The translations under genes were made by a program, and so were the position numbers. From Oceanicola sp. 22II-s10i (lineage in GTDB: Bacteria > Pseudomonadota > Alphaproteobacteria > Rhodobacterales > Rhodobacteraceae), in contig NZ_AQQU01000003.1 in NCBI RefSeq assembly GCF_002210105.1, forward strand, positions 62,001-126,000: a stretch of DNA of 64,000 nucleotides, given 5' to 3'. The notes below the pieces were generated by a model. The model was not told the DNA's origin. It made no database searches and saw nothing but the letters and a program-made list of their open reading frames with translations. Shown one piece after another: positions 1 through 64,000 of the stretch; position 1 is the stretch's first letter; each line of letters opens with the position of its first letter.

Positions 1-62
1 TGGACGAACAGGCGCGCGAGGTGCTGGGCATGACGCGCACGGACGAGATCGTCATCCGCTAG
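1..62 (+). CDS. C-terminal end of an unidentified protein (5' end outside window)
   Basis: Only the last 19 or so codons are inside the window, reading ...EQAREVLGMTRTDEIVIR and ending at a TAG at 60-62. Codon use looks like the neighbouring genes, so it is probably the true end of a plus-strand gene. The fragment is too short for me to name a family. Confidence 0.5.
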   Translation, partial: DEQAREVLGMTRTDEIVIR

Positions 63-119
63 ACACGCGAAAGGGGCCGCCCGTGCGGACGACCCCATCC
101 CGGAGAAGCTCGGGGTGTA

Positions 120-689
120 TCAGCCAGCCTGGCCGGCCGGCAGGAGCACGCGGTCGATCACGTGGACCACGCCGTTCGACTGGTCGACATCCGCCGTGGT
201 GACGGTGGCGATGCGGCCGTTTTCGTCCTTCAGCTTCAGTTCGCTGCCTTCCATGTAGGCCTCGAGGTTGCAGCCGCCCACGGTCGGCACGACATGCATC
301 CCGCCGTCGTCCGAGATCATGCCCGCGATATCGGTCGAGAAGGCCTCGGTCGCGACCACGTGGCAGGTCAGGATCTGGCGCAGCTGGTCAACGTTGCCTT
401 CCTCCATCAGCGCGTTCAGCGAGGTTTCGGAGATCATGCCGAAGGCGCTGTCGGTCGGGGCGAAGACGGTGAACGGCCCGTCGCCCATCAGGGTTTCGGC
501 CAGGCCCGCGGCCTTCACCGCGGCGACCAGCGTGCTGAGGTTCGGCGCATTGGATGCGTTCTCGGCGATGGTCATGTCTTCCATCATCGGCGCGCCGCCG
601 ACGGTCGGATTGGCGGCGAGCGCCGCCGTTGCGGCCAGTGCCCCGGTTGCGGTGATGGCGGCTGCTTTGAAAAAGCGCGAAATGGTCAT
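120..689 (-). CDS. Secreted fasciclin (FAS1) domain protein
   Basis: A 189-residue protein made of an N-terminal signal peptide (hydrophobic, Ala-rich, ending near ALAAN) and a single FAS1 domain. The typical FAS1 pieces are visible: a PFTVFAPTDSAF box in the first third and VVHVIDRVLLP at the C terminus. FAS1 proteins are extracytoplasmic adhesion or matrix proteins; a partner cannot be predicted. The start at 689 is chosen because AGGAGG lies just upstream of it; a longer reading frame to 737 would put charged residues before the signal peptide. It is divergent from the deaminase gene across about 236 bases. Confidence 0.9.
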   Translation of the reverse strand: MTISRFFKAAAITATGALAATAALAANPTVGGAPMMEDMTIAENASNAPNLSTLVAAVKAAGLAETLMGDGPFTVFAPTDSAFGMISETSLNALMEEGNVDQLRQILTCHVVATEAFSTDIAGMISDDGGMHVVPTVGGCNLEAYMEGSELKLKDENGRIATVTTADVDQSNGVVHVIDRVLLPAGQAG

Positions 690-925
690 GGATACCTCCT
701 GTTTGTCTGCTGAGGATCTCGTCCTCGGATGCCCCAAACTACGGCGGCTTCGCGGCGGCAGTTTCGAAGTTCACGAATTCGTCATCGGGCGCCCTGCAAG
801 CTCGCCGAGGCGAGCGAATGCGGTTCCGCTTGCCAGGTGCAGGCGTCGATGCGCTAATCGATGCGTGGACCTGCAGAACCGGGTGACAGCGCCCGTGACC
901 TCTGCATCTTGGGGAGGGAGGGGCC

Positions 926-1396
926 ATGAAGACCGATCACGATCATCTGCGTCACGCCGTCGAGATTGCGCGGCAGAGCCGGGCAGGCGGCAACCACCCG
1001 TTCGGCGCGCTGCTTGTCGGACCGGAGGGCGAAGTGCTGCTGACGTCCGGCAATACATATGCCACCGACCGCGGCACAGGTCATGCGGAGGCGAATGTCG
1101 CGCAGGCGGCGGCCCGGGCGTTCGAGCCGGATTTCCTGGAAGGTTGTACGCTGGTCACTTCGGTCGAGCCCTGCTGCATGTGCGCCGGGGCGGCCTACTG
1201 GGCCGGCATCGGTGCGGTTGTCTACGGTATGAGCGAGAAGCGACTGGCCGAACTGACGGGCGACAATCCAGAGAACCTGACGCTCGACCTGAGTTGCAGG
1301 CAGGTGTTCGCGGCGGGGCGACGTCCCGTGGCTGTGCGCGGGCCGTTCCCGGAACTCGAGGCCGAAATTGCCGAAGGTCACAAGGGCTTCTGGTGA
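926..1396 (+). CDS. Nucleoside/nucleobase deaminase (CMP/dCMP deaminase-type zinc enzyme)
   Basis: 156 residues. The zinc site is complete: HAE (His53, catalytic Glu55) and PCCMC (Cys83, Cys86). Length and the NHPFGALLV segment resemble guanine deaminase and nucleoside deaminase relatives of TadA rather than TadA itself, which is usually annotated separately. The likely reaction is hydrolytic deamination of guanine or a related base in the cytoplasm. A GGGAGGGAGGGG ribosome-binding site precedes the ATG. It stands alone between a divergent fasciclin gene and the pdh operon, and the substrate is inferred from family only. Confidence 0.85.
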   Translation: MKTDHDHLRHAVEIARQSRAGGNHPFGALLVGPEGEVLLTSGNTYATDRGTGHAEANVAQAAARAFEPDFLEGCTLVTSVEPCCMCAGAAYWAGIGAVVYGMSEKRLAELTGDNPENLTLDLSCRQVFAAGRRPVAVRGPFPELEAEIAEGHKGFW

Positions 1397-1487
1397 TCCT
1401 CAGGTCGGTTTCACGGCCATGCATTGCCGGATCGCCGCGTGCGTCAAATTCGCTCTCGCATGCCGTGACGGAATGTTGTAGCAATTA

Positions 1488-1501
1488 GTTTAACGCTAAA
1501 C
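1488..1501. promoter_or_regulatory. Inverted repeat GTTTA-N4-TAAAC upstream of pdhA
   Basis: GTTTAACGCTAAAC lies 22 bases before the pdhA ATG, in an unusually A/T-rich patch, and just upstream of the ribosome-binding site GGGAGGAG. It could be an operator or part of the pdh promoter. No regulator is identified. Confidence 0.4.
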
Positions 1502-1523
1502 CATCTTCGGGAGGAGCGCGCTT

Positions 1524-2552
1524 ATGGCGACCCGCAAGAGCACGGCCAAGCCCAACGTCTCGGCCGACGACCTCAAGGCATATTACCGCGACATGCTGCT
1601 GATCCGGCGCTTCGAAGAGAAGGCGGGCCAGCTATACGGCATGGGGCTGATCGGCGGCTTCTGCCACCTCTACATCGGCCAGGAGGCCGTCGTCGTCGGG
1701 CTGGAAGCGGCGGCGAGCGAGGGCGACAAGCGGATCACCTCCTACCGTGACCATGGTCACATGCTGGCCTGCGGGATGGACCCGAACGGCGTGATGGCCG
1801 AGCTGACCGGGCGCGAGGGCGGCTATTCCAAGGGCAAGGGCGGCTCGATGCACATGTTCAGCCGCGAGAAGCATTTCTACGGCGGTCACGGCATCGTCGG
1901 CGCGCAGGTGCCGCTCGGCGCCGGGCTGGCCTTCGCGGACAAGTACCTTGAGAACGACCGCGTGACCTTCGCCTATTTCGGTGACGGGGCCGCGAACCAG
2001 GGCCAGGTCTACGAGACGTTCAACATGGCGGCGCTGTGGAAGATTCCGGTGATCTTCGTGATCGAGAACAACCAGTACGCCATGGGCACCGCGCAGAAGC
2101 GGTCGACCTCGACCGAGGACATCCACACCCGCGGCGCGCCGTTCGGCATTCCGGGCGAGATCGTCGACGGCATGGACGTGCTGGCGGTGAAGGACGCGGG
2201 CGACAAGGCCGTCGCGCACTGCCGCGCGGGCAAGGGGCCGTATATCCTCGAGGTGAAGACCTACCGCTACCGCGGCCACTCCATGTCCGACCCGGCGAAA
2301 TACCGGACGCGCGAGGAAGTGCAGAAGATGCGCGAGGAGAAGGACGCGATCGAACACGTGCGCGACCTGCTGATCTCGGGCAAGCACGCGACCGAGGATG
2401 ACCTCAAGGCCATCGACAAGGAGATCAAGGACATCGTGAACGCCTCGGCCGACTTCGCCAAGGACAGCCCGGAGCCGGATGTCAGCGAGCTCTACACCGA
2501 CATCTACGCCACCGACATCCCGCAGGGTGCTGCGGTCGAAGAAGACGCCTGA
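1524..2552 (+). CDS. pdhA: Pyruvate dehydrogenase E1 component, alpha subunit
   Basis: 342 residues, full length for a heteromeric E1-alpha. Residues 153-183 hold the thiamine diphosphate motif, from GDG to NN, and residues 247-261 hold the phosphorylation-loop-type segment [15 protein letters not shown]. With PdhB it forms the E1 heterotetramer that decarboxylates pyruvate and transfers the hydroxyethyl group to lipoyl-E2. It is the first gene of pdhABC; a GGAGGAG ribosome-binding site sits 8 bases before the ATG. No lpd (E3) gene follows this operon in the window, so E3 must come from elsewhere. Confidence 0.97.
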
Positions 2553-2566
2553 GGGGGAGAACGACG

Positions 2567-3943
2567 ATGGCAACCAAGATCCTGATGCCCGCGCTGTCCC
2601 CCACGATGGAGGAAGGCACGCTGGCCAAGTGGCTGGTCAAGGAGGGCGACACCGTCTCCTCCGGCGACATCATGGCCGAGATCGAGACCGACAAGGCGAC
2701 GATGGAATTCGAAGCGGTGGACGAGGGCGTGATCGGCAAGATCCTGATCGCCGAGGGCACCGAGGGGGTAAAGGTGAACACCCCGATCGCCGTGCTGGTC
2801 GAGGAAGGCGAAGATGTCGGCGACGTGGAGGCCGAAGCGGCGCCCGCGCCGAAAGCCGAGGCCGAGGCGGAGGCAAAGTCCGACGACAAGGCGCCGGCGA
2901 AGGCCAAGGCGCCCGAGGCACCGAAGCCCGACCAGACCCCGGACTGGCCCGAAGGCACCGAGATGAAGTCGCAGACCGTCCGCGAGGCGCTGCGCGACGC
3001 AATGGCCGAAGAGATGCGCGGCAACGCCAACGTCTTCGTCATGGGCGAGGAGGTGGCCGAGTATCAGGGCGCCTACAAGGTCACGCAGGGGCTGCTGGAC
3101 GAATTCGGCGGCAAGCGGGTCATCGACACGCCGATCACCGAACACGGCTTTGCCGGCATCGGCGTCGGCGCGGCCTTTGGCGGCCTGCGTCCGATCGTGG
3201 AGTTCATGACGTTCAACTTCGCCATGCAAGCCATTGACCAGATTATCAACTCTGCCGCCAAGACGCTCTACATGTCCGGTGGTCAGATGGGCTGTCCCAT
3301 TGTGTTCCGGGGCCCGAACGGTGCCGCGGCACGGGTCGGCGCGCAGCACAGCCAGGACTACGCGGCGTGGTATTCCATGATCCCCGGCCTCAAGGTCGCG
3401 ATGCCCTATTCGGCGGCCGACGCCAAGGGCCTGCTGAAAAGCGCGATCCGCGATCCGAACCCGGTGATCTTCCTCGAGAACGAGATCCTCTATGGCCGGT
3501 CGTTCGAAGTGCCGGTGATGGACGATTTCACCGTCCCCTTCGGCAAGGCCAAGATCTGGCGCGAGGGCACGGACGTGACCATCGTCAGCTTCGGCATCGG
3601 GATGCAGTACGCGCTGGAAGCCGCTGACAAGCTTGCAGAAGACGGGATCGACGCCGAAGTCATCGACCTGCGCACCCTGCGGCCCATCGACTACGACACG
3701 CTGATCGCGAGCGTGCAGAAGACGAACCGCTGCGTGACGGTCGAGGAAGGCTTCCCCGTGGGCTCCATCGGCAACCACCTGTCGGCCTACATCATGCAGA
3801 ACGCCTTCGACTATCTCGACGCGCCGGTCATCAACTGCACGGGCAAGGACGTGCCGATGCCCTATGCCGCGAACCTCGAGAAGCTCGCGCTCGTCACCAC
3901 CGCCGAGGTCATCGAGGCGGTCAAGCAAGTGACCTACAGGTAG
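2567..3943 (+). CDS. pdhB: Pyruvate dehydrogenase E1 beta subunit with N-terminal lipoyl domain
   Basis: 458 residues, about 130 longer than a bare E1-beta. Residues 1-80 are a lipoyl domain with ETDKATME (predicted lipoyl-lysine Lys43), followed by an Ala/Glu/Lys/Pro-rich linker to about residue 130, then the E1-beta transketolase-like domain ([18 protein letters not shown] onward). A lipoyl-bearing E1-beta is a known alphaproteobacterial arrangement. It starts 14 bases after pdhA with a GGGGGAGAA ribosome-binding site. The lipoyl part is nearly identical, also in DNA, to that of pdhC. Confidence 0.97.
2573..2812 (+). repeat. Lipoyl-domain direct repeat, copy 1 (in pdhB)
   Basis: About 240 bases coding for the lipoyl domain match 3962-4201 in pdhC with only scattered, mostly silent differences. 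The longest exact run I found is 39 bases (2630-2668 against 4019-4057). The copies lie 1389 bases apart in the same orientation. Confidence 0.9.
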
Positions 3944-3955
3944 GGGGACCGCGAC

Positions 3956-5299
3956 ATGCCGACCGAAATCCTGATGCCCGCCCTCAGCCCGACGATGGAA
4001 GAGGGGACGCTGGCGAAATGGCTGGTCAAGGAGGGCGACACCGTCTCCTCCGGCGACCTGCTGGCCGAGATTGAGACCGACAAGGCGACGATGGAATTCG
4101 AAGCCGTGGACGAAGGCGTCATCGGCAAGATCCTGATCGCCGAGGGCTCCGAAGGGGTCAAGGTGAACACCCCGATCGCCGTCCTGCTGGAAGAGGGCGA
4201 GAGCGCCGACGACATCGGCGAGACCAAGGGCAAGGCCGAGGCCAAGCCCAACCCCGAGGAAAGCACCGAAAAGGCCCCCGCGCCGAAAGAGGCGCAGGAC
4301 GGGCCCAAGGCGGCACCGGTCGGCAAGTCCGACACCAAGGCGCCCGCCGCGCCCAGGGACGCGGATGGCAAGCGCATCTTCGCCAGCCCGCTGGCCCGCC
4401 GGATCGCGGCGGACAAGGGGCTGGACCTGAGCGGCATCAAGGGCTCGGGCCCGCACGGCCGCATCGTGCGCGCCGATGTGGAGGGGGCGAAACCCGCCGC
4501 CGCTTCCGCGTCGAAGGAGGCCGCCGCGGCCCCGGTCGGCAAGGCCGCGCCCGCCGCCATGGCCTCCGGTCCGTCGACCGACGCCGTGCTCAAGATGTAC
4601 GAGGGGCGCGAGTACACCGAGGTCAAGCTGGACGGCATGCGCAAGACCATCGCCGCCCGTCTGACCGAGGCCAAGCAGACCATCCCGCATTTCTACCTGC
4701 GCCGCGACATCCGGATCGACGCGCTGCTCAAGTTCCGGGGCGACCTGAACAAGCAGCTGGAACACCGGGGCGTGAAGCTCAGCGTCAACGACTTCATCAT
4801 CAAGGCCTGCGCCCTCGCGCTGCAGGCCGTGCCCAAGGCCAACGCCGTCTGGGCCGGTGACCGCGTGCTGGAGCTGACCCCCTCGGACGTCGCCGTCGCG
4901 GTGGCCATCGACGGCGGGCTGTTCACGCCGGTGCTGAAGGACGCGGAGTCGAAATCGCTGTCCAAGCTCTCGACCGAGATAAAGGACCTCGCCGCCCGTG
5001 CCCGCGACCGCAAGCTGGCGCCGCATGAATACCAGGGCGGCAGCTTTGCCATCTCGAACCTCGGGATGTTCGGCATCGACAACTTCGACGCGGTCATCAA
5101 CCCGCCGCACGGCGCGATCCTCGCCGTCGGGGCAGGGGTCAAGAAACCGGTCGTGGGCGAGGACGGACAGATCACCGCGGCGACGATCATGTCGGTCACG
5201 CTCTCGGTCGATCACCGGGTCATCGACGGTGCCCTCGGGGCGGAGCTGCTGCAGGCCATCGTCGACAACCTCGAACACCCGATGGCGATGCTGGCCTGA
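3956..5299 (+). CDS. pdhC: Dihydrolipoamide acetyltransferase (E2) of pyruvate dehydrogenase
   Basis: 447 residues. Order: one lipoyl domain (1-80, Lys43 in ETDKATME), an Ala/Pro/Lys linker, a peripheral-subunit-binding domain (about 142-176, [20 protein letters not shown]), a second linker, and the acetyltransferase domain ending with the catalytic motif DHRVIDG (His420, Asp424). It forms the core that moves the acetyl group to CoA. It starts 12 bases after pdhB. The single lipoyl domain fits the idea that the second one sits on PdhB. Confidence 0.97.
3962..4201 (+). repeat. Lipoyl-domain direct repeat, copy 2 (in pdhC)
   Basis: Partner of 2573-2812. Protein differences over the first 80 residues are few (for example IM/LL at 35-36 and T/S near 65), which points to recent duplication or ongoing gene conversion. 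Confidence 0.9.
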
Positions 5300-5379
5300 C
5301 AGGGGCCTGCACAGGCAAAGGGCAACCGGCATCCCCCGGCATCATGCGGCGCATGGTCCGGGGGAATTCCGGAGGATGT

Positions 5380-5391
5380 GACCAATTGGTC
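5380..5391. promoter_or_regulatory. 12-base perfect palindrome upstream of tatA
   Basis: GACCAATTGGTC lies in the A/T-richer part of the 176-base pdhC-tatA spacer, followed by CATATA. It may mark the tat promoter or an operator. No protein is assigned. Confidence 0.35.
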
Positions 5392-5475
5392 CTTTCATAT
5401 ATCCGTCCGAGGCATTAGATACCCTCGGACCATACGGCCCGCCGGGAGACGGGCCACACTCAGGGAGTTACCCCC

Positions 5476-5688
5476 ATGCTGAACAATATCGGACTTCCCG
5501 GCCTTCTGCTGATCGCCGTGGTCGTGCTGGTTCTTTTCGGTCGCGGCAAGATCTCCTCGCTCATGGGCGAGGTCGGCAAGGGCATCACCGCCTTCAAGAA
5601 GGGCGTGAGCGACGGCACGAAAGAGCTGGACGACGCAAGCTCGGAGGGCGCGCGCGATGTGACCCCGGCCGAGAAAGACAAGGCCTGA
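5476..5688 (+). CDS. tatA: Twin-arginine translocase subunit TatA
   Basis: 70 residues: a single N-terminal membrane helix (about 5-20), the FGRGKI hinge, an amphipathic helix (about 24-43, [13 protein letters not shown]) and a short acidic tail. TatA multimers form the pore of the Tat pathway for folded proteins. First gene of tatABC; an AGGGAG ribosome-binding site precedes the ATG. The sequence starts ML rather than the common MG, but the fold signature is clear. Confidence 0.95.
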
Positions 5689-5711
5689 CAGCCTTTTCCG
5701 GGTGATCCTTC

Positions 5712-6200
5712 ATGTTCGACCTCGGCTGGACCGAGCTTTTGCTGATCGGCATCGTGGCGCTGATCGTGGTGGGTCCCAAGGACCTGCCCGTCCTGTTCCG
5801 CAACGCCGGTCGCTTCGTGGGCAAGGCCCGCGGCATGGCGCGCGAGTTCTCGCGCGCGATGGAAGAAGCGGCGGATGAATCCGGCGCCAAGGACATCTCC
5901 AAGACCTTCCGCGATGCCGTGAACCCCAAGAAGATGGGGCTGGACAAGCTGAAGGAGGCCACCGACTTCCGCAACTGGGAGCCGGACAGCGAGACCGGCA
6001 AGCTGGCCGAGGATCGCGCCGCCGCCGCCAAGAAGATCCACGCCGCCACCGCCGCCGCCGCCGAAAAGCGCAAGGCGCAGGAGGCCGAGACCGCGGCGCA
6101 GGCCAAGGCCGCCGCCGAGGCCACGCCTGACGCCGGGCAGGGCGACGCACCGGCTGATCCGGCGCCTGCCGCGCCGTCCGAGGACACCACCCGCACATGA
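5712..6200 (+). CDS. tatB: Twin-arginine translocase subunit TatB
   Basis: 162 residues: [26 protein letters not shown] is the classic TatB membrane helix with its conserved Glu8 and GPKDLP hinge, then an amphipathic helix and a long Ala/Lys/Glu-rich tail rich in alanine repeats (about 100-160). TatB works with TatC as receptor for twin-arginine signal peptides. It lies 23 bases after tatA, and its stop codon overlaps the tatC start (ATGA). Confidence 0.95.
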
Positions 6201-7090
6201 CCGCAGGCGACGAGATCGACGACAGCCAGGCCCCGCTGATCGAGCATCTGGCCGAGCTCAGGAACCGGCTGATCCATTCGGTCGTGGCCTTCATCATCGG
6301 GATGGTGATCTGCTTCACCGTCTGGAACCCGATCTTCAACTTCCTGACGCAGCCGCTCTGCAACGCGCTGGCGCAGCGCGGGCAGCTTGGCGACTGCGGG
6401 CTGATCCTGATCAAGCTTCAGGAAGGCTTCTTCGTCGCCATCTCCATCTCGCTGCTCGGCGGGCTGGTGCTGTCGTTCCCCTACATCGCGCTGCAGATGT
6501 GGCGTTTCGTGGCGCCGGGGCTCTACCGCAAGGAAAAGAACGCCTTCCTGCCGTTCATCATCGCCTCGCCCGCGATGTTCTTCCTCGGCGCGGCCTTCGC
6601 CTTCTACGTCGTGACGCCGCTCGCCTTCGACTTCTTCCTCGGCTTCCAGCAGCCCGGTTCCGTGATCGGAGAGGGCGGGGCGGAGAACGGGATCGCCGGG
6701 ATCGCCTTCCAGGGCTCGGCGCAGGAATACCTGTCGCTGACGATCAAGTTCATCGTGGCCTTCGGCCTCTGCTTCCAGTTGCCGGTCCTGCTGACGCTGA
6801 TGGGGCTGGCGGGGCTGGTGTCCTCGGAGGGCCTGCGCGCCGTTCGGAAATACGCGGTGGTCGGCATCCTCGTCCTGGCCGCGCTCGTGACCCCGCCGGA
6901 CGTCATCACGCAGGTCATCCTGTTCGTCGTTGTCTACGGCCTCTACGAGATCTCCATCTTCCTCGTCCGCCGGGTCGAGCGGAAGCGCGACGAGCGCCTG
7001 CGTGAGGAAGGATACTTCGACGACGAGGATGAGGACGAGGAAGACGATCCGCTTCTCGCCGAATTCGACAGGGACAATGACAAATCCTGA
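6197..7090 (+). CDS. tatC: Sec-independent protein translocase TatC
   Basis: 297 residues with six predicted membrane helices, beginning with the family motif [13 protein letters not shown] near residue 14. TatC binds the twin-arginine signal peptide. The C terminus carries a strongly acidic tail ([10 protein letters not shown] near 275-285) that is longer than the minimal E. coli form. The ATG overlaps the tatB stop, and the gene in turn overlaps the next gene by 14 bases, so the four genes are probably co-transcribed. Confidence 0.96.
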
Positions 7091-7922
7091 TCCGCTGATC
7101 CGCATCGCGGAGGCGCTGGAGCGCATGGCGCCCGCGCCTCTGGCCGCCCCCGATTTCTCCGCCGCCGACGCCTTCGTCTGGCATACGGAGCCCGAGCGGC
7201 TGGAACCCGTCGGCCGCGTCTCGCGCGTGGGGCTGGAGCTGCTGGTCGGCATCGACCGGTCCCGTGACACGCTGCTGACCAACACGCTGCAGTTCGCGCG
7301 CGGCCTGCCCGCCAACAACGCGCTGCTCTGGGGCGCGCGGGGGATGGGCAAGTCGAGCCTCGTCAAGGCCGTCCACGCCGAGGTGCTGCGCCAGGGGGTG
7401 CCGCTCAAGATCGTGGAACTCCAGCGCGAGGATCTGCCCTCCGTCGCCCGGCTGCTGTCGGTCCTCGGCGGGTCCTCGGACCGCTTCCTGCTGTTCTGCG
7501 ACGACCTGTCGTTCAGCCACGACGACCAGCACTACAAGTCGCTCAAGGCCGTGCTGGACGGCGGCATCGCCGGGCGTCCGGACAACGTGCTGTTCTACGC
7601 CACCTCGAACCGCCGCCACCTGATGCCGCGCGACATGATCGAGAACGAACGCTCCTCGGCGATCAACCCCTCCGAGGCGGTCGAGGAAAAGGTCTCGCTC
7701 TCGGACCGCTTCGGCCTGTGGCTGGGCTTTCACCCCTGCGACCAGGACGAGTACCTTCGGATGATCCGCGGCTACTGCGCCGCCCACGGGGTCGAGATCG
7801 ACGAGGACACCCTGCGCGCCGAGGCGATCGAATGGCAGGCCACCCGCGGCGCGCGTTCGGGCCGCGTGGCCTGGCAGTACTTCACCGATCTCGCAGGCCG
7901 CCGGGGCGTCGCGCTAAGCTGA
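7077..7922 (+). CDS. DUF815-type AAA ATPase of unknown role
   Basis: 281 residues. Walker A is GARGMGKS (86-93) and Walker B-like [10 protein letters not shown] is at 137-146; the segment [18 protein letters not shown] resembles the sensor-1 region of the DUF815 family. The start at 7077 is inside the tatC 3' end (14-base overlap), the first ATG before the conserved [15 protein letters not shown] segment. The family is cytoplasmic and poorly characterised. Linkage to tat may be only translational coupling. Confidence 0.85.
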
Positions 7923-7975
7923 CCACGGGCCCTCGTCGGGCCCTGACGCGCCCGCCTCGGCCAGCGCCGGTCCCC

Positions 7976-8028
7976 TGCTTCATCTTGCCGAAAATATGCC
8001 GGGGGTCCGGGGGCAGAGCCCCCGGTCC
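7976..8028 (+). repeat. Dispersed intergenic element, copy A
   Basis: Contains GCTTCATCTTGCC, GAAAATATGCC and a GGGGGC-AGA-GCCCCC palindrome between the convergent DUF815 and nlpD-like genes. Preceded by a small GGGCCC-TCGTC-GGGCCC hairpin (7927-7943). Related copies are at 26667, 35211, 51291 and 63906. It may help end transcription from both sides. Confidence 0.7.
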
Positions 8029-8046
8029 GTCCCGCTCAGCCCGCAC

Positions 8047-9276
8047 TCACCTCAGGTAGGGCAGCGGATCCGTGCTCTCCAGCCCCTTGCGGACCTCGAA
8101 GTGCACATAGGCCGAGGACCCGCCGGGCACCTCCGCCAGTTTCTGCCCGCGGCTGACCTTCTGCTTTTCCTTCACCGCGATCTTGGTGACGTTGGAATAG
8201 ATGGTCAGCAGCTTGCCCTCGTGGCGCACCACGATCACGTGGTTGTTGTCCGCATCCGAGGTGATCGCCGCCACCTCGCCACCCGAGGCCGCACCGATGG
8301 CGGTGCCGGGCGCAGCCGAAATGTCGATGCCGTCGTTCTTGCCCTTGGCATATTCGCGCACGATGTTGCCCTTGACCGGATAGGCCATCTGGGCCGCCGC
8401 CTTCGCGGTCTCCTTGCCGACATCCGCGACCGGCTTGGCCGGTTTCGCCGCGGCGGCGGTCTGTGTCGCGAGCGGCACCGTCTTCTCGGCGGGCAGCGGC
8501 TTCGCCGCGCTCGGCGGCGTCGGGGTGGGCGAGCCCTGGCCCGGCGCGGTCGTCGCGGAAGACGCCGTGGCGGTGGCCGAGGCGGCCGCGGGCACCACGG
8601 TGGCGGGGGCGGAGGCGGCCGCGACCGGGATCATCAGGTACTGGCCTTCGCGGATGGTGTAGTTGCCATCCAGCCCGTTCCATTCGGCCAGCGAGGTGAC
8701 CGAGACATTGTAGAGCCGGGCGACCGTATAGGCGGTCTCGCCCCGCACCACCTTGTGGCGGTCGGGTTCGGTGCGCGCGACCGCCGGCGACGCCGCCGGG
8801 GCGGTGGCGGACGCAGCAGCCGGGGCCAGCGTCGTCGTCTCGACCCTGCGGTCCCCGGCGCGGTCGATGGCGCCCCCGGCGATCGAGGTGATGTCGGTCC
8901 CGGCCGCGCCGGTCGCGGCCGTCGGTTCGGCCACCCGGTTGGGCAGCGACACGACCTCGCCCTGCCGCAGCTGCGTGTCCGGGTTCAGGCCGTTGTGCCG
9001 GGCCAGCTGATCGGCATCCGCGCCGATCCGGGCCGCCATGCTGCGCACGGTGTCGCCGTTGCGGGCCACCGCGACCTGGTAGTTCGGGTAGGAGATGATC
9101 CCGCGGTCATCGGGCCGTGGCCGGTCCAGCGTCGCCATGCGCGCGGCCTCGGCCGTGTTGAACTGGTTGAAGGCCCCGCGCATGTCGAGGTCCACGCCGT
9201 CGGTGCAGGCCGCCATAAGGGCCAGCGCCGATACCGCCGCGACGCCGCGCGCGGTTCTGCGGATAGTGTCCGTCAT
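8047..9276 (-). CDS. nlpD: NlpD-like LysM/LytM lipoprotein, predicted amidase activator
   Basis: 409 residues. A lipobox LMAAC puts the lipid-attached Cys at 24. Two LysM repeats follow (about 60-110 and 170-218), then an Ala/Pro/Thr linker and a C-terminal M23/LytM domain. The M23 metal ligands look degenerate: KNDGIDI replaces HxxxD and YVHFE replaces HxHFE. This matches NlpD/EnvC-type factors that activate cell-wall amidases instead of cutting peptidoglycan. The surE-pcm-nlpD order matches that in E. coli. The start at 9276 has a GAGGAA ribosome-binding site; a longer frame to 9327 lacks one. Confidence 0.88.
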   Translation of the reverse strand: MTDTIRRTARGVAAVSALALMAACTDGVDLDMRGAFNQFNTAEAARMATLDRPRPDDRGIISYPNYQVAVARNGDTVRSMAARIGADADQLARHNGLNPDTQLRQGEVVSLPNRVAEPTAATGAAGTDITSIAGGAIDRAGDRRVETTTLAPAAASATAPAASPAVARTEPDRHKVVRGETAYTVARLYNVSVTSLAEWNGLDGNYTIREGQYLMIPVAAASAPATVVPAAASATATASSATTAPGQGSPTPTPPSAAKPLPAEKTVPLATQTAAAAKPAKPVADVGKETAKAAAQMAYPVKGNIVREYAKGKNDGIDISAAPGTAIGAASGGEVAAITSDADNNHVIVVRHEGKLLTIYSNVTKIAVKEKQKVSRGQKLAEVPGGSSAYVHFEVRKGLESTDPLPYLR

Positions 9277-9351
9277 CTGTTCGTTCCTCACCGCCGCCCC
9301 TGTTGTCCGGGGCTGTTGTGCTGCCATGCCGCGCCGCCTTTGCGCGACCTC

Positions 9352-9996
9352 TCAATCCTTTGCCAGACCCTCGACCAGAGGCACGAAACGGACCGGGCTC
9401 AATTCGTCGTATTCCAGCCCGGTCTCCGTCCGGCGGACGCGGATCAGGCTTTGAACCGTGTCGGACTGTCCGACCGGCAGCACCATAATACCGCCAATCT
9501 TCAATTGCGCCAATAGGGGGCCGGGCGGGTCTTCGGCCGCTGCGGTCACAATGATGCGGTCAAAGGGGGCCTGATCCCCCAGACCGTGTGATCCGTCGCC
9601 GACAATCGCGGTAATGTTGTTGAGATCGAGCGCGTCGAACACCTCGCGCGCGGCCTGCACCAGCGGGGCGTGGCGGTCGATGGTGTAGATGCGGCGGGCC
9701 AGCTGGCTGAGCACTGCAGCCTGGTAGCCCGAGCCTGTGCCGACCTCCAGAACCTTGTCCCGCGGCTGCACGTTCAGCGCTTGCGTCATCAGCCCCACGA
9801 CCGAGGGCTGGGAAATCGTCTGGCCGCAGTTGATCGGCAGCGGCGTGTCGTCATAGGCGCGATCGGCAAAGATGCCCCGGACGAAGGCGCCCCGGTCGAT
9901 CTTTTCCATCGCCGTCAGCGTGCGCATGTCCGTCACCCCGCGCGACCGCAGGGTGTAGAGGAACTGCATCTTCCGTTCGGCGATCTCGTCCGTCAT
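9352..9996 (-). CDS. pcm: Protein-L-isoaspartate O-methyltransferase
   Basis: 214 residues. The SAM-binding motif [18 protein letters not shown] lies at about 80-97, and the N-terminal RGVTD..L.AM..I.RG.FV pattern is typical. It repairs isoaspartyl residues in aged proteins in the cytoplasm. Its ATG overlaps the surE stop (ATGA), and the nlpD-like gene follows 75 bases downstream. Confidence 0.95.
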
Positions 9997-10775
9997 TCGA
10001 TGGTCCTGAGCCGGTCCAGCATGTCATGTGCGGTCAGATCCGCCCGCATCGGCGTGACCGAGATATAGCCCTCGAGGTTCGCATGGGCATCCGATCCCGG
10101 CAGCGTCGGTATCTGCTGGTCGCCGCCCTTGATCCAGAGGAACTTCCGGCCCGAGGGGGCATAATGCGGTTCGGTCGAAAAGCGGGTGTTGCGGCGGAAG
10201 CCCTGCGTCGTCACCCGCGCGCCCTTGACCTTGTGGGCGGGCATTGGCGGGAAATTGACGTTGTAGAACAGCCGGTAATCCCCGGTGTCCTCGGGCTGTG
10301 CCGCGAGGATGGAGGCGATCAGCGCCGCGCCATGTTCCGCCGCCGCCTCGAACGGGTCGTCGATCTGGTAGTTCTCGGGCCCGAGATACTGGGACAGGGC
10401 AAACGAGGGGATGCCCTGCAGCGCGCCTTCCATGGCCCCGCCGAGCGTGCCGGAGTAGAGCGCGTTCTCGGCCGAGTTGTTGCCCTTGTTGACGCCGGAC
10501 AGGATCAGGTCGACCGGCCCGCCGTCCACCACGTCGTGCAGCCCGGCCAGCACGCAGTCCGCGGGCGAGCCTTCGGCGGCAAAACGGCGCGTGCCGAGTT
10601 TCGAGACCATCATGGGATGCGTGTAGGAGATCTTGTGCGCCACGCCCGACTGTTCGAAGGCGGGCGCGACGGTCCAGACCTCTCCATCCGGCCCGGCGAG
10701 CGTCGCGGCGATGCCTTCCAGCGTCTTCAGGCCGGGGGCGGAAATGCCGTCGTCGTTGGTGATGAGAATGCGCAT
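9993..10775 (-). CDS. surE: 5'/3'-nucleotidase SurE
   Basis: 260 residues starting [15 protein letters not shown], with the metal-binding Asp pair at 8-9; the LSGVNKGNN segment carries the conserved Asn. SurE removes phosphate from nucleoside 5'- and 3'-monophosphates in stationary phase. It is the first gene of the surE-pcm-nlpD group. The ribosome-binding site upstream is weak. Confidence 0.96.
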
Positions 10776-10859
10776 GTCGCCCGCCCTTTTTTCTTTCCCC
10801 GATGAATAGGCGAGGGGCGGCGCGGTCGCAAGCGGATGGGGCAGGCCGGGGGACCGGCC

Positions 10860-11501
10860 CTAGCCGAGTGTGGCCAGAAGGCGCGCGGCCTCGTCGAAGG
10901 GCTTCGCCAGCTTTTCCCGGTCCTCGCCGGGATGGAACCGTGCGCGCAGCGCCGTCGCCATCGGCGCGGGCGTCGCGACGTGGACCTGTGGCCCGGTCGA
11001 CACGGTTTCCAGCGCCCAGGCCCGCGCCAGCGCGATCTGCGCCCGCTTGGAGGCCCCGTAGGCGCCGTGGAACTTCAGATCGGCCGCCGGATCCTCGAAG
11101 AACAGCGCAGTGCCGTCGCGGCCCAGCAGGGGCGCGACATAGGGGATCAGGATGCCGGTGGCGGTCACGTTGGTCGCCAGCGTCTTGTCCCAGTCCTTGG
11201 CGTCGATGAACGCGGCGGGCGTGAGCGGCGGCACATGGATCGCCGTATGCGCCCAGATCGCCACGCCGCCCCAGCGGTCGTGGATCGACCGGCAGAGCTG
11301 CGCCATCGCGTCCCGGTTGGTCACGTCCATCGGCGCCAGCGTCGCCTGACCGCCCTTCGCGCGGATGCGGTCGTCGAGCTCTTCCAGCCCGCCCACGGTG
11401 CGGGCGACGGCGACGATGTGATGGTCGGGCGCCAGTGCTTCGGCCAGGGCTGCGCCAAGGCCGCGCGACGCGCCGGTGATAAGGGCGATGCGGTCAGTCA
11501 T
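10860..11501 (-). CDS. Short-chain dehydrogenase-like protein lacking the catalytic serine
   Basis: 213 residues with the Rossmann motif TGASRGLG (9-16) and the active-site pair Tyr148/Lys152 in GAYGASK. The residue normally a Ser about 13 before the Tyr is in an FFEDPAAD stretch, with no Ser nearby, and the usual NNAG motif is replaced by WAHTA. Redox activity on an ordinary substrate is therefore doubtful, though nucleotide binding seems intact. The start at 11501 is chosen at the ATG directly before the beta-1 strand. Confidence 0.8.
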   Translation of the reverse strand: MTDRIALITGASRGLGAALAEALAPDHHIVAVARTVGGLEELDDRIRAKGGQATLAPMDVTNRDAMAQLCRSIHDRWGGVAIWAHTAIHVPPLTPAAFIDAKDWDKTLATNVTATGILIPYVAPLLGRDGTALFFEDPAADLKFHGAYGASKRAQIALARAWALETVSTGPQVHVATPAPMATALRARFHPGEDREKLAKPFDEAARLLATLG

Positions 11502-11533
11502 GCCGCGCGGTGTGAGCGGAATTCGCGGCGGCG

Positions 11534-11893
11534 TCAAGCGCCGGGAATGGTCAGCCGCTTCGCGATGCCCGCACTGGCGATGACGATGCTGTCGTCGGCG
11601 ATGGCGACGACCGGTGCGCCGGTCACCTTGTCGCCCACATGCACCGTCAGGGTGCGTCCGTTCGGCAGCCGCAGCAGGGCCGAGCGGCTGGCATCGCTGC
11701 CGAAGACACCCAGCACCAGCGGTTCGGTCGGATCATAGGTCACGGTCTGCGTCGCCTCGCGGCTCACGTCGGCCGAGACGGGCAGATCGGGCGCATCGCC
11801 GCCACGGGTCGAAACATGGGCCTGGGGCGCGGGGGTCGTGTCCAGATCATCGGGCCGCGCCCGCGGCCTGAGCGAGGATTTCAGAGCGTTCAT
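11534..11893 (-). CDS. Small GspC/PilP-like protein
   Basis: 119 residues. The second half (PLVLGVFGSDASRSALLRLPNGRTL...VGDKVTGAPVVAI) resembles the homology-region domain of GspC/PilP proteins that bind secretin partners, but no signal peptide or membrane helix is seen and no secretion genes flank it. Start at 11893 has AAGGTG upstream; longer in-frame starts exist. The function is not known. Confidence 0.6.
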   Translation of the reverse strand: MNALKSSLRPRARPDDLDTTPAPQAHVSTRGGDAPDLPVSADVSREATQTVTYDPTEPLVLGVFGSDASRSALLRLPNGRTLTVHVGDKVTGAPVVAIADDSIVIASAGIAKRLTIPGA

Positions 11894-12047
11894 GTCGGGG
11901 GTCACCTTGTTCGCCGGGCACCTGTTTTCCCGGTCGCGGCGGCCTGCTACAGCGTCGCCGCGCCGCAGGAAACCCGTCATTTCCCGGGGTGGCGACGTTT
12001 CGCCGCCTGTCCCGGTCATATCGGCAGGAACTTACCGTTCCCTTGCC

Positions 12048-12404
12048 TCAGCTGCCGATTTCGGCCCGTCTGAGCGCAACAATGCGTGAGATCAAATCGT
12101 CCGGCACACTCAGGTCCCACGGGACCCGAAGCGTTCCGCCCTGGGCCGTCATGCCGTCCGGCAGGTCGCTGACACCCGCCAGCGTGCTCCCGGAATGGGG
12201 GTAGATCGCGTAATGCGCCTTCCACGCCGCATAGCCCATCACGACCTTGCCGCCGGGCAGGCGGAAACCGGGCATGGCGTAGGAGATGACCTCGACCGCG
12301 TCGGGCACCTGAGCGGCGATCCGACGCCGCAGGTCGTTCAGACATGCGGCGCGGTCCGGGGGCAGGGTGGCGAGATAGGCGTCGTGATCCGCGGGCGCGG
12401 TCAC
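12048..12404 (-). CDS. DUF1801 / YdhG-type iron-chaperone-like protein
   Basis: 118 residues, fitting the DUF1801 fold also found in frataxin-like Fra/YdhG proteins: a helical N terminus (YLATLPPDR...LRRRIAAQVPDAVEVISYAMPGF) then PGGKVVMGYAAWKAHYAIYP. It starts with GTG overlapping the purF stop (GTGA), so it is probably translated by coupling to purF. An iron-handling role would suit the Fe-S-containing PurF, but this is only a guess from context. Confidence 0.75.
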   Translation of the reverse strand: MTAPADHDAYLATLPPDRAACLNDLRRRIAAQVPDAVEVISYAMPGFRLPGGKVVMGYAAWKAHYAIYPHSGSTLAGVSDLPDGMTAQGGTLRVPWDLSVPDDLISRIVALRRAEIGS

Positions 12405-13885
12405 TCCGCCGCCTTCAGCTCGAAGCCCTTCTCGATCATGTCGGCGGGTTCGATCGGGTATTCGCCCGAGAAGCAGGCGTCGCAATACTGCGGGCACTTG
12501 GCGTTGCGGCCCCCGGCCTCGCCGACGGCGCGATAGAGCCCGTCGAGCGAGATGAACTTGAGGCTGTCCACCGCCAGATGATCGCGCATCTCGTCCTCGG
12601 ACATCGTCGCCGCCAGCAGTTTTTCCCGCTGCGGCGTGTCGACGCCGTAGAAGCAGGGCCACGCGGTCGGCGGGCTCGCGATGCGGAAATGCACCTCGGC
12701 CGCGCCGGCATCCAGGATCATTTCCTTGATCTTGCGGCTGGTGGTCCCGCGCACGACCGAATCGTCGACGAGGATCACGCGCTTGCCCTCGATCAGCGCA
12801 CGGTTGACGTTCAGCTTCAGCCGGACGCCCATGTTGCGGATCTGTTCGGAGGGTTCGATGAAGGTCCGGCCCATGTACTGGTTCCGGATGATCCCCATGC
12901 CGTAGGGAATCCCCGACTCGTGCGCGAACCCGATGGCCGCCGGCGTGCCGCTGTCGGGCACCGGGCAGACGAGGTCCGCGTCGACCGGTGCCTCGCGGGC
13001 CAGCTCCACGCCGATCTGGCGGCGGGTCTCATAGACCGACCGGCCACCGAGGATCGAATCCGGGCGGCTGAAGTAGACGTGTTCGAAGATGCAGAAGCGG
13101 GGCGCCTGCGGGCGGAAGGGGCGGCGGCTCTCGATACCCTTGTCGGTGATGACGACCATCTCGCCCGGCTCGATCTCGCGCACGAAATCCGCGCCGATGA
13201 TGTCCAGCGCGCAGGTCTCGGACGACAGGACATAGCCGTCGGCGACCTTGCCCAGAACCAGCGGCCGGACGCCAAGCGCGTCGCGCACGCCGATCAGCTG
13301 CGTCGCGGTCATGGCGACGACGGAAAACGCGCCCTCGACCCGGCGCAGCGCGTCCTCCATCCGTTCCGGCAGGCCCTTCTGCAGGGACCGGGCCATAAGG
13401 TGGATGATGCATTCGCTGTCCGACGAGGACTGGAAGATCGAGCCGCGTTCGATCAGTTCGCGCCGCAGGGCGTCGGCATTGGTGATGTTGCCGTTGTGCG
13501 CGATCGCCGCGCCGCCCATCGAGAATTCGCCGAAGAAGGGCTGCACGTCGCGGATCGCCGTCTGGCCCTTGTTGCCCGCCGTCGAATAGCGGACGTGGCC
13601 GATGGCGATGGTGCCCGGCAGCGTGTCCATGACCGACTGCGAGGTGAAGTTGTCGCGGATGTAGCCCATCCGGCGCGCCTGGTTGAAGCCGAGCTGGTCG
13701 TCATGCACCACGATCCCGCCGGCTTCCTGCCCGCGATGTTGCAGTGCGTGCAGGCCGAGCGCGGTAAAGCTCGACGCATCGGTCGTGCCGATCACGCCAA
13801 AGATGCCGCACTCTTCGTGCAGCTTGTCGTCATCCCACGGGTGGCCGGGCCATGACTTCGGGGTTTCGGGCGAGGAGGTGGACAA
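12401..13885 (-). CDS. purF: Amidophosphoribosyltransferase
   Basis: 494 residues. The glutaminase domain starts at Cys26 (ECGIFG) after a 25-residue leader that would be removed to expose the nucleophile. The PRPP motif VILVDDSVVRGTTS is in the second half and CPQYCDACFSGEYP near the C terminus fits the Fe-S form. It makes phosphoribosylamine from PRPP and glutamine, the first committed step of purine synthesis. The DUF1801 gene overlaps its end. Confidence 0.97.
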   Translation of the reverse strand: MSTSSPETPKSWPGHPWDDDKLHEECGIFGVIGTTDASSFTALGLHALQHRGQEAGGIVVHDDQLGFNQARRMGYIRDNFTSQSVMDTLPGTIAIGHVRYSTAGNKGQTAIRDVQPFFGEFSMGGAAIAHNGNITNADALRRELIERGSIFQSSSDSECIIHLMARSLQKGLPERMEDALRRVEGAFSVVAMTATQLIGVRDALGVRPLVLGKVADGYVLSSETCALDIIGADFVREIEPGEMVVITDKGIESRRPFRPQAPRFCIFEHVYFSRPDSILGGRSVYETRRQIGVELAREAPVDADLVCPVPDSGTPAAIGFAHESGIPYGMGIIRNQYMGRTFIEPSEQIRNMGVRLKLNVNRALIEGKRVILVDDSVVRGTTSRKIKEMILDAGAAEVHFRIASPPTAWPCFYGVDTPQREKLLAATMSEDEMRDHLAVDSLKFISLDGLYRAVGEAGGRNAKCPQYCDACFSGEYPIEPADMIEKGFELKAAE

Positions 13886-14010
13886 GGGGCAGCTCCGAAT
13901 CCGTTCGCGTCTGTCCCCTAGTTAAGCCTTTGTGCCCCGAGTGTCACGAAAGGATCACAGAGTGTTGTCACCCTTTTGCCGCGGCGCGGCAAAGATGCCG
14001 GTCCGTCGGC

Positions 14011-14199
14011 TCAGGCGGTGCGGGCAAAGCCGAACGGACGCAGGATGAGCCGGCGCAGCCAGCCCGCGGGGGCGGCAGCCGCGCTGCGGCCGAGGCTGTG
14101 CGCCTGTTCGCTGCGCATCATGCGGCTGCGCGCGATGTAATAGGCGGTGTCGATCGAGCCGTCGGGGCGGGTGCGGATGTCTTCGAACTGGTGGTCCAT
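14011..14199 (-). CDS. Small conserved-looking protein of unknown function
   Basis: 62 residues: MDHQFEDIRTRPDGSIDTAY, then YIARSRMMRSEQAHSLGR and a basic C-terminal stretch (WLRRLILRPFGFAR). A clear AGGAG ribosome-binding site precedes the ATG, which supports a real gene. It is divergent from the winged-helix/hydrolase fusion gene across about 140 bases. No family is recognised. Confidence 0.65.
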   Translation of the reverse strand: MDHQFEDIRTRPDGSIDTAYYIARSRMMRSEQAHSLGRSAAAAPAGWLRRLILRPFGFARTA

Positions 14200-14342
14200 G
14201 ATGGGTCTCCTTCTGATGTGACACCATCCTGCGCCCCATTGCCGACCGGCGCTTGAAGACCGCCTTCTGAAACCCTTGAGATACCCCTGATTTCGCAGGG
14301 TTCCGGCTTGAGAAACTCGGAAACCGCGCCTTAACTGGTTCC

Positions 14343-15551
14343 ATGATCTACCGTTTCGCAGATTGCGCGCTGGATACGGAGCGCCACGAACTGACCCGCG
14401 CAGGCGGGCCGGTGCATGTGGAGCCACAGGTCTTTGCCCTGCTGCGCCTGCTGGCCGAGGGCGGCGGGCGGCTGGTCACGCGGGACGAGATGGTGGCGGC
14501 GGTCTGGTCCGGCCGCATCGTGTCCGAGGCGACGATCAGCGCGCGGATCAACGCCGCGCGGGTGGCGGTCGGGGATGACGGTCAGCGGCAGGCGGTCATC
14601 CGCACGGTGGTGCGGCGTGGATTGCAGCTGGCGGTGCCGGTGGAAACGGGGGCCGGGGATGCCGGGCCGGGGCAGGCGACCGCAATAGCGCGACCGGTCG
14701 AAAGCGCGCATCAGGTGGTGCGGATCACCCGGTCGGCCGACGGCACCGGCATCGCGTGGGCCAAATCGGGCGAGGGACCGCCGCTGCTGCGGGCCGGGCA
14801 CTGGCTCTCGCATCTGGAGCTCGACTGGCAGAGCCCGGTCTGGCGCCCGCTGATCGACCGCTTCGGGGCGACCCGCTCGCTCTATCGCTACGACCCGCGT
14901 GGCACGGGCCTGTCGGACCGGGACTGCGGGCCGCTGACGCTGGACGCCTTCGTCGCGGACATGAAGGCGGTGGCGGATGCGGCGGGTCTGGACCGGTTCG
15001 CGCTCTATGCCGTGTCACAGAGCGTGCCGGTCGGCATCGCCTTCGCCGCGCGCTACCCTGACCGGGTCAGCGCGCTGGTCCTGCACGCGGGCTTTGTCCG
15101 TGGCGCGGCGGTGCGCGACCGCGAGGAGGGGACGGCGCTGTCCGAAACCTTCCTCAGCCTGATCCGCAATGGCTGGGGCACACCCGGCAGCGCCTTCATG
15201 CGCGCGTTTTCCTCGCTCTTCCTGCCGACGGGCACGGCCGAGCAGATCGACAGCTTTCTCGACATGCAGGTCCAGTCGGCCACGCCCGAGTTCGCCGAAC
15301 GCCTGCGCCGGGCGATCAACGAACTGGATGTCCGCGACCTGCTGGCCGATGTCCGCTGTCCGGCGCTGGTCAGCCATGCGCGGGGCGACGCCGCGCAGCC
15401 CTTCGATCAGGGGCGGGCACTGGCGTCGGGGATCCCGGACGCCCGCTTTGTCGCGCTGGACAGCCCGTCACACATCATCCCGCCGCAGGAACCCGCGTGG
15501 GAGGCGGTCATGTCCGCCATAGAGGAATTTCTGGCCGAGCAGGGGGCCTGA
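14343..15551 (+). CDS. Fusion of OmpR-type winged-helix DNA-binding domain and alpha/beta hydrolase
   Basis: 402 residues. Residues 1-100 are a CadC/OmpR winged helix (HVEPQVFALLRLLAEGGGRLVTRDEM...IRTVVRRGLQL). About 125-400 is an alpha/beta hydrolase with RYDPRGTGLSD, a putative nucleophile Ser225 and a C-terminal His in DSPSHIIPP. The nucleophile elbow reads AVSQSVP, lacking the usual Gly on both sides. It may be a transcription factor whose hydrolase-like part binds or cuts a small ligand. No membrane segment is seen. The minus-strand cvpA-like gene follows, convergent. Confidence 0.85.
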   Translation: MIYRFADCALDTERHELTRAGGPVHVEPQVFALLRLLAEGGGRLVTRDEMVAAVWSGRIVSEATISARINAARVAVGDDGQRQAVIRTVVRRGLQLAVPVETGAGDAGPGQATAIARPVESAHQVVRITRSADGTGIAWAKSGEGPPLLRAGHWLSHLELDWQSPVWRPLIDRFGATRSLYRYDPRGTGLSDRDCGPLTLDAFVADMKAVADAAGLDRFALYAVSQSVPVGIAFAARYPDRVSALVLHAGFVRGAAVRDREEGTALSETFLSLIRNGWGTPGSAFMRAFSSLFLPTGTAEQIDSFLDMQVQSATPEFAERLRRAINELDVRDLLADVRCPALVSHARGDAAQPFDQGRALASGIPDARFVALDSPSHIIPPQEPAWEAVMSAIEEFLAEQGA

Positions 15552-15553
15552 GA

Positions 15554-16105
15554 TCAGGAACAGGCGCCGACGAGGCGTTCGTACTGTTCGGTGATCCAGC
15601 CAAGTGCGCGGGTCGGATCCTCTTCCTCGATCCGGCCGGTCAGCTGGGCGAACACCTGTGCCGAACGGCTGTCGTCGACCATCGTGATCTGCTGCGAGGT
15701 CAGCACGGTGTCGTAGACGAAGAAGGCGATGGCGACCAGCAGCACACCGCGCGCCGCGCCGAAGAAGAACCCGAGCGCCTGGTCCAGCCCGCCGAGGACG
15801 GTACGCTGGACGAGCGAGGAAAAGAGCGGCGTGAACAGCGAGGCGATGACCAGCGCGACCGCGAAGACGGCGGCAAAGGCGGTGATGATCGACAGTTCGC
15901 AGCTGTCCGCGATGAAGTCGCCGATCACCGGCACTTCCTTGACCAGCGGCTGGACCTGCGGCGCAAAGATGAAAGCCAGAACCGCCGCGACGACCCATCC
16001 GGCGATCGCCATGACCTCGCGCAGGAACCCGCGCGAATAGGCGAGGATCGCCGACAGGATGATGACCGCGGCGACGACGCCGTCGATGATCGTGAAACCT
16101 TCCAT
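15554..16105 (-). CDS. CvpA family inner-membrane protein
   Basis: 183 residues with four hydrophobic helices and the family's N-terminal pattern (DGVVAAVIILSAILAYSRGFLREV). CvpA-like proteins are inner-membrane proteins linked in E. coli to colicin V and to envelope stress tolerance. It lies just downstream of radA on the same strand (31-base gap), so the pair is probably co-transcribed. Confidence 0.9.
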   Translation of the reverse strand: MEGFTIIDGVVAAVIILSAILAYSRGFLREVMAIAGWVVAAVLAFIFAPQVQPLVKEVPVIGDFIADSCELSIITAFAAVFAVALVIASLFTPLFSSLVQRTVLGGLDQALGFFFGAARGVLLVAIAFFVYDTVLTSQQITMVDDSRSAQVFAQLTGRIEEEDPTRALGWITEQYERLVGACS

Positions 16106-16136
16106 TCGCCTGCTCCCCGGCCGCCAGTGGTGCGGA

Positions 16137-17504
16137 TCAGCCCGCGCCGAAAATCTCGCCCACGAAAGCGGTGAGGTCTGACATACGCGTCACTGTCATC
16201 CCGCTTTCACCGCCCGGCTTGCCTCCGGCCGGTGCGATGGCCGAGGAAAAACCAAGTTTCGCCGCTTCTTTCAACCTGTTTTCCGTCTGGGACACCGGAC
16301 GCAGTGCGCCGGACAGGGAGATTTCGCCAAAAACGACACAGTCTGCGGGCAGCGCGGTGTCTTCTCGGGCGGAAAGTAGCGCCGCGGCCACAGCCAGATC
16401 CGCCGCCGGCTCGCCGATCTTCATGCCGCCGGCGACGTTCAGATAGACGTCGAGGCCGGCAAAGGGGATGCCGCAGCGGGCCTCGAGCACCGCGAGGATC
16501 ATCGCCAGCCGCCCGCCGTCCCAGCCCACGACCGACCGGCGCGGCTGCGAATGCGGGGTGGGGGCGACGAGGGCCTGAAACTCCACCAGAACCGGCCGCG
16601 TGCCCTCGATCCCCGCGAAAACGGCCGAGCCGGGCGCGGGCTGGCCGCGTTCGGACAGGAACAGGGCCGAAGGGTTGGTGACTTCGCTCAGCCCGCCGCC
16701 GGTCATCTCGAAGACGCCGATCTCGTCCGCCGGCCCGAAGCGGTTCTTGACCGCGCGCAGGATGCGGAACTGGTGCCCGCGCTCGCCCTCGAAATAGAGC
16801 ACCGTGTCGACCATGTGCTCGACCACGCGGGGACCGGCGATCTGGCCCTCCTTGGTGACGTGACCGACAAGGATCACCGCCGACCCGCGTCGCTTGGCGA
16901 AGGCGGTCAGCTCGTGCGCCGCCGCGCGGACTTGGCTGACGGAGCCGGGGGCGCTGTCGACGCTGTCGGACCACATGGTCTGGATCGAATCGACCACCAC
17001 GAGGTCCGGCCTGAGCTGGTCCAGCGTGGTCAGGATGTCGCGCAGCACCGTCTCGGCGGCCAGCTGTACCGGCGCGTCGGTCAGGCCAAGCCGTTCGGCG
17101 CGCATGCGGATCTGTCCTGCCGCTTCCTCGCCCGAGATGTAGACGACCTTGAGCCCGGTCCCGGCGAACCGCGCGGCGGCCTGCAGCAGCAGCGTGGATT
17201 TCCCGATCCCCGGATCGCCCCCGACGAGGATGGCCGAGGCCGGCACCAGCCCGCCGCCCAGAACGCGGTCCAGTTCGCCCATGCCGCTGGCGGTGCGAGG
17301 CAGGGGCGCCTCGCGGGTGCTGAGGTCGGTCAGGTCGATCGCCCGGCCGCGCGCAGTCCCGAGCGATGTCTTGCCCGAAGCGGCGGAGAGCGGTGCTTCC
17401 TCGACGATCGAGTTCCATGCGCCGCAGGCGTCGCACTGGCCCGACCACTTGGTGTGGACGGCGCCACAGGCATTGCATGTGAAGGAGGTTGTCGCGCGGG
17501 CCAT
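16137..17504 (-). CDS. radA: DNA repair protein RadA
   Basis: 455 residues. An N-terminal zinc finger (Cys10, Cys13, Cys24, Cys27) precedes a RecA-type ATPase with Walker A GDPGIGKS (96-103), the KNRFG motif typical of RadA, and a C-terminal Lon-like domain (GMKIGEPAADLAVAAALLSA). RadA promotes branch migration in recombination. Full length for the family. The ATG follows a weak ribosome-binding site. Confidence 0.97.
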   Translation of the reverse strand: MARATTSFTCNACGAVHTKWSGQCDACGAWNSIVEEAPLSAASGKTSLGTARGRAIDLTDLSTREAPLPRTASGMGELDRVLGGGLVPASAILVGGDPGIGKSTLLLQAAARFAGTGLKVVYISGEEAAGQIRMRAERLGLTDAPVQLAAETVLRDILTTLDQLRPDLVVVDSIQTMWSDSVDSAPGSVSQVRAAAHELTAFAKRRGSAVILVGHVTKEGQIAGPRVVEHMVDTVLYFEGERGHQFRILRAVKNRFGPADEIGVFEMTGGGLSEVTNPSALFLSERGQPAPGSAVFAGIEGTRPVLVEFQALVAPTPHSQPRRSVVGWDGGRLAMILAVLEARCGIPFAGLDVYLNVAGGMKIGEPAADLAVAAALLSAREDTALPADCVVFGEISLSGALRPVSQTENRLKEAAKLGFSSAIAPAGGKPGGESGMTVTRMSDLTAFVGEIFGAG

Positions 17505-17570
17505 GGCCGCTTCTTGCCCCGGCGGGCGCGGACGGTCAATCGCGCAGCGACGTCCCGCCCGGCGTCCGGA

Positions 17571-18578
17571 TCATTCGGCGGCGGGTTTCGTCATGCCGAT
17601 GACGTTCAGGCGCTGCTGGCCGGTGAGCGGCGGAAAGTCCTCCGCATCGGCATGTTCGTCCTCGTAGCTGTCCAGTTCATAGCCCGACAGCTTCATCGCA
17701 TCGGCCAGCGAGGTGACACGCTCGGCCTCTTTCCTGCGGACGCGCGCGGGGGCAGGGGCAGCGACGACCGGTGCGGCCGGAACCGGTGTCGGCACGGCAC
17801 GCGGTTTCCTGTCCTGCTGCACGTCCTTCTGGACGGCCGCAGCGACACCCATGCCTAGTTCGGGCAGCAGGTCGTCCAGTTCGGCCAGCATCCGGTCCAG
17901 CTGCGACCGCGCGATGCTTTCCTCCATCTCGACGGCATCGAGCCAGCGGCGCAGGTCGTTGGTGATCGCCTTGGCCGTGTCGAGACGGTCGTTGAACTGT
18001 TCGATCTCTTCCTGACGTTGTTTCAGGAAGGTCCGCGCGCGGTTCACTTTTTCCTCGGAATAGATCGACGCCAGTTCGTGGCTGACCTGGCTCATCTGCG
18101 CCGCGGCCTCGAGGATCTCGGGCTCCAGCCCGTCGAGGTCGGGGTGGTCGCGCAGGAATGCGATGCGTTCGCGGACGGCATCGAATTCGTGGCTCATGCG
18201 GAACACGCCTTCGCGGTCGGCGGCATGGGCCTTGTGATAGGCATGGGCGACGTCGTGCATCGAGATGTGGAAGTTCCGGTGCGAGGTTTCCAGCGCCATG
18301 ATCCGGCCGTTGGAGGGGACGAAGCTGCACAGCCCGATCGCCAGCACGGTCAGACCGATCAGCGCCCACATACCCGCGCCTTCGACCGGTGCGCCGTTCC
18401 ACGCAAGTGCCAGTTCGGGCCAGGGCAGAACACCGAAGGCACAGAGCAGGGTGACGGTGACGAGGGAGAGTGCCAGCAGCGCCAGCGCCGCGGTGGCGAG
18501 AGGTTGCACAATGCGCGTTGCCAGAAGCGCGGGCGTGCCCTGCCGCGGTGCCGTCACACCGTTCCGTGTCGTATTCAT
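17571..18578 (-). CDS. Two-helix membrane protein with long coiled coil
   Basis: 335 residues. Two hydrophobic helices (about 25-47 and 70-88) are followed by a long alpha-helical, Glu/Arg/Gln-rich region (about 100-235) with coiled-coil character, a Pro/Ala/Val linker and a conserved-looking tail ending GQQRLNVIGMTKPAAE. Its homologues are sometimes labelled DNA repair protein in Rhodobacteraceae, but nothing in the sequence supports a repair activity. The start at 18578 is the first ATG before the membrane segment. Confidence 0.75.
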   Translation of the reverse strand: MNTTRNGVTAPRQGTPALLATRIVQPLATAALALLALSLVTVTLLCAFGVLPWPELALAWNGAPVEGAGMWALIGLTVLAIGLCSFVPSNGRIMALETSHRNFHISMHDVAHAYHKAHAADREGVFRMSHEFDAVRERIAFLRDHPDLDGLEPEILEAAAQMSQVSHELASIYSEEKVNRARTFLKQRQEEIEQFNDRLDTAKAITNDLRRWLDAVEMEESIARSQLDRMLAELDDLLPELGMGVAAAVQKDVQQDRKPRAVPTPVPAAPVVAAPAPARVRRKEAERVTSLADAMKLSGYELDSYEDEHADAEDFPPLTGQQRLNVIGMTKPAAE

Positions 18579-18712
18579 ATCCTGTCGCCCCCTGCAGACT
18601 CGCAAACCATGACCGGCAAAAAACCGCGAATCGGCGTCTTTCTGCCGATTAGTTAACACAGGTTTTCGGATTTGGTTCCGTCCGGTCCGTCACTTGGCTC
18701 TGCGCCAAGCGC

Positions 18713-19165
18713 TCAGGCGGACGGTTTCGAGGCATGGGACAGCGCCAGCGAGGCCAGCACGCAGCCGGTGAAGAGATAGAGGCCCCAGCCGGTTTCCACC
18801 CGCCCGATACCGATGCCCTTGGCGATGGCAATATATAACGAAATCAGGAATATGTCGGCCATTGCTAACCTGCCGAACCAAGTCAGGACAGGCTTCGCCC
18901 GCGGGACGAGAAAGCCGGTCTGGAACGCGAGTAGCGCGAGCGTCTTGGCGTATGGTGCGAGGATCGCGAAGAAAACCACGATTGAGGCAAGAAAACGGTC
19001 TGTTTCCCATAACGACACAATCCCGGACCATACGGAGATCTCGGACAGGCCGAACAACGGCAACAATCCCGCGCGCAGCAGCGGTGCGTTCCATGCGACT
19101 GGATAGAGCAGCAACAGCGCCGCATTGCCGAGGATCAGCAGACGCCCGAGCGGCGGAACGCTCAC
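18713..19165 (-). CDS. pqiA: Single-domain PqiA-like membrane protein
   Basis: 150 residues, with hydrophobic helices starting PLGRLLILGNAALLLLYP and the PqiA-type WSGIVSL...FLASIVVFFAILAPYAKTL signature. It starts with GTG that overlaps the stop of the upstream ABC ATPase gene (GTGA). PqiA usually pairs with an MCE-domain partner, but none is seen here. It is probably the membrane component added to the MlaE/MlaF-type transporter, in the same operon. Confidence 0.8.
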   Translation of the reverse strand: MSVPPLGRLLILGNAALLLLYPVAWNAPLLRAGLLPLFGLSEISVWSGIVSLWETDRFLASIVVFFAILAPYAKTLALLAFQTGFLVPRAKPVLTWFGRLAMADIFLISLYIAIAKGIGIGRVETGWGLYLFTGCVLASLALSHASKPSA

Positions 19166-19902
19166 CGGACCGCCTCGATGGGCCCCTCGGCGCGACCGTG
19201 GATGAACTGGTCGAGATAGGGATCGCCCGAGGTGTCCATCTGTCCCACGGGGCCGGTCCACTGGATCACCCCGTCGTGCAGCATCGCCACCCGGTCCGCG
19301 ATGGCGCGGACGCTGGTCATGTCGTGGGTGATCGTCATCGCGGTCGCGCCCATCTCGGTCACGATCTCGCGGATCAGTTCGTTGATGACGCCCGCCATGA
19401 TCGGGTCCAGCCCGGTGGTGGGTTCGTCAAAGAAGATGATCTCGGGGTCCGCACAGATCGCGCGGGCAAGGCCCACCCGTTTCTGCATCCCGCCCGACAA
19501 TTCGGCCGGGAATAGGTCCGCCACGTCCGGCTTCAGCCCGACCCGGCGCAGTTTCTCGACCGCGATGGCCTTGGCCTCGTCCCGCGGCCGCTTGAGCGAG
19601 CCGCGCAGCAGGCGGAAGGCGACGTTTTGCCAGACCGGCAGACTGTCGAACAACGCACCACCCTGGAACAGCATGCCGAACCGGGCGAGAAAGGCGTCGC
19701 GGTCGCGGCCCTCGCCGCCCTCGACCGTGATGGTGCCGCTGTCGGGCCGGATCAGCCCCAGCACGCATTTCAGCGCCACGGATTTACCGGTGCCCGAGCC
19801 GCCGATGATGACCATCGACTCGCCCTTCGGCACCTCCAGCGTCATGCCCCGCAGCACCTTCTTGGGGCCAAAGCTCTTATGGACGTCGTCGAACCTGATC
19901 AT
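19162..19902 (-). CDS. mlaF: ABC transporter ATPase, MlaF-like (lipid transport)
   Basis: 246 residues. Walker A GGSGTGKS (about 34-41), signature ELSGGMQKR and Walker B IIFFDEPTTGLDP are all intact. MlaF-type proteins power inner-membrane lipid transport with an MlaE permease. The ATG overlaps the permease stop codon (ATGA). Neighbours (permease upstream, PqiA-like downstream) support lipid trafficking rather than drug export. Confidence 0.9.
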   Translation of the reverse strand: MIRFDDVHKSFGPKKVLRGMTLEVPKGESMVIIGGSGTGKSVALKCVLGLIRPDSGTITVEGGEGRDRDAFLARFGMLFQGGALFDSLPVWQNVAFRLLRGSLKRPRDEAKAIAVEKLRRVGLKPDVADLFPAELSGGMQKRVGLARAICADPEIIFFDEPTTGLDPIMAGVINELIREIVTEMGATAMTITHDMTSVRAIADRVAMLHDGVIQWTGPVGQMDTSGDPYLDQFIHGRAEGPIEAVR

Positions 19903-20687
19903 AGCGAGAAGAAGACCCCGGTCAGCAGGAAGTTCGCGGCGAGGATCATCACCGCCGCCGCCTCGACCGCGCTTTTCGTCGCGCGGCCCACGCCCTGCGC
20001 GCCACGGCCCGAGTTCATGCCGGAATAGCAGCCCATGAGCGCCGCGATCACCCCGAACACCGCGCCCTTGACCAGCGAGGAGATCACGTCGAGCGGTTCG
20101 AGGAAGTCGATGGTGTTCTTGAGATAAGCCGCCGGGTTGAAGCCGAGCTGCCCGGTCGCGACCTGGTAACCGCCGAGGATGCCGATCACGTCGCCCACGC
20201 CGACCAGCACCGGCACGGTGATCAGCGCGGCCAGCACGCGCGGCACGGTCAGGTATTTCATCGGATGGGTCGACAAGGTGACGAGCGCGTCGATCTGCTC
20301 GGTCACTTTCATCGTCGCGATCTCGGCCGCGATGGAGGAGGTGACGCGCGCCGCGATCATCAGCCCGACCAGCACCGGCCCAAGTTCGCGGACCATGCCG
20401 ATGGCAACGATCTGCGGCACCACCGCCTCGGCGTCGAAGCGCGAGCCACCGGCGTAGATCTGCAGCGCCAGCGCACCGCCGGTGAAGATCGCGGTCAGGC
20501 CCACCACGGGCAGCGACAGCCAGCCGATGGTCAGCAGCGCCGATCCGAATTCACGGGGGTAGAACGGCGGGCGCACCATGTGCGACAGGGTCTGGCCGAG
20601 GAATATCGTCACCCGCCCGATCATCGCCAGCAGGCCCAGCACCGTCGCGCCGATCCCGCCGAGGATCCCTGTCAGGACCCCCGTCAC
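19899..20687 (-). CDS. mlaE: ABC transporter permease, MlaE-like
   Basis: 262 residues with about six membrane helices and the MlaE family core (ELGPVLVGLMIAARVTSSIAAEIATM). It forms a lipid-transport permease with MlaF. It starts with GTG one base after the alr stop, so it is probably co-transcribed with alr. No MCE-domain (MlaD-type) gene is adjacent. Confidence 0.9.
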   Translation of the reverse strand: MTGVLTGILGGIGATVLGLLAMIGRVTIFLGQTLSHMVRPPFYPREFGSALLTIGWLSLPVVGLTAIFTGGALALQIYAGGSRFDAEAVVPQIVAIGMVRELGPVLVGLMIAARVTSSIAAEIATMKVTEQIDALVTLSTHPMKYLTVPRVLAALITVPVLVGVGDVIGILGGYQVATGQLGFNPAAYLKNTIDFLEPLDVISSLVKGAVFGVIAALMGCYSGMNSGRGAQGVGRATKSAVEAAAVMILAANFLLTGVFFSL

Positions 20688-20688
20688 C

Positions 20689-21732
20689 TCAGCCGCCCGC
20701 GTAGCGCCGGGCGAAGCGATTGCCGAGCGAGGTCAGGATCTCGTAGCCGATGGTGCCGGCATTGTCGGCCAGGTGGTCGACGCCCTGACGATGGCAGAGC
20801 AGCGACAGCTCCTCGGGGTCTTCGTCCAGATGGGTCACGTCCACGGTGATCAGGTCCATCGAGATCCGGCCACGCACCGGGCAGGGGACATCGCCGGCAA
20901 AGAACGCGGTCTTCGGCCCCATGATGCGGTGGATGCCGTCGGCATAGCCGCCCGAGACGGTGGCGATCCGCACCGGCCCGCGGGACGTCCATGTGTTGCC
21001 GTAGCCGACCGTTTCCGACGGGTCCAGATCGCGGACCTGGATCACCGGCAGGTCCAGCCGCACGACCGGCCGTGCCTGTTCGAAGGGACGGCCGCCATAA
21101 AGCCCGATGCCGGGGCGGGTCAGGTCGAAATGGAACTCCGGCCCCAGCAGGATGCCGCCGGTGGCCGACAGCGACCGCGGCACGTCCAGCCCTTCGGTCA
21201 TGTCGATGAACGACGAAAGCTGCAGCCGGTTCATCGCGTGGTCGGGTTCGTCCGCGCAGGCGAGGTGCGACATGATCAGCGTCGGGCGCTGTTCCAGCAC
21301 GATCTCGCGCACGGCGGCCCATTCCGCGGGCTCCATTCCCAGCCGGTTCATCCCGCTGTCCAGCTGGATGCCGAAGCGGTGGCCGGGCAGGGCCTCCACG
21401 TGCCGCAGCAACTGGTCGATGGAGTTGATCATCGGCACGAGGTCGAGATCCGCGATCATGTCGCGGTCGCCGCGCATGTGCCCGCCGAAGACGTTGACTT
21501 CGACGCCGGGTCCAAGCGCCTCGCGCACCGCCGCGCCTTCTTCGGCCACGGCGACAAAGAAGCGCCGCGCACCGGCCCGCGCCAGCGCCTTGGCCACGCG
21601 TCCGACGCCAAGGCCATAGCCGTCGGCCTTGACCACCGCGGCAGTTTCCACCCGGTCGGCGGATGCGGCATTCAGCGCCCGCCAGTTGTCGGCGAGCGCG
21701 TCGAGATCAATGGTTAGCTGTCCGGTTCCCAT
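20689..21732 (-). CDS. alr: Alanine racemase
   Basis: 347 residues. The PLP-binding Lys35 is in [10 protein letters not shown], and the conserved Tyr lies in VGYGNTW. It interconverts L- and D-alanine for peptidoglycan. The start at 21732 ([13 protein letters not shown]) matches the usual N terminus better than the in-frame ATG at 21777. It is the first gene of alr-mlaE-mlaF-pqiA on the minus strand. Confidence 0.95.
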
Positions 21733-21795
21733 GCGGCTGTTGTGACGGCCAAGCGCCCGCAGCGCAAGGGGGAACACCCCGCGCGGAGGTGCGAC

Positions 21796-22626
21796 TCAGG
21801 GCTCCCACATGCGGCGGTAGTTGTCCCAGATCTTTTCGCCCACCAGACAGTCGTAGCCGCCGTCCTGCGCGGGCCTCACACCCATCCGGTTGACGGGCGG
21901 GGCGGGGGGCGGGACGTCGCCCGCGATCTCCAGCACCAGCTTCTTGCGCACGGCGCCGGCGAACTCGGCCCAGTCGGTCACGGGGATGACGAAGCTGCCG
22001 GAGCCGCCGACCACGCAGTTGATGTAGTACTGATCGAGGTCCGGCAGGTTCCACTGGGTCCCGATGCCTTCCTGCGTCATCAGCGGCAGGCCGTTGATGG
22101 TGATCCCCTGCGCCAGAACCGTGTCGCGCGCCGGAATCACCGGGCCGCCGTCGTTGTTCGGGCCGTCACCGGATATGTCGATGACCCGCCTCAGCCCCGT
22201 GAACCCGTTGTCCTTGAACAGGTCCGCCCCGGTCGTCAGCGCGCCCGAGATCGAGGTGCGGCGCATGCCCTGGCTGAAGTGCCGGGTCAGGGTCTGCGCG
22301 AAGGCCTCGGCATCCTCGCGCGATCCGATGATCGCCCAGTCATGCACCACGTTCTGCGACCATGCCCCCGCCCATTCGACATAGGCGATGGCGATATGGC
22401 CGAGGAACCCGTCCCCGATCACCTGCAGCACCGCGTCCGAGGTCAGCGCCTCGGCATAGCCGCGACGCTGGATCTCCAGCTCGTTCGGGGTCATGGAGCG
22501 GGACACGTCCACCAGCAGCAGCAGTTCGACATCCACCTCGACCGAATTCGGATCGTAGGGCTCGACCTGGGCTGTGGCAGGCGCGGCGAATGCGGTGGCA
22601 AACAGGGCGGCGAGTGTTCGGAGCAT
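21796..22626 (-). CDS. DUF1194 secreted von Willebrand factor A-type protein
   Basis: 276 residues. A signal peptide (about 1-20, ending near ATAQ) is followed by a vWA domain with the metal-site motif DVSRSM near residue 45 and an RRVIDISGDGPNN segment typical of DUF1194. It is probably a periplasmic or secreted binding protein whose partner is unknown. Start at 22626 is preferred over 22680 since it gives a clean signal peptide. It lies alone between alr and the antiporter gene. Confidence 0.85.
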   Translation of the reverse strand: MLRTLAALFATAFAAPATAQVEPYDPNSVEVDVELLLLVDVSRSMTPNELEIQRRGYAEALTSDAVLQVIGDGFLGHIAIAYVEWAGAWSQNVVHDWAIIGSREDAEAFAQTLTRHFSQGMRRTSISGALTTGADLFKDNGFTGLRRVIDISGDGPNNDGGPVIPARDTVLAQGITINGLPLMTQEGIGTQWNLPDLDQYYINCVVGGSGSFVIPVTDWAEFAGAVRKKLVLEIAGDVPPPAPPVNRMGVRPAQDGGYDCLVGEKIWDNYRRMWEP

Positions 22627-22737
22627 GGACCAAGTCTTGCCCCGCCGCCCTGACCTGTCCAGCAGAACAGGCGCATGCAAGCAAATGTGATGTCTGACGC
22701 CCCCGCGCGACCGAAGTCCCGCCGCAAACGACGGCGC

Positions 22738-23970
22738 TCACTCGGGCAGGATGCGCCGGACGGCCGAGCGGGCGGTCAGCCCGTGAATCACCGTCGAGGC
22801 AAAGATCACATGGACCACCAGCGCCCAGAGGGCCCGGTCATTCGCGAACTCGATATGACCCGAGGCATAGGCGAGGTAATAGACCGACCCGATCCCGCGC
22901 ACGCCATAGAATGCGGTCAGCCAGCGCGCGCCGCCTTTCAGGCCCGACCCCAACAGACCCAGCCACCCGGCCAGCGGCCTGATCACTAGCAACAGGCCGA
23001 AGCCGATCAGGCTGTGCCGCCAGTCCAGCTCGCTCCACAACAGCGGCATCAGGCTGCCCAGCAGGACCAGCAGGATCGCCGTCGCCGCCTGTTCGATACT
23101 GTCCGAAAAGTCGTGCAACTTGCGATGGATACGGTGCTCCGCCTCGCCCCTGCGGCAGACGAACCCGGCGACGAAGGCGGCGATGAAGCCATAGCCCTCG
23201 ACCAGTTCCGACGCGCCATAGCCCAGCAGGACGGCCCCGAGCGCCAGCGATCCCGGTCCCGCATCCGCCAGCCGCTTGTTCTCCATCCCGGAAAACAGCA
23301 GCCGCGCCACGATCCACCCGATCCCGGCCCCGATCACCGCGCCGACGACGATGCGGTAAAGGACATCCAACAGCGCCCAGTCCAGCAGCCAGCCGCCCTC
23401 GGGCGCCATCGCGACATGGATGGCGAGGTAGACGAACGGAAAGGCCAGCCCGTCGTTCAGCCCGGCCTCGGTCGTCAGGGTGAACCGCACCGGATGCTCG
23501 CGCCCTTCCAGCGGCGGGCCGATCTGCACGTCGCCCGCCAGCACCGGGTCGGTCGGCGCCAGCACCGCCCCCAGCACCAGCGCGCCCGCCAGCGTGAGCC
23601 CGGCCAGCCAGACCCCGAGGAAGGCCACCGCGGCGATGGTCAGCGGCATGGTGATCGCCAGCAGCCCGATGGTCGACCGCCAGGTCCGCAGGCTGCCCGG
23701 ATCGTCGATCCTGAGCCCGGTGGCGAAGAGCACGACTATCACGACGATCTCGGTCGTGATCTCCCAGATCTTGGGGTTTTCCGAAGGGTCGAGGAACGCG
23801 GTCGCGCCCGGAAAGACCAGGGCCGCCAGAAGCCCGGCCAGCATCAGGAGCGCCGAGCCCGCGGGCGGGCGCGGGAACAGCCGCACGGGCAACCACAGCG
23901 ACAGCAACAGCGCGCCGCCCGTGATCGTCATCAGGATGTGGTAGGAGGTGAAACCGAAAAAGTCATTCAT
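22738..23970 (-). CDS. CPA1-type cation:proton antiporter
   Basis: 410 residues with about eleven to twelve hydrophobic helices. Family motifs include LGAVLAPTDPVLAGDVQ (the conserved Asp region) and LTTEAGLNDGLAFPF. These exchangers swap Na+ or K+ for H+ across the inner membrane. Start at 23970 is the ATG before the first membrane helix; a longer frame to 24030 adds a charged stretch. It is transcribed in the same direction as dnaB, 117 bases downstream. Confidence 0.9.
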   Translation of the reverse strand: MNDFFGFTSYHILMTITGGALLLSLWLPVRLFPRPPAGSALLMLAGLLAALVFPGATAFLDPSENPKIWEITTEIVVIVVLFATGLRIDDPGSLRTWRSTIGLLAITMPLTIAAVAFLGVWLAGLTLAGALVLGAVLAPTDPVLAGDVQIGPPLEGREHPVRFTLTTEAGLNDGLAFPFVYLAIHVAMAPEGGWLLDWALLDVLYRIVVGAVIGAGIGWIVARLLFSGMENKRLADAGPGSLALGAVLLGYGASELVEGYGFIAAFVAGFVCRRGEAEHRIHRKLHDFSDSIEQAATAILLVLLGSLMPLLWSELDWRHSLIGFGLLLVIRPLAGWLGLLGSGLKGGARWLTAFYGVRGIGSVYYLAYASGHIEFANDRALWALVVHVIFASTVIHGLTARSAVRRILPE

Positions 23971-24087
23971 TACCGGGTGCAACGCCGATCCCCCGGCCCG
24001 GTTCCCGCTCACCATACGGAACCGCCACAAATCCAGCGGCGGCCCCTCCTCCCGCAGAAGGAAGGGCCTGCGCCGCTCGATTATTCC

Positions 24088-25593
24088 TTAATGGCCGTAG
24101 CCGTCGTCGCCGCCGTTCTGCCAGGGCTTCACGAGGTTGCCGAAGCGCGTGAACCGGCCTTCGAAGCTCAGCTCCACCGTGCCGATCGGGCCGTGACGCT
24201 GCTTGCCGATGACCACCTCGGCCTTGCCGTGCAGGCGCGCCATCCGCTCCTGCCACGCGGCGATTTCCTCGATCCGGTCGTCCGAGGGCTTTTCCCGCTC
24301 GACGTAATATTCCTCGCGGAACACGAACATCACGACGTCCGCGTCCTGCTCGATCGAGCCCGATTCACGCAGGTCCGACAGCTGCGGCCGCTTGTCCTCG
24401 CGGCTCTCCACCTGACGCGACAGCTGCGACAGGGCGATCACCGGGATGTTCAGCTCCTTGGCGATGGCCTTGAGCCCCATCGAGATCTCGGCGATCTCGT
24501 TCACCCGGTTCTCGGCGGTGCCGCGCACCAGCTGCAGGTAGTCCACGATCAGCAGGTCCAGCCCGTGCGTCCGCTTCAGCCGCCGCGCCCGCGCGGCCAG
24601 CTGCGCGATCGGCAGGGCAGGGGTGTCGTCGATGAACAGCGGGCAGGCTTCCAGCTGCTTGGCGGCCTCGACGAAGCGGCGGAATTCCTCCTCCGTCATG
24701 TCACCCTTGCGGATCTGTTCCGACGGCACCTCGGCCGCCTCCGACAGGACCCGCGCGGCCAGCTGCTCGGCGCTCATTTCGAGCGAGTAGAACCCGACCA
24801 CGCCGCCGTCCACCGCACCCTCGGTGCCATCGTGCTTCATCCCGCGCTTGTAGGCCTTGGCCACGTTGAACGCGATATTGGTCGCCAGCGACGTCTTGCC
24901 CATCGACGGCCGCCCGGCGAGGATCAGCAGGTCCGAGGGATGCAGGCCGCCCAGCTTCTTGTCGAGGTCGATCAGCCCGGTCGAAATCCCCGCCAGCCCG
25001 CCGTCCCGCTGGTAGGCGGCGTTGGCGACGTTCACGGCATCCGTCACGGCCTTCAGGAAGGACTGGAACCCGCTTTCGGTATGGCCCTGCTCGCTCAGCT
25101 TGTAGAGCTTCTGCTCGGCCTCGACGATCTGCTCCTTGGGCTCGTTCTTGACGTCGACCTTGGCGGCCTTGGAGCTGATCTCCTGCCCCAGCTCGATCAG
25201 CTGGCGGCGGATCGCCATGTCATAGATCATCTGCGCATAGTCGCGCGCCGCGTAGGCGCTGACCGCGGCCCCCGCGATCCGGGCGAGGTAGGCGGGCCCG
25301 CCCAGCTCCTTCAGCCCGGCGTCATCTTCCAGGAACGCCTTCAGCGTCACCGGAGAGGCGAGGTTGTTGCGCGCGATCCGGGCGGCGGCGGTTTCGAAGA
25401 TCCGCGCATGCACCGGCTCGTAGAAATGCGAGGGCCCGATGATCCCCGCGATCTTGTCGTAGATGTCGTTGTTGGTCAGCAGCGCCCCCAGAAGCTGCTG
25501 TTCCGCCTCGATCGAATGCGGCACCCGCTGCGCGGCATCATCCGCGCCCGGCACCGGCAGACCGGCCCCGTCAATCCGTGTATGATCGTTCAT
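24088..25593 (-). CDS. dnaB: Replicative DNA helicase DnaB
   Basis: 501 residues. The N-terminal DnaB domain (PHSIEAEQQLLGALL) is followed by the RecA-type helicase with Walker A GRPSMGKT, LLIVDYLQLV and QLSRQVESR. It unwinds DNA at the replication fork. Start at 25593 has a GGGGAC ribosome-binding site. A long 360-base leader with DnaA-box-like nonamers lies upstream. Confidence 0.97.
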   Translation of the reverse strand: MNDHTRIDGAGLPVPGADDAAQRVPHSIEAEQQLLGALLTNNDIYDKIAGIIGPSHFYEPVHARIFETAAARIARNNLASPVTLKAFLEDDAGLKELGGPAYLARIAGAAVSAYAARDYAQMIYDMAIRRQLIELGQEISSKAAKVDVKNEPKEQIVEAEQKLYKLSEQGHTESGFQSFLKAVTDAVNVANAAYQRDGGLAGISTGLIDLDKKLGGLHPSDLLILAGRPSMGKTSLATNIAFNVAKAYKRGMKHDGTEGAVDGGVVGFYSLEMSAEQLAARVLSEAAEVPSEQIRKGDMTEEEFRRFVEAAKQLEACPLFIDDTPALPIAQLAARARRLKRTHGLDLLIVDYLQLVRGTAENRVNEIAEISMGLKAIAKELNIPVIALSQLSRQVESREDKRPQLSDLRESGSIEQDADVVMFVFREEYYVEREKPSDDRIEEIAAWQERMARLHGKAEVVIGKQRHGPIGTVELSFEGRFTRFGNLVKPWQNGGDDGYGH

Positions 25594-25953
25594 ATCGTCC
25601 CCTTCGGCCACAGACGGCCCCGGCGCTCCCCAGCACCGCGTCTGCCCAACCTGACCTCGATCGCGCGCCTCGGACGGCGCATCTGATGGTGTGCAGGTGT
25701 CTTAGCGAACCCGCCGCGAGTCGGGCAACCTGTATAACCTGTGGATGGCCTGTGCATAACGCCACCCTACCAGATCTATGGCGGTCTGGCGATCCTTCAG
25801 CGAGATCTTGCGATTATTTGCCGGGCAGGCCGAAATAACGCTGCGCGACTTTCCACCACCGGGCACAAGCGTGGGGCCCTGACACGGCGCGCGCCGGGGC
25901 AGGGCGCGGCGCAGCCGTGCCCTGTGGCAAGGAAGGCGGCCTGTTGCGATTCG
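25594..25953. other. 360-base intergenic region between pyrE and dnaB
   Basis: No convincing gene. It holds two DnaA-box-like nonamers (25740-25759) and is less G+C-rich around 25725-25830. It is the likely dnaB promoter. A short minus-strand frame ending WWKVAQRYFGLPGK before 25814 is too weak to call. Confidence 0.6.
25740..25759. promoter_or_regulatory. Pair of DnaA-box-like nonamers upstream of dnaB
   Basis: TGTGGATGG (25740-25748) and TGTGCATAA (25751-25759) differ from the DnaA-box consensus TGTGGATAA by two and one bases. They are in tandem, same orientation, 2 bases apart. They may let DnaA influence dnaB transcription. Confidence 0.4.
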
Positions 25954-26634
25954 TCAGGTGGCCTTGCGGGCCTCCTGCCAGGCGCGGGGCGCGGTCAGGA
26001 ACGCCTCGACCTCGGCCAGCGTCTCGTCGTCGAAGGCCGCGCGCCGCCGCGCCTCGGCCAGGACGTCCCACCAGGTGCAGAGGTGGTGCAGGCTGACGCC
26101 ATGGTCGCCCAGTGTCTTCTCGGTCTCGGGGAAAATCCCGTAATAGAAGATCACCGCCGTATGCGCACAGCTCGCGCCCGTCTCGCGGATTGCGTCGACG
26201 AAGCTGATCTTCGACCCGCCATCGGTGGTCAGATCCTCGACCAGCAGCACCCGCTGGCCTTCGGTCATCTGCCCCTCGATCCGCGCGTTGCGGCCGTACC
26301 CCTTGGGCTTCTTGCGCACATAGGTCATCGGCAGCGCCATCCGCTCGGCTACCAGCGCGGCAAAGGGGATGCCCGCCGTCTCGCCGCCGGCGATGTTGTC
26401 GAAGGCCTCAAGCCCCGCGTTCCGCATCACGGTCACGGTCAGGAAATCCATCAGCGTCGACCGGATCCGGGGGTATGAGATCAGCTTGCGGCAGTCGATA
26501 TAGGTCGGCCCCTGCAGCCCGGAGGCGTAGGTGTAGGGCTCGCGCGCATTGAAATGCACCGCCTGGATGTCCAGCAGCATCCCGGCGGACAGCCGGGCGA
26601 TCTCCTCGGGCGACGGATAGGACGACGGTATCAT
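25954..26634 (-). CDS. pyrE: Orotate phosphoribosyltransferase
   Basis: 226 residues with the PRPP-binding motif [14 protein letters not shown] (about 133-146). It joins orotate and PRPP to give OMP in pyrimidine synthesis. The ATG at 26634 is preferred to an upstream TTG at 26640 because it leaves 9 bases after the AGGGAG ribosome-binding site. It follows pyrC on the same strand, so the two are probably co-expressed. Confidence 0.94.
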
Positions 26635-26666
26635 GCGCAACTTCTCCCTTTAGGCCCGATCCCATG

Positions 26667-26699
26667 CTTCATCTGGCCATATGAACTCCCGCCGGAGGC
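26667..26699 (+). repeat. Dispersed intergenic element, copy B
   Basis: GCTTCATCTGGCCATATGAA followed by CTCCCGCCGGAGGC, a short palindrome, in the pyrC-pyrE spacer. Related to copies at 7976, 35211, 51291 and 63906; here the core is shortened. The following GCCCGCGCGGGC palindrome (26711-26722) may form another hairpin. Confidence 0.6.
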
Positions 26700-26748
26700 T
26701 TCGTCCGCGCCCGCGCGGGCGAAATCCCCGCGCGTCGCGGACACGCCC

Positions 26749-27789
26749 TCAGGCATCGACCCGCCAGTGCAGCGGATATCCCGGATCGAAGACCGTCACG
26801 GTCTCGCCCCCGGCCTCGATCTTGGCGGGATACGTCACCGCATCCCCCCTGGTCAGCGTGATCGTGTCCTCGTTCACCGGCAGTCCGTAGAACCCCGGCC
26901 CGTTCAGCGACACGAAGGCCTCAAGCCGGTCCAACGCGCCCTCCTGCTCGAATACTTCGGCCAGCACGGACATCGTGTTCGTCGCCGTGAAGCAGCCCGC
27001 GCAGCCGCAGGGATGTTCCTTCAGGTGGTCCGGATGCGGCGCGCTGTCGGTGCCGAGGAAGAACCGCGCGTCGCCGCTGGTCGCCGCGGCGCGCAGGGCA
27101 AGGCGATGCTCCTCGCGCTTGGCCACCGGCAGGCAGTAATAATGAGGGCGGATCCCGCCGACGAGGATGTGGTTGCGGTTGATGACAAGGTGGTGCGTCG
27201 TGATCGTCGCGCCCAGGCCCCGGTCCACGCTGCGCACGTAATCGGCGGCCTGCGAGGTCGTGATATGCTCCATCACCACCTTCAGCCCCGGATGCGCGCG
27301 GCGCACCGGGTCGAGCACCCGGTCGATGAACACCGCCTCGCGGTCGAAGATGTCGATCTCCGCCGCCGTCACCTCGCCATGGGTGCAGAGCGGCAGGCCG
27401 ATCTCGGCCATCTTCTCCAGCACCGGCGCGATCCTGTCGAAATCCTTGACCCCCGAGGCCGAGTTCGTCGTCGCGCCCGCGGGGTAGAGCTTCACCGCCT
27501 TCACCAGCCCCGAGGCGTGCGCCGCGGCCACGTCCTCCGGATCCGTATCCTCGGTCAGGTAGAGCGTCATCAGCGGCTCGAACGCCATGCCGTCGGGCAG
27601 GGCGGCCAGGATGCGGTCGCGGTAGGCGGCGGCATCCGATCCCCTGACCACCGGGGGCACGAGGTTCGGCATGATGATGGCCCGCGCGAAATGGCGGGCG
27701 GTTTCCGGCAGGACGGCCTTCAGCATCGCGCCGTCGCGCAGGTGCAGGTGCCAGTCGTCGGGGCGGCGGATGGTGAGGGAGGTGCTCAT
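26749..27789 (-). CDS. pyrC: Dihydroorotase
   Basis: 346 residues. The metal motif HLHLRDG is near the N terminus ([10 protein letters not shown]) and the carbamylated lysine lies in [16 protein letters not shown], typical of E. coli-type dihydroorotase. It closes carbamoyl-aspartate to dihydroorotate. The start at 27789 is the first ATG before the conserved [11 protein letters not shown] segment. Confidence 0.95.
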
Positions 27790-27847
27790 GCCGTTCGCAT
27801 AGCGCAAGCCCCCGACGCTTTCCAGTCCCGGCGCGCGGGCACGTGGG

Positions 27848-28816
27848 TCAGGCTGTCTCGACTGCCTTCCGCATGAGCGCAAGGTCGGCGCGGCGCTGTT
27901 CCGCGGCCGCTTCCAGACCCTCCAGCTTTCGGGCGAACCGCGGGGCCTTCATCCGCTTCACCACGTTCCGGCAGACGGCGGCGGCGAGGATCGGGCGGTC
28001 GGCGGCCTCGGCGGCGGCCATCAGGCGGCGCAGGTAGGGCGGGTGCGACCGGCGCGTCCGGCTCAGCCGGGCAAAGGCGGCGCGCGTCAGCCGGTCCGCG
28101 CCGGCCAGTTCGATGATCCGGCCGAGGACCTGCATCTCCTTAAGCTCGCCCTCGATCGCCGGTCCCATCCGGCGCATCGGCAGCAGCCGCACATGCCGGC
28201 GACGGAAGAGGGCGGCATGCATCGCGTCCTCGGTCTCGGCGGGATCGTAGATCAGGAACATCCGGTCGGCGGCATCGACCATGTCCGGCGCGAACCCGTA
28301 GCGGTCGCTGAAGGACGTGCGGCGCATGTGGGTGAACCGCCCGTCCCAGATGCTGACCTCGGGGTCCAGCGAGGCCTGCGGCGAGATGGCGATGACCGTG
28401 GCCCCCGGCGCGGCGACCGAGAAGGCGGCGGCGGCATAGCCGCAGGGGCCCGCGCCATAGAAGATGACCTTCTCGAAATCCTCGAGGAACCCGTCGTCGA
28501 CCAGCCGGTCGAAATAGCCGTAGACCTTGGGATCGCGGAACCAAGTGTCCCCGTCCGAAGCGAGGCAGAGGTGCGACCAGCCCTGTTCGCGGACGAACCG
28601 CCAGCCGAACGGCTCACCCTCGGTCCGCATGCCGGGCAGTGTCTCGAAGCTGACGAAGAGCGTCTTGTTCCCGTTCTCGACCAGCGCCGCGAAATGGCGT
28701 TTTCCGAGCGGCTGGAAATAGCCGTGTTCCTCGGCGATCTCGACCAGCCCGTGCAGCCAGTCGGCCTCGCCATACTCAGACAGCCCTTTAGCGAGGGCTT
28801 CCTCGACCTCGTTCAT
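27848..28816 (-). CDS. Hydrolase-like protein with altered nucleophile, glycan-cluster associated
   Basis: 322 residues, unknown function. The middle ([14 protein letters not shown]...[16 protein letters not shown]) looks like an alpha/beta-hydrolase nucleophile elbow, but the usual GxSxG Ser appears replaced (YGAGPCGY), leaving a Cys nearby. Homologues in this group are sometimes labelled PAPS reductase; I see no PAPS-reductase signature. It lies at the end of the glycosyltransferase/sulfotransferase group on the same strand, 114 bases after the last glycosyltransferase gene, so a glycan-handling role is inferred from context. Confidence 0.6.
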
Positions 28817-28930
28817 TGATATGTGCCCCGTCTACCCAGTGCCCGCCGGTGTCCGGCGTGCGGGGTAAAGTCTGCAACATTTCAAGCGCGATGCGAAGAT
28901 TGCCGTGCGGATTGTTGCCCCGAAGCGGCC

Positions 28931-29995
28931 TTATTCTTCCTGTGCAACGGAATTGTTGCCGGATTTTCCGAGATTTGCGTGGTGAACAAGGAAACGTGCC
29001 GCGTTCAGCGGAACCGGCCGCGTCGGCGGCGCCATCAGCAGCCGTCCGAACAGGGCGCGGAACGGCTCCTGCTGCAGCAGCGCCTCGAATCGCGCCTTGC
29101 GCCATGCGACGGCGGCCTCGTGCAACCGCGCGATTTCCGGGTCCGCCATAAGCGCCGCGCGTTCGCCTTCCATCGCCGGGGCGAGGGCGAGGATCGTGCG
29201 GTCCTCGTCGGTGTTGAAGTTCCGCTCGACCCAGTAGTCGAGGCCTAGCAGGTGGTCCGAATGCACCGCGCGTCCCCGGTCGGCCTTGACCACGTAACTC
29301 TCCATCGCGCCGAGGGGGTAGTGGTTCAGCTGCACCAGCCCGTTGTTCGGACGTCCGTAGCTGGAAAAGATCCGCTCGGTCCTGAACTTGGCGTCCAGTT
29401 CGCGGCCCGAGGAATCGAACCACCGCGACTGTTCCAGCCGGTCCGTGACCGGAGAGCGCGGGCGGTGAACCCCCAGCTTCCGGTAGGTCCCGTCGTTGCG
29501 GTAGAGCGTCTTGAACATCGACGCCCGCCACGGCCAGTACATGACCTCGGGCGCGGCGCGGGTGAACTGCTGCGTCACGGGGCGGTCCTCGTAACGGGCG
29601 ACCTCCGCATTGCCGAACAGCCGCCACGTCAGTGTGATCGCTGTGGCGGCGGGCAGGGCGGCCAGCAGGTCGGGCAGGCGGTGATCGCCCACGTGGATGT
29701 TCACGAACTCGTCCACGTCGAAGGGCAGGATCCAGTCCGCCGCCTTCACGATGTCCAGCCGGTCCGCCTGCTTCAGCGCGGTGAACTGGATGCCGCCCTG
29801 GTCATAGGGCCCGTCGTTTCGGATGTGGGTCAGCACCCCCATCCCGGCCAGCCGGTCCAGCATCGTGTCCGTGCCGTCCTGACAGTCGTTGGAAAAGACG
29901 AGGAAGTCGGTGAACCCGACCGCGCGATGATGCGCCAGCCATTCGATCAGGAAGGCCGCTTCGTTCCTGACACAGAGAACGGCGAGGAATTTCAT
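28931..29995 (-). CDS. Glycosyltransferase family 2-type protein
   Basis: 354 residues. The N-terminal pattern VLCVRNEAAFLIEWLAHHRAVGF and the acidic motif DVDEF (Asp93, Asp95) match the Glyco_tranf_2_4 (PF13704) group. It probably transfers a sugar from a nucleotide-sugar, but the acceptor is unknown. It is closely related to the domains in the genes at 30026 and 33030, sharing NDC.DGTD and DVDEF motifs. It ends the glycan group before a 114-base gap to the hydrolase-like gene. Confidence 0.85.
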   Translation of the reverse strand: MKFLAVLCVRNEAAFLIEWLAHHRAVGFTDFLVFSNDCQDGTDTMLDRLAGMGVLTHIRNDGPYDQGGIQFTALKQADRLDIVKAADWILPFDVDEFVNIHVGDHRLPDLLAALPAATAITLTWRLFGNAEVARYEDRPVTQQFTRAAPEVMYWPWRASMFKTLYRNDGTYRKLGVHRPRSPVTDRLEQSRWFDSSGRELDAKFRTERIFSSYGRPNNGLVQLNHYPLGAMESYVVKADRGRAVHSDHLLGLDYWVERNFNTDEDRTILALAPAMEGERAALMADPEIARLHEAAVAWRKARFEALLQQEPFRALFGRLLMAPPTRPVPLNAARFLVHHANLGKSGNNSVAQEE

Positions 29996-30025
29996 GCGGT
30001 TGCCGGGGAAAGTTGCGGCATCACC

Positions 30026-32368
30026 TCAGCTCTCCATGTCGAGGGCGAGGGCATAGGCCACGCGCTCCGTCTCGTTCAGACGGACCTTGAGCGCCTGCTG
30101 GTAAAGCTCTTCGAACTCGGGGTTTCCGTGCAGTTCCTCGGCCTTGGCGCGGTGCCACGCAACACCGTCCTCATGCAGCGCGCGAAGCTTGGCATCCGCC
30201 AGCAGCCGGTCACGCTCCGCCTCGACCCGCGGCACGTTGCGCTTGATCGTCACGTCCTTGAAATCGCTCCAGTCCATGCGGATCCAGTAGTTCAGCCCGA
30301 TGGACCGGTCGACATGCAGCGCCCGCCCGCGCTGGCGCTTGATCAGGTAGCTTTCGGCGGACCGCAGGGCGTAGTGGTTCAACTGGATCAGGTCATAGCC
30401 GATCGACCGCTTGGAACTGCGCCAGCCGTTCTTGATCACCTCGCGCCCCATCGGTGCGCCCGATCCGTTGACCCAAGTCACGTCCTTGACCCGGTCATGC
30501 GCGATCTTGTTCGGGCGGTGGCAGGACAGCTTTTCGTAGGCCCTGATGTTGCGGAACATCGTCTTGAAGCCCCAGACGGTGTGCGGCTTGGGGCAGTATT
30601 TCGGCGCACAGCTGTCGAACTGGTCGATAACCAGCCGGTCCTCGAACGCCTTGACCCCGTTGTGCCCGAACAGCCGCCAGGTCATCGCGACATTGGTGGC
30701 ATCCGGCACGGCGGCAAAGAAATCGTCCAAGGTGCCGTTGCCGGTGCGGACGTTCACGAACTCGTCCACGTCAATATGGGCGATCCATTCGGCGTTCTTC
30801 AGCACCGGCTCTTCCAGCGCCATGTCCAGCGCGTATTGCTGGGGGGAATTGCCTTTCCACCCATTGTTGTCACGGTGGTGGACGATGCCCATGTCGTCCA
30901 GCCGCTGCAGGATCGCGTCGGTCCCGTCCGTGCAGTCGTTGGTGTAGATCAGGAAATTGTCGAAGCCGACCGCCCGGTGATAGGCGATCCATTCGACGAT
31001 GTATGGGGCCTCGTTCTTCATGCAGCCGACGATGACGCGACCGGTTGACCCCTCGGGCAGCACGCGCGGCGGGGCAGGGGCGTAGGCCTCGCCCTCCGCC
31101 TCCTCGTCGACCTTGCCGATCCGGTTGTGCGGGCGGAAGGGCGAACGCATGATCTCGTCGAACTTGCGGATCGCCAGGTCGGGCATCTGCGCCTGCGCGG
31201 CCTTGCTCGGCTCGTGCGCGGGCGGCGGCGGCGCATCGCCGTCGAGCGCGGCGAGGGCCGCGACCTTGGTTTTCTTCTCCTCCGCCGTTGCCTTGTCGAT
31301 CCGCCAGCGGAAGGCGGTCAGGTATTGCGAGGCGCGGTAGCCAAGCGTCGGGTCCGCCTCCGTCCAGTCCGGCGCGGGGGCCGGGGCGTCCAGCCTGCCG
31401 GCCAGGGCCGGGAACCGGGCCTCCAGCCGGGCCGTCGCCTCGGCGAACCGCTTCGACACCGCCGAGAGCGAACCGGGCTCGATCGGCGCACCGTCGATGC
31501 GGATGTCCTCCATGAACCGGGCCCAGACCGGGCGCGGCAGGACATAGGTCTTCTTCGCCAGCATCCGCAGCAGCAGGTCGTTCATCTGCCGTCCGCGCGC
31601 CACCCAAGCCGCCGAGGGCTGGACCGGAGGCACCGCCGGGTCGGCTTTGCCGATAGTCTCCCCGATCCCGAAGGCCGCGCGCAGCTCCTCGGTCGCGCCT
31701 GCGCCGAAGAAGCCCTCGTCGACGGGCCTCAGCTCCACCGAGCCCGCGCCGAACACGCCTTCCCAATGCGCCACCAGCCGCTCGGTATCCAGCCAGAACG
31801 CCGGTCCCTGCGTTTCGCGGAACAGGCCGCCCTGCGCGTCCACCTCCGGCATGGCCGCCAGCGCGTCGCCCCACCAGTCGGACCCGAGGCCCAGTTCCAC
31901 GTCCAGCGTCGTGGCGCGGCCCTCCATCACCTGCGTCGCGTAGTGCCGCGCCAGCATCCGCGCCGGTTCGTCCACGTGGGCGAGGATACGGATGTCCTCC
32001 GACAACGGCGCCAGCAGCGCCCGCAGGCGCTCCAGCTCCGACACCTGCGACAGCGAGGCGCCAAGCTGCGCGACCGACAGGATCAGCGTCTCGGGTTTGT
32101 GGGTGTCGACCTCCTTGGCGATCCCGTCACCGACGCTCTTCAACAATTCCGCCTGCCGGTCGGGCAGGATGAAGCCCCGGTTGAACCGCAGCGGGTCGAT
32201 GTGATCCGGATCCGTCACCGCCATGAACAGCCGCGTATGGTTCCGGTTTCCCGGACTGCGGGCATAGAGCACGCCCTTGGACACCAGCTGATCCCGCTTG
32301 GACGCCAGCACCGCCTGCAGCCGCCCGACATGCGTCTGGTCCAGCCCGATGTGAAGGAAGATCCTCAT
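30026..32368 (-). CDS. Fusion: degenerate sulfotransferase-like domain + glycosyltransferase
   Basis: 780 residues. The N-terminal half (about 1-250) looks like a roseobacter sulfotransferase (MRIFLHIG, SKGVLYARSPGNRNHTRLF), but the PAPS-binding loop is lost: the expected Lys-Thr-Gly-Thr-Thr pattern reads DQTHVGRLQ. After an Ala/Pro-rich linker, residues about 438-700 form a glycosyltransferase with VIVGCMKNEAPYIVEWIAYHR, TNDCTDGTDAILQRL and HIDVDEF. The ATG overlaps the stop of the upstream sulfotransferase gene (ATGA). It probably transfers a sugar, while the front domain may only bind a partner. Confidence 0.8.
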   Translation of the reverse strand: MRIFLHIGLDQTHVGRLQAVLASKRDQLVSKGVLYARSPGNRNHTRLFMAVTDPDHIDPLRFNRGFILPDRQAELLKSVGDGIAKEVDTHKPETLILSVAQLGASLSQVSELERLRALLAPLSEDIRILAHVDEPARMLARHYATQVMEGRATTLDVELGLGSDWWGDALAAMPEVDAQGGLFRETQGPAFWLDTERLVAHWEGVFGAGSVELRPVDEGFFGAGATEELRAAFGIGETIGKADPAVPPVQPSAAWVARGRQMNDLLLRMLAKKTYVLPRPVWARFMEDIRIDGAPIEPGSLSAVSKRFAEATARLEARFPALAGRLDAPAPAPDWTEADPTLGYRASQYLTAFRWRIDKATAEEKKTKVAALAALDGDAPPPPAHEPSKAAQAQMPDLAIRKFDEIMRSPFRPHNRIGKVDEEAEGEAYAPAPPRVLPEGSTGRVIVGCMKNEAPYIVEWIAYHRAVGFDNFLIYTNDCTDGTDAILQRLDDMGIVHHRDNNGWKGNSPQQYALDMALEEPVLKNAEWIAHIDVDEFVNVRTGNGTLDDFFAAVPDATNVAMTWRLFGHNGVKAFEDRLVIDQFDSCAPKYCPKPHTVWGFKTMFRNIRAYEKLSCHRPNKIAHDRVKDVTWVNGSGAPMGREVIKNGWRSSKRSIGYDLIQLNHYALRSAESYLIKRQRGRALHVDRSIGLNYWIRMDWSDFKDVTIKRNVPRVEAERDRLLADAKLRALHEDGVAWHRAKAEELHGNPEFEELYQQALKVRLNETERVAYALALDMES

Positions 32369-33033
32369 GCCTCAGCGTCCTCGTCTTCGTCCTCGTCGTC
32401 CATGTCCGCGCCCAGCCCGTCCGGGTTCACGTTCGCGCGCCCCCACCACGGCACCTCGATCCCGAGGTAATCCGAAAGCTGTTCCCGCGCATCCGGCGCG
32501 GCCACGTCCAGTTCCAGATACTGGTCCGAATGGCCCCGGAACAGCCGCCGCAGATGCGCGTAATGCGCCTTGATCCACATCACCCGTTCGACCGTCGTAT
32601 GCCCGTAGCCATGCGGCAGGCCGGGAATGTCCGCCTGCTCCAGCCGCTGGCTCATGTTGCTCCAGGCCAGCATGGACCGCGACAGCGCCTTGGCGCGCCG
32701 CTGCGTGGCGACGAACCTGACGCCGGGGTGATGTTCGCGGATCGCCTCGATCAGGCCGAAGTCCATCTGCGGCCAGACCGAATGCTTGCCCGCCAGATGC
32801 GAGACCTCGGCCACCGCGTCGAACTCCTCCAGCTCCGCGAGCGGATCGCCGGTGTGGAAATACCCGCGGTAGAGCAGGTCGCCCACGAACAGCCGCGCGA
32901 TCTCCGGATCGTCGGTCTGCCGCGCCCGGATGCGATGATCGGCCACCTTCAGCCCCGCGCTCTTCAGCGCATTGCCCAGCGTCGTCGTCCCGCTTTTCGG
33001 CAGGCCGAGGTTGATGACCCGCAACCGGCTCAA
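32365..33033 (-). CDS. Sulfotransferase family protein
   Basis: 222 residues. The PAPS 5'-phosphosulfate loop is intact (NLGLPKSGTTTLGNAL, about 8-23). It would move sulfate from PAPS to a glycan or other acceptor. The start is a TTG overlapping the stop of the upstream glycosyltransferase gene (TTGA). The tail is very acidic (DMDDEDEDEDAEA). It is followed by a 4-base overlap with the fusion gene, so translation is coupled. Confidence 0.85.
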   Translation of the reverse strand: MSRLRVINLGLPKSGTTTLGNALKSAGLKVADHRIRARQTDDPEIARLFVGDLLYRGYFHTGDPLAELEEFDAVAEVSHLAGKHSVWPQMDFGLIEAIREHHPGVRFVATQRRAKALSRSMLAWSNMSQRLEQADIPGLPHGYGHTTVERVMWIKAHYAHLRRLFRGHSDQYLELDVAAPDAREQLSDYLGIEVPWWGRANVNPDGLGADMDDEDEDEDAEA

Positions 33034-34061
33034 GGGGCGATCCCCAGGTCCGCCAGCAGCTTTTCCTCGGCCGGGGGCAATGTGCCCACCGATTTCAGCT
33101 GCGCCCGCATCTCCTGATACTCGGGCTGCGCATTCAGTTGCGCCAGCTTCGCCCGGTGCAGCGCCACCGCCTCGTCATGCAGCGCGCCGATGTCCGGCAG
33201 CGCCTTCAGGCGGTCCATTTCCCGTTCCAGCGCAGGCAGATAGCGCCGGATGCTCAGGTCTTCCCAGGCGACATCCGCCCGTTCGCGCCAGTAGGTGTCG
33301 TCGAAATGCCGGTGCTCGCGGTTCACGTCACCCCGGTCGTTCTTGACGAGGTAACTGTCCAGCGAGCGCAGCGCGTAGTGGTTCAGCGTCGCGAAATCCC
33401 GCGCGCCGCGCGCCGGGAACTTGCGGATGCGCCGCTCGTTCGCCGCCAGCAGGTAGGCCTCCGGCACCGGGCGGCCCGATCCGTCGGTCCAGACCGGCTG
33501 CCGGTCCTTGGGCACGCTCTTGCGGGTAAAGGGCCGGTGTGCGCCGTAGTATTGGACGGGGAAATCCTTGCGCACCAGCGACTTGACCTCGATCGCCATT
33601 TCGCCGCACCAGATGTCGGGGTTCTGCGAGCGGGTGAACTGCTCGATGACGGGCCGGTCGACATAGGCCTCGACCCCGCCGTTCCCGAAGAACTGGAAGT
33701 TGAGCGAGATCGCCTGCGGATCATTGCAGGCCGCGATCAGCGCCGGAATGGTGTGGTCGCCCACGTGGATGTTCAGGAACTCGTCCACATCCGCGATCCA
33801 GACCCAGTCCGCATCGGTCACGACGTCCTGCGCCTTGGCGTCCTTCAGCGCCTCCATCTGGTAGTTGCGCCCCTCGGCCGGGTTCGGCAGGTGGCGCACT
33901 ACGCCGTGGTCCGCCAACCGGTCAAGCATCCGGTCGGTCGCGTCGGTGCAGTCGTTGGAATAGAACAGGAAATCGGTGACCCCGATCAGCCTGTTGAAGG
34001 CGATCCATTCCAGCAGGAAGGGCCCCTCGTTCTTGACACAGGTGACGGCGGTTATGCGCAT
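33030..34061 (-). CDS. Glycosyltransferase family 2-type protein
   Basis: 343 residues, a relative of the genes at 28931 and 30026. It begins MRITAVTCVKNEGPFLLEWIAFNR and carries the DVDEF motif (Asp91, Asp93). It heads a minus-strand group with overlapping stops and starts (GT - sulfotransferase - fusion). The start at 34061 is chosen for homology to family members; the ribosome-binding site is weak and the frame is open further upstream. Acceptor and sugar are unknown. Confidence 0.85.
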   Translation of the reverse strand: MRITAVTCVKNEGPFLLEWIAFNRLIGVTDFLFYSNDCTDATDRMLDRLADHGVVRHLPNPAEGRNYQMEALKDAKAQDVVTDADWVWIADVDEFLNIHVGDHTIPALIAACNDPQAISLNFQFFGNGGVEAYVDRPVIEQFTRSQNPDIWCGEMAIEVKSLVRKDFPVQYYGAHRPFTRKSVPKDRQPVWTDGSGRPVPEAYLLAANERRIRKFPARGARDFATLNHYALRSLDSYLVKNDRGDVNREHRHFDDTYWRERADVAWEDLSIRRYLPALEREMDRLKALPDIGALHDEAVALHRAKLAQLNAQPEYQEMRAQLKSVGTLPPAEEKLLADLGIAP

Positions 34062-34290
34062 GGCCGCGCCCCGGCCCGCAGGATCGGCTTCATCTGTCTG
34101 CTCATTCTTGTCCTCGGCGGGCTCCAGACCCGTCTTCTTGGGCGAAACAATGGCAGCACCGGGATCTTCCGTCAATTCACGGGCCCCGTAACCCTGCCGC
34201 CACGTGTCATTTCCGCAGCCCGGCGGCCTCCGCTTGACTGTCCCCGCCCGACATGCAGGCTGGCGCCCGCACCACCGAGGACCGCAGACA

Positions 34291-35199
34291 ATGACCCTTC
34301 CCGCCGGGATCGACGACACGCAGGCCATGCTCGCCGCCCAGAACTACGTCGCCTCGCGCGCGCTTTCCACGGTCACCTACCTCTCGCTCACCCTCGGCCG
34401 TCCGCTCTTCCTCGAAGGCGAGGCCGGCACCGGCAAGACCGAGATCGCCAAGACGCTGGCGGCGGCGCTTGGCCGCGACCTGATCCGCCTCCAGTGCTAC
34501 GAAGGGCTCGACGCTGCCTCCGCCGCCTACGACTGGAACTTCTCGGCCCAGATGATCGCGATCCGCACCGCCGAGGCCGCGGGCACCGCCGATCCCGAGA
34601 TGCTCAACCGCAACCTCTTCGGTCCCGACTTCCTGATCGAACGCCCGCTGCTGCAGGCCATGCGCCCGCACGAGGCCGGCCCGCCGGTGCTGCTGATCGA
34701 CGAGGTCGACCGCGCCGACGAACCGTTCGAGGCCTACCTCCTCGAAGCCCTCTCCGACTTCCAGATCACCATCCCCGAGCTCGGCACCATCCGCGCGCCG
34801 GAACCGCCGATCGTGATCCTCACCTCCAACCGCACGCGCGAGATCCACGACGCCCTCAAGCGCCGCTGCCTCTACCACTGGGTCGACTATCCCGATTTCG
34901 CCCGCGAGATGGAGATCCTGCGCGCCCGCGTCCCCGGCGCCGCCGACCGCCTCGCGCAGGAGGTGACGGCCTTCGTTCAGGCCCTGCGCGCCACCGACCT
35001 CTTCAAGAAACCCGGCGTCGCCGAGACCATCGACTGGGCCCGCTGCCTGATCGCGCTCGATGCCGTCGCCCTCAGCCCGGAACTCGTCTCCGACACTCTC
35101 GGCGCGCTCCTGAAATACCAGGACGACATCGCCCGCATCGAAGGCGCCGAGGCCACCCGCATCCTGAACGAGGTCCGCAGCTCCCTCGGCCCGGCATGA
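34291..35199 (+). CDS. coxD: MoxR-type AAA ATPase (CoxD-like)
   Basis: 302 residues with Walker A GEAGTGKTE and Walker B VLLIDEVDRAD. MoxR ATPases with a vWA partner insert metals into large enzymes; in CO-dehydrogenase clusters this protein is CoxD. The next gene codes for a CoxE-type vWA protein, which fits. The ATG at 34291 is chosen before the conserved GIDDTQAMLAAQNYVASRAL segment. No catalytic CO dehydrogenase subunit is nearby, so the client enzyme is uncertain. Confidence 0.85.
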   Translation: MTLPAGIDDTQAMLAAQNYVASRALSTVTYLSLTLGRPLFLEGEAGTGKTEIAKTLAAALGRDLIRLQCYEGLDAASAAYDWNFSAQMIAIRTAEAAGTADPEMLNRNLFGPDFLIERPLLQAMRPHEAGPPVLLIDEVDRADEPFEAYLLEALSDFQITIPELGTIRAPEPPIVILTSNRTREIHDALKRRCLYHWVDYPDFAREMEILRARVPGAADRLAQEVTAFVQALRATDLFKKPGVAETIDWARCLIALDAVALSPELVSDTLGALLKYQDDIARIEGAEATRILNEVRSSLGPA

Positions 35200-35210
35200 G
35201 CACCGGTCCC

Positions 35211-35272
35211 TTGCTTCTTCTGGTTCCAAATACTTTCGGGGGGGCGGCCCCACGGGCCGCGGGGGGCAACGA
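35211..35272 (+). repeat. Dispersed intergenic element, copy C
   Basis: TTGCTTCTTCTGGTTCCAAA and a TACTTTCGGGGGGG run are followed by a GGCCCCAC-GGGCCG palindrome, 11 bases after the coxD stop. It is a diverged member of the family at 7976, 26667, 51291 and 63906. Confidence 0.6.
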
Positions 35273-35356
35273 CTCCGCGAATGCGCGCATTCGCTCTGTC
35301 GTCAACGCAGATGCTGGCGCATCAGCTTGGAAAGCCCCCCTCGACACCACCACCCC

Positions 35357-36598
35357 ATGACGCCCGCCACGGATCTCCCCCAGACCCAGCCGAAACTGGC
35401 CGAGAACATCGCCCATTTCGCCCGCGCCCTGCGCCGCGCGGGCCTGCCGATCGGACCGGGCCGCGTGATCGACGCCATCCGCGCGGTCGAGGCGGCGGGC
35501 TTCACCCGGCGCGAGGATTTCTTCTGGACGCTCTACGCCGTCTTCGTCACCCGCCCCGAACAGCGCGAGGTCTTCGCCCAGCTCTTCCGCCTGTTCTGGC
35601 GCGACCCGCGCGAGTTGCAGGAGCTGGTCGCCGCCACCATCCCCGCGCTGCGCCAGGCCGAGCCGTCTCCGCCAGGAGCGGCCGAGGCCCGCGCCGCCGA
35701 TGCGCTGCTCGGCGGCAACTGGCCCGAGGACAACGCCGATCCCGACCGGCCCGAGATCCGGCTCGACGCCTCCGACAGCGCGTCGACGGCGGAACGCATC
35801 CGCACCCTCGACTTCGACCAGATGACCAATGCCGAACTGGCCGAGGCGCGGCGCATGATCGCCCGGCTGACCCTGCCGGTCCCGCCGCTGGCCACCCGCC
35901 GCCGCGCGCCCGCCGCCATCGGCCGCGTCGATCCCGCCCGCACCCTGCGGCAGGCGCTGCGGCGGGGCGGCGAGCTTCAGCGTCCGGCGCGCACGAAACC
36001 GAAGGACCGCTGGCCCGACCTCGTCGTGCTCTGCGACATCTCCGGCTCGATGACCCGCACCAGCCGGATGATCCTGCACTTCGTCCACGCGGTCGCGCAG
36101 GCCAGGGGGCAGGGCTGGGCGCGGGTCCATGCCTTCACCTTCGGCACCCGCCTGACCAACATCACCCGCCACATGCGCGCCCGCGATGTCGATGCCGCGC
36201 TCGCCGCCGCCGGGGCCGAGGCGCAGGACTGGGAGGGCGGCACGCGGATCGGCAACTGCCTGCACGACTTCAACCGCGACTGGTCGCGCCGCGTCATGGG
36301 GCAGGGGGCGGTCGTCCTGCTGGTCACCGACGGTCTCGACCGGGGCGACCCGGCCCGGCTGGCGGCGGAGGCCGAGCGCCTGCACCTCTCCGCCCGTCGC
36401 GTCATCTGGCTGAATCCGCTCCTGTCCTTCGACGGTTTCGCCCCCAAGGCGCGCGGCATCCGGGCGCTGCTGCCGCATGTCGACAGCTTCCTCGCCGGGC
36501 ACAGCGTCGCCTCGCTGGACGCGCTTGGCGCGGCTCTCGCCAGATCCGGGGATATGGGCGAAAAACCCCTGCATATCAGCAAGCTACGCCGCGCCTGA
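35357..36598 (+). CDS. coxE: vWA domain protein, CoxE-like
   Basis: 413 residues. The C-terminal half is a vWA domain with the metal-site motif DISGSM (about 227-232) and GTRIGNCL. CoxE partners CoxD to mature Cu/Mo or other metal sites. The ATG at 35357 follows directly after copy C of the dispersed element; no strong ribosome-binding site is seen. It is probably co-transcribed with the MoxR gene 157 bases upstream. Confidence 0.85.
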   Translation: MTPATDLPQTQPKLAENIAHFARALRRAGLPIGPGRVIDAIRAVEAAGFTRREDFFWTLYAVFVTRPEQREVFAQLFRLFWRDPRELQELVAATIPALRQAEPSPPGAAEARAADALLGGNWPEDNADPDRPEIRLDASDSASTAERIRTLDFDQMTNAELAEARRMIARLTLPVPPLATRRRAPAAIGRVDPARTLRQALRRGGELQRPARTKPKDRWPDLVVLCDISGSMTRTSRMILHFVHAVAQARGQGWARVHAFTFGTRLTNITRHMRARDVDAALAAAGAEAQDWEGGTRIGNCLHDFNRDWSRRVMGQGAVVLLVTDGLDRGDPARLAAEAERLHLSARRVIWLNPLLSFDGFAPKARGIRALLPHVDSFLAGHSVASLDALGAALARSGDMGEKPLHISKLRRA

Positions 36599-36713
36599 CC
36601 GCGCCGCTCTGCCGATTTCGCGCCGGAGTGATGAAACCAAGCGGCCGCTTCCGCGTTTCGACCTTCAAACCGCCCTCGATTCGAGCACGGGCGGCTGTGA
36701 AAGGAATGAACGA

Positions 36714-38678
36714 ATGCAGACCAGGTTTCTGAAATCGACCACCGCGATCCTTCTCGCGCTGTCGGTCGCCGTCCCCGCGCCCGCCGTGGCCCAGCAATCC
36801 GCCGTCCAGGACGAGGTGGAGAAGGTCCAGAAGAAACTCCAGGAGGAGCTGGACAAGGTCACCGGCAAGGAAAAGAAAGCCGAAGAGGGTGAAGTCGAGG
36901 CGGAGGCAAGCGCCGACGGCTCCATCGAGTCCGAAGAGAACTCCGAGACCGCCGAGGCGCGGGACGAGATGAAGCCGGACGAGAACGCCAGCGACACCGC
37001 CGAGGCCGCCACGACGGCAGCCCCCGAGGCGACCGCGGAGGCCGTCCAGGAAACCACCGACGCCGCACCGCAGGCCGAGGCGACCGCCGAAGCGGGCACC
37101 GAGGTGAAGCCGGAGGCAGACGCCGCGGAAAATGCCGAAGCTCCGGCTGAAGCTCCGGCTGAAACGACGACGACCGCCGAAGGCGCCGCGACGACGGAAG
37201 AACCCGCGACGGAGCAGGCGACGGACGCCACCGCCGCACCGGCAGAAGAGACCACCGAGACGGCCGAAACCACCGGTGACCAGCCCGCGACCGAACAGGC
37301 AGCGGACGCCACCGGCGAGCCGCAGGACACCCGTCCCGCCGAAACGGCCGAAGGCACCCAGCCGGCTGCCGACGGTGAGGTGACGACCACCGCGGAATCC
37401 GGCGACGCCCCGGCGGATGCCGAGACGACCACCACCGCCGAAACCGAAGGCGCGACGACAGACACCGAAGCCACGACCACCGCGGAAACCGGGTCCGAGA
37501 CGACCGAGGCCGAGACGACCACGACCGCCGAGACGGACACCACGGCCGCAGACACCGAAGCGCAGGAACGCGCCGAAGCGGCCGCCGGCGACCAGCCGAC
37601 GGCCGAATCAGGCGAAGCGCCCGAAACGATGGCCGCGCAGGCCGGTGAAGACGGCGGCACGCTGATCGAGGAAACCGTCACCGAAGAGTCGCAGCGCTCC
37701 TCCTCCGAGGAGTTCAACACCGCCGTGGACGGTCAGGCCGACGCGAACGCCCAGACCACCGCGCAGGCGGAAAGCGACGATGACGGGGGTCTCTCGACCG
37801 CCGAGAAGATTGCCGTCTTCGGTCTCGGCGCCCTTGCCGTCGGTGCCCTGCTGAACAATGGCCAGCGGGTCGTGTCGAACTCCGGCGACCGCGTCGTGGT
37901 CGAGGAAAACGGCACATACCGCGTGCTCAAGAACGACGACGTTCTGCTGCGCCAGCCGGGTGCGGACGTGAAGACCTATGCTTTCAACGACGGCTCGACC
38001 CGCACCGTGGTCGTGAATCCCGATGGCAGCCAGGTCGAAACCATCCGCGCCGCCGACGGCCGCGTCCTGACACGGACCAAGGTTCTGGCCGACGGCCGCC
38101 AGGTCGTGCTGTTCGACGACACGCAGGCGGTCCAGCAGGTGGCTGTGAACGAACTGCCGCAGGCCACCAGCACCCGCAGCTCGGTGACCGCCAACAGCGG
38201 TGACGAGGCCGCGCTGCGCGATGCGCTCCGTGCCAGCCTTGCCACCGATCCGGGCCGCAACTTCTCGCTCGCCCAGGTGCGTGGCATCGACGGCGTGCGC
38301 AAGCTGGCCCCCGAGGTCGAAGTGGACAACGTGAACTTCCGCACCGCCTCGGCCGTGATCGAGCCGCAGGAAGCCGAAGCGCTGTCCTCGCTCGGCAATG
38401 CCATGCGCTCGGCGATCGAGGAGAACCCCGGCGAGGTCTTCCTGATCGAAGGCCATACGGATGCCGTCGGCGACGCGGGCTACAACCTCGCCCTGTCCGA
38501 CCGCCGTGCGGAATCGCTGGCCCTCGCGCTGACAGAGTATTTCAACGTGCCGCCGGAAAACATGGTGATCCAGGGCTACGGTGAAGCCGACCTCAAGGTC
38601 GAAACCGCCAGCGCCGAACGCCAGAACCGCCGCGCCGCGGTCCGCCGGATCACGCCGCTGCTGGAAGGCCGCAGCTAA
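36714..38678 (+). CDS. Large OmpA family outer-membrane protein with acidic repeat region
   Basis: 654 residues. A signal peptide (1-26, AVA-QQ) is followed by a Glu/Ala/Thr-rich, repetitive stretch (about 50-340, repeats like TTTAETE and TAETE), a hydrophobic segment (about 363-380), a beta-rich middle (NGTYRVLKNDDVLLRQPGADV) and an OmpA C-terminal peptidoglycan-binding domain (about 538-654, IEGHTDAVGDAGYNLALSDRRAE). It probably links the outer membrane to the cell wall with a long extended spacer. Start at 36714 has AAGGAA upstream. A strong terminator follows. Confidence 0.9.
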   Translation: MQTRFLKSTTAILLALSVAVPAPAVAQQSAVQDEVEKVQKKLQEELDKVTGKEKKAEEGEVEAEASADGSIESEENSETAEARDEMKPDENASDTAEAATTAAPEATAEAVQETTDAAPQAEATAEAGTEVKPEADAAENAEAPAEAPAETTTTAEGAATTEEPATEQATDATAAPAEETTETAETTGDQPATEQAADATGEPQDTRPAETAEGTQPAADGEVTTTAESGDAPADAETTTTAETEGATTDTEATTTAETGSETTEAETTTTAETDTTAADTEAQERAEAAAGDQPTAESGEAPETMAAQAGEDGGTLIEETVTEESQRSSSEEFNTAVDGQADANAQTTAQAESDDDGGLSTAEKIAVFGLGALAVGALLNNGQRVVSNSGDRVVVEENGTYRVLKNDDVLLRQPGADVKTYAFNDGSTRTVVVNPDGSQVETIRAADGRVLTRTKVLADGRQVVLFDDTQAVQQVAVNELPQATSTRSSVTANSGDEAALRDALRASLATDPGRNFSLAQVRGIDGVRKLAPEVEVDNVNFRTASAVIEPQEAEALSSLGNAMRSAIEENPGEVFLIEGHTDAVGDAGYNLALSDRRAESLALALTEYFNVPPENMVIQGYGEADLKVETASAERQNRRAAVRRITPLLEGRS

Positions 38679-38715
38679 GCCTCTGGCCGCGCATTCCGCG
38701 TCCGACTGAAACCAG

Positions 38716-38745
38716 ACGCCCCCGCAGTGTCCTGCGGGGGCGTTT
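38716..38745 (+). terminator. Rho-independent terminator of the OmpA gene
   Basis: A perfect 12-base stem ACGCCCCCGCAG / CTGCGGGGGCGT with a TGTC loop, ending in TTTCC. It is placed 37 bases after the OmpA stop codon and also faces the minus-strand gene ending at 38772, so it may serve both sides. Confidence 0.85.
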
Positions 38746-38771
38746 CCATGTCCGGGCATCCCGTGACGGCG

Positions 38772-39041
38772 TCACCGCTTTCCGAACAACGAGCCAAGCC
38801 AGCCCGACCGGCGCGGGGGCGGATTGTGCCACTCGCCCGACCAGAGATCGTAATAGGTGAGATCGGCAAGCGCGCGGGGCACGGCATCCTCGCCGATCGC
38901 CTCGATCACCTTCTCGGGCACCGACACGCCAAGGTCGCCGTCGTCCAGCGCAAAGACCTCGATATGGGCGTCGAGGGCAGTCAGCCGCTGTCCGACCTCG
39001 TCCGCCCGGCCCTCCGACCGGACCACCAGATGTCGCGCCAT
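38772..39041 (-). CDS. Small protein of unknown function
   Basis: 89 residues: MARHLVVRSEGRADEVGQRL, then IEVFALDDGDLGVSVPEKVIEAIGEDAVPRALADLTYYDLW and a short basic tail. It starts 2 bases after the gene at 39044-39301, probably in one transcript. Codon use is like the neighbours. No family recognised. Confidence 0.6.
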   Translation of the reverse strand: MARHLVVRSEGRADEVGQRLTALDAHIEVFALDDGDLGVSVPEKVIEAIGEDAVPRALADLTYYDLWSGEWHNPPPRRSGWLGSLFGKR

Positions 39042-39043
39042 GC

Positions 39044-39301
39044 TCAGCCCCGCATGAACGTGACCACATCCGCACCAAGCGCGGCGGCGGTCAATGTCGT
39101 ATCGGCCGTGCCGTCGAGCGTCTGTCCCCGGACGTCGAAAATCACCTCCAGCGACCGGATCTTGGGCGGCAGGTTCGCGCGGCCCTGCGCGATGCGCGCC
39201 CGTGTGAAACGCGCCGCCAGCGTCACGCCTTCGGGCGTCTCGAGATAATGGTTGTGCACGAGGATGCAGCGCTCCCCGTGGATGACTTCCGGTACGAACA
39301 T
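39044..39301 (-). CDS. Small protein of unknown function
   Basis: 85 residues: MFVPEVIHGERCILVHNHYLETPEGVTLAARF and IRSLEVIFDVRGQTLDGTAD..LTAAALGADVVTFMRG. A GGAGG ribosome-binding site 5 bases before the ATG supports it. The next gene starts 2 bases after its stop. No family recognised. Confidence 0.65.
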   Translation of the reverse strand: MFVPEVIHGERCILVHNHYLETPEGVTLAARFTRARIAQGRANLPPKIRSLEVIFDVRGQTLDGTADTTLTAAALGADVVTFMRG

Positions 39302-39466
39302 GGCAACCTCCGATTGCGCACTCTTGCCGATGGCGACCGTTTCGGCAACCGGCCTGTCTGTTCGGCACGACACCCGGCGCGCCTCCGCCAAATCCTCCGC
39401 GGGACCGCATCCCCTTGACCCCGCCGACCGCAGGGCCGACATATCGCGCACCAAACGGAGGCCCCC

Positions 39467-40045
39467 ATGCCCGAACGCAATCAAGCCGCCCTCGATTTCC
39501 TGCTGTCGCGCCGGTCGCGCCCGGCCAAGACGCTTTCCGCCCCCGCGCCGGGGCGGGACGAGCTGGCGACGATCCTGACCGCCGCCGCCCGCACGCCCGA
39601 CCATGGCAAGCTTGAGCCGTGGCGCTTCATCGTGCTGGAGCGCGGGGCGCTGGACCGGCTGGCCGTGCTCGCCAAGGAGCGGGGCAGGGCGCTCGGCAAG
39701 GATGACGTGGACACCGGCAAGGCGGTCAGCCAGTTCGCCGACAGCCCGCTGGCCGTCGTCGTGGTGGAAAGCCCGGTCGACAGTCCCAAGATCCCCCCGC
39801 TGGAACAGACCTATTCCGCGGGCGCCGTCGGCCTGTCGCTGCTGAACGCGGCCCTCGCCGCGGGCTGGGGCGCGAACTGGCTGACCGGCTGGGCCGCCCA
39901 TGACCGTGCCTTCGTGACCGAGGGCCTCGGCCTCGCGCCCCATGAGCGCGTGACCGCCATCGTTCACATCGGCACCGAAGGCTCGGCCCCGCCCGACCGT
40001 CCCCGCCCGGATCTGGAACGGAAGGTCACATGGCTGTCGGCCTGA
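39467..40045 (+). CDS. Nitroreductase family flavoprotein
   Basis: 192 residues with the NR pattern (LLSRRSRPAKTLSAPAP, TAAARTPDHGKLEPWRF, AGAVGLSLLNAALAAGWGANWLTG), most like the YdjA-type short nitroreductases. It probably reduces quinones or nitro compounds with FMN. A CGGAGG ribosome-binding site precedes the ATG. Its end overlaps the next gene by 16 bases. Confidence 0.9.
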   Translation: MPERNQAALDFLLSRRSRPAKTLSAPAPGRDELATILTAAARTPDHGKLEPWRFIVLERGALDRLAVLAKERGRALGKDDVDTGKAVSQFADSPLAVVVVESPVDSPKIPPLEQTYSAGAVGLSLLNAALAAGWGANWLTGWAAHDRAFVTEGLGLAPHERVTAIVHIGTEGSAPPDRPRPDLERKVTWLSA

Positions 40046-40737
40046 TCCTCCGCGCCTTCTCGCTGACGCTGTCGCAGACCGGCGACCCGCGCTTCCGCCG
40101 GGTGCTGTTCCTCGGCGTCGGGCTGACCTTCGCGCTGCTGGTCGCGGTCTTCGCGGCCTTCCTGCTGCTGCTCAACTGGCTGATCGGCCCCGAGGCGACG
40201 CTGCCGCTGATCGGCGAGGTGACGTGGATCAACGATCTGGCCACGCTGACGACCTTTTTCGTGCTGATGATCATGTCGGTCTTCCTGATGGTGCCCGTCG
40301 CCTCGGCCATCACCTCGATGTTCCTCGACGATGTCGCGCAGGCGGTGGAGGACAAGCATTATCCCACGCTGCCCCCCGTCGGCCGCCAGCCCGTGGGCGA
40401 GGCGATCCGCGACACGGTCAACTTCCTCGGTGTGCTGATCGGCGCGAACGTGGTGGCGCTGATCCTCTACGTCCTGCTGCCGCCCTTCGCGCTGTTCATC
40501 TTCTGGGGGCTGAACGGCTTCCTGCTGGGCCGCGAATACTACACGCTGGCCGCCATGCGCCGGGTCGGCCGGGAAGAGGCGAAGCGCCTGCGCAAGCGCC
40601 ATGCGCTGACCATCTGGGCGGCGGGGGTGCTGATGGCGATGCCGCTGTCGATCCCGCTGGTGAACCTCGTGATCCCGATCCTCGGGGCCGCGACCTTCAC
40701 CCACATCTACCACGGGCTGGACGGCCGCCGCGGTTAG
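40030..40737 (+). CDS. EI24/CysZ-type membrane protein
   Basis: 235 residues with hydrophobic segments near 24-52, 70-95, 130-155 and 195-220, and the family pattern LNGFLLGREYYTLAAMRR. CysZ-type proteins are sulfate importers in some bacteria, but assignment to sulfate is not certain here. The start overlaps the nitroreductase end (16 bases). It is convergent with the DUF1467 gene, sharing 4 bases at its end. Confidence 0.85.
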   Translation: MAVGLILRAFSLTLSQTGDPRFRRVLFLGVGLTFALLVAVFAAFLLLLNWLIGPEATLPLIGEVTWINDLATLTTFFVLMIMSVFLMVPVASAITSMFLDDVAQAVEDKHYPTLPPVGRQPVGEAIRDTVNFLGVLIGANVVALILYVLLPPFALFIFWGLNGFLLGREYYTLAAMRRVGREEAKRLRKRHALTIWAAGVLMAMPLSIPLVNLVIPILGAATFTHIYHGLDGRRG

Positions 40738-41036
40738 TTCCGCGGCGTGTCGCGCCACATGGAATCGCCGGTCCCCATCCGTCCGAACCAGTCGATATCG
40801 CGGACGCTGATCCAGCCCGACAGGATGATCCCGCCGATGATGACCCAGAGCACGGCGGAAATGCCGGTCGTGATCCAGATCTTCTTTTTCAGGTGATGCA
40901 CCTCGGGCGCGCCCGACTGGGTGCCCGGCGTCACCTCGCCCATGTCCTGCTGTGTCTTGATCCGCACGGGCGCGATGATCAGCAGCACCATGAACCAGAT
41001 GACCGCGAACAGGACGAGGGCGGATGTCGGTCCCAT
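40734..41036 (-). CDS. DUF1467 family membrane protein
   Basis: 100 residues with two membrane helices (about 5-24 and 52-72) separated by a charged loop (QQDMGEVTPGTQSGAPEVHHLKKK). Function unknown; the family is typical of alphaproteobacteria. It is translationally coupled (TGATG) with the methylmalonyl-CoA epimerase gene upstream. Confidence 0.85.
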   Translation of the reverse strand: MGPTSALVLFAVIWFMVLLIIAPVRIKTQQDMGEVTPGTQSGAPEVHHLKKKIWITTGISAVLWVIIGGIILSGWISVRDIDWFGRMGTGDSMWRDTPRN

Positions 41037-41440
41037 CAGACCTGCTCCAGCTCCACGAGGCAGCCGTTGAAGTCCTTGGGATGCAGGAACAGCACCGGCT
41101 TGCCATGCGCGCCGATCTTGGGATTGCCGTCGCCCAGCACCCGCGCGCCGGTCGATTTCAGGTGATCGCGCGCCGCGATGATGTCGTCGACCTCGTAGCA
41201 GACATGGTGGATGCCGCCCGCCGGGTTCTTGTCGAGGAAGCCCTGGATGGGCGAGCCTTCGCCAAGCGGATAGAGCAGTTCGATCTTGGTGTTCGGCAGT
41301 TCGATGAACACGACGGTCACGCCGTGATCCGGCTCGTCCTGCGGGGCACCGACCTTGGCGCCGAGCGCGCTGCGATACTGCTCCGACGCGGCCTCGAGGT
41401 CGGGCACGGCGATGGCGACATGGTTCAGGCGGCCGATCAT
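41036..41440 (-). CDS. mce: Methylmalonyl-CoA epimerase
   Basis: 134 residues, one vicinal-oxygen-chelate fold. NHVAIAVPDLEAA, PNTKIELLYPLGEGSPI and GGIHHVCYEVDD contain the metal ligand His and Glu residues. It interconverts (R)- and (S)-methylmalonyl-CoA in propionate and branched-chain acid breakdown. An AAGGAG ribosome-binding site is before the ATG. The DUF1467 gene follows by a 1-base overlap. Confidence 0.94.
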   Translation of the reverse strand: MIGRLNHVAIAVPDLEAASEQYRSALGAKVGAPQDEPDHGVTVVFIELPNTKIELLYPLGEGSPIQGFLDKNPAGGIHHVCYEVDDIIAARDHLKSTGARVLGDGNPKIGAHGKPVLFLHPKDFNGCLVELEQV

Positions 41441-41650
41441 GGGTCTCTCCTTGCTCAGGTTTCAGACCTTATGCGCTGGCCCGGCCCGCCGTTCAAGCGC
41501 CCCCGCCGCGACCAACGCGCGCGGACATCCGCCGCCCTTCCGCGCGGTGACGGCCCTTCACAGCACCGCGATCCGCGCCCCGGCCCTTGACGGCGGGGGC
41601 AGGGACGGAAACAACGTCCCCAACGACCATGCCGGCCCGAAGGAGTCCCC

Positions 41651-43936
41651 ATGAAGTTCCGTTTTCCCATCGTCATCATCGACGAGGACTTCCGGTCCGA
41701 GAACACCTCGGGCCTCGGCATCCGCGCGCTGGCCGATGCGATCACCGCCGAAGGCTTCGAGGTGCTGGGCGCCACAAGCTACGGCGACCTCAGCCAGTTC
41801 GCGCAGCAGCAGAGCCGTGCGTCGGCCTTCGTCCTGTCCATCGACGACGAGGAATTCACCCCCGGCCCGGACCTCGATCCCGCGGTCGTGAACCTGCGCA
41901 ACTTCATCGAGGAGGTGCGCTGGAAGAACGACGAGGTGCCGATCTACATCTACGGCGAGACCAAGACCTCGCGCCACCTGCCCAACGACATCCTGCGCGA
42001 GCTGCACGGCTTCATCCACATGTTCGAGGACACGCCGGAATTCGTGGCCAAGCACATCATCCGCGAGGCCAAGACCTACCTTGAAGGCATCCAGCCGCCG
42101 TTCTTCAAGGCGCTTCTGGATTACGCCGAGGACGGATCCTATTCCTGGCACTGCCCCGGCCATTCCGGCGGCGTCGCCTTCCTGAAAAGCCCGATCGGGC
42201 AGATGTATCACCAGTTCTACGGTGAGAACATGCTGCGCGCCGACGTCTGCAACGCGGTCGAGGAGCTGGGCCAGCTCCTGGACCACAACGGCGCCATCGG
42301 GGCGTCGGAACGCAACGCCGCGCGGATCTTCAACGCCGATCACTGCTTTTTCGTGACGAATGGCACCTCGACCTCGAACAAGATGGTCTGGCACCACACC
42401 GTCGCCCCCGGCGACGTGGTGGTCGTGGACCGCAACTGTCACAAGTCGATCCTGCATTCGATCATCATGACCGGCGCGATCCCGGTCTTCCTGCGCCCGA
42501 CCCGCAACCACTGGGGCATCATCGGGCCGATCCCGCATTCGGAATTCGAACCCGAGGCGATCAAGGCGAAGATCCGCGACAACCCGCTGCTCGAAGGCTA
42601 CGACGCCGACACCGTCAAGCCGCGCATCATGACGCTGACCCAGTCGACCTATGACGGCGTGCTCTACAACACCGAGGTCATCAAGAACCTGCTCGACGGC
42701 TATGTCGAGAACCTGCATTTCGACGAGGCATGGCTGCCCCACGCCGCCTTCCACCCGTTCTACGGCAGCTACCACGCCATGGGGAAAAAGCGCGACCGGA
42801 CCAGGCATTCCGTCACCTACGCCACCCAGTCCGTGCACAAGCTGCTGGCCGGCATCTCGCAGGCCAGCCACGTGCTGGTGCAGGACAGCGACGAGACCAA
42901 GCTCGACCGGCATCTCTTCAACGAGAGCTACCTGATGCACACCTCCACCAGCCCGCAGTATTCGATCATCGCCTCCTGCGATGTCGCGGCGGCGATGATG
43001 GAGCCGCCGGGCGGCACCGCGCTGGTCGAGGAAAGCCTGATGGAGGCGCTCGATTTCCGCCGCGCCATGCGCAAGGTGGACGAGGAATTCGGCAACGACT
43101 GGTGGTTCCAGGTCTGGGGCCCCGACACCCTCGCCGAAGAGGGCATCGGCCGCACCAAGGACTGGGAGCTGAAGAAGACCGACAGCGAAGGCGTCGAATC
43201 CTCGGGCGAGGACGCATGGCACGGCTTCGGCGACATGGCGCGCGGGTTCAACATGCTGGACCCGATCAAGGCCACGATCATCACCCCCGGCCTGAACATC
43301 GACGGCCGGTTCGAGGAGACGGGGATCCCGGCCTCCATCGTGTCGAAATACCTGACCGAACACGGCGTGGTGGTCGAGAAGACCGGCCTCTATTCGTTCT
43401 TCATCATGTTCACCATCGGCATCACCAAGGGCCGCTGGAACACGCTGCTGACCGCGCTGCAGCAGTTCAAGGACGACTACGCCAAGAACCAGCCGATCTG
43501 GCGCTCCATGCCCGAATTCTGCGAAAAGCAGCCGCGCTATGAAAAGATGGGGCTGATGGACCTCTGCCAGCACGTCCACGCGCTCTATGCGAAATACGAC
43601 GTCGCGCGGCTGTCGACCGAGATGTATCTCTCCGAACACCGCCCCGCGATGACGCCGCACGCCGCGTTCTCGCACATCGCGCGCCGCCAGACCGACCGGG
43701 TCGCCATCGACGATCTGGAAGGCCGGATCACCACCAGCCTCGTGACGCCCTATCCGCCGGGCATTCCGCTGCTGATCCCCGGCGAGGTGTTCAACAAGCG
43801 GATCGTGGACTACCTCAAGTTCAACCGCGAATTCGCGCGCGAATGTCCGGGGTTCGAAACGGACATCCACGGTCTGGTGCAGGAGGTCGGTGACGACGGC
43901 ACGATCACCTACTTCGCGGACTGCGTGGCCGAATAG
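41651..43936 (+). CDS. Orn/Lys/Arg decarboxylase (fold type I, PLP)
   Basis: 761 residues. It has the family's N-terminal wing/receiver-like domain (about 1-130), the PLP domain with the Schiff-base lysine Lys397 in SVHKLLAGIS, and the C-terminal domain. It likely decarboxylates arginine, lysine or ornithine, for polyamine synthesis or acid tolerance; the exact substrate cannot be read from the sequence. An AAGGAG ribosome-binding site precedes the ATG. Confidence 0.9.
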   Translation: MKFRFPIVIIDEDFRSENTSGLGIRALADAITAEGFEVLGATSYGDLSQFAQQQSRASAFVLSIDDEEFTPGPDLDPAVVNLRNFIEEVRWKNDEVPIYIYGETKTSRHLPNDILRELHGFIHMFEDTPEFVAKHIIREAKTYLEGIQPPFFKALLDYAEDGSYSWHCPGHSGGVAFLKSPIGQMYHQFYGENMLRADVCNAVEELGQLLDHNGAIGASERNAARIFNADHCFFVTNGTSTSNKMVWHHTVAPGDVVVVDRNCHKSILHSIIMTGAIPVFLRPTRNHWGIIGPIPHSEFEPEAIKAKIRDNPLLEGYDADTVKPRIMTLTQSTYDGVLYNTEVIKNLLDGYVENLHFDEAWLPHAAFHPFYGSYHAMGKKRDRTRHSVTYATQSVHKLLAGISQASHVLVQDSDETKLDRHLFNESYLMHTSTSPQYSIIASCDVAAAMMEPPGGTALVEESLMEALDFRRAMRKVDEEFGNDWWFQVWGPDTLAEEGIGRTKDWELKKTDSEGVESSGEDAWHGFGDMARGFNMLDPIKATIITPGLNIDGRFEETGIPASIVSKYLTEHGVVVEKTGLYSFFIMFTIGITKGRWNTLLTALQQFKDDYAKNQPIWRSMPEFCEKQPRYEKMGLMDLCQHVHALYAKYDVARLSTEMYLSEHRPAMTPHAAFSHIARRQTDRVAIDDLEGRITTSLVTPYPPGIPLLIPGEVFNKRIVDYLKFNREFARECPGFETDIHGLVQEVGDDGTITYFADCVAE

Positions 43937-43944
43937 CCGGCGTG

Positions 43945-43970
43945 CCCCCGCGCATCAGCGGTTGCGGGGG
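43945..43970 (+). terminator. Possible terminator hairpin after the decarboxylase gene
   Basis: CCCCCGC - 12-base loop - GCGGGGG, just after the stop codon. There is no T-run, and it overlaps the end of the opposite small gene, so this is weak. Confidence 0.35.
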
Positions 43971-44179
43971 TGGTTCCGGGCGTCCCGCTCGTTCCCGCGC
44001 CGGTAGTTGCCGGTCAGTCGGGCCATCTCCTGCTGGCGGGCGTCTTCGTCCATGGTCGCCGCCTCGGCCAGAAAGGCCGCCGCGTCGGCACCCCTGAGAA
44101 CGGTGGCCTGCCGCCCGCGGTGGCTGATGACGACCTCGCCACTCTTGCGGGCCGAGTAGCGGAAGCCGAGGTCCGTCAA
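43955..44179 (-). CDS. Small protein of unknown function
   Basis: 74 residues, TDLGFRYSARKSGEVVISHRGRQATVLRGADAAAFL and a charged, Arg-rich tail (GNYRRGNERDARNHPRNR). The only in-frame common start is TTG at 44179, with a poorly placed ribosome-binding site; the open frame continues to 44251 and the sequence GITFGTGCKAL just upstream looks coding. The true start could therefore be a rare codon further up. No family is recognised. Confidence 0.55.
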   Translation of the reverse strand: MTDLGFRYSARKSGEVVISHRGRQATVLRGADAAAFLAEAATMDEDARQQEMARLTGNYRRGNERDARNHPRNR

Positions 44180-44231
44180 TGCCTTGCAGCCCGTTCCGAA
44201 GGTGATCCCGTTCGGGGGCGGAGGGTCGCGA

Positions 44232-45983
44232 TCATGACCCGTATTCCGCCTTCAGCCGGTCGGCGAGCCTCACCGCCAACGCCATCATCATCAGCGTCGG
44301 ATTGGCGTGCCCGGTGGTCGGCATCACCGATCCGCCCGCCAGATAGACCCCGTGCACGTCGTGCAGGCGACAGTCCGGCGTGACGACGCCCGTGGTCGGG
44401 CTCTCGGACATCCGCGTCGTGCCGGTCGTGTGGCCCATGTCGATCACCGGCACGGCCCCGGCCTCCCCGGATGCGGCCCAGTCGGGCAACTCCGGCACCG
44501 GCAGGCAGGCCTCCGCCAGCCCGTCCCGCAGCATCTGCGTCATTCGCAGCAGGGTCCGCCGTTCCCGCGTGCCAACGCGCCAGCGCACCTCGGGCAGGGG
44601 CAGGCCGAACGGGTCCGACTGGTCCGACAGCACCACCCGGTTGTCGCGGTCCGGCGCCTGTTCCACGATGCCCTGCGCCTCGGCCCCGACCAGCTTGTGC
44701 GGCACGCCGCGGAACTGGAATTCGCGCGCCGCCGTGCCCGGCATCCGCCGCAGCACCGTGTCGACGATGAACCGCCGCGCGCTGTCCGGCATCCGGTCGC
44801 TCTGCAGCGCCCGCAGCCCCACGGCCTTGGCCACGTGACCCGGCCCGAGCGCCACCGTCACCGCGTCCCGGTAGGGCGAGGGGCTTGTGCGGCGCACGAG
44901 TCGGGCCAGCGCGCTGACCGGATCGTCCTCGGCCCGCGTCTCCATGAAGAAGACCGCGCCGTTGACCAGTTCCTCGGCCTCCTGCCGCGTCTCGGACAGG
45001 GCCAGCCCGTGGGCGTACATGTGGCTATGCCCGTCGTGCCGCAGCCCGTAGAACCCGAACCGGCCGGCGATGCCGGGCGCGGCGGCGGCGTCGAACCGCC
45101 CGACCGGGGCCAGCAGGTGGTCGGAAAGGTGACGTCCGACCAGATCGTTGCGATTGCCCAGCCCCGGCGCGTGGCTGCCGCGCGACACCAGCAGCAGGCG
45201 CGCGTTCTCGATCGCGCTGGCCGCCAGCACGCAGGCCCTCGCGCGCACCGTCGCGCGCCCGCCATCCGGCGTCGCGACCTCCAGCCGGTCGAACCGGCCG
45301 CCGTCCGGGTCCGTATGCACCTGCGTCACGGTGGCGTTCAGCAGCACCCGGACATTGTCGGCCTCCAGCGCCGCGAACTCCGCCCCGAAGCGCATCACGT
45401 CCATCGGGTTGATCCGCCCGCGCGAGAACTGCCAGAAGAAGTCGCGGAACGCCGCCGGATCCACCTCCGGCTCCGGGCGGGCACTGCCGGCCAGGTCCCA
45501 GAACCTCGCGTCATAGACATTCGGCCCGAGGTTCAGGAACCCCGCCGCCCGGTCCACGTAGGGCGCGAGCGCTTCGTGCGACACCGGCCAGCCGGACCCC
45601 GGAACCCACGGCCGCGCCGCAAAGTCGATCGCGTCGAACGACGCCGACTTCCCGGCCCATGCCTGCGTCGAGCCGCCGAGCCCCCGGCACCGGACCCCGA
45701 ACCGCTGGACCTCGCCCGACCAGGCCGAGGGCAGGGCGCTGTGATAGGCCGCGCGGCGGGCCTGGAACCCGTCCTCCGCCGCCCCGTCGACCGCCGCGAC
45801 CGCATTCAGCGCCGCATGCTCCGGCGTCTCGGCGCTCAGCCCGCTTTCCAGCACCAAGACCCGCAGACCGGAGCCGATCAGCTCCTGCGCGACGCTCAGG
45901 CCGCTCGGGCCGCCACCAACGATAACGATATCCGTTTCAAGCGGCGTCTGCGGGGGCAGGTCGTCAAATCGGTCGATCTGCAT
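44232..45983 (-). CDS. GMC-type FAD oxidoreductase
   Basis: 583 residues. The FAD-binding motif GGGPSG is near residue 20, and the C-terminal GMC signature (MGHTTGTTRMSESPTTGVVTP, GHANPTLMMMAL) is intact with catalytic His/Asn. It likely oxidises an alcohol or sugar. The start at 45983 is chosen before LETDIVIVGGG. It is divergent from a DegT aminotransferase gene, suggesting a shared sugar or cell-surface pathway. Confidence 0.9.
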   Translation of the reverse strand: MQIDRFDDLPPQTPLETDIVIVGGGPSGLSVAQELIGSGLRVLVLESGLSAETPEHAALNAVAAVDGAAEDGFQARRAAYHSALPSAWSGEVQRFGVRCRGLGGSTQAWAGKSASFDAIDFAARPWVPGSGWPVSHEALAPYVDRAAGFLNLGPNVYDARFWDLAGSARPEPEVDPAAFRDFFWQFSRGRINPMDVMRFGAEFAALEADNVRVLLNATVTQVHTDPDGGRFDRLEVATPDGGRATVRARACVLAASAIENARLLLVSRGSHAPGLGNRNDLVGRHLSDHLLAPVGRFDAAAAPGIAGRFGFYGLRHDGHSHMYAHGLALSETRQEAEELVNGAVFFMETRAEDDPVSALARLVRRTSPSPYRDAVTVALGPGHVAKAVGLRALQSDRMPDSARRFIVDTVLRRMPGTAAREFQFRGVPHKLVGAEAQGIVEQAPDRDNRVVLSDQSDPFGLPLPEVRWRVGTRERRTLLRMTQMLRDGLAEACLPVPELPDWAASGEAGAVPVIDMGHTTGTTRMSESPTTGVVTPDCRLHDVHGVYLAGGSVMPTTGHANPTLMMMALAVRLADRLKAEYGS

Positions 45984-46116
45984 GGGCGAATGCGGGTCCT
46001 CGGCAACGTTCCGGAATTTCCCGCACCGGATAACGCAAATTTTTTGCAGGCGGGTATTGGTGACTGACATAGTCATTATAGCAACCGGCAACGACCGTTA
46101 AGGCCAAGAATAATAC
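45984..46116. promoter_or_regulatory. Divergent promoter region between GMC oxidoreductase and DegT aminotransferase
   Basis: A 133-base A/T-rich spacer with a run of T (46039-46045), an 11-base inverted repeat TGACATAGTCA (46065-46075) and TTATAG just beyond it. Promoters for both genes probably lie here, and the inverted repeat could be an operator. Confidence 0.45.
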
Positions 46117-47250
46117 ATGCAAAGATTGGGATTTAAGGAATGGCTTGCCGCGGGCCGTGCCATTGCGCGCGGGGACCTGCTGCGCGACAGCAGCCCCGGA
46201 CAGGCCTGCGCGAAGTTCGAGGAACGGCTCTGCGCCATGCTCGGCGCGCGCCACGCCCTGACCGTGAACAGCGGCACCACCGCGCTTGTCACCGCGCTGG
46301 CCGCGCTCGAGGTCGGGCCGGGGGACGAGGTGCTGGTGCCCGCCTACACCTGGATGTCCAGCGCCGCCGCCCCCGTCCATGTCGGCGCCGTCCCGGTCCT
46401 CGTCGACATCGACGAGACGCTGACGATCGACCCCGAAGACATCGAGCGCAAGATCACCCCCCACACCCGCGCCATCATCCCGGTGCACATGAACAACCGT
46501 CCCTGCAACATGGACGCGATCATGGCGATCGCCCGGAAACACAACCTGCTGGTGATCGAGGACGCCTGTCAGGCCATCGGCGTCAAATACGGCGACCGCT
46601 ACTGCGGCACCATCGGGGATGCCGGGACGCTCAGTTTCAACCAGCACAAGAACATGACCGCGGGCGAAGGCGGGGCCGTGCTGTTCAATTCCGACCGCGC
46701 CTATGCCCGCGCGTTCAATTTCCACGACATCGGCATGTCCTTCCGCAACCGCAAGTTCGCAGATGCGGAGCCGGAGTTCCTCGGCTTCAATTATCGGGCG
46801 AGCGAGATCACCGGCGCGATGCTGAACGTCCAGCTTTCGCGGCTGCCGCGGCGGCTTGCCGGAATGCGCCGCCGCCGCGACATCCTGCGTGCGGCGCTTA
46901 GGGACGGCGGCCATCCGGTCGCGCCCAGCCATGACGACGATGCCGCGCTCGGGCTGGTGGTCACCTTCGATACCGAGGACGAGGCGACCGCCTTTGCCAC
47001 CCGGCGGGGCGTGGCGCGGATCCACGACAACACCAAGCACGTCTACACCAACTGGGCGCCGATCATGAACAAGCGCACCTTCCATCCCCGGATGAACCCG
47101 TGGGAATGGGCGCAGAGCCGGATCGAATACACCCCCGACATGTGCCGCAGGACGCTCGACCTGATGCGGCGCAGCTGCCGGATCGGGCTGGGCGAAAGCT
47201 ATCCCGTGCCGCTCGTCCGGGCCTCGGCGCGGCAGTTCCGACAGGGCTGA
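46117..47250 (+). CDS. DegT/DnrJ/EryC1-type sugar aminotransferase
   Basis: 377 residues. It has the family's AYTWMSSAAAP and IEDACQAIGVKYGDRYCGTIGDAG segments, then a lysine in SFNQHKNMTAGEGG expected to bind PLP. These enzymes aminate keto-sugars for lipopolysaccharide or surface glycan. It is divergent from a GMC oxidoreductase gene. Full length for the family; the exact sugar is unknown. Confidence 0.9.
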   Translation: MQRLGFKEWLAAGRAIARGDLLRDSSPGQACAKFEERLCAMLGARHALTVNSGTTALVTALAALEVGPGDEVLVPAYTWMSSAAAPVHVGAVPVLVDIDETLTIDPEDIERKITPHTRAIIPVHMNNRPCNMDAIMAIARKHNLLVIEDACQAIGVKYGDRYCGTIGDAGTLSFNQHKNMTAGEGGAVLFNSDRAYARAFNFHDIGMSFRNRKFADAEPEFLGFNYRASEITGAMLNVQLSRLPRRLAGMRRRRDILRAALRDGGHPVAPSHDDDAALGLVVTFDTEDEATAFATRRGVARIHDNTKHVYTNWAPIMNKRTFHPRMNPWEWAQSRIEYTPDMCRRTLDLMRRSCRIGLGESYPVPLVRASARQFRQG

Positions 47251-47543
47251 CCCGTTCGTCAGTCAGGCTGGCCGCCGCTTCGACAGGGACTGTTTCAACC
47301 CCTGCGTGCCGGATGCGCACCCTTTGCACGCATCCCGGAAGACATGATGTGCCGCATTTCCTGCAGGGCGCGAATACTCCGAGCGTATCCGGCAACAGGG
47401 CCATGTTCGCCACATTGTCGCCATATTCCTTTACGATCAAAGGCTAATCGTGTCGAAAAAACGGCCAATGCGCAGGCTTTCGAAAGCCTTTCGCGGATAA
47501 AGAGCCTTGGCGCGATGTGTAGTGACCAGTCGAGCGGCGAGAA

Positions 47544-48620
47544 ATGGCAACGATCTATGACCTGATCGAAGTCACGGGTATCAATTCCAACACCACCTAT
47601 TCGAATGCCAACGGTGGCATTCTGGGCGTGGTCGAGGGTGCGACCTCCACCGACCTCGACGACGGTGAATTCGACATCGGCGACATCGTCAGGATCGACG
47701 GGGTCAACTACACGGTCAGCATCATCCGTGAACCCTCGTCGACCGGGAACTTCCTGCTGGGCGACGGCAGCACCGAGACATTCACCTCGGGCAGCGAATC
47801 CAATCTCGACGTCATGTTCCTGGCCCTGACGAACGGCGGCACCACCCGCTATTTCGTCCTGCCGAACGACAGCTACGGCGACATGAACGTGCAGGCGGTG
47901 AATATCGCGGGCACCACCAACGTCGGCGGCAGCGACGCGGCGGTCATCGGCACGACCAATGACGAGGTCAACATCGTCTGCTTCTGCCGCGACACGCTGA
48001 TCGAGACCGAGGGCGGTGCGACCGTGCCGGTGCAGGACCTGCGCGTCGGCCAGCGCGTGCGCACGGCGGATCACGGCTATCAGGCCATCCGCTGGATCGG
48101 GCGGCGGCGGCTCGGTGCGACCGAACTCTCCGCGATGCCCCGACTGCGGCCCGTGCGCATCCGCGCCGGTGCGCTCGGTCCCGATCTGCCGGTCCGCGAC
48201 CTGCTGGTCTCGCCGCAGCACCGGATTGTGATCCGCTCCCGGATCGCGCAGCGGATGTTCGGGCAGGCTGAAGTGCTGGTGCCCGCCTGTTTCCTGCTGC
48301 CGCTCGATGGCGTCGAGATCCTGCCCGAGACGGAAGAGGTCACCTATTTCCACCTGCTGTTCTCGCGGCACGAAATCATCTTCGCGAACGGGACACTGGC
48401 CGAAAGCCTCTACACCGGGCCCGAGGCGATGAAGGCGCTGACGATCGACGCACGCGAGGAAATCCGCAGGATCTTTCCCTCGCAGAACGGGGTCGACCCG
48501 GCCCATCCCGCCGCCCGGACCTTCGCGGCCGGCCGACGTGGCCGGCGGCTGATCGAAAGGCATCTCAAGAACGACCAGTTTCTGCTAGCACCGGCCGGAC
48601 GCTGTCCGCAGCCGGCCTGA
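47544..48620 (+). CDS. Hint-domain protein
   Basis: 358 residues. The first 140 residues are Asn/Thr/Gly-rich and acidic with repeated beta-strand character, as in secreted proteins. From Cys at about 149 (CFCRDTLIETEGGATVPVQDLRVGQRVRT) there is a Hint_2-type self-splicing-like domain ending near residue 300, then a basic tail. Such proteins are common in roseobacters and may cut themselves; the role is unknown. It stands alone 293 bases after the aminotransferase gene. Confidence 0.85.
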   Translation: MATIYDLIEVTGINSNTTYSNANGGILGVVEGATSTDLDDGEFDIGDIVRIDGVNYTVSIIREPSSTGNFLLGDGSTETFTSGSESNLDVMFLALTNGGTTRYFVLPNDSYGDMNVQAVNIAGTTNVGGSDAAVIGTTNDEVNIVCFCRDTLIETEGGATVPVQDLRVGQRVRTADHGYQAIRWIGRRRLGATELSAMPRLRPVRIRAGALGPDLPVRDLLVSPQHRIVIRSRIAQRMFGQAEVLVPACFLLPLDGVEILPETEEVTYFHLLFSRHEIIFANGTLAESLYTGPEAMKALTIDAREEIRRIFPSQNGVDPAHPAARTFAAGRRGRRLIERHLKNDQFLLAPAGRCPQPA

Positions 48621-48705
48621 TGCGTCGCGCACAGCAGACCTGCATCTTTTACCCCCTGACACTGCCGTCCCAAGTGCTAGTCTCCACCCCGACAGGAGGC
48701 GCCTT

Positions 48706-49680
48706 ATGGACCGTTTCGACGACATCCCCGAAATCGCACTCGACTGGCACCGCGCGGGCAAGGGCGCGGTCATCGCCACCGTGGTCGAGACATGGGGCTC
48801 CGCCCCGCGCCGCACCGGCGCCATGCTCGCCGTCTCGGGCGAGGGCGAGCTCGAAGGCTCCGTCTCCGGCGGCTGCGTCGAGGGCGCGGTCGTGACCGAG
48901 GCCTTCGAGGCGCTGGAGACCGGCCAGACCAAGCTGCTCGAGTTCGGCGTCTCGGACGAAGACGCCTTCGCCGTCGGCCTCGCCTGCGGCGGCACGATCA
49001 AGGTGCTGGTCCAGCCCGTAGGCAAACCCGGCGGCATCGCCGAGGCGACGCTGGCCGAGCTGACCGCCGCCCGCGCCGAACGCCGCGCCGTGGCGCTGGC
49101 CGTGAACGTCGAGACCGGCGAGACGAAAATCGCCGGGGCAGGGGATCACGCCGCCCGTTTCCGCGCCGACCGCTCGGGGATGGAGGAGGACGGCATCACC
49201 TTCGTCGCCATCCACAACCCGCCGCTGCGGCTCTTCGTGGTGGGCGCGGTCCATATCGCGCAGGCGCTGGTGCCGATGGCGCGGATCGCGGGTTACGACC
49301 CCGTCATCATCGACCCGCGCCCCGCCTTCGCCGCCGAACACCGCTTTCCCGGCGAAACCATCCTCGACGATTGGCCGGACGAGGCGCTGGCGGCCCGTGG
49401 CCTCGACGCCCGCACCGCACTGGTGCTGCTGACCCACGACCCCAAGATCGACGACACCGCGCTGGCCGCCGCCTTCGCCTCGGACGTGTTCTACATCGGC
49501 GCCCTCGGCTCCACCCGCACCCACGCCAAGCGCGTCGCGCGGATGGAGGCGGCAGGCCACCCGGCCGGGGCCATCGCCCGCATCCACGGCCCCATCGGCC
49601 TCGACATCGGGGCGGCCACGCCGTCCGAGATCGCGGTCTCGATCATGGCCGAGATGACGAAAGTGCTGCGACAGGCATGA
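48706..49680 (+). CDS. XdhC/CoxF-type molybdoenzyme maturation factor
   Basis: 324 residues. The N-terminal VIATVVETWGSAPRRTGAMLAVSGEGELEGSVSGGCVEG and the C-terminal Rossmann-like LFVVGAVHIAQALVPMA and FYIGALGSTRTHAKR match XdhC. XdhC-type proteins load the sulfurated Mo cofactor into xanthine dehydrogenase or CO dehydrogenase. A GGAGG ribosome-binding site precedes the ATG. Stop overlaps the next gene (ATGA). Confidence 0.9.
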   Translation: MDRFDDIPEIALDWHRAGKGAVIATVVETWGSAPRRTGAMLAVSGEGELEGSVSGGCVEGAVVTEAFEALETGQTKLLEFGVSDEDAFAVGLACGGTIKVLVQPVGKPGGIAEATLAELTAARAERRAVALAVNVETGETKIAGAGDHAARFRADRSGMEEDGITFVAIHNPPLRLFVVGAVHIAQALVPMARIAGYDPVIIDPRPAFAAEHRFPGETILDDWPDEALAARGLDARTALVLLTHDPKIDDTALAAAFASDVFYIGALGSTRTHAKRVARMEAAGHPAGAIARIHGPIGLDIGAATPSEIAVSIMAEMTKVLRQA

Positions 49681-50681
49681 GGTTCGGCGACGTCCCCACG
49701 CCCGAGGCCGAGGGCGCGATCCTCGCCCATTCCGTGGCACTGCCCAAGGGCCGCCTGCGCAAGGGCCACGTCCTGACCGCCGAGGACCTGACTGCCCTGA
49801 CCGAGGCGGGCCATGACGCGGTCATCGCCGCCCGCCTCGACCCCGGCGACGTGGCCGAGGACGAGGCCGCCACCCGCCTCGCCGCCGCCCTGCTGCCCGA
49901 TCCGCAGGGGCAGGGCCTGACCGCCACCACCGCCTTCACCGGCCGCGTGAACCTCAAGGCGGCGGGGCCGGGGGTGATCGTGCTCGACGAGGAACGCCTG
50001 ACCGCGCTGAACCGCATCGACCCGATGCTAACGCTGGCGACGGTGCCGAACTTCCAGCAGGTCGGCACGGGCCAGATGGCGGGGACCGTCAAGATCATCT
50101 CCTACGCCGTTCCCGGCACCGCCCTCGACGCGGCGGAAACGCTGCTCTCCGCCGCCCCCGCCATCCGCCTCGCGCCGCCGGTGCTCCGCACCGCCCGCCT
50201 GATCGTGACCGAGATCCCCGGCGGCGCGGGCGAGAAGGGCGCGCAGGCCGTGCAGTCCCGCCTCGACGCCTTCGGCATCGCCATGACCGGCCCCGTCACC
50301 GTCCCGCACCGCACCGCGCCGCTGACCGAGGCGATCGCGTCGGCGGACGAGGACCTGATCCTGATCCTCACCGGCTCCGCCACCTCCGACGCCCATGACG
50401 TCGCGCCCTCGGCCCTCCGCGCGGCCGGCGGGAGCGTCGAGCGCTTCGGCATGCCGGTCGATCCGGGCAACCTGCTCTTCACCGGGCACCTCGACACCCG
50501 CCCCGTGATCGGCCTGCCGGGCTGCGCCCGCTCGCCCGCGCTGAACGGCGCGGACTGGGTGCTGGCCCGGATCGCCTGCGGGATCGCGGTGACGCCCGAC
50601 GACATCGCGGGCATGGGCGTGGGCGGTCTGCTCAAGGAAATCCCGACACGTCCACAGCCACGTGAAAGACGCAAGGGTTAG
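49677..50681 (+). CDS. Molybdopterin-binding protein (MoaB/Mog-type, molybdoenzyme linked)
   Basis: 334 residues. The sequence ([58 protein letters not shown]) and the C-terminal LIVTEIPGG...[14 protein letters not shown] match the MoCF_BD type protein found beside XdhC and Cox genes. It may hand or modify the Mo cofactor. The start overlaps the XdhC stop. Confidence 0.85.
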
Positions 50682-50755
50682 GCCAGATCGGCCTTTTCCT
50701 CCCCTGCCGCCCATGTTTAACTCCCCCCGACACCTGCATTCCCGCGGAGGACCCG

Positions 50756-51241
50756 ATGCCCCAGATCAGCATGACAGTGAACGGCAAGAGCGCCAGCGGC
50801 GAGGTCGAGGGGCGCACGCTTCTCGTTGAATTCCTGCGCGAATCGCTGCGCCTGACCGGAACGCATGTCGGCTGCGACACCTCCCAGTGCGGGGCCTGCA
50901 CGGTGCATGTGAACGGAATGCAGGTCAAGGCCTGCACCATGTTCGCCGCCGAGGCGGACGGCGCCGAGGTCACGACGATCGAGGGCATCGCCAAGGGCGA
51001 CGAGCTTTCCGCCGTGCAGCAGGCGTTCCAGGACCACCACGGCCTGCAATGCGGCTTCTGCACGCCGGGCATGATCATGGCGGCGGAATCGCTGCTCAAG
51101 GTCAACGCCAAGCCCTCCGAGGCGGAAATCCGCGAACACCTGCACGGCAACATCTGCCGCTGCACGGGCTACCACAACATCGTCAAGGCGATCATGGCCG
51201 CATCCGGCCAGGACGTGAGCGCGCTGACCCCGGCCGAGTGA
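50756..51241 (+). CDS. coxS: 2Fe-2S subunit of a molybdenum hydroxylase (CoxS-like)
   Basis: 161 residues with both iron-sulfur cluster sites complete: Cys40, Cys45, Cys48, Cys60 (plant-type ferredoxin cluster) and Cys99, Cys102, Cys134, Cys136 (second cluster). It would pass electrons from a Mo subunit. A GGAGG ribosome-binding site is present. The expected large and medium subunit genes are not adjacent; the next gene is a minus-strand methyltransferase. Confidence 0.85.
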
Positions 51242-51290
51242 CCGGGCCGCGCCGTCCCGGCGTCCACGCTTGTCGCCAAGGTTGGGATCG

Positions 51291-51402
51291 GGGGCTCTGC
51301 CCCCGCCGCGGCTGTGCCGCGACTCCCCCGGCATATTTCCGGCAAGATGAAGCAGGGGAGCTCCCTCGGCTTCATCTTGCCAGAAATATGCCCGCCGGAG
51401 GC
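51291..51402. repeat. Dispersed intergenic element, copy D (inverted pair)
   Basis: Two copies point toward each other between the convergent coxS and methyltransferase genes: the 23-base arms at 51331-51353 and 51369-51391 are inverted repeats with one mismatch. Further G/C palindromes (GGGGGC-TCT-GCCCCC, 51290-51304) flank them. The loop between arms is about 15 bases, so a long hairpin could form. Confidence 0.75.
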
Positions 51403-51432
51403 ATCCGGCGCAGCCGGATTTCCCGCGCGGCC

Positions 51433-52122
51433 TCAGGGCTTGCGAAAGATCAGGACCCGGTTGTTGGCGGGCATCGCCAGCACCGCCGCCATCTCCAGCC
51501 CCTCCGCCGCCGCGCCCTCGCGCAGGTCCGCGATGTCGCGCAGGCCCCAGTCGGGGTTGTCAGCGCGCAGACCCGCGTCGAAGCGGGCGTTGCCCTCGCC
51601 GGTGTGGCGGCCGTTCTCCATGAAAGGGCCGTAGAAGATCAGCAGGCCGCAGGGGCCGAGGACCTGAGGGGCGCCGCGCAGGATACCCGCGAGAACGGCG
51701 GGCGGCGCGATGTGGATGACATTGGCGGTGAAGACCGCCGTGAAGGGCCCCGCCGCCGTCACCTCCGGCCCCCAGTCCGCCGCCGCGTCGAGGGCGAGCG
51801 TGTCGCGGGACGGCAGTTTCAGCGCGAGGCGCCAGGATTCGGCCGAGGCGCAGTGTTCGGGGTAGGGGTCCGACGCCTGCCACGCGATGCCGGGCCAGGC
51901 CAGTTCGAAGGCCGCGCCGTGCTGGCCGGTGCCGCAGCCGATCTCCAGCACCTTGCCCGTCCGGCCGCCGAGCCACGGCGTCAGCGCCGCGATCAGCGGC
52001 GGCGAGTTGCGCGGGAAGACTGGCGAGGACAGCCGCGCATCGCCGTAATCCGCATGCCGGTCCGGCGTGTAGCGCGCCACGTGGGCGCTGGTCGGCTGGT
52101 TGCCCGTGTCTTCCGTCGTCAC
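51433..52122 (-). CDS. DUF938-type SAM-dependent methyltransferase
   Basis: 229 residues. The SAM motif KVLEIGCGTGQHG (about 57-69) is intact, and NVIHIAPPAVLAGILRGA and YGPFMENGRHTGEGNARFD are typical of DUF938. Substrate unknown. Start is GTG with GGGAGAGA upstream. It is convergent with coxS, separated by the repeat pair. Confidence 0.85.
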   Translation of the reverse strand: MTTEDTGNQPTSAHVARYTPDRHADYGDARLSSPVFPRNSPPLIAALTPWLGGRTGKVLEIGCGTGQHGAAFELAWPGIAWQASDPYPEHCASAESWRLALKLPSRDTLALDAAADWGPEVTAAGPFTAVFTANVIHIAPPAVLAGILRGAPQVLGPCGLLIFYGPFMENGRHTGEGNARFDAGLRADNPDWGLRDIADLREGAAAEGLEMAAVLAMPANNRVLIFRKP

Positions 52123-52179
52123 CTGTCTCTCCCTGCGTCGTTCCGCCGGAGCCTAGGGCGCACCCGCCGCGGCGGCAAG

Positions 52180-53187
52180 CTACTGCGCCGCTGCGGCGAT
52201 CCGGTCCGCCGCAGCCCGCGCCCGGACCGCGCCGGGGGTCTCACCGGTCCAGCCGTGAAAGGCGCGGTGGAACGAATTCGCGTCGCGGTAGCCCAGCAGG
52301 AAGGCGATCTCGGCCAGCGACTGCGGCGTCTCGGTCAGGTAGAGCCGCGCGAGATCGCCGCGCACCTCGGCCAGCAGGTCCTGATAGCGCAGGCCTTCCT
52401 CGCCCAGCTTCCGCTGCAGGGTGCGCTGGCTCATCGCCAGCCGCGCCGCGAGGCGTTTCACATCCGTCTCGCCCGCCGGCAGCGCCTCGACCAGCGCCGC
52501 GCGCAGGCGCTGCGCGACGGCCCCGGTCGCGGCCAGCCGTTTCTCCAGCACCGGGCGGAAGATGGCGTAGAGCGCCGGGTTGGCTGCCGTGAAGGGGCGC
52601 GTGGCCTCCGTTTCCTCGAACTCCACCGCCCATGTGTCGGCGAGGGTCAGCTCGCGCCCGAACCACGCGCGGCAGAGGCGGGTTTCGGTGTCGTCCGGCA
52701 GCGCCGCCACGGTGACGCGGGCCGGGACAACGCGGTGCTGCGTCCCGGCGCGGGCGAGGTTCACCTTGAACATCAGTTCCATCATGGCCATCAACGGCGG
52801 CAGGTCGAGCCCCGGCTGGCCCGCGATCTCGCCCCTGAGCCGCCCGCCGGTGCGCGACACCGTCAGCCGCATCGGCCCGATCAGCGCCTTGTAGGTCGCC
52901 AGCCGCTCCAGCGCCGTGGCGAGGTCGGGCGAGGAGAAGCAGGCCAGCAGCGGCGGCGAAAACCCCTCGGGCGTCGTCGCCTCGACCACCCGGATCGGCA
53001 GGCCGGGGGCGGGCGACATCAGCTCCATCGCCTGCCACAGCCGCAGGTATTCGTCGGCGCTGAGCGTCGGGGCCTCGCGCGACAGCAGGTCGGCGGGCAG
53101 GCGGGCGGCGCGCAGCAGGGGGGCGGCGTGGAGGCCCAGCCGTCCCAGCACCAGCGGCCAGCTCAGGTCCATCGTGAATCGCTGCAT
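52180..53187 (-). CDS. AraC family transcriptional regulator with arabinose-binding-type N domain
   Basis: 335 residues. The N-terminal two-thirds resemble the Arabinose_bd domain of AraC-type regulators; the C terminus carries the HTH (LAARLAMSQRTLQRKL...SLAEIAFLLGYRDANSFHRAFHGWTG). A GGAGG ribosome-binding site lies 6 bases before the ATG. The SDR gene 53204-54022 lies directly upstream on the same strand, 16 bases away, and is the first candidate target. Confidence 0.9.
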   Translation of the reverse strand: MQRFTMDLSWPLVLGRLGLHAAPLLRAARLPADLLSREAPTLSADEYLRLWQAMELMSPAPGLPIRVVEATTPEGFSPPLLACFSSPDLATALERLATYKALIGPMRLTVSRTGGRLRGEIAGQPGLDLPPLMAMMELMFKVNLARAGTQHRVVPARVTVAALPDDTETRLCRAWFGRELTLADTWAVEFEETEATRPFTAANPALYAIFRPVLEKRLAATGAVAQRLRAALVEALPAGETDVKRLAARLAMSQRTLQRKLGEEGLRYQDLLAEVRGDLARLYLTETPQSLAEIAFLLGYRDANSFHRAFHGWTGETPGAVRARAAADRIAAAAQ

Positions 53188-53203
53188 CCCCGGCCTCCGC
53201 CCC

Positions 53204-54022
53204 TCACTTGACCTGGCTCATGATCACGCGGTCGAACAGCCGGTCGCTCAGCAGGCCGCGCAGGAAGATCAGCGGCTTTGCCATGGAGCCGACAGCATAG
53301 CGCGTCCGGGGCCGTGTTGCACGGATCGCCGCGATCATCGTGTCGGCCACGACGCCGGGCTTGGTGGCGTTCGGCTGGTTGCCCGCCGCCCGATCCAGCG
53401 CCGCGACCAGCCGCCCGTAGGGCCCGTCCGCCTGTCCGCGCGTCATGTTCCGGTCGAGCGCGCCGTAGAAGCCGGTGTCGATGATGCCGGGCCGGATGAC
53501 GATCACGTCGATCCCGAGCGGCTTCAGTTCCAGCCGCAGCGCGTCGGACCAGCCTTCGAGCGCGTGCTTGGTGGCGTGGTACCACGCGCCGAGCGGGGTG
53601 TAGATCCGCCCGCCGACCGACGAGACGTTGATGATCCGCCCGTGCCCCTGCCGCCGCATGATCGGCAGGATCAGCTGGGTGATCCGGGCGAGGCCGAAGA
53701 TGTTCACTTCGAACTGCTCGCGGGCCTTGTCGATGGCGACCTCCTCGACCGGGCCGTAGACCGCGAAGCCCGCGTTGTTGATCAGCACGTCGACCCGGCC
53801 CGCCTCGGCTTCGATCCGCGCGACGGCGGCGGCGATCTGGTCGTCCTTCGAGATGTCCATCCCGATCACGGTGGCGCCGGCCGCTTCCAGTCCCTTCATT
53901 CTGTCGACCGAACGGGCGAGGGCAAAGACCTTCGCTCCCTCCGCCAGCAGCTTCTCGGCCACCGAGAGGCCCATTCCCGACGAGGCGCCGGTGACGACGA
54001 CAACGCTGTCCCTGATCTGCAT
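53204..54022 (-). CDS. Short-chain dehydrogenase/reductase
   Basis: 272 residues, a complete classical SDR: TGASSGMG (11-18), NNAG (82-85), Ser134/Ser135, Tyr148 and Lys152 in YHATK. Start at 54022 (MQIRDSVVVVTG) has an AGGAGA site upstream; longer frames run into the repeat-rich 54.1 kb spacer. The substrate is unknown. The AraC gene follows on the same strand. Confidence 0.92.
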   Translation of the reverse strand: MQIRDSVVVVTGASSGMGLSVAEKLLAEGAKVFALARSVDRMKGLEAAGATVIGMDISKDDQIAAAVARIEAEAGRVDVLINNAGFAVYGPVEEVAIDKAREQFEVNIFGLARITQLILPIMRRQGHGRIINVSSVGGRIYTPLGAWYHATKHALEGWSDALRLELKPLGIDVIVIRPGIIDTGFYGALDRNMTRGQADGPYGRLVAALDRAAGNQPNATKPGVVADTMIAAIRATRPRTRYAVGSMAKPLIFLRGLLSDRLFDRVIMSQVK

Positions 54023-54096
54023 CTTCCGTCTCCTGTTCATCGCCCCCGGTGCGGGCGGCGTCTGACCGGAGAGATAAACGAGCGGCTGGAAACCGC

Positions 54097-54159
54097 ACTC
54101 GCGGATCGTGCCAATGGACTTGCGGATCGCGCCAATCGGCTTGCGATCTGCGCCATCGG
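54097..54159. repeat. Three degenerate 21-base tandem repeats
   Basis: Units at 54097-54117, 54118-54138 and 54139-54159 share GCGGATCG.GCCAAT with a few changes. They lie in the spacer between the divergent SDR and substrate-binding-like genes. A 21-base period equals two DNA turns, so these may be repeated regulator sites; a coding repeat is less likely. Confidence 0.65.
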
Positions 54160-54259
54160 ACGCGTGGACTGTCCGAACAGCTCGCTGGCGTTGCGGCCCG
54201 CGACCGGCTACGCCTGACGGACCTTGCACAGCCAGGCGGGTTTCGGGGAGTGCTTCGGT

Positions 54260-54952
54260 ATGCCAACGACACTGCGCATTTTCGTCCCCACGGCGATCCG
54301 GGCCTTCATGGACCGCATCGCGCCGCGTCTGGAGGCCGAGACGGGCGTGCGCCTCGTCCAGCTGGTCGATCTGAATCCGGTGATACCGGAACGGATCAGG
54401 GCCGGCGAACCCTATGACATCGGCCTGACCAATCCGGACTATGCGCAGGCGCTGATCGACGACGGGTTTGCAGTGCGCGACAGCCATCGTGCCTTCGGTC
54501 GCGTGTCCCTTGCGATCGCGCGAAAGGGCGGGTCGGATGGTCCGGTACTGGCGGAGCAGGACGATATCGAGGCGCTCCTGCGCGGCGCGAAGAGCATCGC
54601 TTACACAGGCGCGGGCACCAGCGGGCGCACGTATCTGGATGCGATGGCGCGCTTGGGGCTGAGCGATGTCGTGGTCCCGAAAAGCCATGCGCTTGAGGGG
54701 GGCGTGCCTGCGGCATCGGTCGCGGACGGGACATACGAGCTGGCGATTGCCCCGCTCACGACGGTGGTCGCCACGCCCGGTGTCGTTGCCGCAGCGGTGT
54801 TCCCGGACCACCTCGGGACACATATCGACATGTCCGCGTTTCGGGGCACTACATCATCTGCCGCCGCTAAAAGGGTGGTCGACGTCCTGACCGATCCCAA
54901 CCTCGACGACGACTGCGCGGCGGCGGGAATCTCGCGTTTCCACCTGATCTGA
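54260..54952 (+). CDS. Substrate-binding-like protein without signal peptide
   Basis: 230 residues with the ModA-type periplasmic-binding pattern (LRIFVPTAIRAFMDRIAPRLEAETGV, GEPYDIGLTNPDYAQALID, IAYTGAGTSGRTYLDAMARLGL). No signal peptide or lipobox is visible, so it is probably cytoplasmic or a ligand sensor. Start at 54260 has GGGGAG upstream. It is divergent from the SDR across a spacer that holds tandem repeats. Confidence 0.8.
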   Translation: MPTTLRIFVPTAIRAFMDRIAPRLEAETGVRLVQLVDLNPVIPERIRAGEPYDIGLTNPDYAQALIDDGFAVRDSHRAFGRVSLAIARKGGSDGPVLAEQDDIEALLRGAKSIAYTGAGTSGRTYLDAMARLGLSDVVVPKSHALEGGVPAASVADGTYELAIAPLTTVVATPGVVAAAVFPDHLGTHIDMSAFRGTTSSAAAKRVVDVLTDPNLDDDCAAAGISRFHLI

Positions 54953-54981
54953 GGGTGCCGGGTTCGACCCTCTGCGTTCAG

Positions 54982-55003
54982 GGCGGCGTGGCCAAACGCC
55001 GCC
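54982..55003 (+). terminator. Possible hairpin after the substrate-binding-like gene
   Basis: GGCGGCGT - GGCCAA - ACGCCGCC forms an 8-base stem, 30 bases after the stop codon. No T-run follows, so the terminator assignment is weak. Confidence 0.4.
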
Positions 55004-55009
55004 GCAATG

Positions 55010-55039
55010 AAAAACGCCCGCCGTCAGCGGCAGGCGTTT
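55010..55039 (-). terminator. Rho-independent terminator of infC
   Basis: On the minus strand a AAACGCCTGCCG / CGGCGGGCGTTT stem with a small CTGA loop (one T-G pair) runs into TTTTT, 24 bases after the infC stop codon. Confidence 0.8.
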
Positions 55040-55063
55040 GGCTTTGGCAAATGCCGGGAGCGG

Positions 55064-55606
55064 TTACTTGGCCGGGCCGATCATCATGACCATCTGGCGG
55101 CCTTCCATCTTCGGCATGTTCTCGACCTTGCCGATCTCCTTGACGTCTTCGGCCACACGTTCCAGCAGCTCGCGCCCGAGGTTCTGGTGCGCCATCTCGC
55201 GGCCGCGGAAGCGGAGCGTGACCTTGACCTTGTCGCCGCCCTCGAGGAAGCGCATGACGTTGCGCATCTTGACCTCGTAGTCGTGCACGTCGGTGTTGGG
55301 GCGGAACTTCACCTCCTTCACCTCGATGATCTTCTGCTTCTTCCGGGCTTCGGATTCGCGCTTCTGCTGTTCGTACTTGAACTTGCCGAAATCCATGATC
55401 TTGCAGACCGGGGGTGTGGCGTTCGGCGAGATCTCCACCAGATCCAGACCCGCTTCCTCGGCGAGGGCCATCGCCCGCGCCGGTGTCACAACACCGATGT
55501 TTTCGCCTTCCGCGCCGATCAGGCGTATCTCGTTTGCGCGGATTTTGTCGTTGACACGCGGGCCGGTGTCACGGGTAGGGGGGGCATTGTGGGGTCTGCG
55601 AGCCAG
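55064..55606 (-). CDS. infC: Translation initiation factor IF-3, probably initiated at CTG
   Basis: 180 residues if read from CTG at 55604-55606: [40 protein letters not shown], then the C-terminal domain. This gives the usual IF-3 length, with AAGGAA placed about 8 bases before the CTG. The first common start in frame is a GTG at 55489, which would remove the N-terminal 39 residues of the conserved domain. IF-3 in many bacteria limits its own translation by starting at a rare codon, which IF-3 itself discriminates against; the sequence here supports that. Confidence 0.92.
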
Positions 55607-55756
55607 TTTTTCGTTCCTTCGATGGTGGCGTGATGTGAGGGCGCAAGGTAGTCGCGCGGCCGTTATTCTTCAAGTCGCAAAACGGCGAAGAGTTCCTGGT
55701 CGAATCCCGTCCGTCGGTCGGACCGCCGGCTGTTCATGTCGGGATCGGGCGGCCCG

Positions 55757-56251
55757 TCACGTGACGGGCACGCCATGGGGATCGCTGGTGCCCTTGACGT
55801 ATTTGAAGGTCCCGACGCCGTGCGCGCAGAGCGTGCCGAAATCGTCGTGCACCTCGATCTCGGACGAGAAGATCTTGCGCCCCGCCGACTTGACGCGGGA
55901 GCTGACGTGCAGCGCCTCGCCCTTGGCCACGCCGACGAAGTTCGCGGTCAGCGACAGGGTCACGCATTGCCGGGTGCGGCCGGGGTAGGGGCACCAGCAG
56001 CCCGAGCCGGTGCCGACCGAATCCATCACGGCAGACAGCAGCCCGCCATGGGCCGTGCCCGCCTTGTTCAGAAGTTCGGGCCGCAGCGGCAGGACGCCCT
56101 TCACCCAGCCATCGCCCCGCGCCACGTAGCGCAGGCCGATCATCCGGTTGAAGCCGCCAAGGCGGAACATCTCGGGGTTCGGGCCGGGATTATCCTCGGT
56201 CGCACTGTCGATATACCCGTCCGGGTGGGCGGGCGTCCTTGCGTCATCCAT
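55757..56251 (-). CDS. PaaI-type hotdog thioesterase
   Basis: 164 residues. The hotdog core LLNKAGTAHGGLLSAVMDSVG carries the conserved HGG helix. It probably hydrolyses acyl- or aromatic-CoA. The start at 56251 is the ATG before DARTPAHPDGYID; ribosome-binding site is weak. It lies 26 bases after the CoA-transferase B gene on the same strand, so may share a transcript. Confidence 0.85.
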   Translation of the reverse strand: MDDARTPAHPDGYIDSATEDNPGPNPEMFRLGGFNRMIGLRYVARGDGWVKGVLPLRPELLNKAGTAHGGLLSAVMDSVGTGSGCWCPYPGRTRQCVTLSLTANFVGVAKGEALHVSSRVKSAGRKIFSSEIEVHDDFGTLCAHGVGTFKYVKGTSDPHGVPVT

Positions 56252-56277
56252 CACTGGGTCGTGTCCTCGGGCAGTCC

Positions 56278-56955
56278 TCAGGCGGCTTTCGTCAGGTCGG
56301 GCAGGGTTCCGCAGCCCTCGGCAAAGCGCAGCTTGGCCTCGGAGCGGTTCTGCAGTTCCTCCTGCGTCATGCCGTCGACCATCTCGGTCACGAGGAAACC
56401 CTCGGGCGTCACGTCGATCACGGCAAGGTCGGTGTAGACCCGCTTGACGCAGCCCTGACCGGTCAGTGGCATGGTGCAGGCGTCGAGCAGCCGCTTGTCG
56501 CCGTTCTTGGAGTTGTGCTGCATCATCACCCAGATGCGCTGTGCGCCCGCGGCAAGGTCCATGGCCCCGCCGACGGATGCGATCGGATCGTCGTCCGTCA
56601 CGCTCCAGTTCGCCAGATCGCCGTTCGACGCCACCTGGTAGCCGCCGAGGCAGCACAGTTCCAGATGCCCGCCGCGGATAATGCCAAAGCTCATCGCGTG
56701 GTCGAAGATCGAGGCGCCGGTGATCATGGTGATCGGCTTCTTCCCGGCGTTCACGAGGCTCTCGTCTTCCTCACCTGCGGGGGGCGTCGGGCCCATGCCG
56801 AGGATGCCGTTTTCCGAATGCAGCAGGATGTCGCGGCCTTCGGGCAGGAAGTTCGCCACGCCCTCGGGCATCCCGATGCCGAGGTTGACGTGCCAGCCGT
56901 CCTGAATGTCCTGTGCCACGCGGGCGGCGATGCCTTCTCGGGTCAAGGGTGTCAT
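56278..56955 (-). CDS. 3-oxoacid CoA-transferase, subunit B
   Basis: 225 residues with the catalytic Glu48 in the SENGILGMG motif and NLGIGMPEGVANFL upstream. It carries the CoA-thioester intermediate for transfer between a 3-oxoacid (such as 3-oxoadipate or acetoacetate) and succinyl-CoA. Its ATG overlaps the stop of the subunit A gene (ATGA). Exact substrate not resolved. Confidence 0.92.
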   Translation of the reverse strand: MTPLTREGIAARVAQDIQDGWHVNLGIGMPEGVANFLPEGRDILLHSENGILGMGPTPPAGEEDESLVNAGKKPITMITGASIFDHAMSFGIIRGGHLELCCLGGYQVASNGDLANWSVTDDDPIASVGGAMDLAAGAQRIWVMMQHNSKNGDKRLLDACTMPLTGQGCVKRVYTDLAVIDVTPEGFLVTEMVDGMTQEELQNRSEAKLRFAEGCGTLPDLTKAA

Positions 56956-57647
56956 GCAGCAATCCCCCATTCGTTCGCGGCGACGGGCCGCCATTGCACC
57001 AGTCGGTTCACGCAGACGCCGGGCGTCATGATGACGTTCGGGTCCATATCGCCCAGTTCGACGATGTGGCGTGCCTCGACTATCGTAGTCTTCGCGGCCA
57101 TCGCCATCAACGGGGCGAAGTTGCGTGACAGATTCTTGTACATCAGGTTGCCCCAGCGATCCGCCTTCTCGGCATGGACAAAGGCATAGTCGGCATGAAG
57201 CGCCGTCTCAAGAACGTGGCCCTTGCCATTGAAATCACGGGTTTCCTTTCCTTCGCCCAGCTTCGTTCCGTAGGCCGTCGGCGTGAAGAACGCGGGGATG
57301 CCGCAGCCCGCCGCGCGAATCCGTTCGGCCATCGTGCCCTGCGGGTTCACCTCGACGGTGAGCGAACCGTCGCGCACCCAGGACGAGATCTCCTTGCCCA
57401 GATCACCGCGCGGGAAGGAACAGGTCAGGCGGCTGATCATCCGGTGCCGGAACAGCATCGCCAGCCCCTCGAACCCCGATCCGGCGTTGTTCGAAATGAT
57501 GTGCAAGTCCTTGACGCCCTTGTCGATCAGGCCCTTCAGCAGCAGGTTGGGACGCCCCGCGTCCCCGAACCCCGACACCATGATCGACGCGCCGTCCTCG
57601 ATCCCGTCAAGCGCCTCTTCCAGCGATTTGCATCTGCGATCCAGCAT
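56952..57647 (-). CDS. 3-oxoacid CoA-transferase, subunit A
   Basis: 231 residues with the family pattern MVSGFGDAGRPNLLLKGL and NNAGSGFEGLA near the N terminus. With subunit B it makes the CoA-transferase. The ATG at 57647 has GGGAGGAG upstream. It is divergent from the beta-oxidation-type operon, with palindromes in the spacer. Confidence 0.92.
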   Translation of the reverse strand: MLDRRCKSLEEALDGIEDGASIMVSGFGDAGRPNLLLKGLIDKGVKDLHIISNNAGSGFEGLAMLFRHRMISRLTCSFPRGDLGKEISSWVRDGSLTVEVNPQGTMAERIRAAGCGIPAFFTPTAYGTKLGEGKETRDFNGKGHVLETALHADYAFVHAEKADRWGNLMYKNLSRNFAPLMAMAAKTTIVEARHIVELGDMDPNVIMTPGVCVNRLVQWRPVAANEWGIAA

Positions 57648-57689
57648 GGCTCCTCCCAAAACCGTTTGCCCGAAGGTCAAGCTTATTTA

Positions 57690-57724
57690 CCGGCAGGTCA
57701 ATACGTATTGACGCAAGCTGCCGG
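57690..57724. promoter_or_regulatory. Strong palindromic operator candidate, divergent CoA-metabolism promoter
   Basis: A perfect 16-base palindrome GTCAATACGTATTGAC (57697-57712) sits within wider inverted arms CCGGCAG/CTGCCGG (57690-57696, 57718-57724). A GGTCAA half-site also lies 21 bases upstream (57675). TetR-type regulators of fatty-acid genes bind such sites; assignment is by analogy. Confidence 0.7.
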
Positions 57725-57757
57725 GCTTTCTAGCGTGTCCTAGAACGCAGAACAATT

Positions 57758-57772
57758 TTCCGCAACGCGGAA
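57758..57772. promoter_or_regulatory. Second inverted repeat before the beta-oxidation operon
   Basis: TTCCGC-AAC-GCGGAA is a perfect inverted repeat, 38 bases before the GTG of the fused hydratase/dehydrogenase gene. It may be a second operator or attenuator-type hairpin. Confidence 0.55.
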
Positions 57773-57809
57773 TGACTATCCGTTGTCTGCGCAAGGGAGG
57801 AGAATAGTC

Positions 57810-59888
57810 GTGTCCGACACCAAGGTCACCATCCAAAAGGATGGCGAGGTCGCCGTCATTACCATCACAAACCCGCCTGTGAACGCGCTGTCCGGCGCTG
57901 TGCGGCAGGGGATCTGGGGGCATCTGCAGGATGCGCTTGCGGACGAGTCGGTCAAGGCGATTGTCCTTGCCGGCAGCGCGCGGGCGTTCTCCGGCGGGGC
58001 GGATATCACCGAATTCGGCAAGACCCCGGTGGAGCCGGGGCTGAACCCGCTGATCGACGGGATCGAGGCGGCCGACAAGCCGGTGGTCGCGGCGATCGAG
58101 GGTCTGGCCTTTGGCGGCGGGTTCGAGATCGCGCTCGGCTGTCATTACCGGGTGATGGGGCCCAAGGGCTCGCTCGGGCTGCCAGAGGTCAAGATCGGCC
58201 TGATCCCCGGCGCGGGCGGCACGCAGCGTCTGCCGCGTCTGATCGGCGCGACGGCCTCGCTCGCCCCGATCGTGACGGGCGATGCGATTTCGGCGGACGA
58301 CGCGGTCAAGCTCGGCATCGCGGACAAGCTGATCGAGGGCGACATGCTGGCCGGGGCCGTGGCCTTCGCCAAAGACGTCGCCGACAAGCGCCCGCTGCGC
58401 CGGGTCTCGGAACTGGACGTGCCGGCGGGCGATGCGGAGGCGTTCGAGAAGGAGGCCAGCCGCCTGATCGCGCGCAATCGCAAGCTGCAGGCCCCGCAGG
58501 CCTGCGTCGAGGCGGTCCGCGCGTCGATGTCCCAGCCGTTCGCCGAGGGCATGAAGACCGAGCACGACATCTTCCACAGCCTGCGCGAGGGCGACGAGAG
58601 CAAGGCGCAGCGGCACCTGTTCTTTGCCGAACGCGCGGCGCTGAAGCTGCCGGGCGTGGACAAGGACGTGAAGCCGCGCAAGGTCGAGAAGATCGCCGTG
58701 CTTGGCGCGGGCACCATGGGCGGCGGCATCACCATGTCGATGGCCACCGGCGGCTATGACGTGACGATCATCGACCTGAACCCCGACAACCTGAAACGCG
58801 GCCTGGGGATCATCGAGAACAACTATCGCAAGACCGCCGCGCGCGGGGGCTTCACCGAGGCCGAGGTCGAGGATGCGCTGTCGCGCATCCACGGCGCGAC
58901 CGATTTCGACGCCGTCAAGGACGCCGACATGGTGATCGAGGCGGTGTTCGAGAAGATGGAGCTGAAGAAGAAGATTTTCGCCGACCTCGACCGCCTGTGC
59001 AAACCGGGCTGCGTGCTGGCGTCGAACACCTCGTCGCTGGATATCGACGAGATCGCCAGCGTCACCTCGCGCCCCGAGGACGTGCTGGGGATGCATTTCT
59101 TCAGCCCCGCCAACGTGATGCGCCTGCTCGAGAACGTGAGGGGCGCCAAGACCGCCCCCGACGCGCTCGTCACCGCGAATACGGTCGGCAAGCAGGCGGG
59201 CAAGGTGCCGGTGACGGTCGGCAACTGCAACGGCTTCGTCGGCAACCGCATGGGTGCGGCCCGCGCGCGGCAGGTGCATGCGCTGATGCTGGAAGGCGCG
59301 ATGCCCCAGCAGATCGACCGCGCCGCCAAGAACTTCGGCTTTGCCATGGGACCGCTGGCCACAAACGACCTGGCCGGGATCGACGTCGGCTGGCTGGTCC
59401 GCAAGGAACGCGGCGAGGTCATGCCGATCCACGACACGCTGGCCGAGATGGGCCGCCACGGGCAGAAGACCAAGCGCGGGTTCTACATCTACGAGGAAGG
59501 CTCGCGCGCCGGGGTGCCCGACCCCGAGGTCGAACAGCTGATCCGCAAGATCGCAGGCGAAAAGGGCTACACCCCGCGCGAGGTGTCCGACGAGGAGATC
59601 GTGGAGCGGCTGATCTTCGCCCTGATCAACGAGGGTTCGCAAATCCTCGAGGAGGGCTTTGCAAACCGCGCCAGCGACATCGACCTGATCTACATTTACG
59701 GCTTCGGCTTCCCCGTCTGGACCGGCGGCCCGATGAAATACGCCGACCGGCTGGGGCTCAGGACCGTGGCCGACAAGCTGGCGCAATATGCCGAGGTCTC
59801 GGGCATGGACGAGCTGAAGCCCAAGCCGCTGCTGGCCCGGCTCGCCGCCGAGCAGTCGAGCTTTGCCGACTACGACAAGACGCGCTGA
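57810..59888 (+). CDS. Fused enoyl-CoA hydratase / 3-hydroxyacyl-CoA dehydrogenase (PimF/FadJ-like)
   Basis: 692 residues. The crotonase part (1-190) has FGGGFEIAL and LPEVKIGLIPGAGG with catalytic Glu; the 3-hydroxyacyl-CoA dehydrogenase part has NAD motif GAGTMGGG (about 300-307), catalytic His in GMHFFSP and two C-terminal HAD domains. Start is GTG with GGAGGAG upstream. It does two steps of beta-oxidation. The gene order with ligase and two acyl-CoA dehydrogenases resembles the pimeloyl-CoA (pim) operon. Confidence 0.93.
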   Translation: MSDTKVTIQKDGEVAVITITNPPVNALSGAVRQGIWGHLQDALADESVKAIVLAGSARAFSGGADITEFGKTPVEPGLNPLIDGIEAADKPVVAAIEGLAFGGGFEIALGCHYRVMGPKGSLGLPEVKIGLIPGAGGTQRLPRLIGATASLAPIVTGDAISADDAVKLGIADKLIEGDMLAGAVAFAKDVADKRPLRRVSELDVPAGDAEAFEKEASRLIARNRKLQAPQACVEAVRASMSQPFAEGMKTEHDIFHSLREGDESKAQRHLFFAERAALKLPGVDKDVKPRKVEKIAVLGAGTMGGGITMSMATGGYDVTIIDLNPDNLKRGLGIIENNYRKTAARGGFTEAEVEDALSRIHGATDFDAVKDADMVIEAVFEKMELKKKIFADLDRLCKPGCVLASNTSSLDIDEIASVTSRPEDVLGMHFFSPANVMRLLENVRGAKTAPDALVTANTVGKQAGKVPVTVGNCNGFVGNRMGAARARQVHALMLEGAMPQQIDRAAKNFGFAMGPLATNDLAGIDVGWLVRKERGEVMPIHDTLAEMGRHGQKTKRGFYIYEEGSRAGVPDPEVEQLIRKIAGEKGYTPREVSDEEIVERLIFALINEGSQILEEGFANRASDIDLIYIYGFGFPVWTGGPMKYADRLGLRTVADKLAQYAEVSGMDELKPKPLLARLAAEQSSFADYDKTR

Positions 59889-59900
59889 GGGGAGGGGACG

Positions 59901-61565
59901 ATGACCAACGCGACCCCGCTCTGGGCCACGCATTACATGCCGGGCGTCGACCCGCATTTCGTGCCCGAACAGGTCTGCCTGAACACGCTGCTCAAGCGTG
60001 CCTTCGACCAGTGGGCCGACATGACCCAGTTCGAATATTACGGCAAGACCTACACTTACGCCGAGATGCGCCAGTGGGCCGCCACCGTCGCCTCGGCGCT
60101 CAAGGCGGCGGGCATCAAGCGCGGCGACCGCGTCGCGCTGCACCTGCCGAACGCGCCGTGGCACCCGATCTTCTTCTTCGGCACGATGACGGCGGGGGCG
60201 GCGGTGACGCACCTCTCGCCGCTCGATGCGGAGCAGGAGATCGCGCACAAGGTGCATGACGTGGACGCCAAGATGGTGATCTCGCTCAGCACGCCGGAAT
60301 TCGCGGGCCGGTTCCAGAACCTCGTGAAGGACAAGGACTTTCCGCCGGTCTACCTCTGCCCCGACCCGGTCTCGGCCGCTGGCCGGCCCTGTCCGGTCCC
60401 CGAGAGGATGCACGACGTGGCCGACCTGCTGGCAGGGCACGAAGGCGCCGCCTACGACCCGCCGACCATGGCGCTGGATGAAATCGCGCTGCTGCAGTTC
60501 ACCGGCGGCACCACCGGCACGCCCAAGGCGGCGATGCTGACTCATGGCAACCTCTCGGCCTCCGAACAGACCTACTGCCACCTGTCGTCGGCGGATCCCG
60601 AGGCCGGACCGGGCCAGCCGGGGATGCTCTATGCGCCGCTGTTCCACATCATGGGCCTGACCTCGGCCATGCTGAAACGCACGATCGAGGGCGGCCAGAT
60701 GCACCTGCGCCTGCGCTTCGACGCGGCCAGCGTGATCGACGACGTGGAGAAGTTCGGGATCGTGTCGCTCGGCGGTGTGCCGACGACGTGGATCGCGATC
60801 ATGCAGCTGCCGAACATCGACAAGCGGAACCTCAGCTCGATCAAATACGTGGGCTCCGGCGGTGCGCCGCTGCCGCGCGAGGTGTTCAATCGGATCAAGC
60901 AGCTGACCGGGCTCAAGATCCGCGGTGGCTGGGGCATGACGGAAACCGCCTCAAACGGGACCAGCGTGCCCAAGGACTTCCCCGACAACAAGCTGGGCAC
61001 CATCGGCATCCCGCTGCCGGGCATGGACATGGCGATCGTCGATCTGGAAGACCCGACCAAGCGCCTGCCCGTGGGCGAGACCGGCGAGATCATCATCAAG
61101 GGCCCCGCCGTCACGGTCGGCTACTGGCAGAAGCCGGAAGAGACGCGGGAGGCCTTTGTCGACGGCTACCTGCTGACCGGCGACATCGGCTACATGGACG
61201 ATGACGGGTATTTCTACATCGTGGACCGGAAAAAGGACCTGATCCTGTCCGGCGGCTTCAACGTCTACCCGCTGACGATCGAGAACGCGATCCACCAGCA
61301 CCCCGACGCGGCCGAATGCCTCGTGATCGGCGTGCCCGATCCGTATCGCGGAGAATCCGCCAAGGCTTTCGTGGTTCTGAATAAAGACGCCAAGGAGTTT
61401 ACCCTGAACGAGCTACAGGGTTTTCTTGCCGACAAGTTGGGACGCCACGAAGTGCCGCGATTCCTCGAATTCCGGGCGGAACTGCCCCGGACATCGGTGG
61501 GGAAAGCGTCGCGGAAGATGCTGAAAGACGAAGAAAAAGCGAAACGACAAGCCGAAGCAGGCTGA
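59901..61565 (+). CDS. Acyl-CoA synthetase (PimA-like AMP-forming ligase)
   Basis: 554 residues. The AMP-binding motif LLQFTGGTTGTPKAAMLTHG (about 197-216) and GWGMTETASNGT and DIGYMDDDGYFYIVDRKKDLI motifs are complete. It joins a fatty or dicarboxylic acid to CoA. A GGAGGGG site precedes the ATG, 12 bases after the fused enzyme gene. Confidence 0.93.
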   Translation: MTNATPLWATHYMPGVDPHFVPEQVCLNTLLKRAFDQWADMTQFEYYGKTYTYAEMRQWAATVASALKAAGIKRGDRVALHLPNAPWHPIFFFGTMTAGAAVTHLSPLDAEQEIAHKVHDVDAKMVISLSTPEFAGRFQNLVKDKDFPPVYLCPDPVSAAGRPCPVPERMHDVADLLAGHEGAAYDPPTMALDEIALLQFTGGTTGTPKAAMLTHGNLSASEQTYCHLSSADPEAGPGQPGMLYAPLFHIMGLTSAMLKRTIEGGQMHLRLRFDAASVIDDVEKFGIVSLGGVPTTWIAIMQLPNIDKRNLSSIKYVGSGGAPLPREVFNRIKQLTGLKIRGGWGMTETASNGTSVPKDFPDNKLGTIGIPLPGMDMAIVDLEDPTKRLPVGETGEIIIKGPAVTVGYWQKPEETREAFVDGYLLTGDIGYMDDDGYFYIVDRKKDLILSGGFNVYPLTIENAIHQHPDAAECLVIGVPDPYRGESAKAFVVLNKDAKEFTLNELQGFLADKLGRHEVPRFLEFRAELPRTSVGKASRKMLKDEEKAKRQAEAG

Positions 61566-61577
61566 GGAGGACATCAT

Positions 61578-62771
61578 ATGGAACTGAAATTCACCCCCGA
61601 GGAGGAAGCGTTCCGGCAGGAGGTGCGCGATTTCATCGACGCAAACCTGCCCGACGAGACCCGCGAATACATGAAGCTCGGCAACGCGCCGACCAAGGAA
61701 ATGACCGTTCAGTGGCAGAAGACGCTGAACAAGAAGGGCTGGGCGACCCCGCGCTGGCCCGAGGAATGGGGCGGGCCGGGCTGGACCGTGACCCAGCAGT
61801 ACATCTTCCAGCAGGAAAACCAGAGCGCCCCCGCGCCGGATCCGCTGGGCTTTGGCGTGAACATGGTCGGGCCGGTCATCATCCAGTTCGGCAACGAGGA
61901 GCAGAAGAAGCGTTTCCTGCCCCGCATCGCCAATATTGACGACTGGTGGTGCCAGGGCTTCTCGGAACCCGGTGCGGGCTCTGACCTTGCCGGCCTCAAG
62001 ACCCGCGCGGTCAAGGAAGGCGACTACTGGATCGTCAACGGGCAGAAGACCTGGACCACGCTGGCGCAGCACGCCGACTGGATCTTCGCGCTGGTCCGGA
62101 CCTCGAACGAGGGCAAGAAACAGGAAGGCATCAGCTTCCTGCTGATCGACATGAAGTCGCCCGGCGTCGAGGTGCACCCGATCCAGACGATGGACGGCGG
62201 GCACGAGATCAACTCGGTCTTCTTCACCGACGTGAAAGTGCCGGCCGAAAACATGGTGGGCGAGGTCAACAAGGGCTGGACCTATGCCAAGTTCCTGCTG
62301 GGCAACGAACGCCTCGGCGCGCCGCGCGTCGGCGCATCGCAGGCCAAGCTGAAGGAACTGAAGGAGATCGCGCAGAAGCGGATCGTCCGGGGCAAGCCGC
62401 TCTGGGATCATCCGCGGTTCCGCGACAAGTATGTCGAGGCGCAGATCGAACTGAAGGCGCTGGAAATGACCGTGATGCGCGTACTGTCGGGCATCGCCAA
62501 CGGCGCGGACCAGTCCAAGCCCGATCCGGCGACCTCGGTCATCAAGATCAAGGGCGCGCAGATGGTGCAGCGCATGACCGAGCTCTACGTCGAAGCGGCG
62601 GGCGAGCAGGCGGCTCCCTGGATCGACGACGAGGGCGGCAACGCTCTGGTCGGTCCGGACTGGACCGTGCGCGCGGCGCCGAACTACTTCAACTTCCGTA
62701 AATCCTCGATCTATGGCGGCTCGGACCAGGTGCAGAAGGGCATCATTTCCAAGGCGATCCTCGGGCTGTAA
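61578..62771 (+). CDS. Acyl-CoA dehydrogenase, PimC-like (large subunit candidate)
   Basis: 397 residues with ACAD signatures (WCQGFSEPGAGSDLAGLKT and C-terminal IYGGSDQVQKGIISKAILGL). The Glu of the canonical IYEGT position is Gly here, so the base may come from elsewhere or from the partner protein. Only 15 bases separate it from the next acyl-CoA dehydrogenase gene, as in heteromeric enzymes. AGGAGGA ribosome-binding site. Confidence 0.9.
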   Translation: MELKFTPEEEAFRQEVRDFIDANLPDETREYMKLGNAPTKEMTVQWQKTLNKKGWATPRWPEEWGGPGWTVTQQYIFQQENQSAPAPDPLGFGVNMVGPVIIQFGNEEQKKRFLPRIANIDDWWCQGFSEPGAGSDLAGLKTRAVKEGDYWIVNGQKTWTTLAQHADWIFALVRTSNEGKKQEGISFLLIDMKSPGVEVHPIQTMDGGHEINSVFFTDVKVPAENMVGEVNKGWTYAKFLLGNERLGAPRVGASQAKLKELKEIAQKRIVRGKPLWDHPRFRDKYVEAQIELKALEMTVMRVLSGIANGADQSKPDPATSVIKIKGAQMVQRMTELYVEAAGEQAAPWIDDEGGNALVGPDWTVRAAPNYFNFRKSSIYGGSDQVQKGIISKAILGL

Positions 62772-62786
62772 GGGACTGACAACACA

Positions 62787-63893
62787 ATGAACTTCGAACT
62801 GAACGACGAACAGCGGATGCTGTCGGAAAGCCTGACCCGCTTCCTGAACGACCGCTACGATTTCGAGAAACGCAAGAAATACGTCGCCATGGACGGCGGG
62901 TTCGATCCCGCCGTCTGGAAGAGCTACGCCGAGATGGGCCTGTTTGCCCTGCCGTTCTCCGAGGACGAGGGCGGGCTTGGCGGCACGGCCACCGACACCA
63001 TGCTGGTGGCCGAGGCCATGGGCCACGCCATCACCGTCGAGCCCTGGCTCGAGGCGATGGTGATCGCGCCGGAACTGCTGAAAGCGGGCTCGGCCGAGCA
63101 GCGCGCCACGGTGGCCGAGGGCATCATCGGGGGCGAGATCGTGCCCGCCTATGCGCATCTCGAACCCGGCATGATCGAGCGTGACGAGTCGCTGAAGACG
63201 CAGGAAAACGGCGGCAAGCTGTCGGGAACCAAGACCGTGGTGGGCTTCGGCGAAGAGGCCGACGTGATCTTCGTCACCGCCGTGGACGGTGCGGGCAAGA
63301 CCGGCATCTACATGGTCAGGAAGGGCGCGGACGGCATGGAAGCCCGCGGCTACCGCACGCAGGACGAACAGCGCGCGGCGGAACTGACCTTCGACGGCAC
63401 CCCGGCCGAGAAGCTCAAAGGCGGCGTGGCGGCCGAAAAGGCCATCAGCTCTGCCGAGGCCAAGGCGCTGGCCGCCTCGATCGCCGAGTCGTTGGGCGCG
63501 ATGGAAGAGGCGATCGACCTGACCGTCGAATACATCAAGGGCCGCGAACAGTTCGGCCGCCCCATCGGGACCTTCCAGGCGCTCCAGCACATCGCGGCGC
63601 AGGCCGTGGTGGAAAAGGAGCAGGTCAAGTCGATGGCGATGTATGCCGCGCTGATGTGCGAGGACGAGAACGAGGAAAACCGCGATCTCGCCATGTCCAC
63701 GGCCAAGGTCAAGATGTGCGACAGCTCGCGCTTTGTCGGCCAGATGTCGATCCAGCTGCACGGCGGTGTCGGCATGACGATGGAATATTCCATCGGGCGC
63801 TACTTCAAGCGGCTGACGATGCTGGAAATCGCATGGGGTGACCGGGACTTCCACATGGATCGTCTCTGCGCCGCGGGCGGGTTGGCTGCCTGA
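62787..63893 (+). CDS. Acyl-CoA dehydrogenase, PimD-like (small subunit candidate)
   Basis: 368 residues. N-terminal helical ACAD domain (FELNDEQRMLSESLTRFLNDRY), a diverged middle with KTVVGFGEEADVIFVTA, and C-terminal LHGGVGMTMEYSIGRYFKRLTMLE. The pattern fits the shorter member of a paired acyl-CoA dehydrogenase, and it directly follows the large-subunit candidate. The ribosome-binding site is weak (AAGGGA). Confidence 0.9.
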   Translation: MNFELNDEQRMLSESLTRFLNDRYDFEKRKKYVAMDGGFDPAVWKSYAEMGLFALPFSEDEGGLGGTATDTMLVAEAMGHAITVEPWLEAMVIAPELLKAGSAEQRATVAEGIIGGEIVPAYAHLEPGMIERDESLKTQENGGKLSGTKTVVGFGEEADVIFVTAVDGAGKTGIYMVRKGADGMEARGYRTQDEQRAAELTFDGTPAEKLKGGVAAEKAISSAEAKALAASIAESLGAMEEAIDLTVEYIKGREQFGRPIGTFQALQHIAAQAVVEKEQVKSMAMYAALMCEDENEENRDLAMSTAKVKMCDSSRFVGQMSIQLHGGVGMTMEYSIGRYFKRLTMLEIAWGDRDFHMDRLCAAGGLAA

Positions 63894-63905
63894 TAGCGGG
63901 GAGGG

Positions 63906-63982
63906 GGGCCAGCCCCCCGCCGCGGCCCGTTGGGCCGCGACTCCCCCCGGAGTTTATCGGGCCAGATGAAGCAGGGGGCGGG
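63906..63982. repeat. Dispersed intergenic element, copy E
   Basis: Just after the last acyl-CoA dehydrogenase stop codon: GGGGGG-CCA-GCCCCCC, a GCGGCCC-GTT-GGGCCGC palindrome, and GGCCAGATGAAGC (the inverse of GCTTCATCTGGCC). It is the same family as copies A-D, in reverse orientation. Confidence 0.7.
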
Positions 63983-64000
63983 GTGATCCGCCCCCGGCGG

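Follow-up and report, generated by a model that had tools for sequence, protein, structure and literature searches.

Start Codon and Product of infC

In Oceanicola sp. 22II-s10i, comparison with related genomes makes it close to certain that translation of infC, the gene for initiation factor IF3, starts at a CTG codon (55604–55606, minus strand), which aligned with an ATA, ATC or CTG codon in relatives. Positions refer to the window, the whole stretch of 64,000 nt that was analyzed. The coding sequence (55064–55606, minus strand) extended from the CTG to a TAA stop at 55066–55064 and encoded a product of 180 amino acids. A domain search placed IF3_N at residues 18–87 and IF3_C at residues 94–178, and the IF3 of this genome therefore carries both IF3 domains. 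The product matched the NCBIfam infC equivalog with a score of 263 bits (cut-off 60), and the 5.1-Mb genome contained no other IF3 match at E ≤ 0.001.

The preliminary description of this DNA had proposed the CTG as the start, with AAGGA(A) about 8 bases upstream and with no in-frame ATG, GTG or TTG before a GTG that cuts into the conserved domain. All of this was borne out, and relatives proved to keep the same start position and ribosome-binding site and to avoid canonical codons. A Shine-Dalgarno sequence, AAGGA (55615–55619, minus strand), preceded the CTG by a gap of 8 nt, and the codons after the CTG read GCT CGC AGA CCC CAC AAT. Upstream of the CTG the infC frame was open for 21 codons, with an in-frame stop at 22 codons. 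Neither ATG, GTG nor TTG was found in this frame between that stop and the GTG at 55487–55489 (minus strand), which was the first canonical in-frame codon (codon 40) and was judged not to be the start. In agreement with the limits of IF3_N, a start at codon 40 would cut into this domain. A sequencing slip at the CTG is unlikely because CTG was also present in three congeneric genomes.

Downstream of infC, a convergent gene for a solute-binding protein (54224–54952, opposite strand, PF13531) was found. In E. coli, by contrast, rpmI-rplT come immediately after infC and lie on its strand. A terminator-like hairpin with a T tail (55018–55030, minus strand) was located 3′ of infC; it was a hit of the consensus scan only, which found four such sites in 54950–55850 against 1.2 expected from shuffling. 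In the infC region, no sigma-70-like promoter was detected by consensus scan and no Rfam family scored above threshold, the two matches both being far under their gathering scores. The infC leader folded no more strongly than its shuffles (z = −0.38). IF3-like matches of less than 60% identity also occurred in 48 public phage records, some of which may be host DNA or prophage.

Conservation of the Start Region in Rhodobacteraceae

The start region was aligned for 102 loci (98 distinct sequences), which comprised the window genus (22 of 22 genomes) and the best 80 named Rhodobacteraceae loci and had been retrieved independently of the N-terminal stretch. This alignment, a check that had been set beforehand, showed a rare codon conserved at the same position: ATA in 90 loci, ATC in 8, CTG in 4 and a canonical codon in none (ATA 86, ATC 8, and CTG 4 among the distinct sequences). 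The CTG loci were those of the window and of G011, G015, and G020, all belonging to one genus, in which the frequency of CTG was 4/22. Leaders identical to those of the named species Pseudooceanicola antarcticus, P. nanhaiensis, and P. nitratireducens occurred in the set, so that the window genus is in all likelihood Pseudooceanicola.

Upstream of the start, only the AAGGA columns (−13 to −9) and the pair of bases directly preceding the start codon were above 0.9 bits in the 98 sequences. GGA at the 8-nt gap was present in 92 of the 98, two of which had a second GGA. A weakly conserved stretch was located at −22 to −19 (0.24 to 0.71 bits per column), reading CCAC in the window (55625–55628, minus strand) and CAAC in the family consensus. 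A larger set of 149 sequences agreed, with free third bases and again a weakly conserved CAAC-like stretch at −22 to −19; the N-terminal conservation in this set is partly by construction, since part of it was fetched by the ARRPHNA pattern.

The survey was then widened to 394 Rhodobacteraceae genomes, approximately one per genus, and 380 of them were read. Approximately 87% had ATA and 12% ATC, six had CTG (G000, G142, G303, G354, G400, and G402), and none had ATG, GTG or TTG. A conserved ATG or GTG start in close relatives, which the preliminary description had named as the observation that would count against the CTG, was hence seen in none of the 380.

The ARRPHNA pattern preceded by HTN was found in 334 of the 394 genomes. 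These are counts of pattern matches, which were taken as candidate IF3 loci, and a few may be due to chance because a reversed control pattern matched in 2 of the 394 genomes. In 47 genomes there was a match whose third base was not A (40 ATC, six CTG, and one CTT), and the CTT was rejected as a second match in G372 that was not IF3. With this match set aside, the other 288 genomes read HTA, with ATA in every case among the matches listed. No ATG, TTG or ATT preceded ARRPHNA in the 334 pattern-bearing genomes. Since the HTN pattern omits GTG, a protein search was run on the 60 genomes that lacked a match; it found IF3 in 50 of them, and 48 loci gave ATA in 41, ATC in five and a canonical codon in none. 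Two of the five ATC loci sit one codon off the alignment and were read by eye, and the two remaining loci gave no start codon, L169 being cut by a contig end and L207 being divergent. The IF3 fragments in G123 and G139 were excluded from the reading. In the 46 further loci from genomes without the pattern, the N-terminus varied (GRRPHNA, ARRPHHA, ARKPHNA, and others) and the start stayed ATA or ATC. As a control, the corresponding search for rpsL gave 131 matches in 149 family genomes, all of them with ATG (the pattern omits GTG). Taken at the level of sequence, the survey strongly supports a non-canonical infC start kept family-wide.

Starts Outside the Family and in Annotated Records

Of 144 matches in alphaproteobacteria that do not belong to the family, 108 were read by an automatic rule based on the Shine-Dalgarno sequence and position. 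They comprised ATA (77), ATC (18), ATT (4), TTG (1), ATG (1), and seven unassigned loci. By eye, the alphaproteobacterial loci L330, L339, L341, L344, and L345 were ATG-like, and L337, which was TTG by the rule, could also be ATC. Forty-six of 88 non-alphaproteobacterial matches gave ATC (22), ATT (13), ATA (8), and GTG (1; L427 of another class, by the rule), with one locus unassigned and one not realigned. CTG was assigned at none of the 154 non-family loci. As judged from these codons, infC starts at a non-canonical codon widely across the phylum, exceptions are few, and the unusual state is CTG. The few canonical-looking loci outside the family indicate that not every lineage needs a non-canonical start.

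It had been expected that automatic annotation would truncate the gene. This was not seen in three annotated alphaproteobacterial records, none of which has CTG: the annotated infC begins at ATA in Falsirhodobacter algicola and Azospirillum brasilense and at ATT in Sinorhizobium meliloti. The infC gene of Pseudorhodobacter turbinis also reads ATA, in a record without annotation. Several further entries listed no gene under the IF3 match, the gene table being incomplete. In the window genome, a gene caller limited to ATG, GTG, and TTG would drop 39 residues of IF3.

Alternative Starts and a Possible Feedback by IF3

Two other start sites were considered. If translation began at the GTG at 55489, which has in its favor that it is the first canonical codon in the frame, a conserved N-terminal part would be left untranslated. 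However, codons 2–10 were invariant as protein in the 98 distinct sequences, while their third bases varied, and IF3_N begins already at residue 18. A canonical codon at codon 40 was also not conserved, the first canonical in-frame codon ranging from codon 11 to codon 57 across the 102 loci. A start at this GTG is thus next to impossible. That the protein starts from another near-cognate codon just upstream, or by a frameshift from an upstream gene, is hardly less improbable. Some relatives do possess canonical codons farther upstream in the open frame, but many have none, and seven loci, including the CTG locus L019, carry a stop at codon −5 and lack any canonical codon from there to codon 1, so that a non-canonical start is forced there. 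Codon 1 was the sole position between codons −12 and 14 with a near-cognate codon in all 149 sequences, and its spacing to the Shine-Dalgarno sequence was nearly fixed.

With the CTG as the start, the best explanation, which we consider to be true in all probability, is that infC begins at CUG under negative feedback by IF3. The initiator tRNA would mispair with CUG at the first codon base, and the good Shine-Dalgarno sequence would hold the infC mRNA. IF3 on the 30S subunit would reject non-canonical codons such as CUG, so that efficient translation of infC would require a shortage of IF3. Plentiful IF3 would then lead to less infC translation and scarce IF3 to more, which would make a negative feedback loop. 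The start site, the conserved non-canonical starts, and the avoidance of canonical codons are read from the genomes themselves; the discrimination by IF3 at CUG and the feedback are suggested by analogy with known systems. A competing explanation accepts the CTG as the start and holds that it merely sets a low, constant level of IF3 without feedback, ATA, ATC, and CTG being interchangeable weak starts. The change of codon identity with persisting weakness would fit this, as would a leader that neither folds unusually nor matches an Rfam family above threshold, and CTG is unlike the AUH codons that dominate elsewhere, which speaks against the feedback. However, a low level could also be obtained with GTG, TTG or a poor Shine-Dalgarno sequence; 0 of 380 genomes had a canonical codon, and the Shine-Dalgarno sequence is good. 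The non-canonical start of E. coli is moreover tied to feedback (PMC5472188). A constant low level therefore seems rather unlikely, though clearly more plausible than either of the other start sites.

The proposed feedback by IF3 is a control mechanism of a known kind, and the CTG is its new part. According to PMC5472188, the infC gene of E. coli has an ATT start, with IF3 acting as a repressor of its own translation; Streptomyces infC starts with ATC, and its misannotation was reported. The window gene resembles that of E. coli in being an IF3 gene with a non-canonical start, and it differs in having CTG instead of ATT; feedback in the window is assumed by analogy. In Staphylococcus aureus, an AUA start of infC was found by retapamulin-assisted ribosome profiling and autoregulation was thought likely (PMC13009471). 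The starts in S. aureus and Streptomyces differ from AUG at the third base, whereas the window CTG differs at the first. CTG is named among the codons rejected by IF3 in PMC6199135, which cites other work for this. The same source describes aerR of Rhodobacter capsulatus, where mutation showed an internal CTG (Leu41) to be the start of a short AerR. This gene shares with the window infC a CTG initiator, an upstream ribosome-binding site, and the bacterial family; however, its CTG is an internal second start in a photoreceptor gene, whereas the window infC, which encodes a translation factor, has the CTG as its only start. By cryo-EM, a variant initiator tRNA on CUG pairs weakly at the first codon base (PMC11497404). 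The pifC gene of Rhodobacter sphaeroides, an IF3 gene of the same family as the window infC, was characterized by Babic et al. (1997), as cited in PMC6199135 and PMC2268962. No report of an infC gene with a CTG or CUG start was found in the openly licensed papers searched.

In the genomes read, the whole family avoids the normal infC starts, and the codon may change while still being one that IF3 would be expected to reject. The exchange of AUA for CUG in a few lineages suggests that selection keeps the codon class rejected by IF3 and not a particular codon.

A Rare Arginine Codon at Position 4

Codon 4 of infC is AGA (55595–55597, minus strand), a rare arginine codon that is kept in the family. 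Of 159 family loci, counted with near-copies, 146 had it, as did 93 of the 98 distinct sequences, and AGA occurred in at most five at the other tallied arginine positions of infC. In the control gene rpmH, the third codon (Arg) was AGA in 1 of 133 family matches, as counted by eye. In non-family alphaproteobacterial infC, AGA or AGG accounted for 58 of 120 arginine codons at codons 2–5 vs. 37 of 426 at codons 6–60.

When AGA was replaced in silico by CGC, CGT, CGG or CGA in 134 sequences, the fold of the 80-nt region was stabilized by a mean of 1.0 to 4.4 kcal/mol. There was little effect on how open the ribosome-binding site and start were; only CGT reduced this openness, by 0.029. Folding may thus contribute to the retention of AGA, at most in part.

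Origins of the CTG Start

The preliminary description had suggested that a CTG start in a roseobacter would be a variant of the self-repression that rare starts allow IF3, as with the ATT of E. coli. The reading as a rare start held, and self-repression would fit; as ATA is the norm of the family, CTG is only a rare, derived, and local variant, and the ancestral infC start codon of the family was probably AUA. In a quickly built infC tree with 181 sequences from the family, which was enriched in ATC and CTG by choice, nine CTG rows needed six changes and the starred branches forced at least three. In a tree of the rpoB region from 29 genomes, eight CTG rows needed three changes and the starred branches forced two; G354 was absent from this tree, having no rpoB match. 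Genomes G142, G303, G400, and G402 formed one clade (100/100), and G000, G011, and G015 grouped without firm support (68/98.8). A single clade of all four CTG congeners was not rejected in the rpoB region (p-AU 0.28). The sequence trees support at least two origins of CTG in Rhodobacteraceae, and a third is likely.

From ATA, two base changes lead to CTG and one to ATG, and the change from ATA to ATG was not seen in the family. We speculated that at least two lineages independently swapped AUA for CUG, so that the mismatch now lies at the first base instead of the third, that selection keeps rejection by IF3 and not the codon, and that the start region with the rare AGA at codon 4 may be a two-part brake on IF3 synthesis. 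This combined proposal is tentative and has slightly less than an even chance of being right. Between them, the CTG and ATA species form a natural experiment for finding out what IF3 senses, with a first-base and a third-base mismatch behind similar leaders in closely related species.

That differences in the initiator tRNA caused the switch to CTG was not supported, as the anticodon stem TCAGG/CCTGA was the same in the CTG genomes in which it was found (G000, G011, G142, G400, and G402) and in ATA congeners; by that pattern the tRNA was not found in G014, G015, G017, G020, G303, and G354. The anticodon stem of an initiator tRNA usually has three G-C pairs. In the genus tRNA with the TCAGG/CCTGA stem (e.g., G000:C1:215855-215890), an A-U pair replaces the first of them, in the CTG and the ATA genomes alike where the tRNA was found. 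The congeneric CTG genome G011 also encoded a second, different initiator-like tRNA (G011:C11:1276308-1276343) with the stem CGTGG/CCACG.
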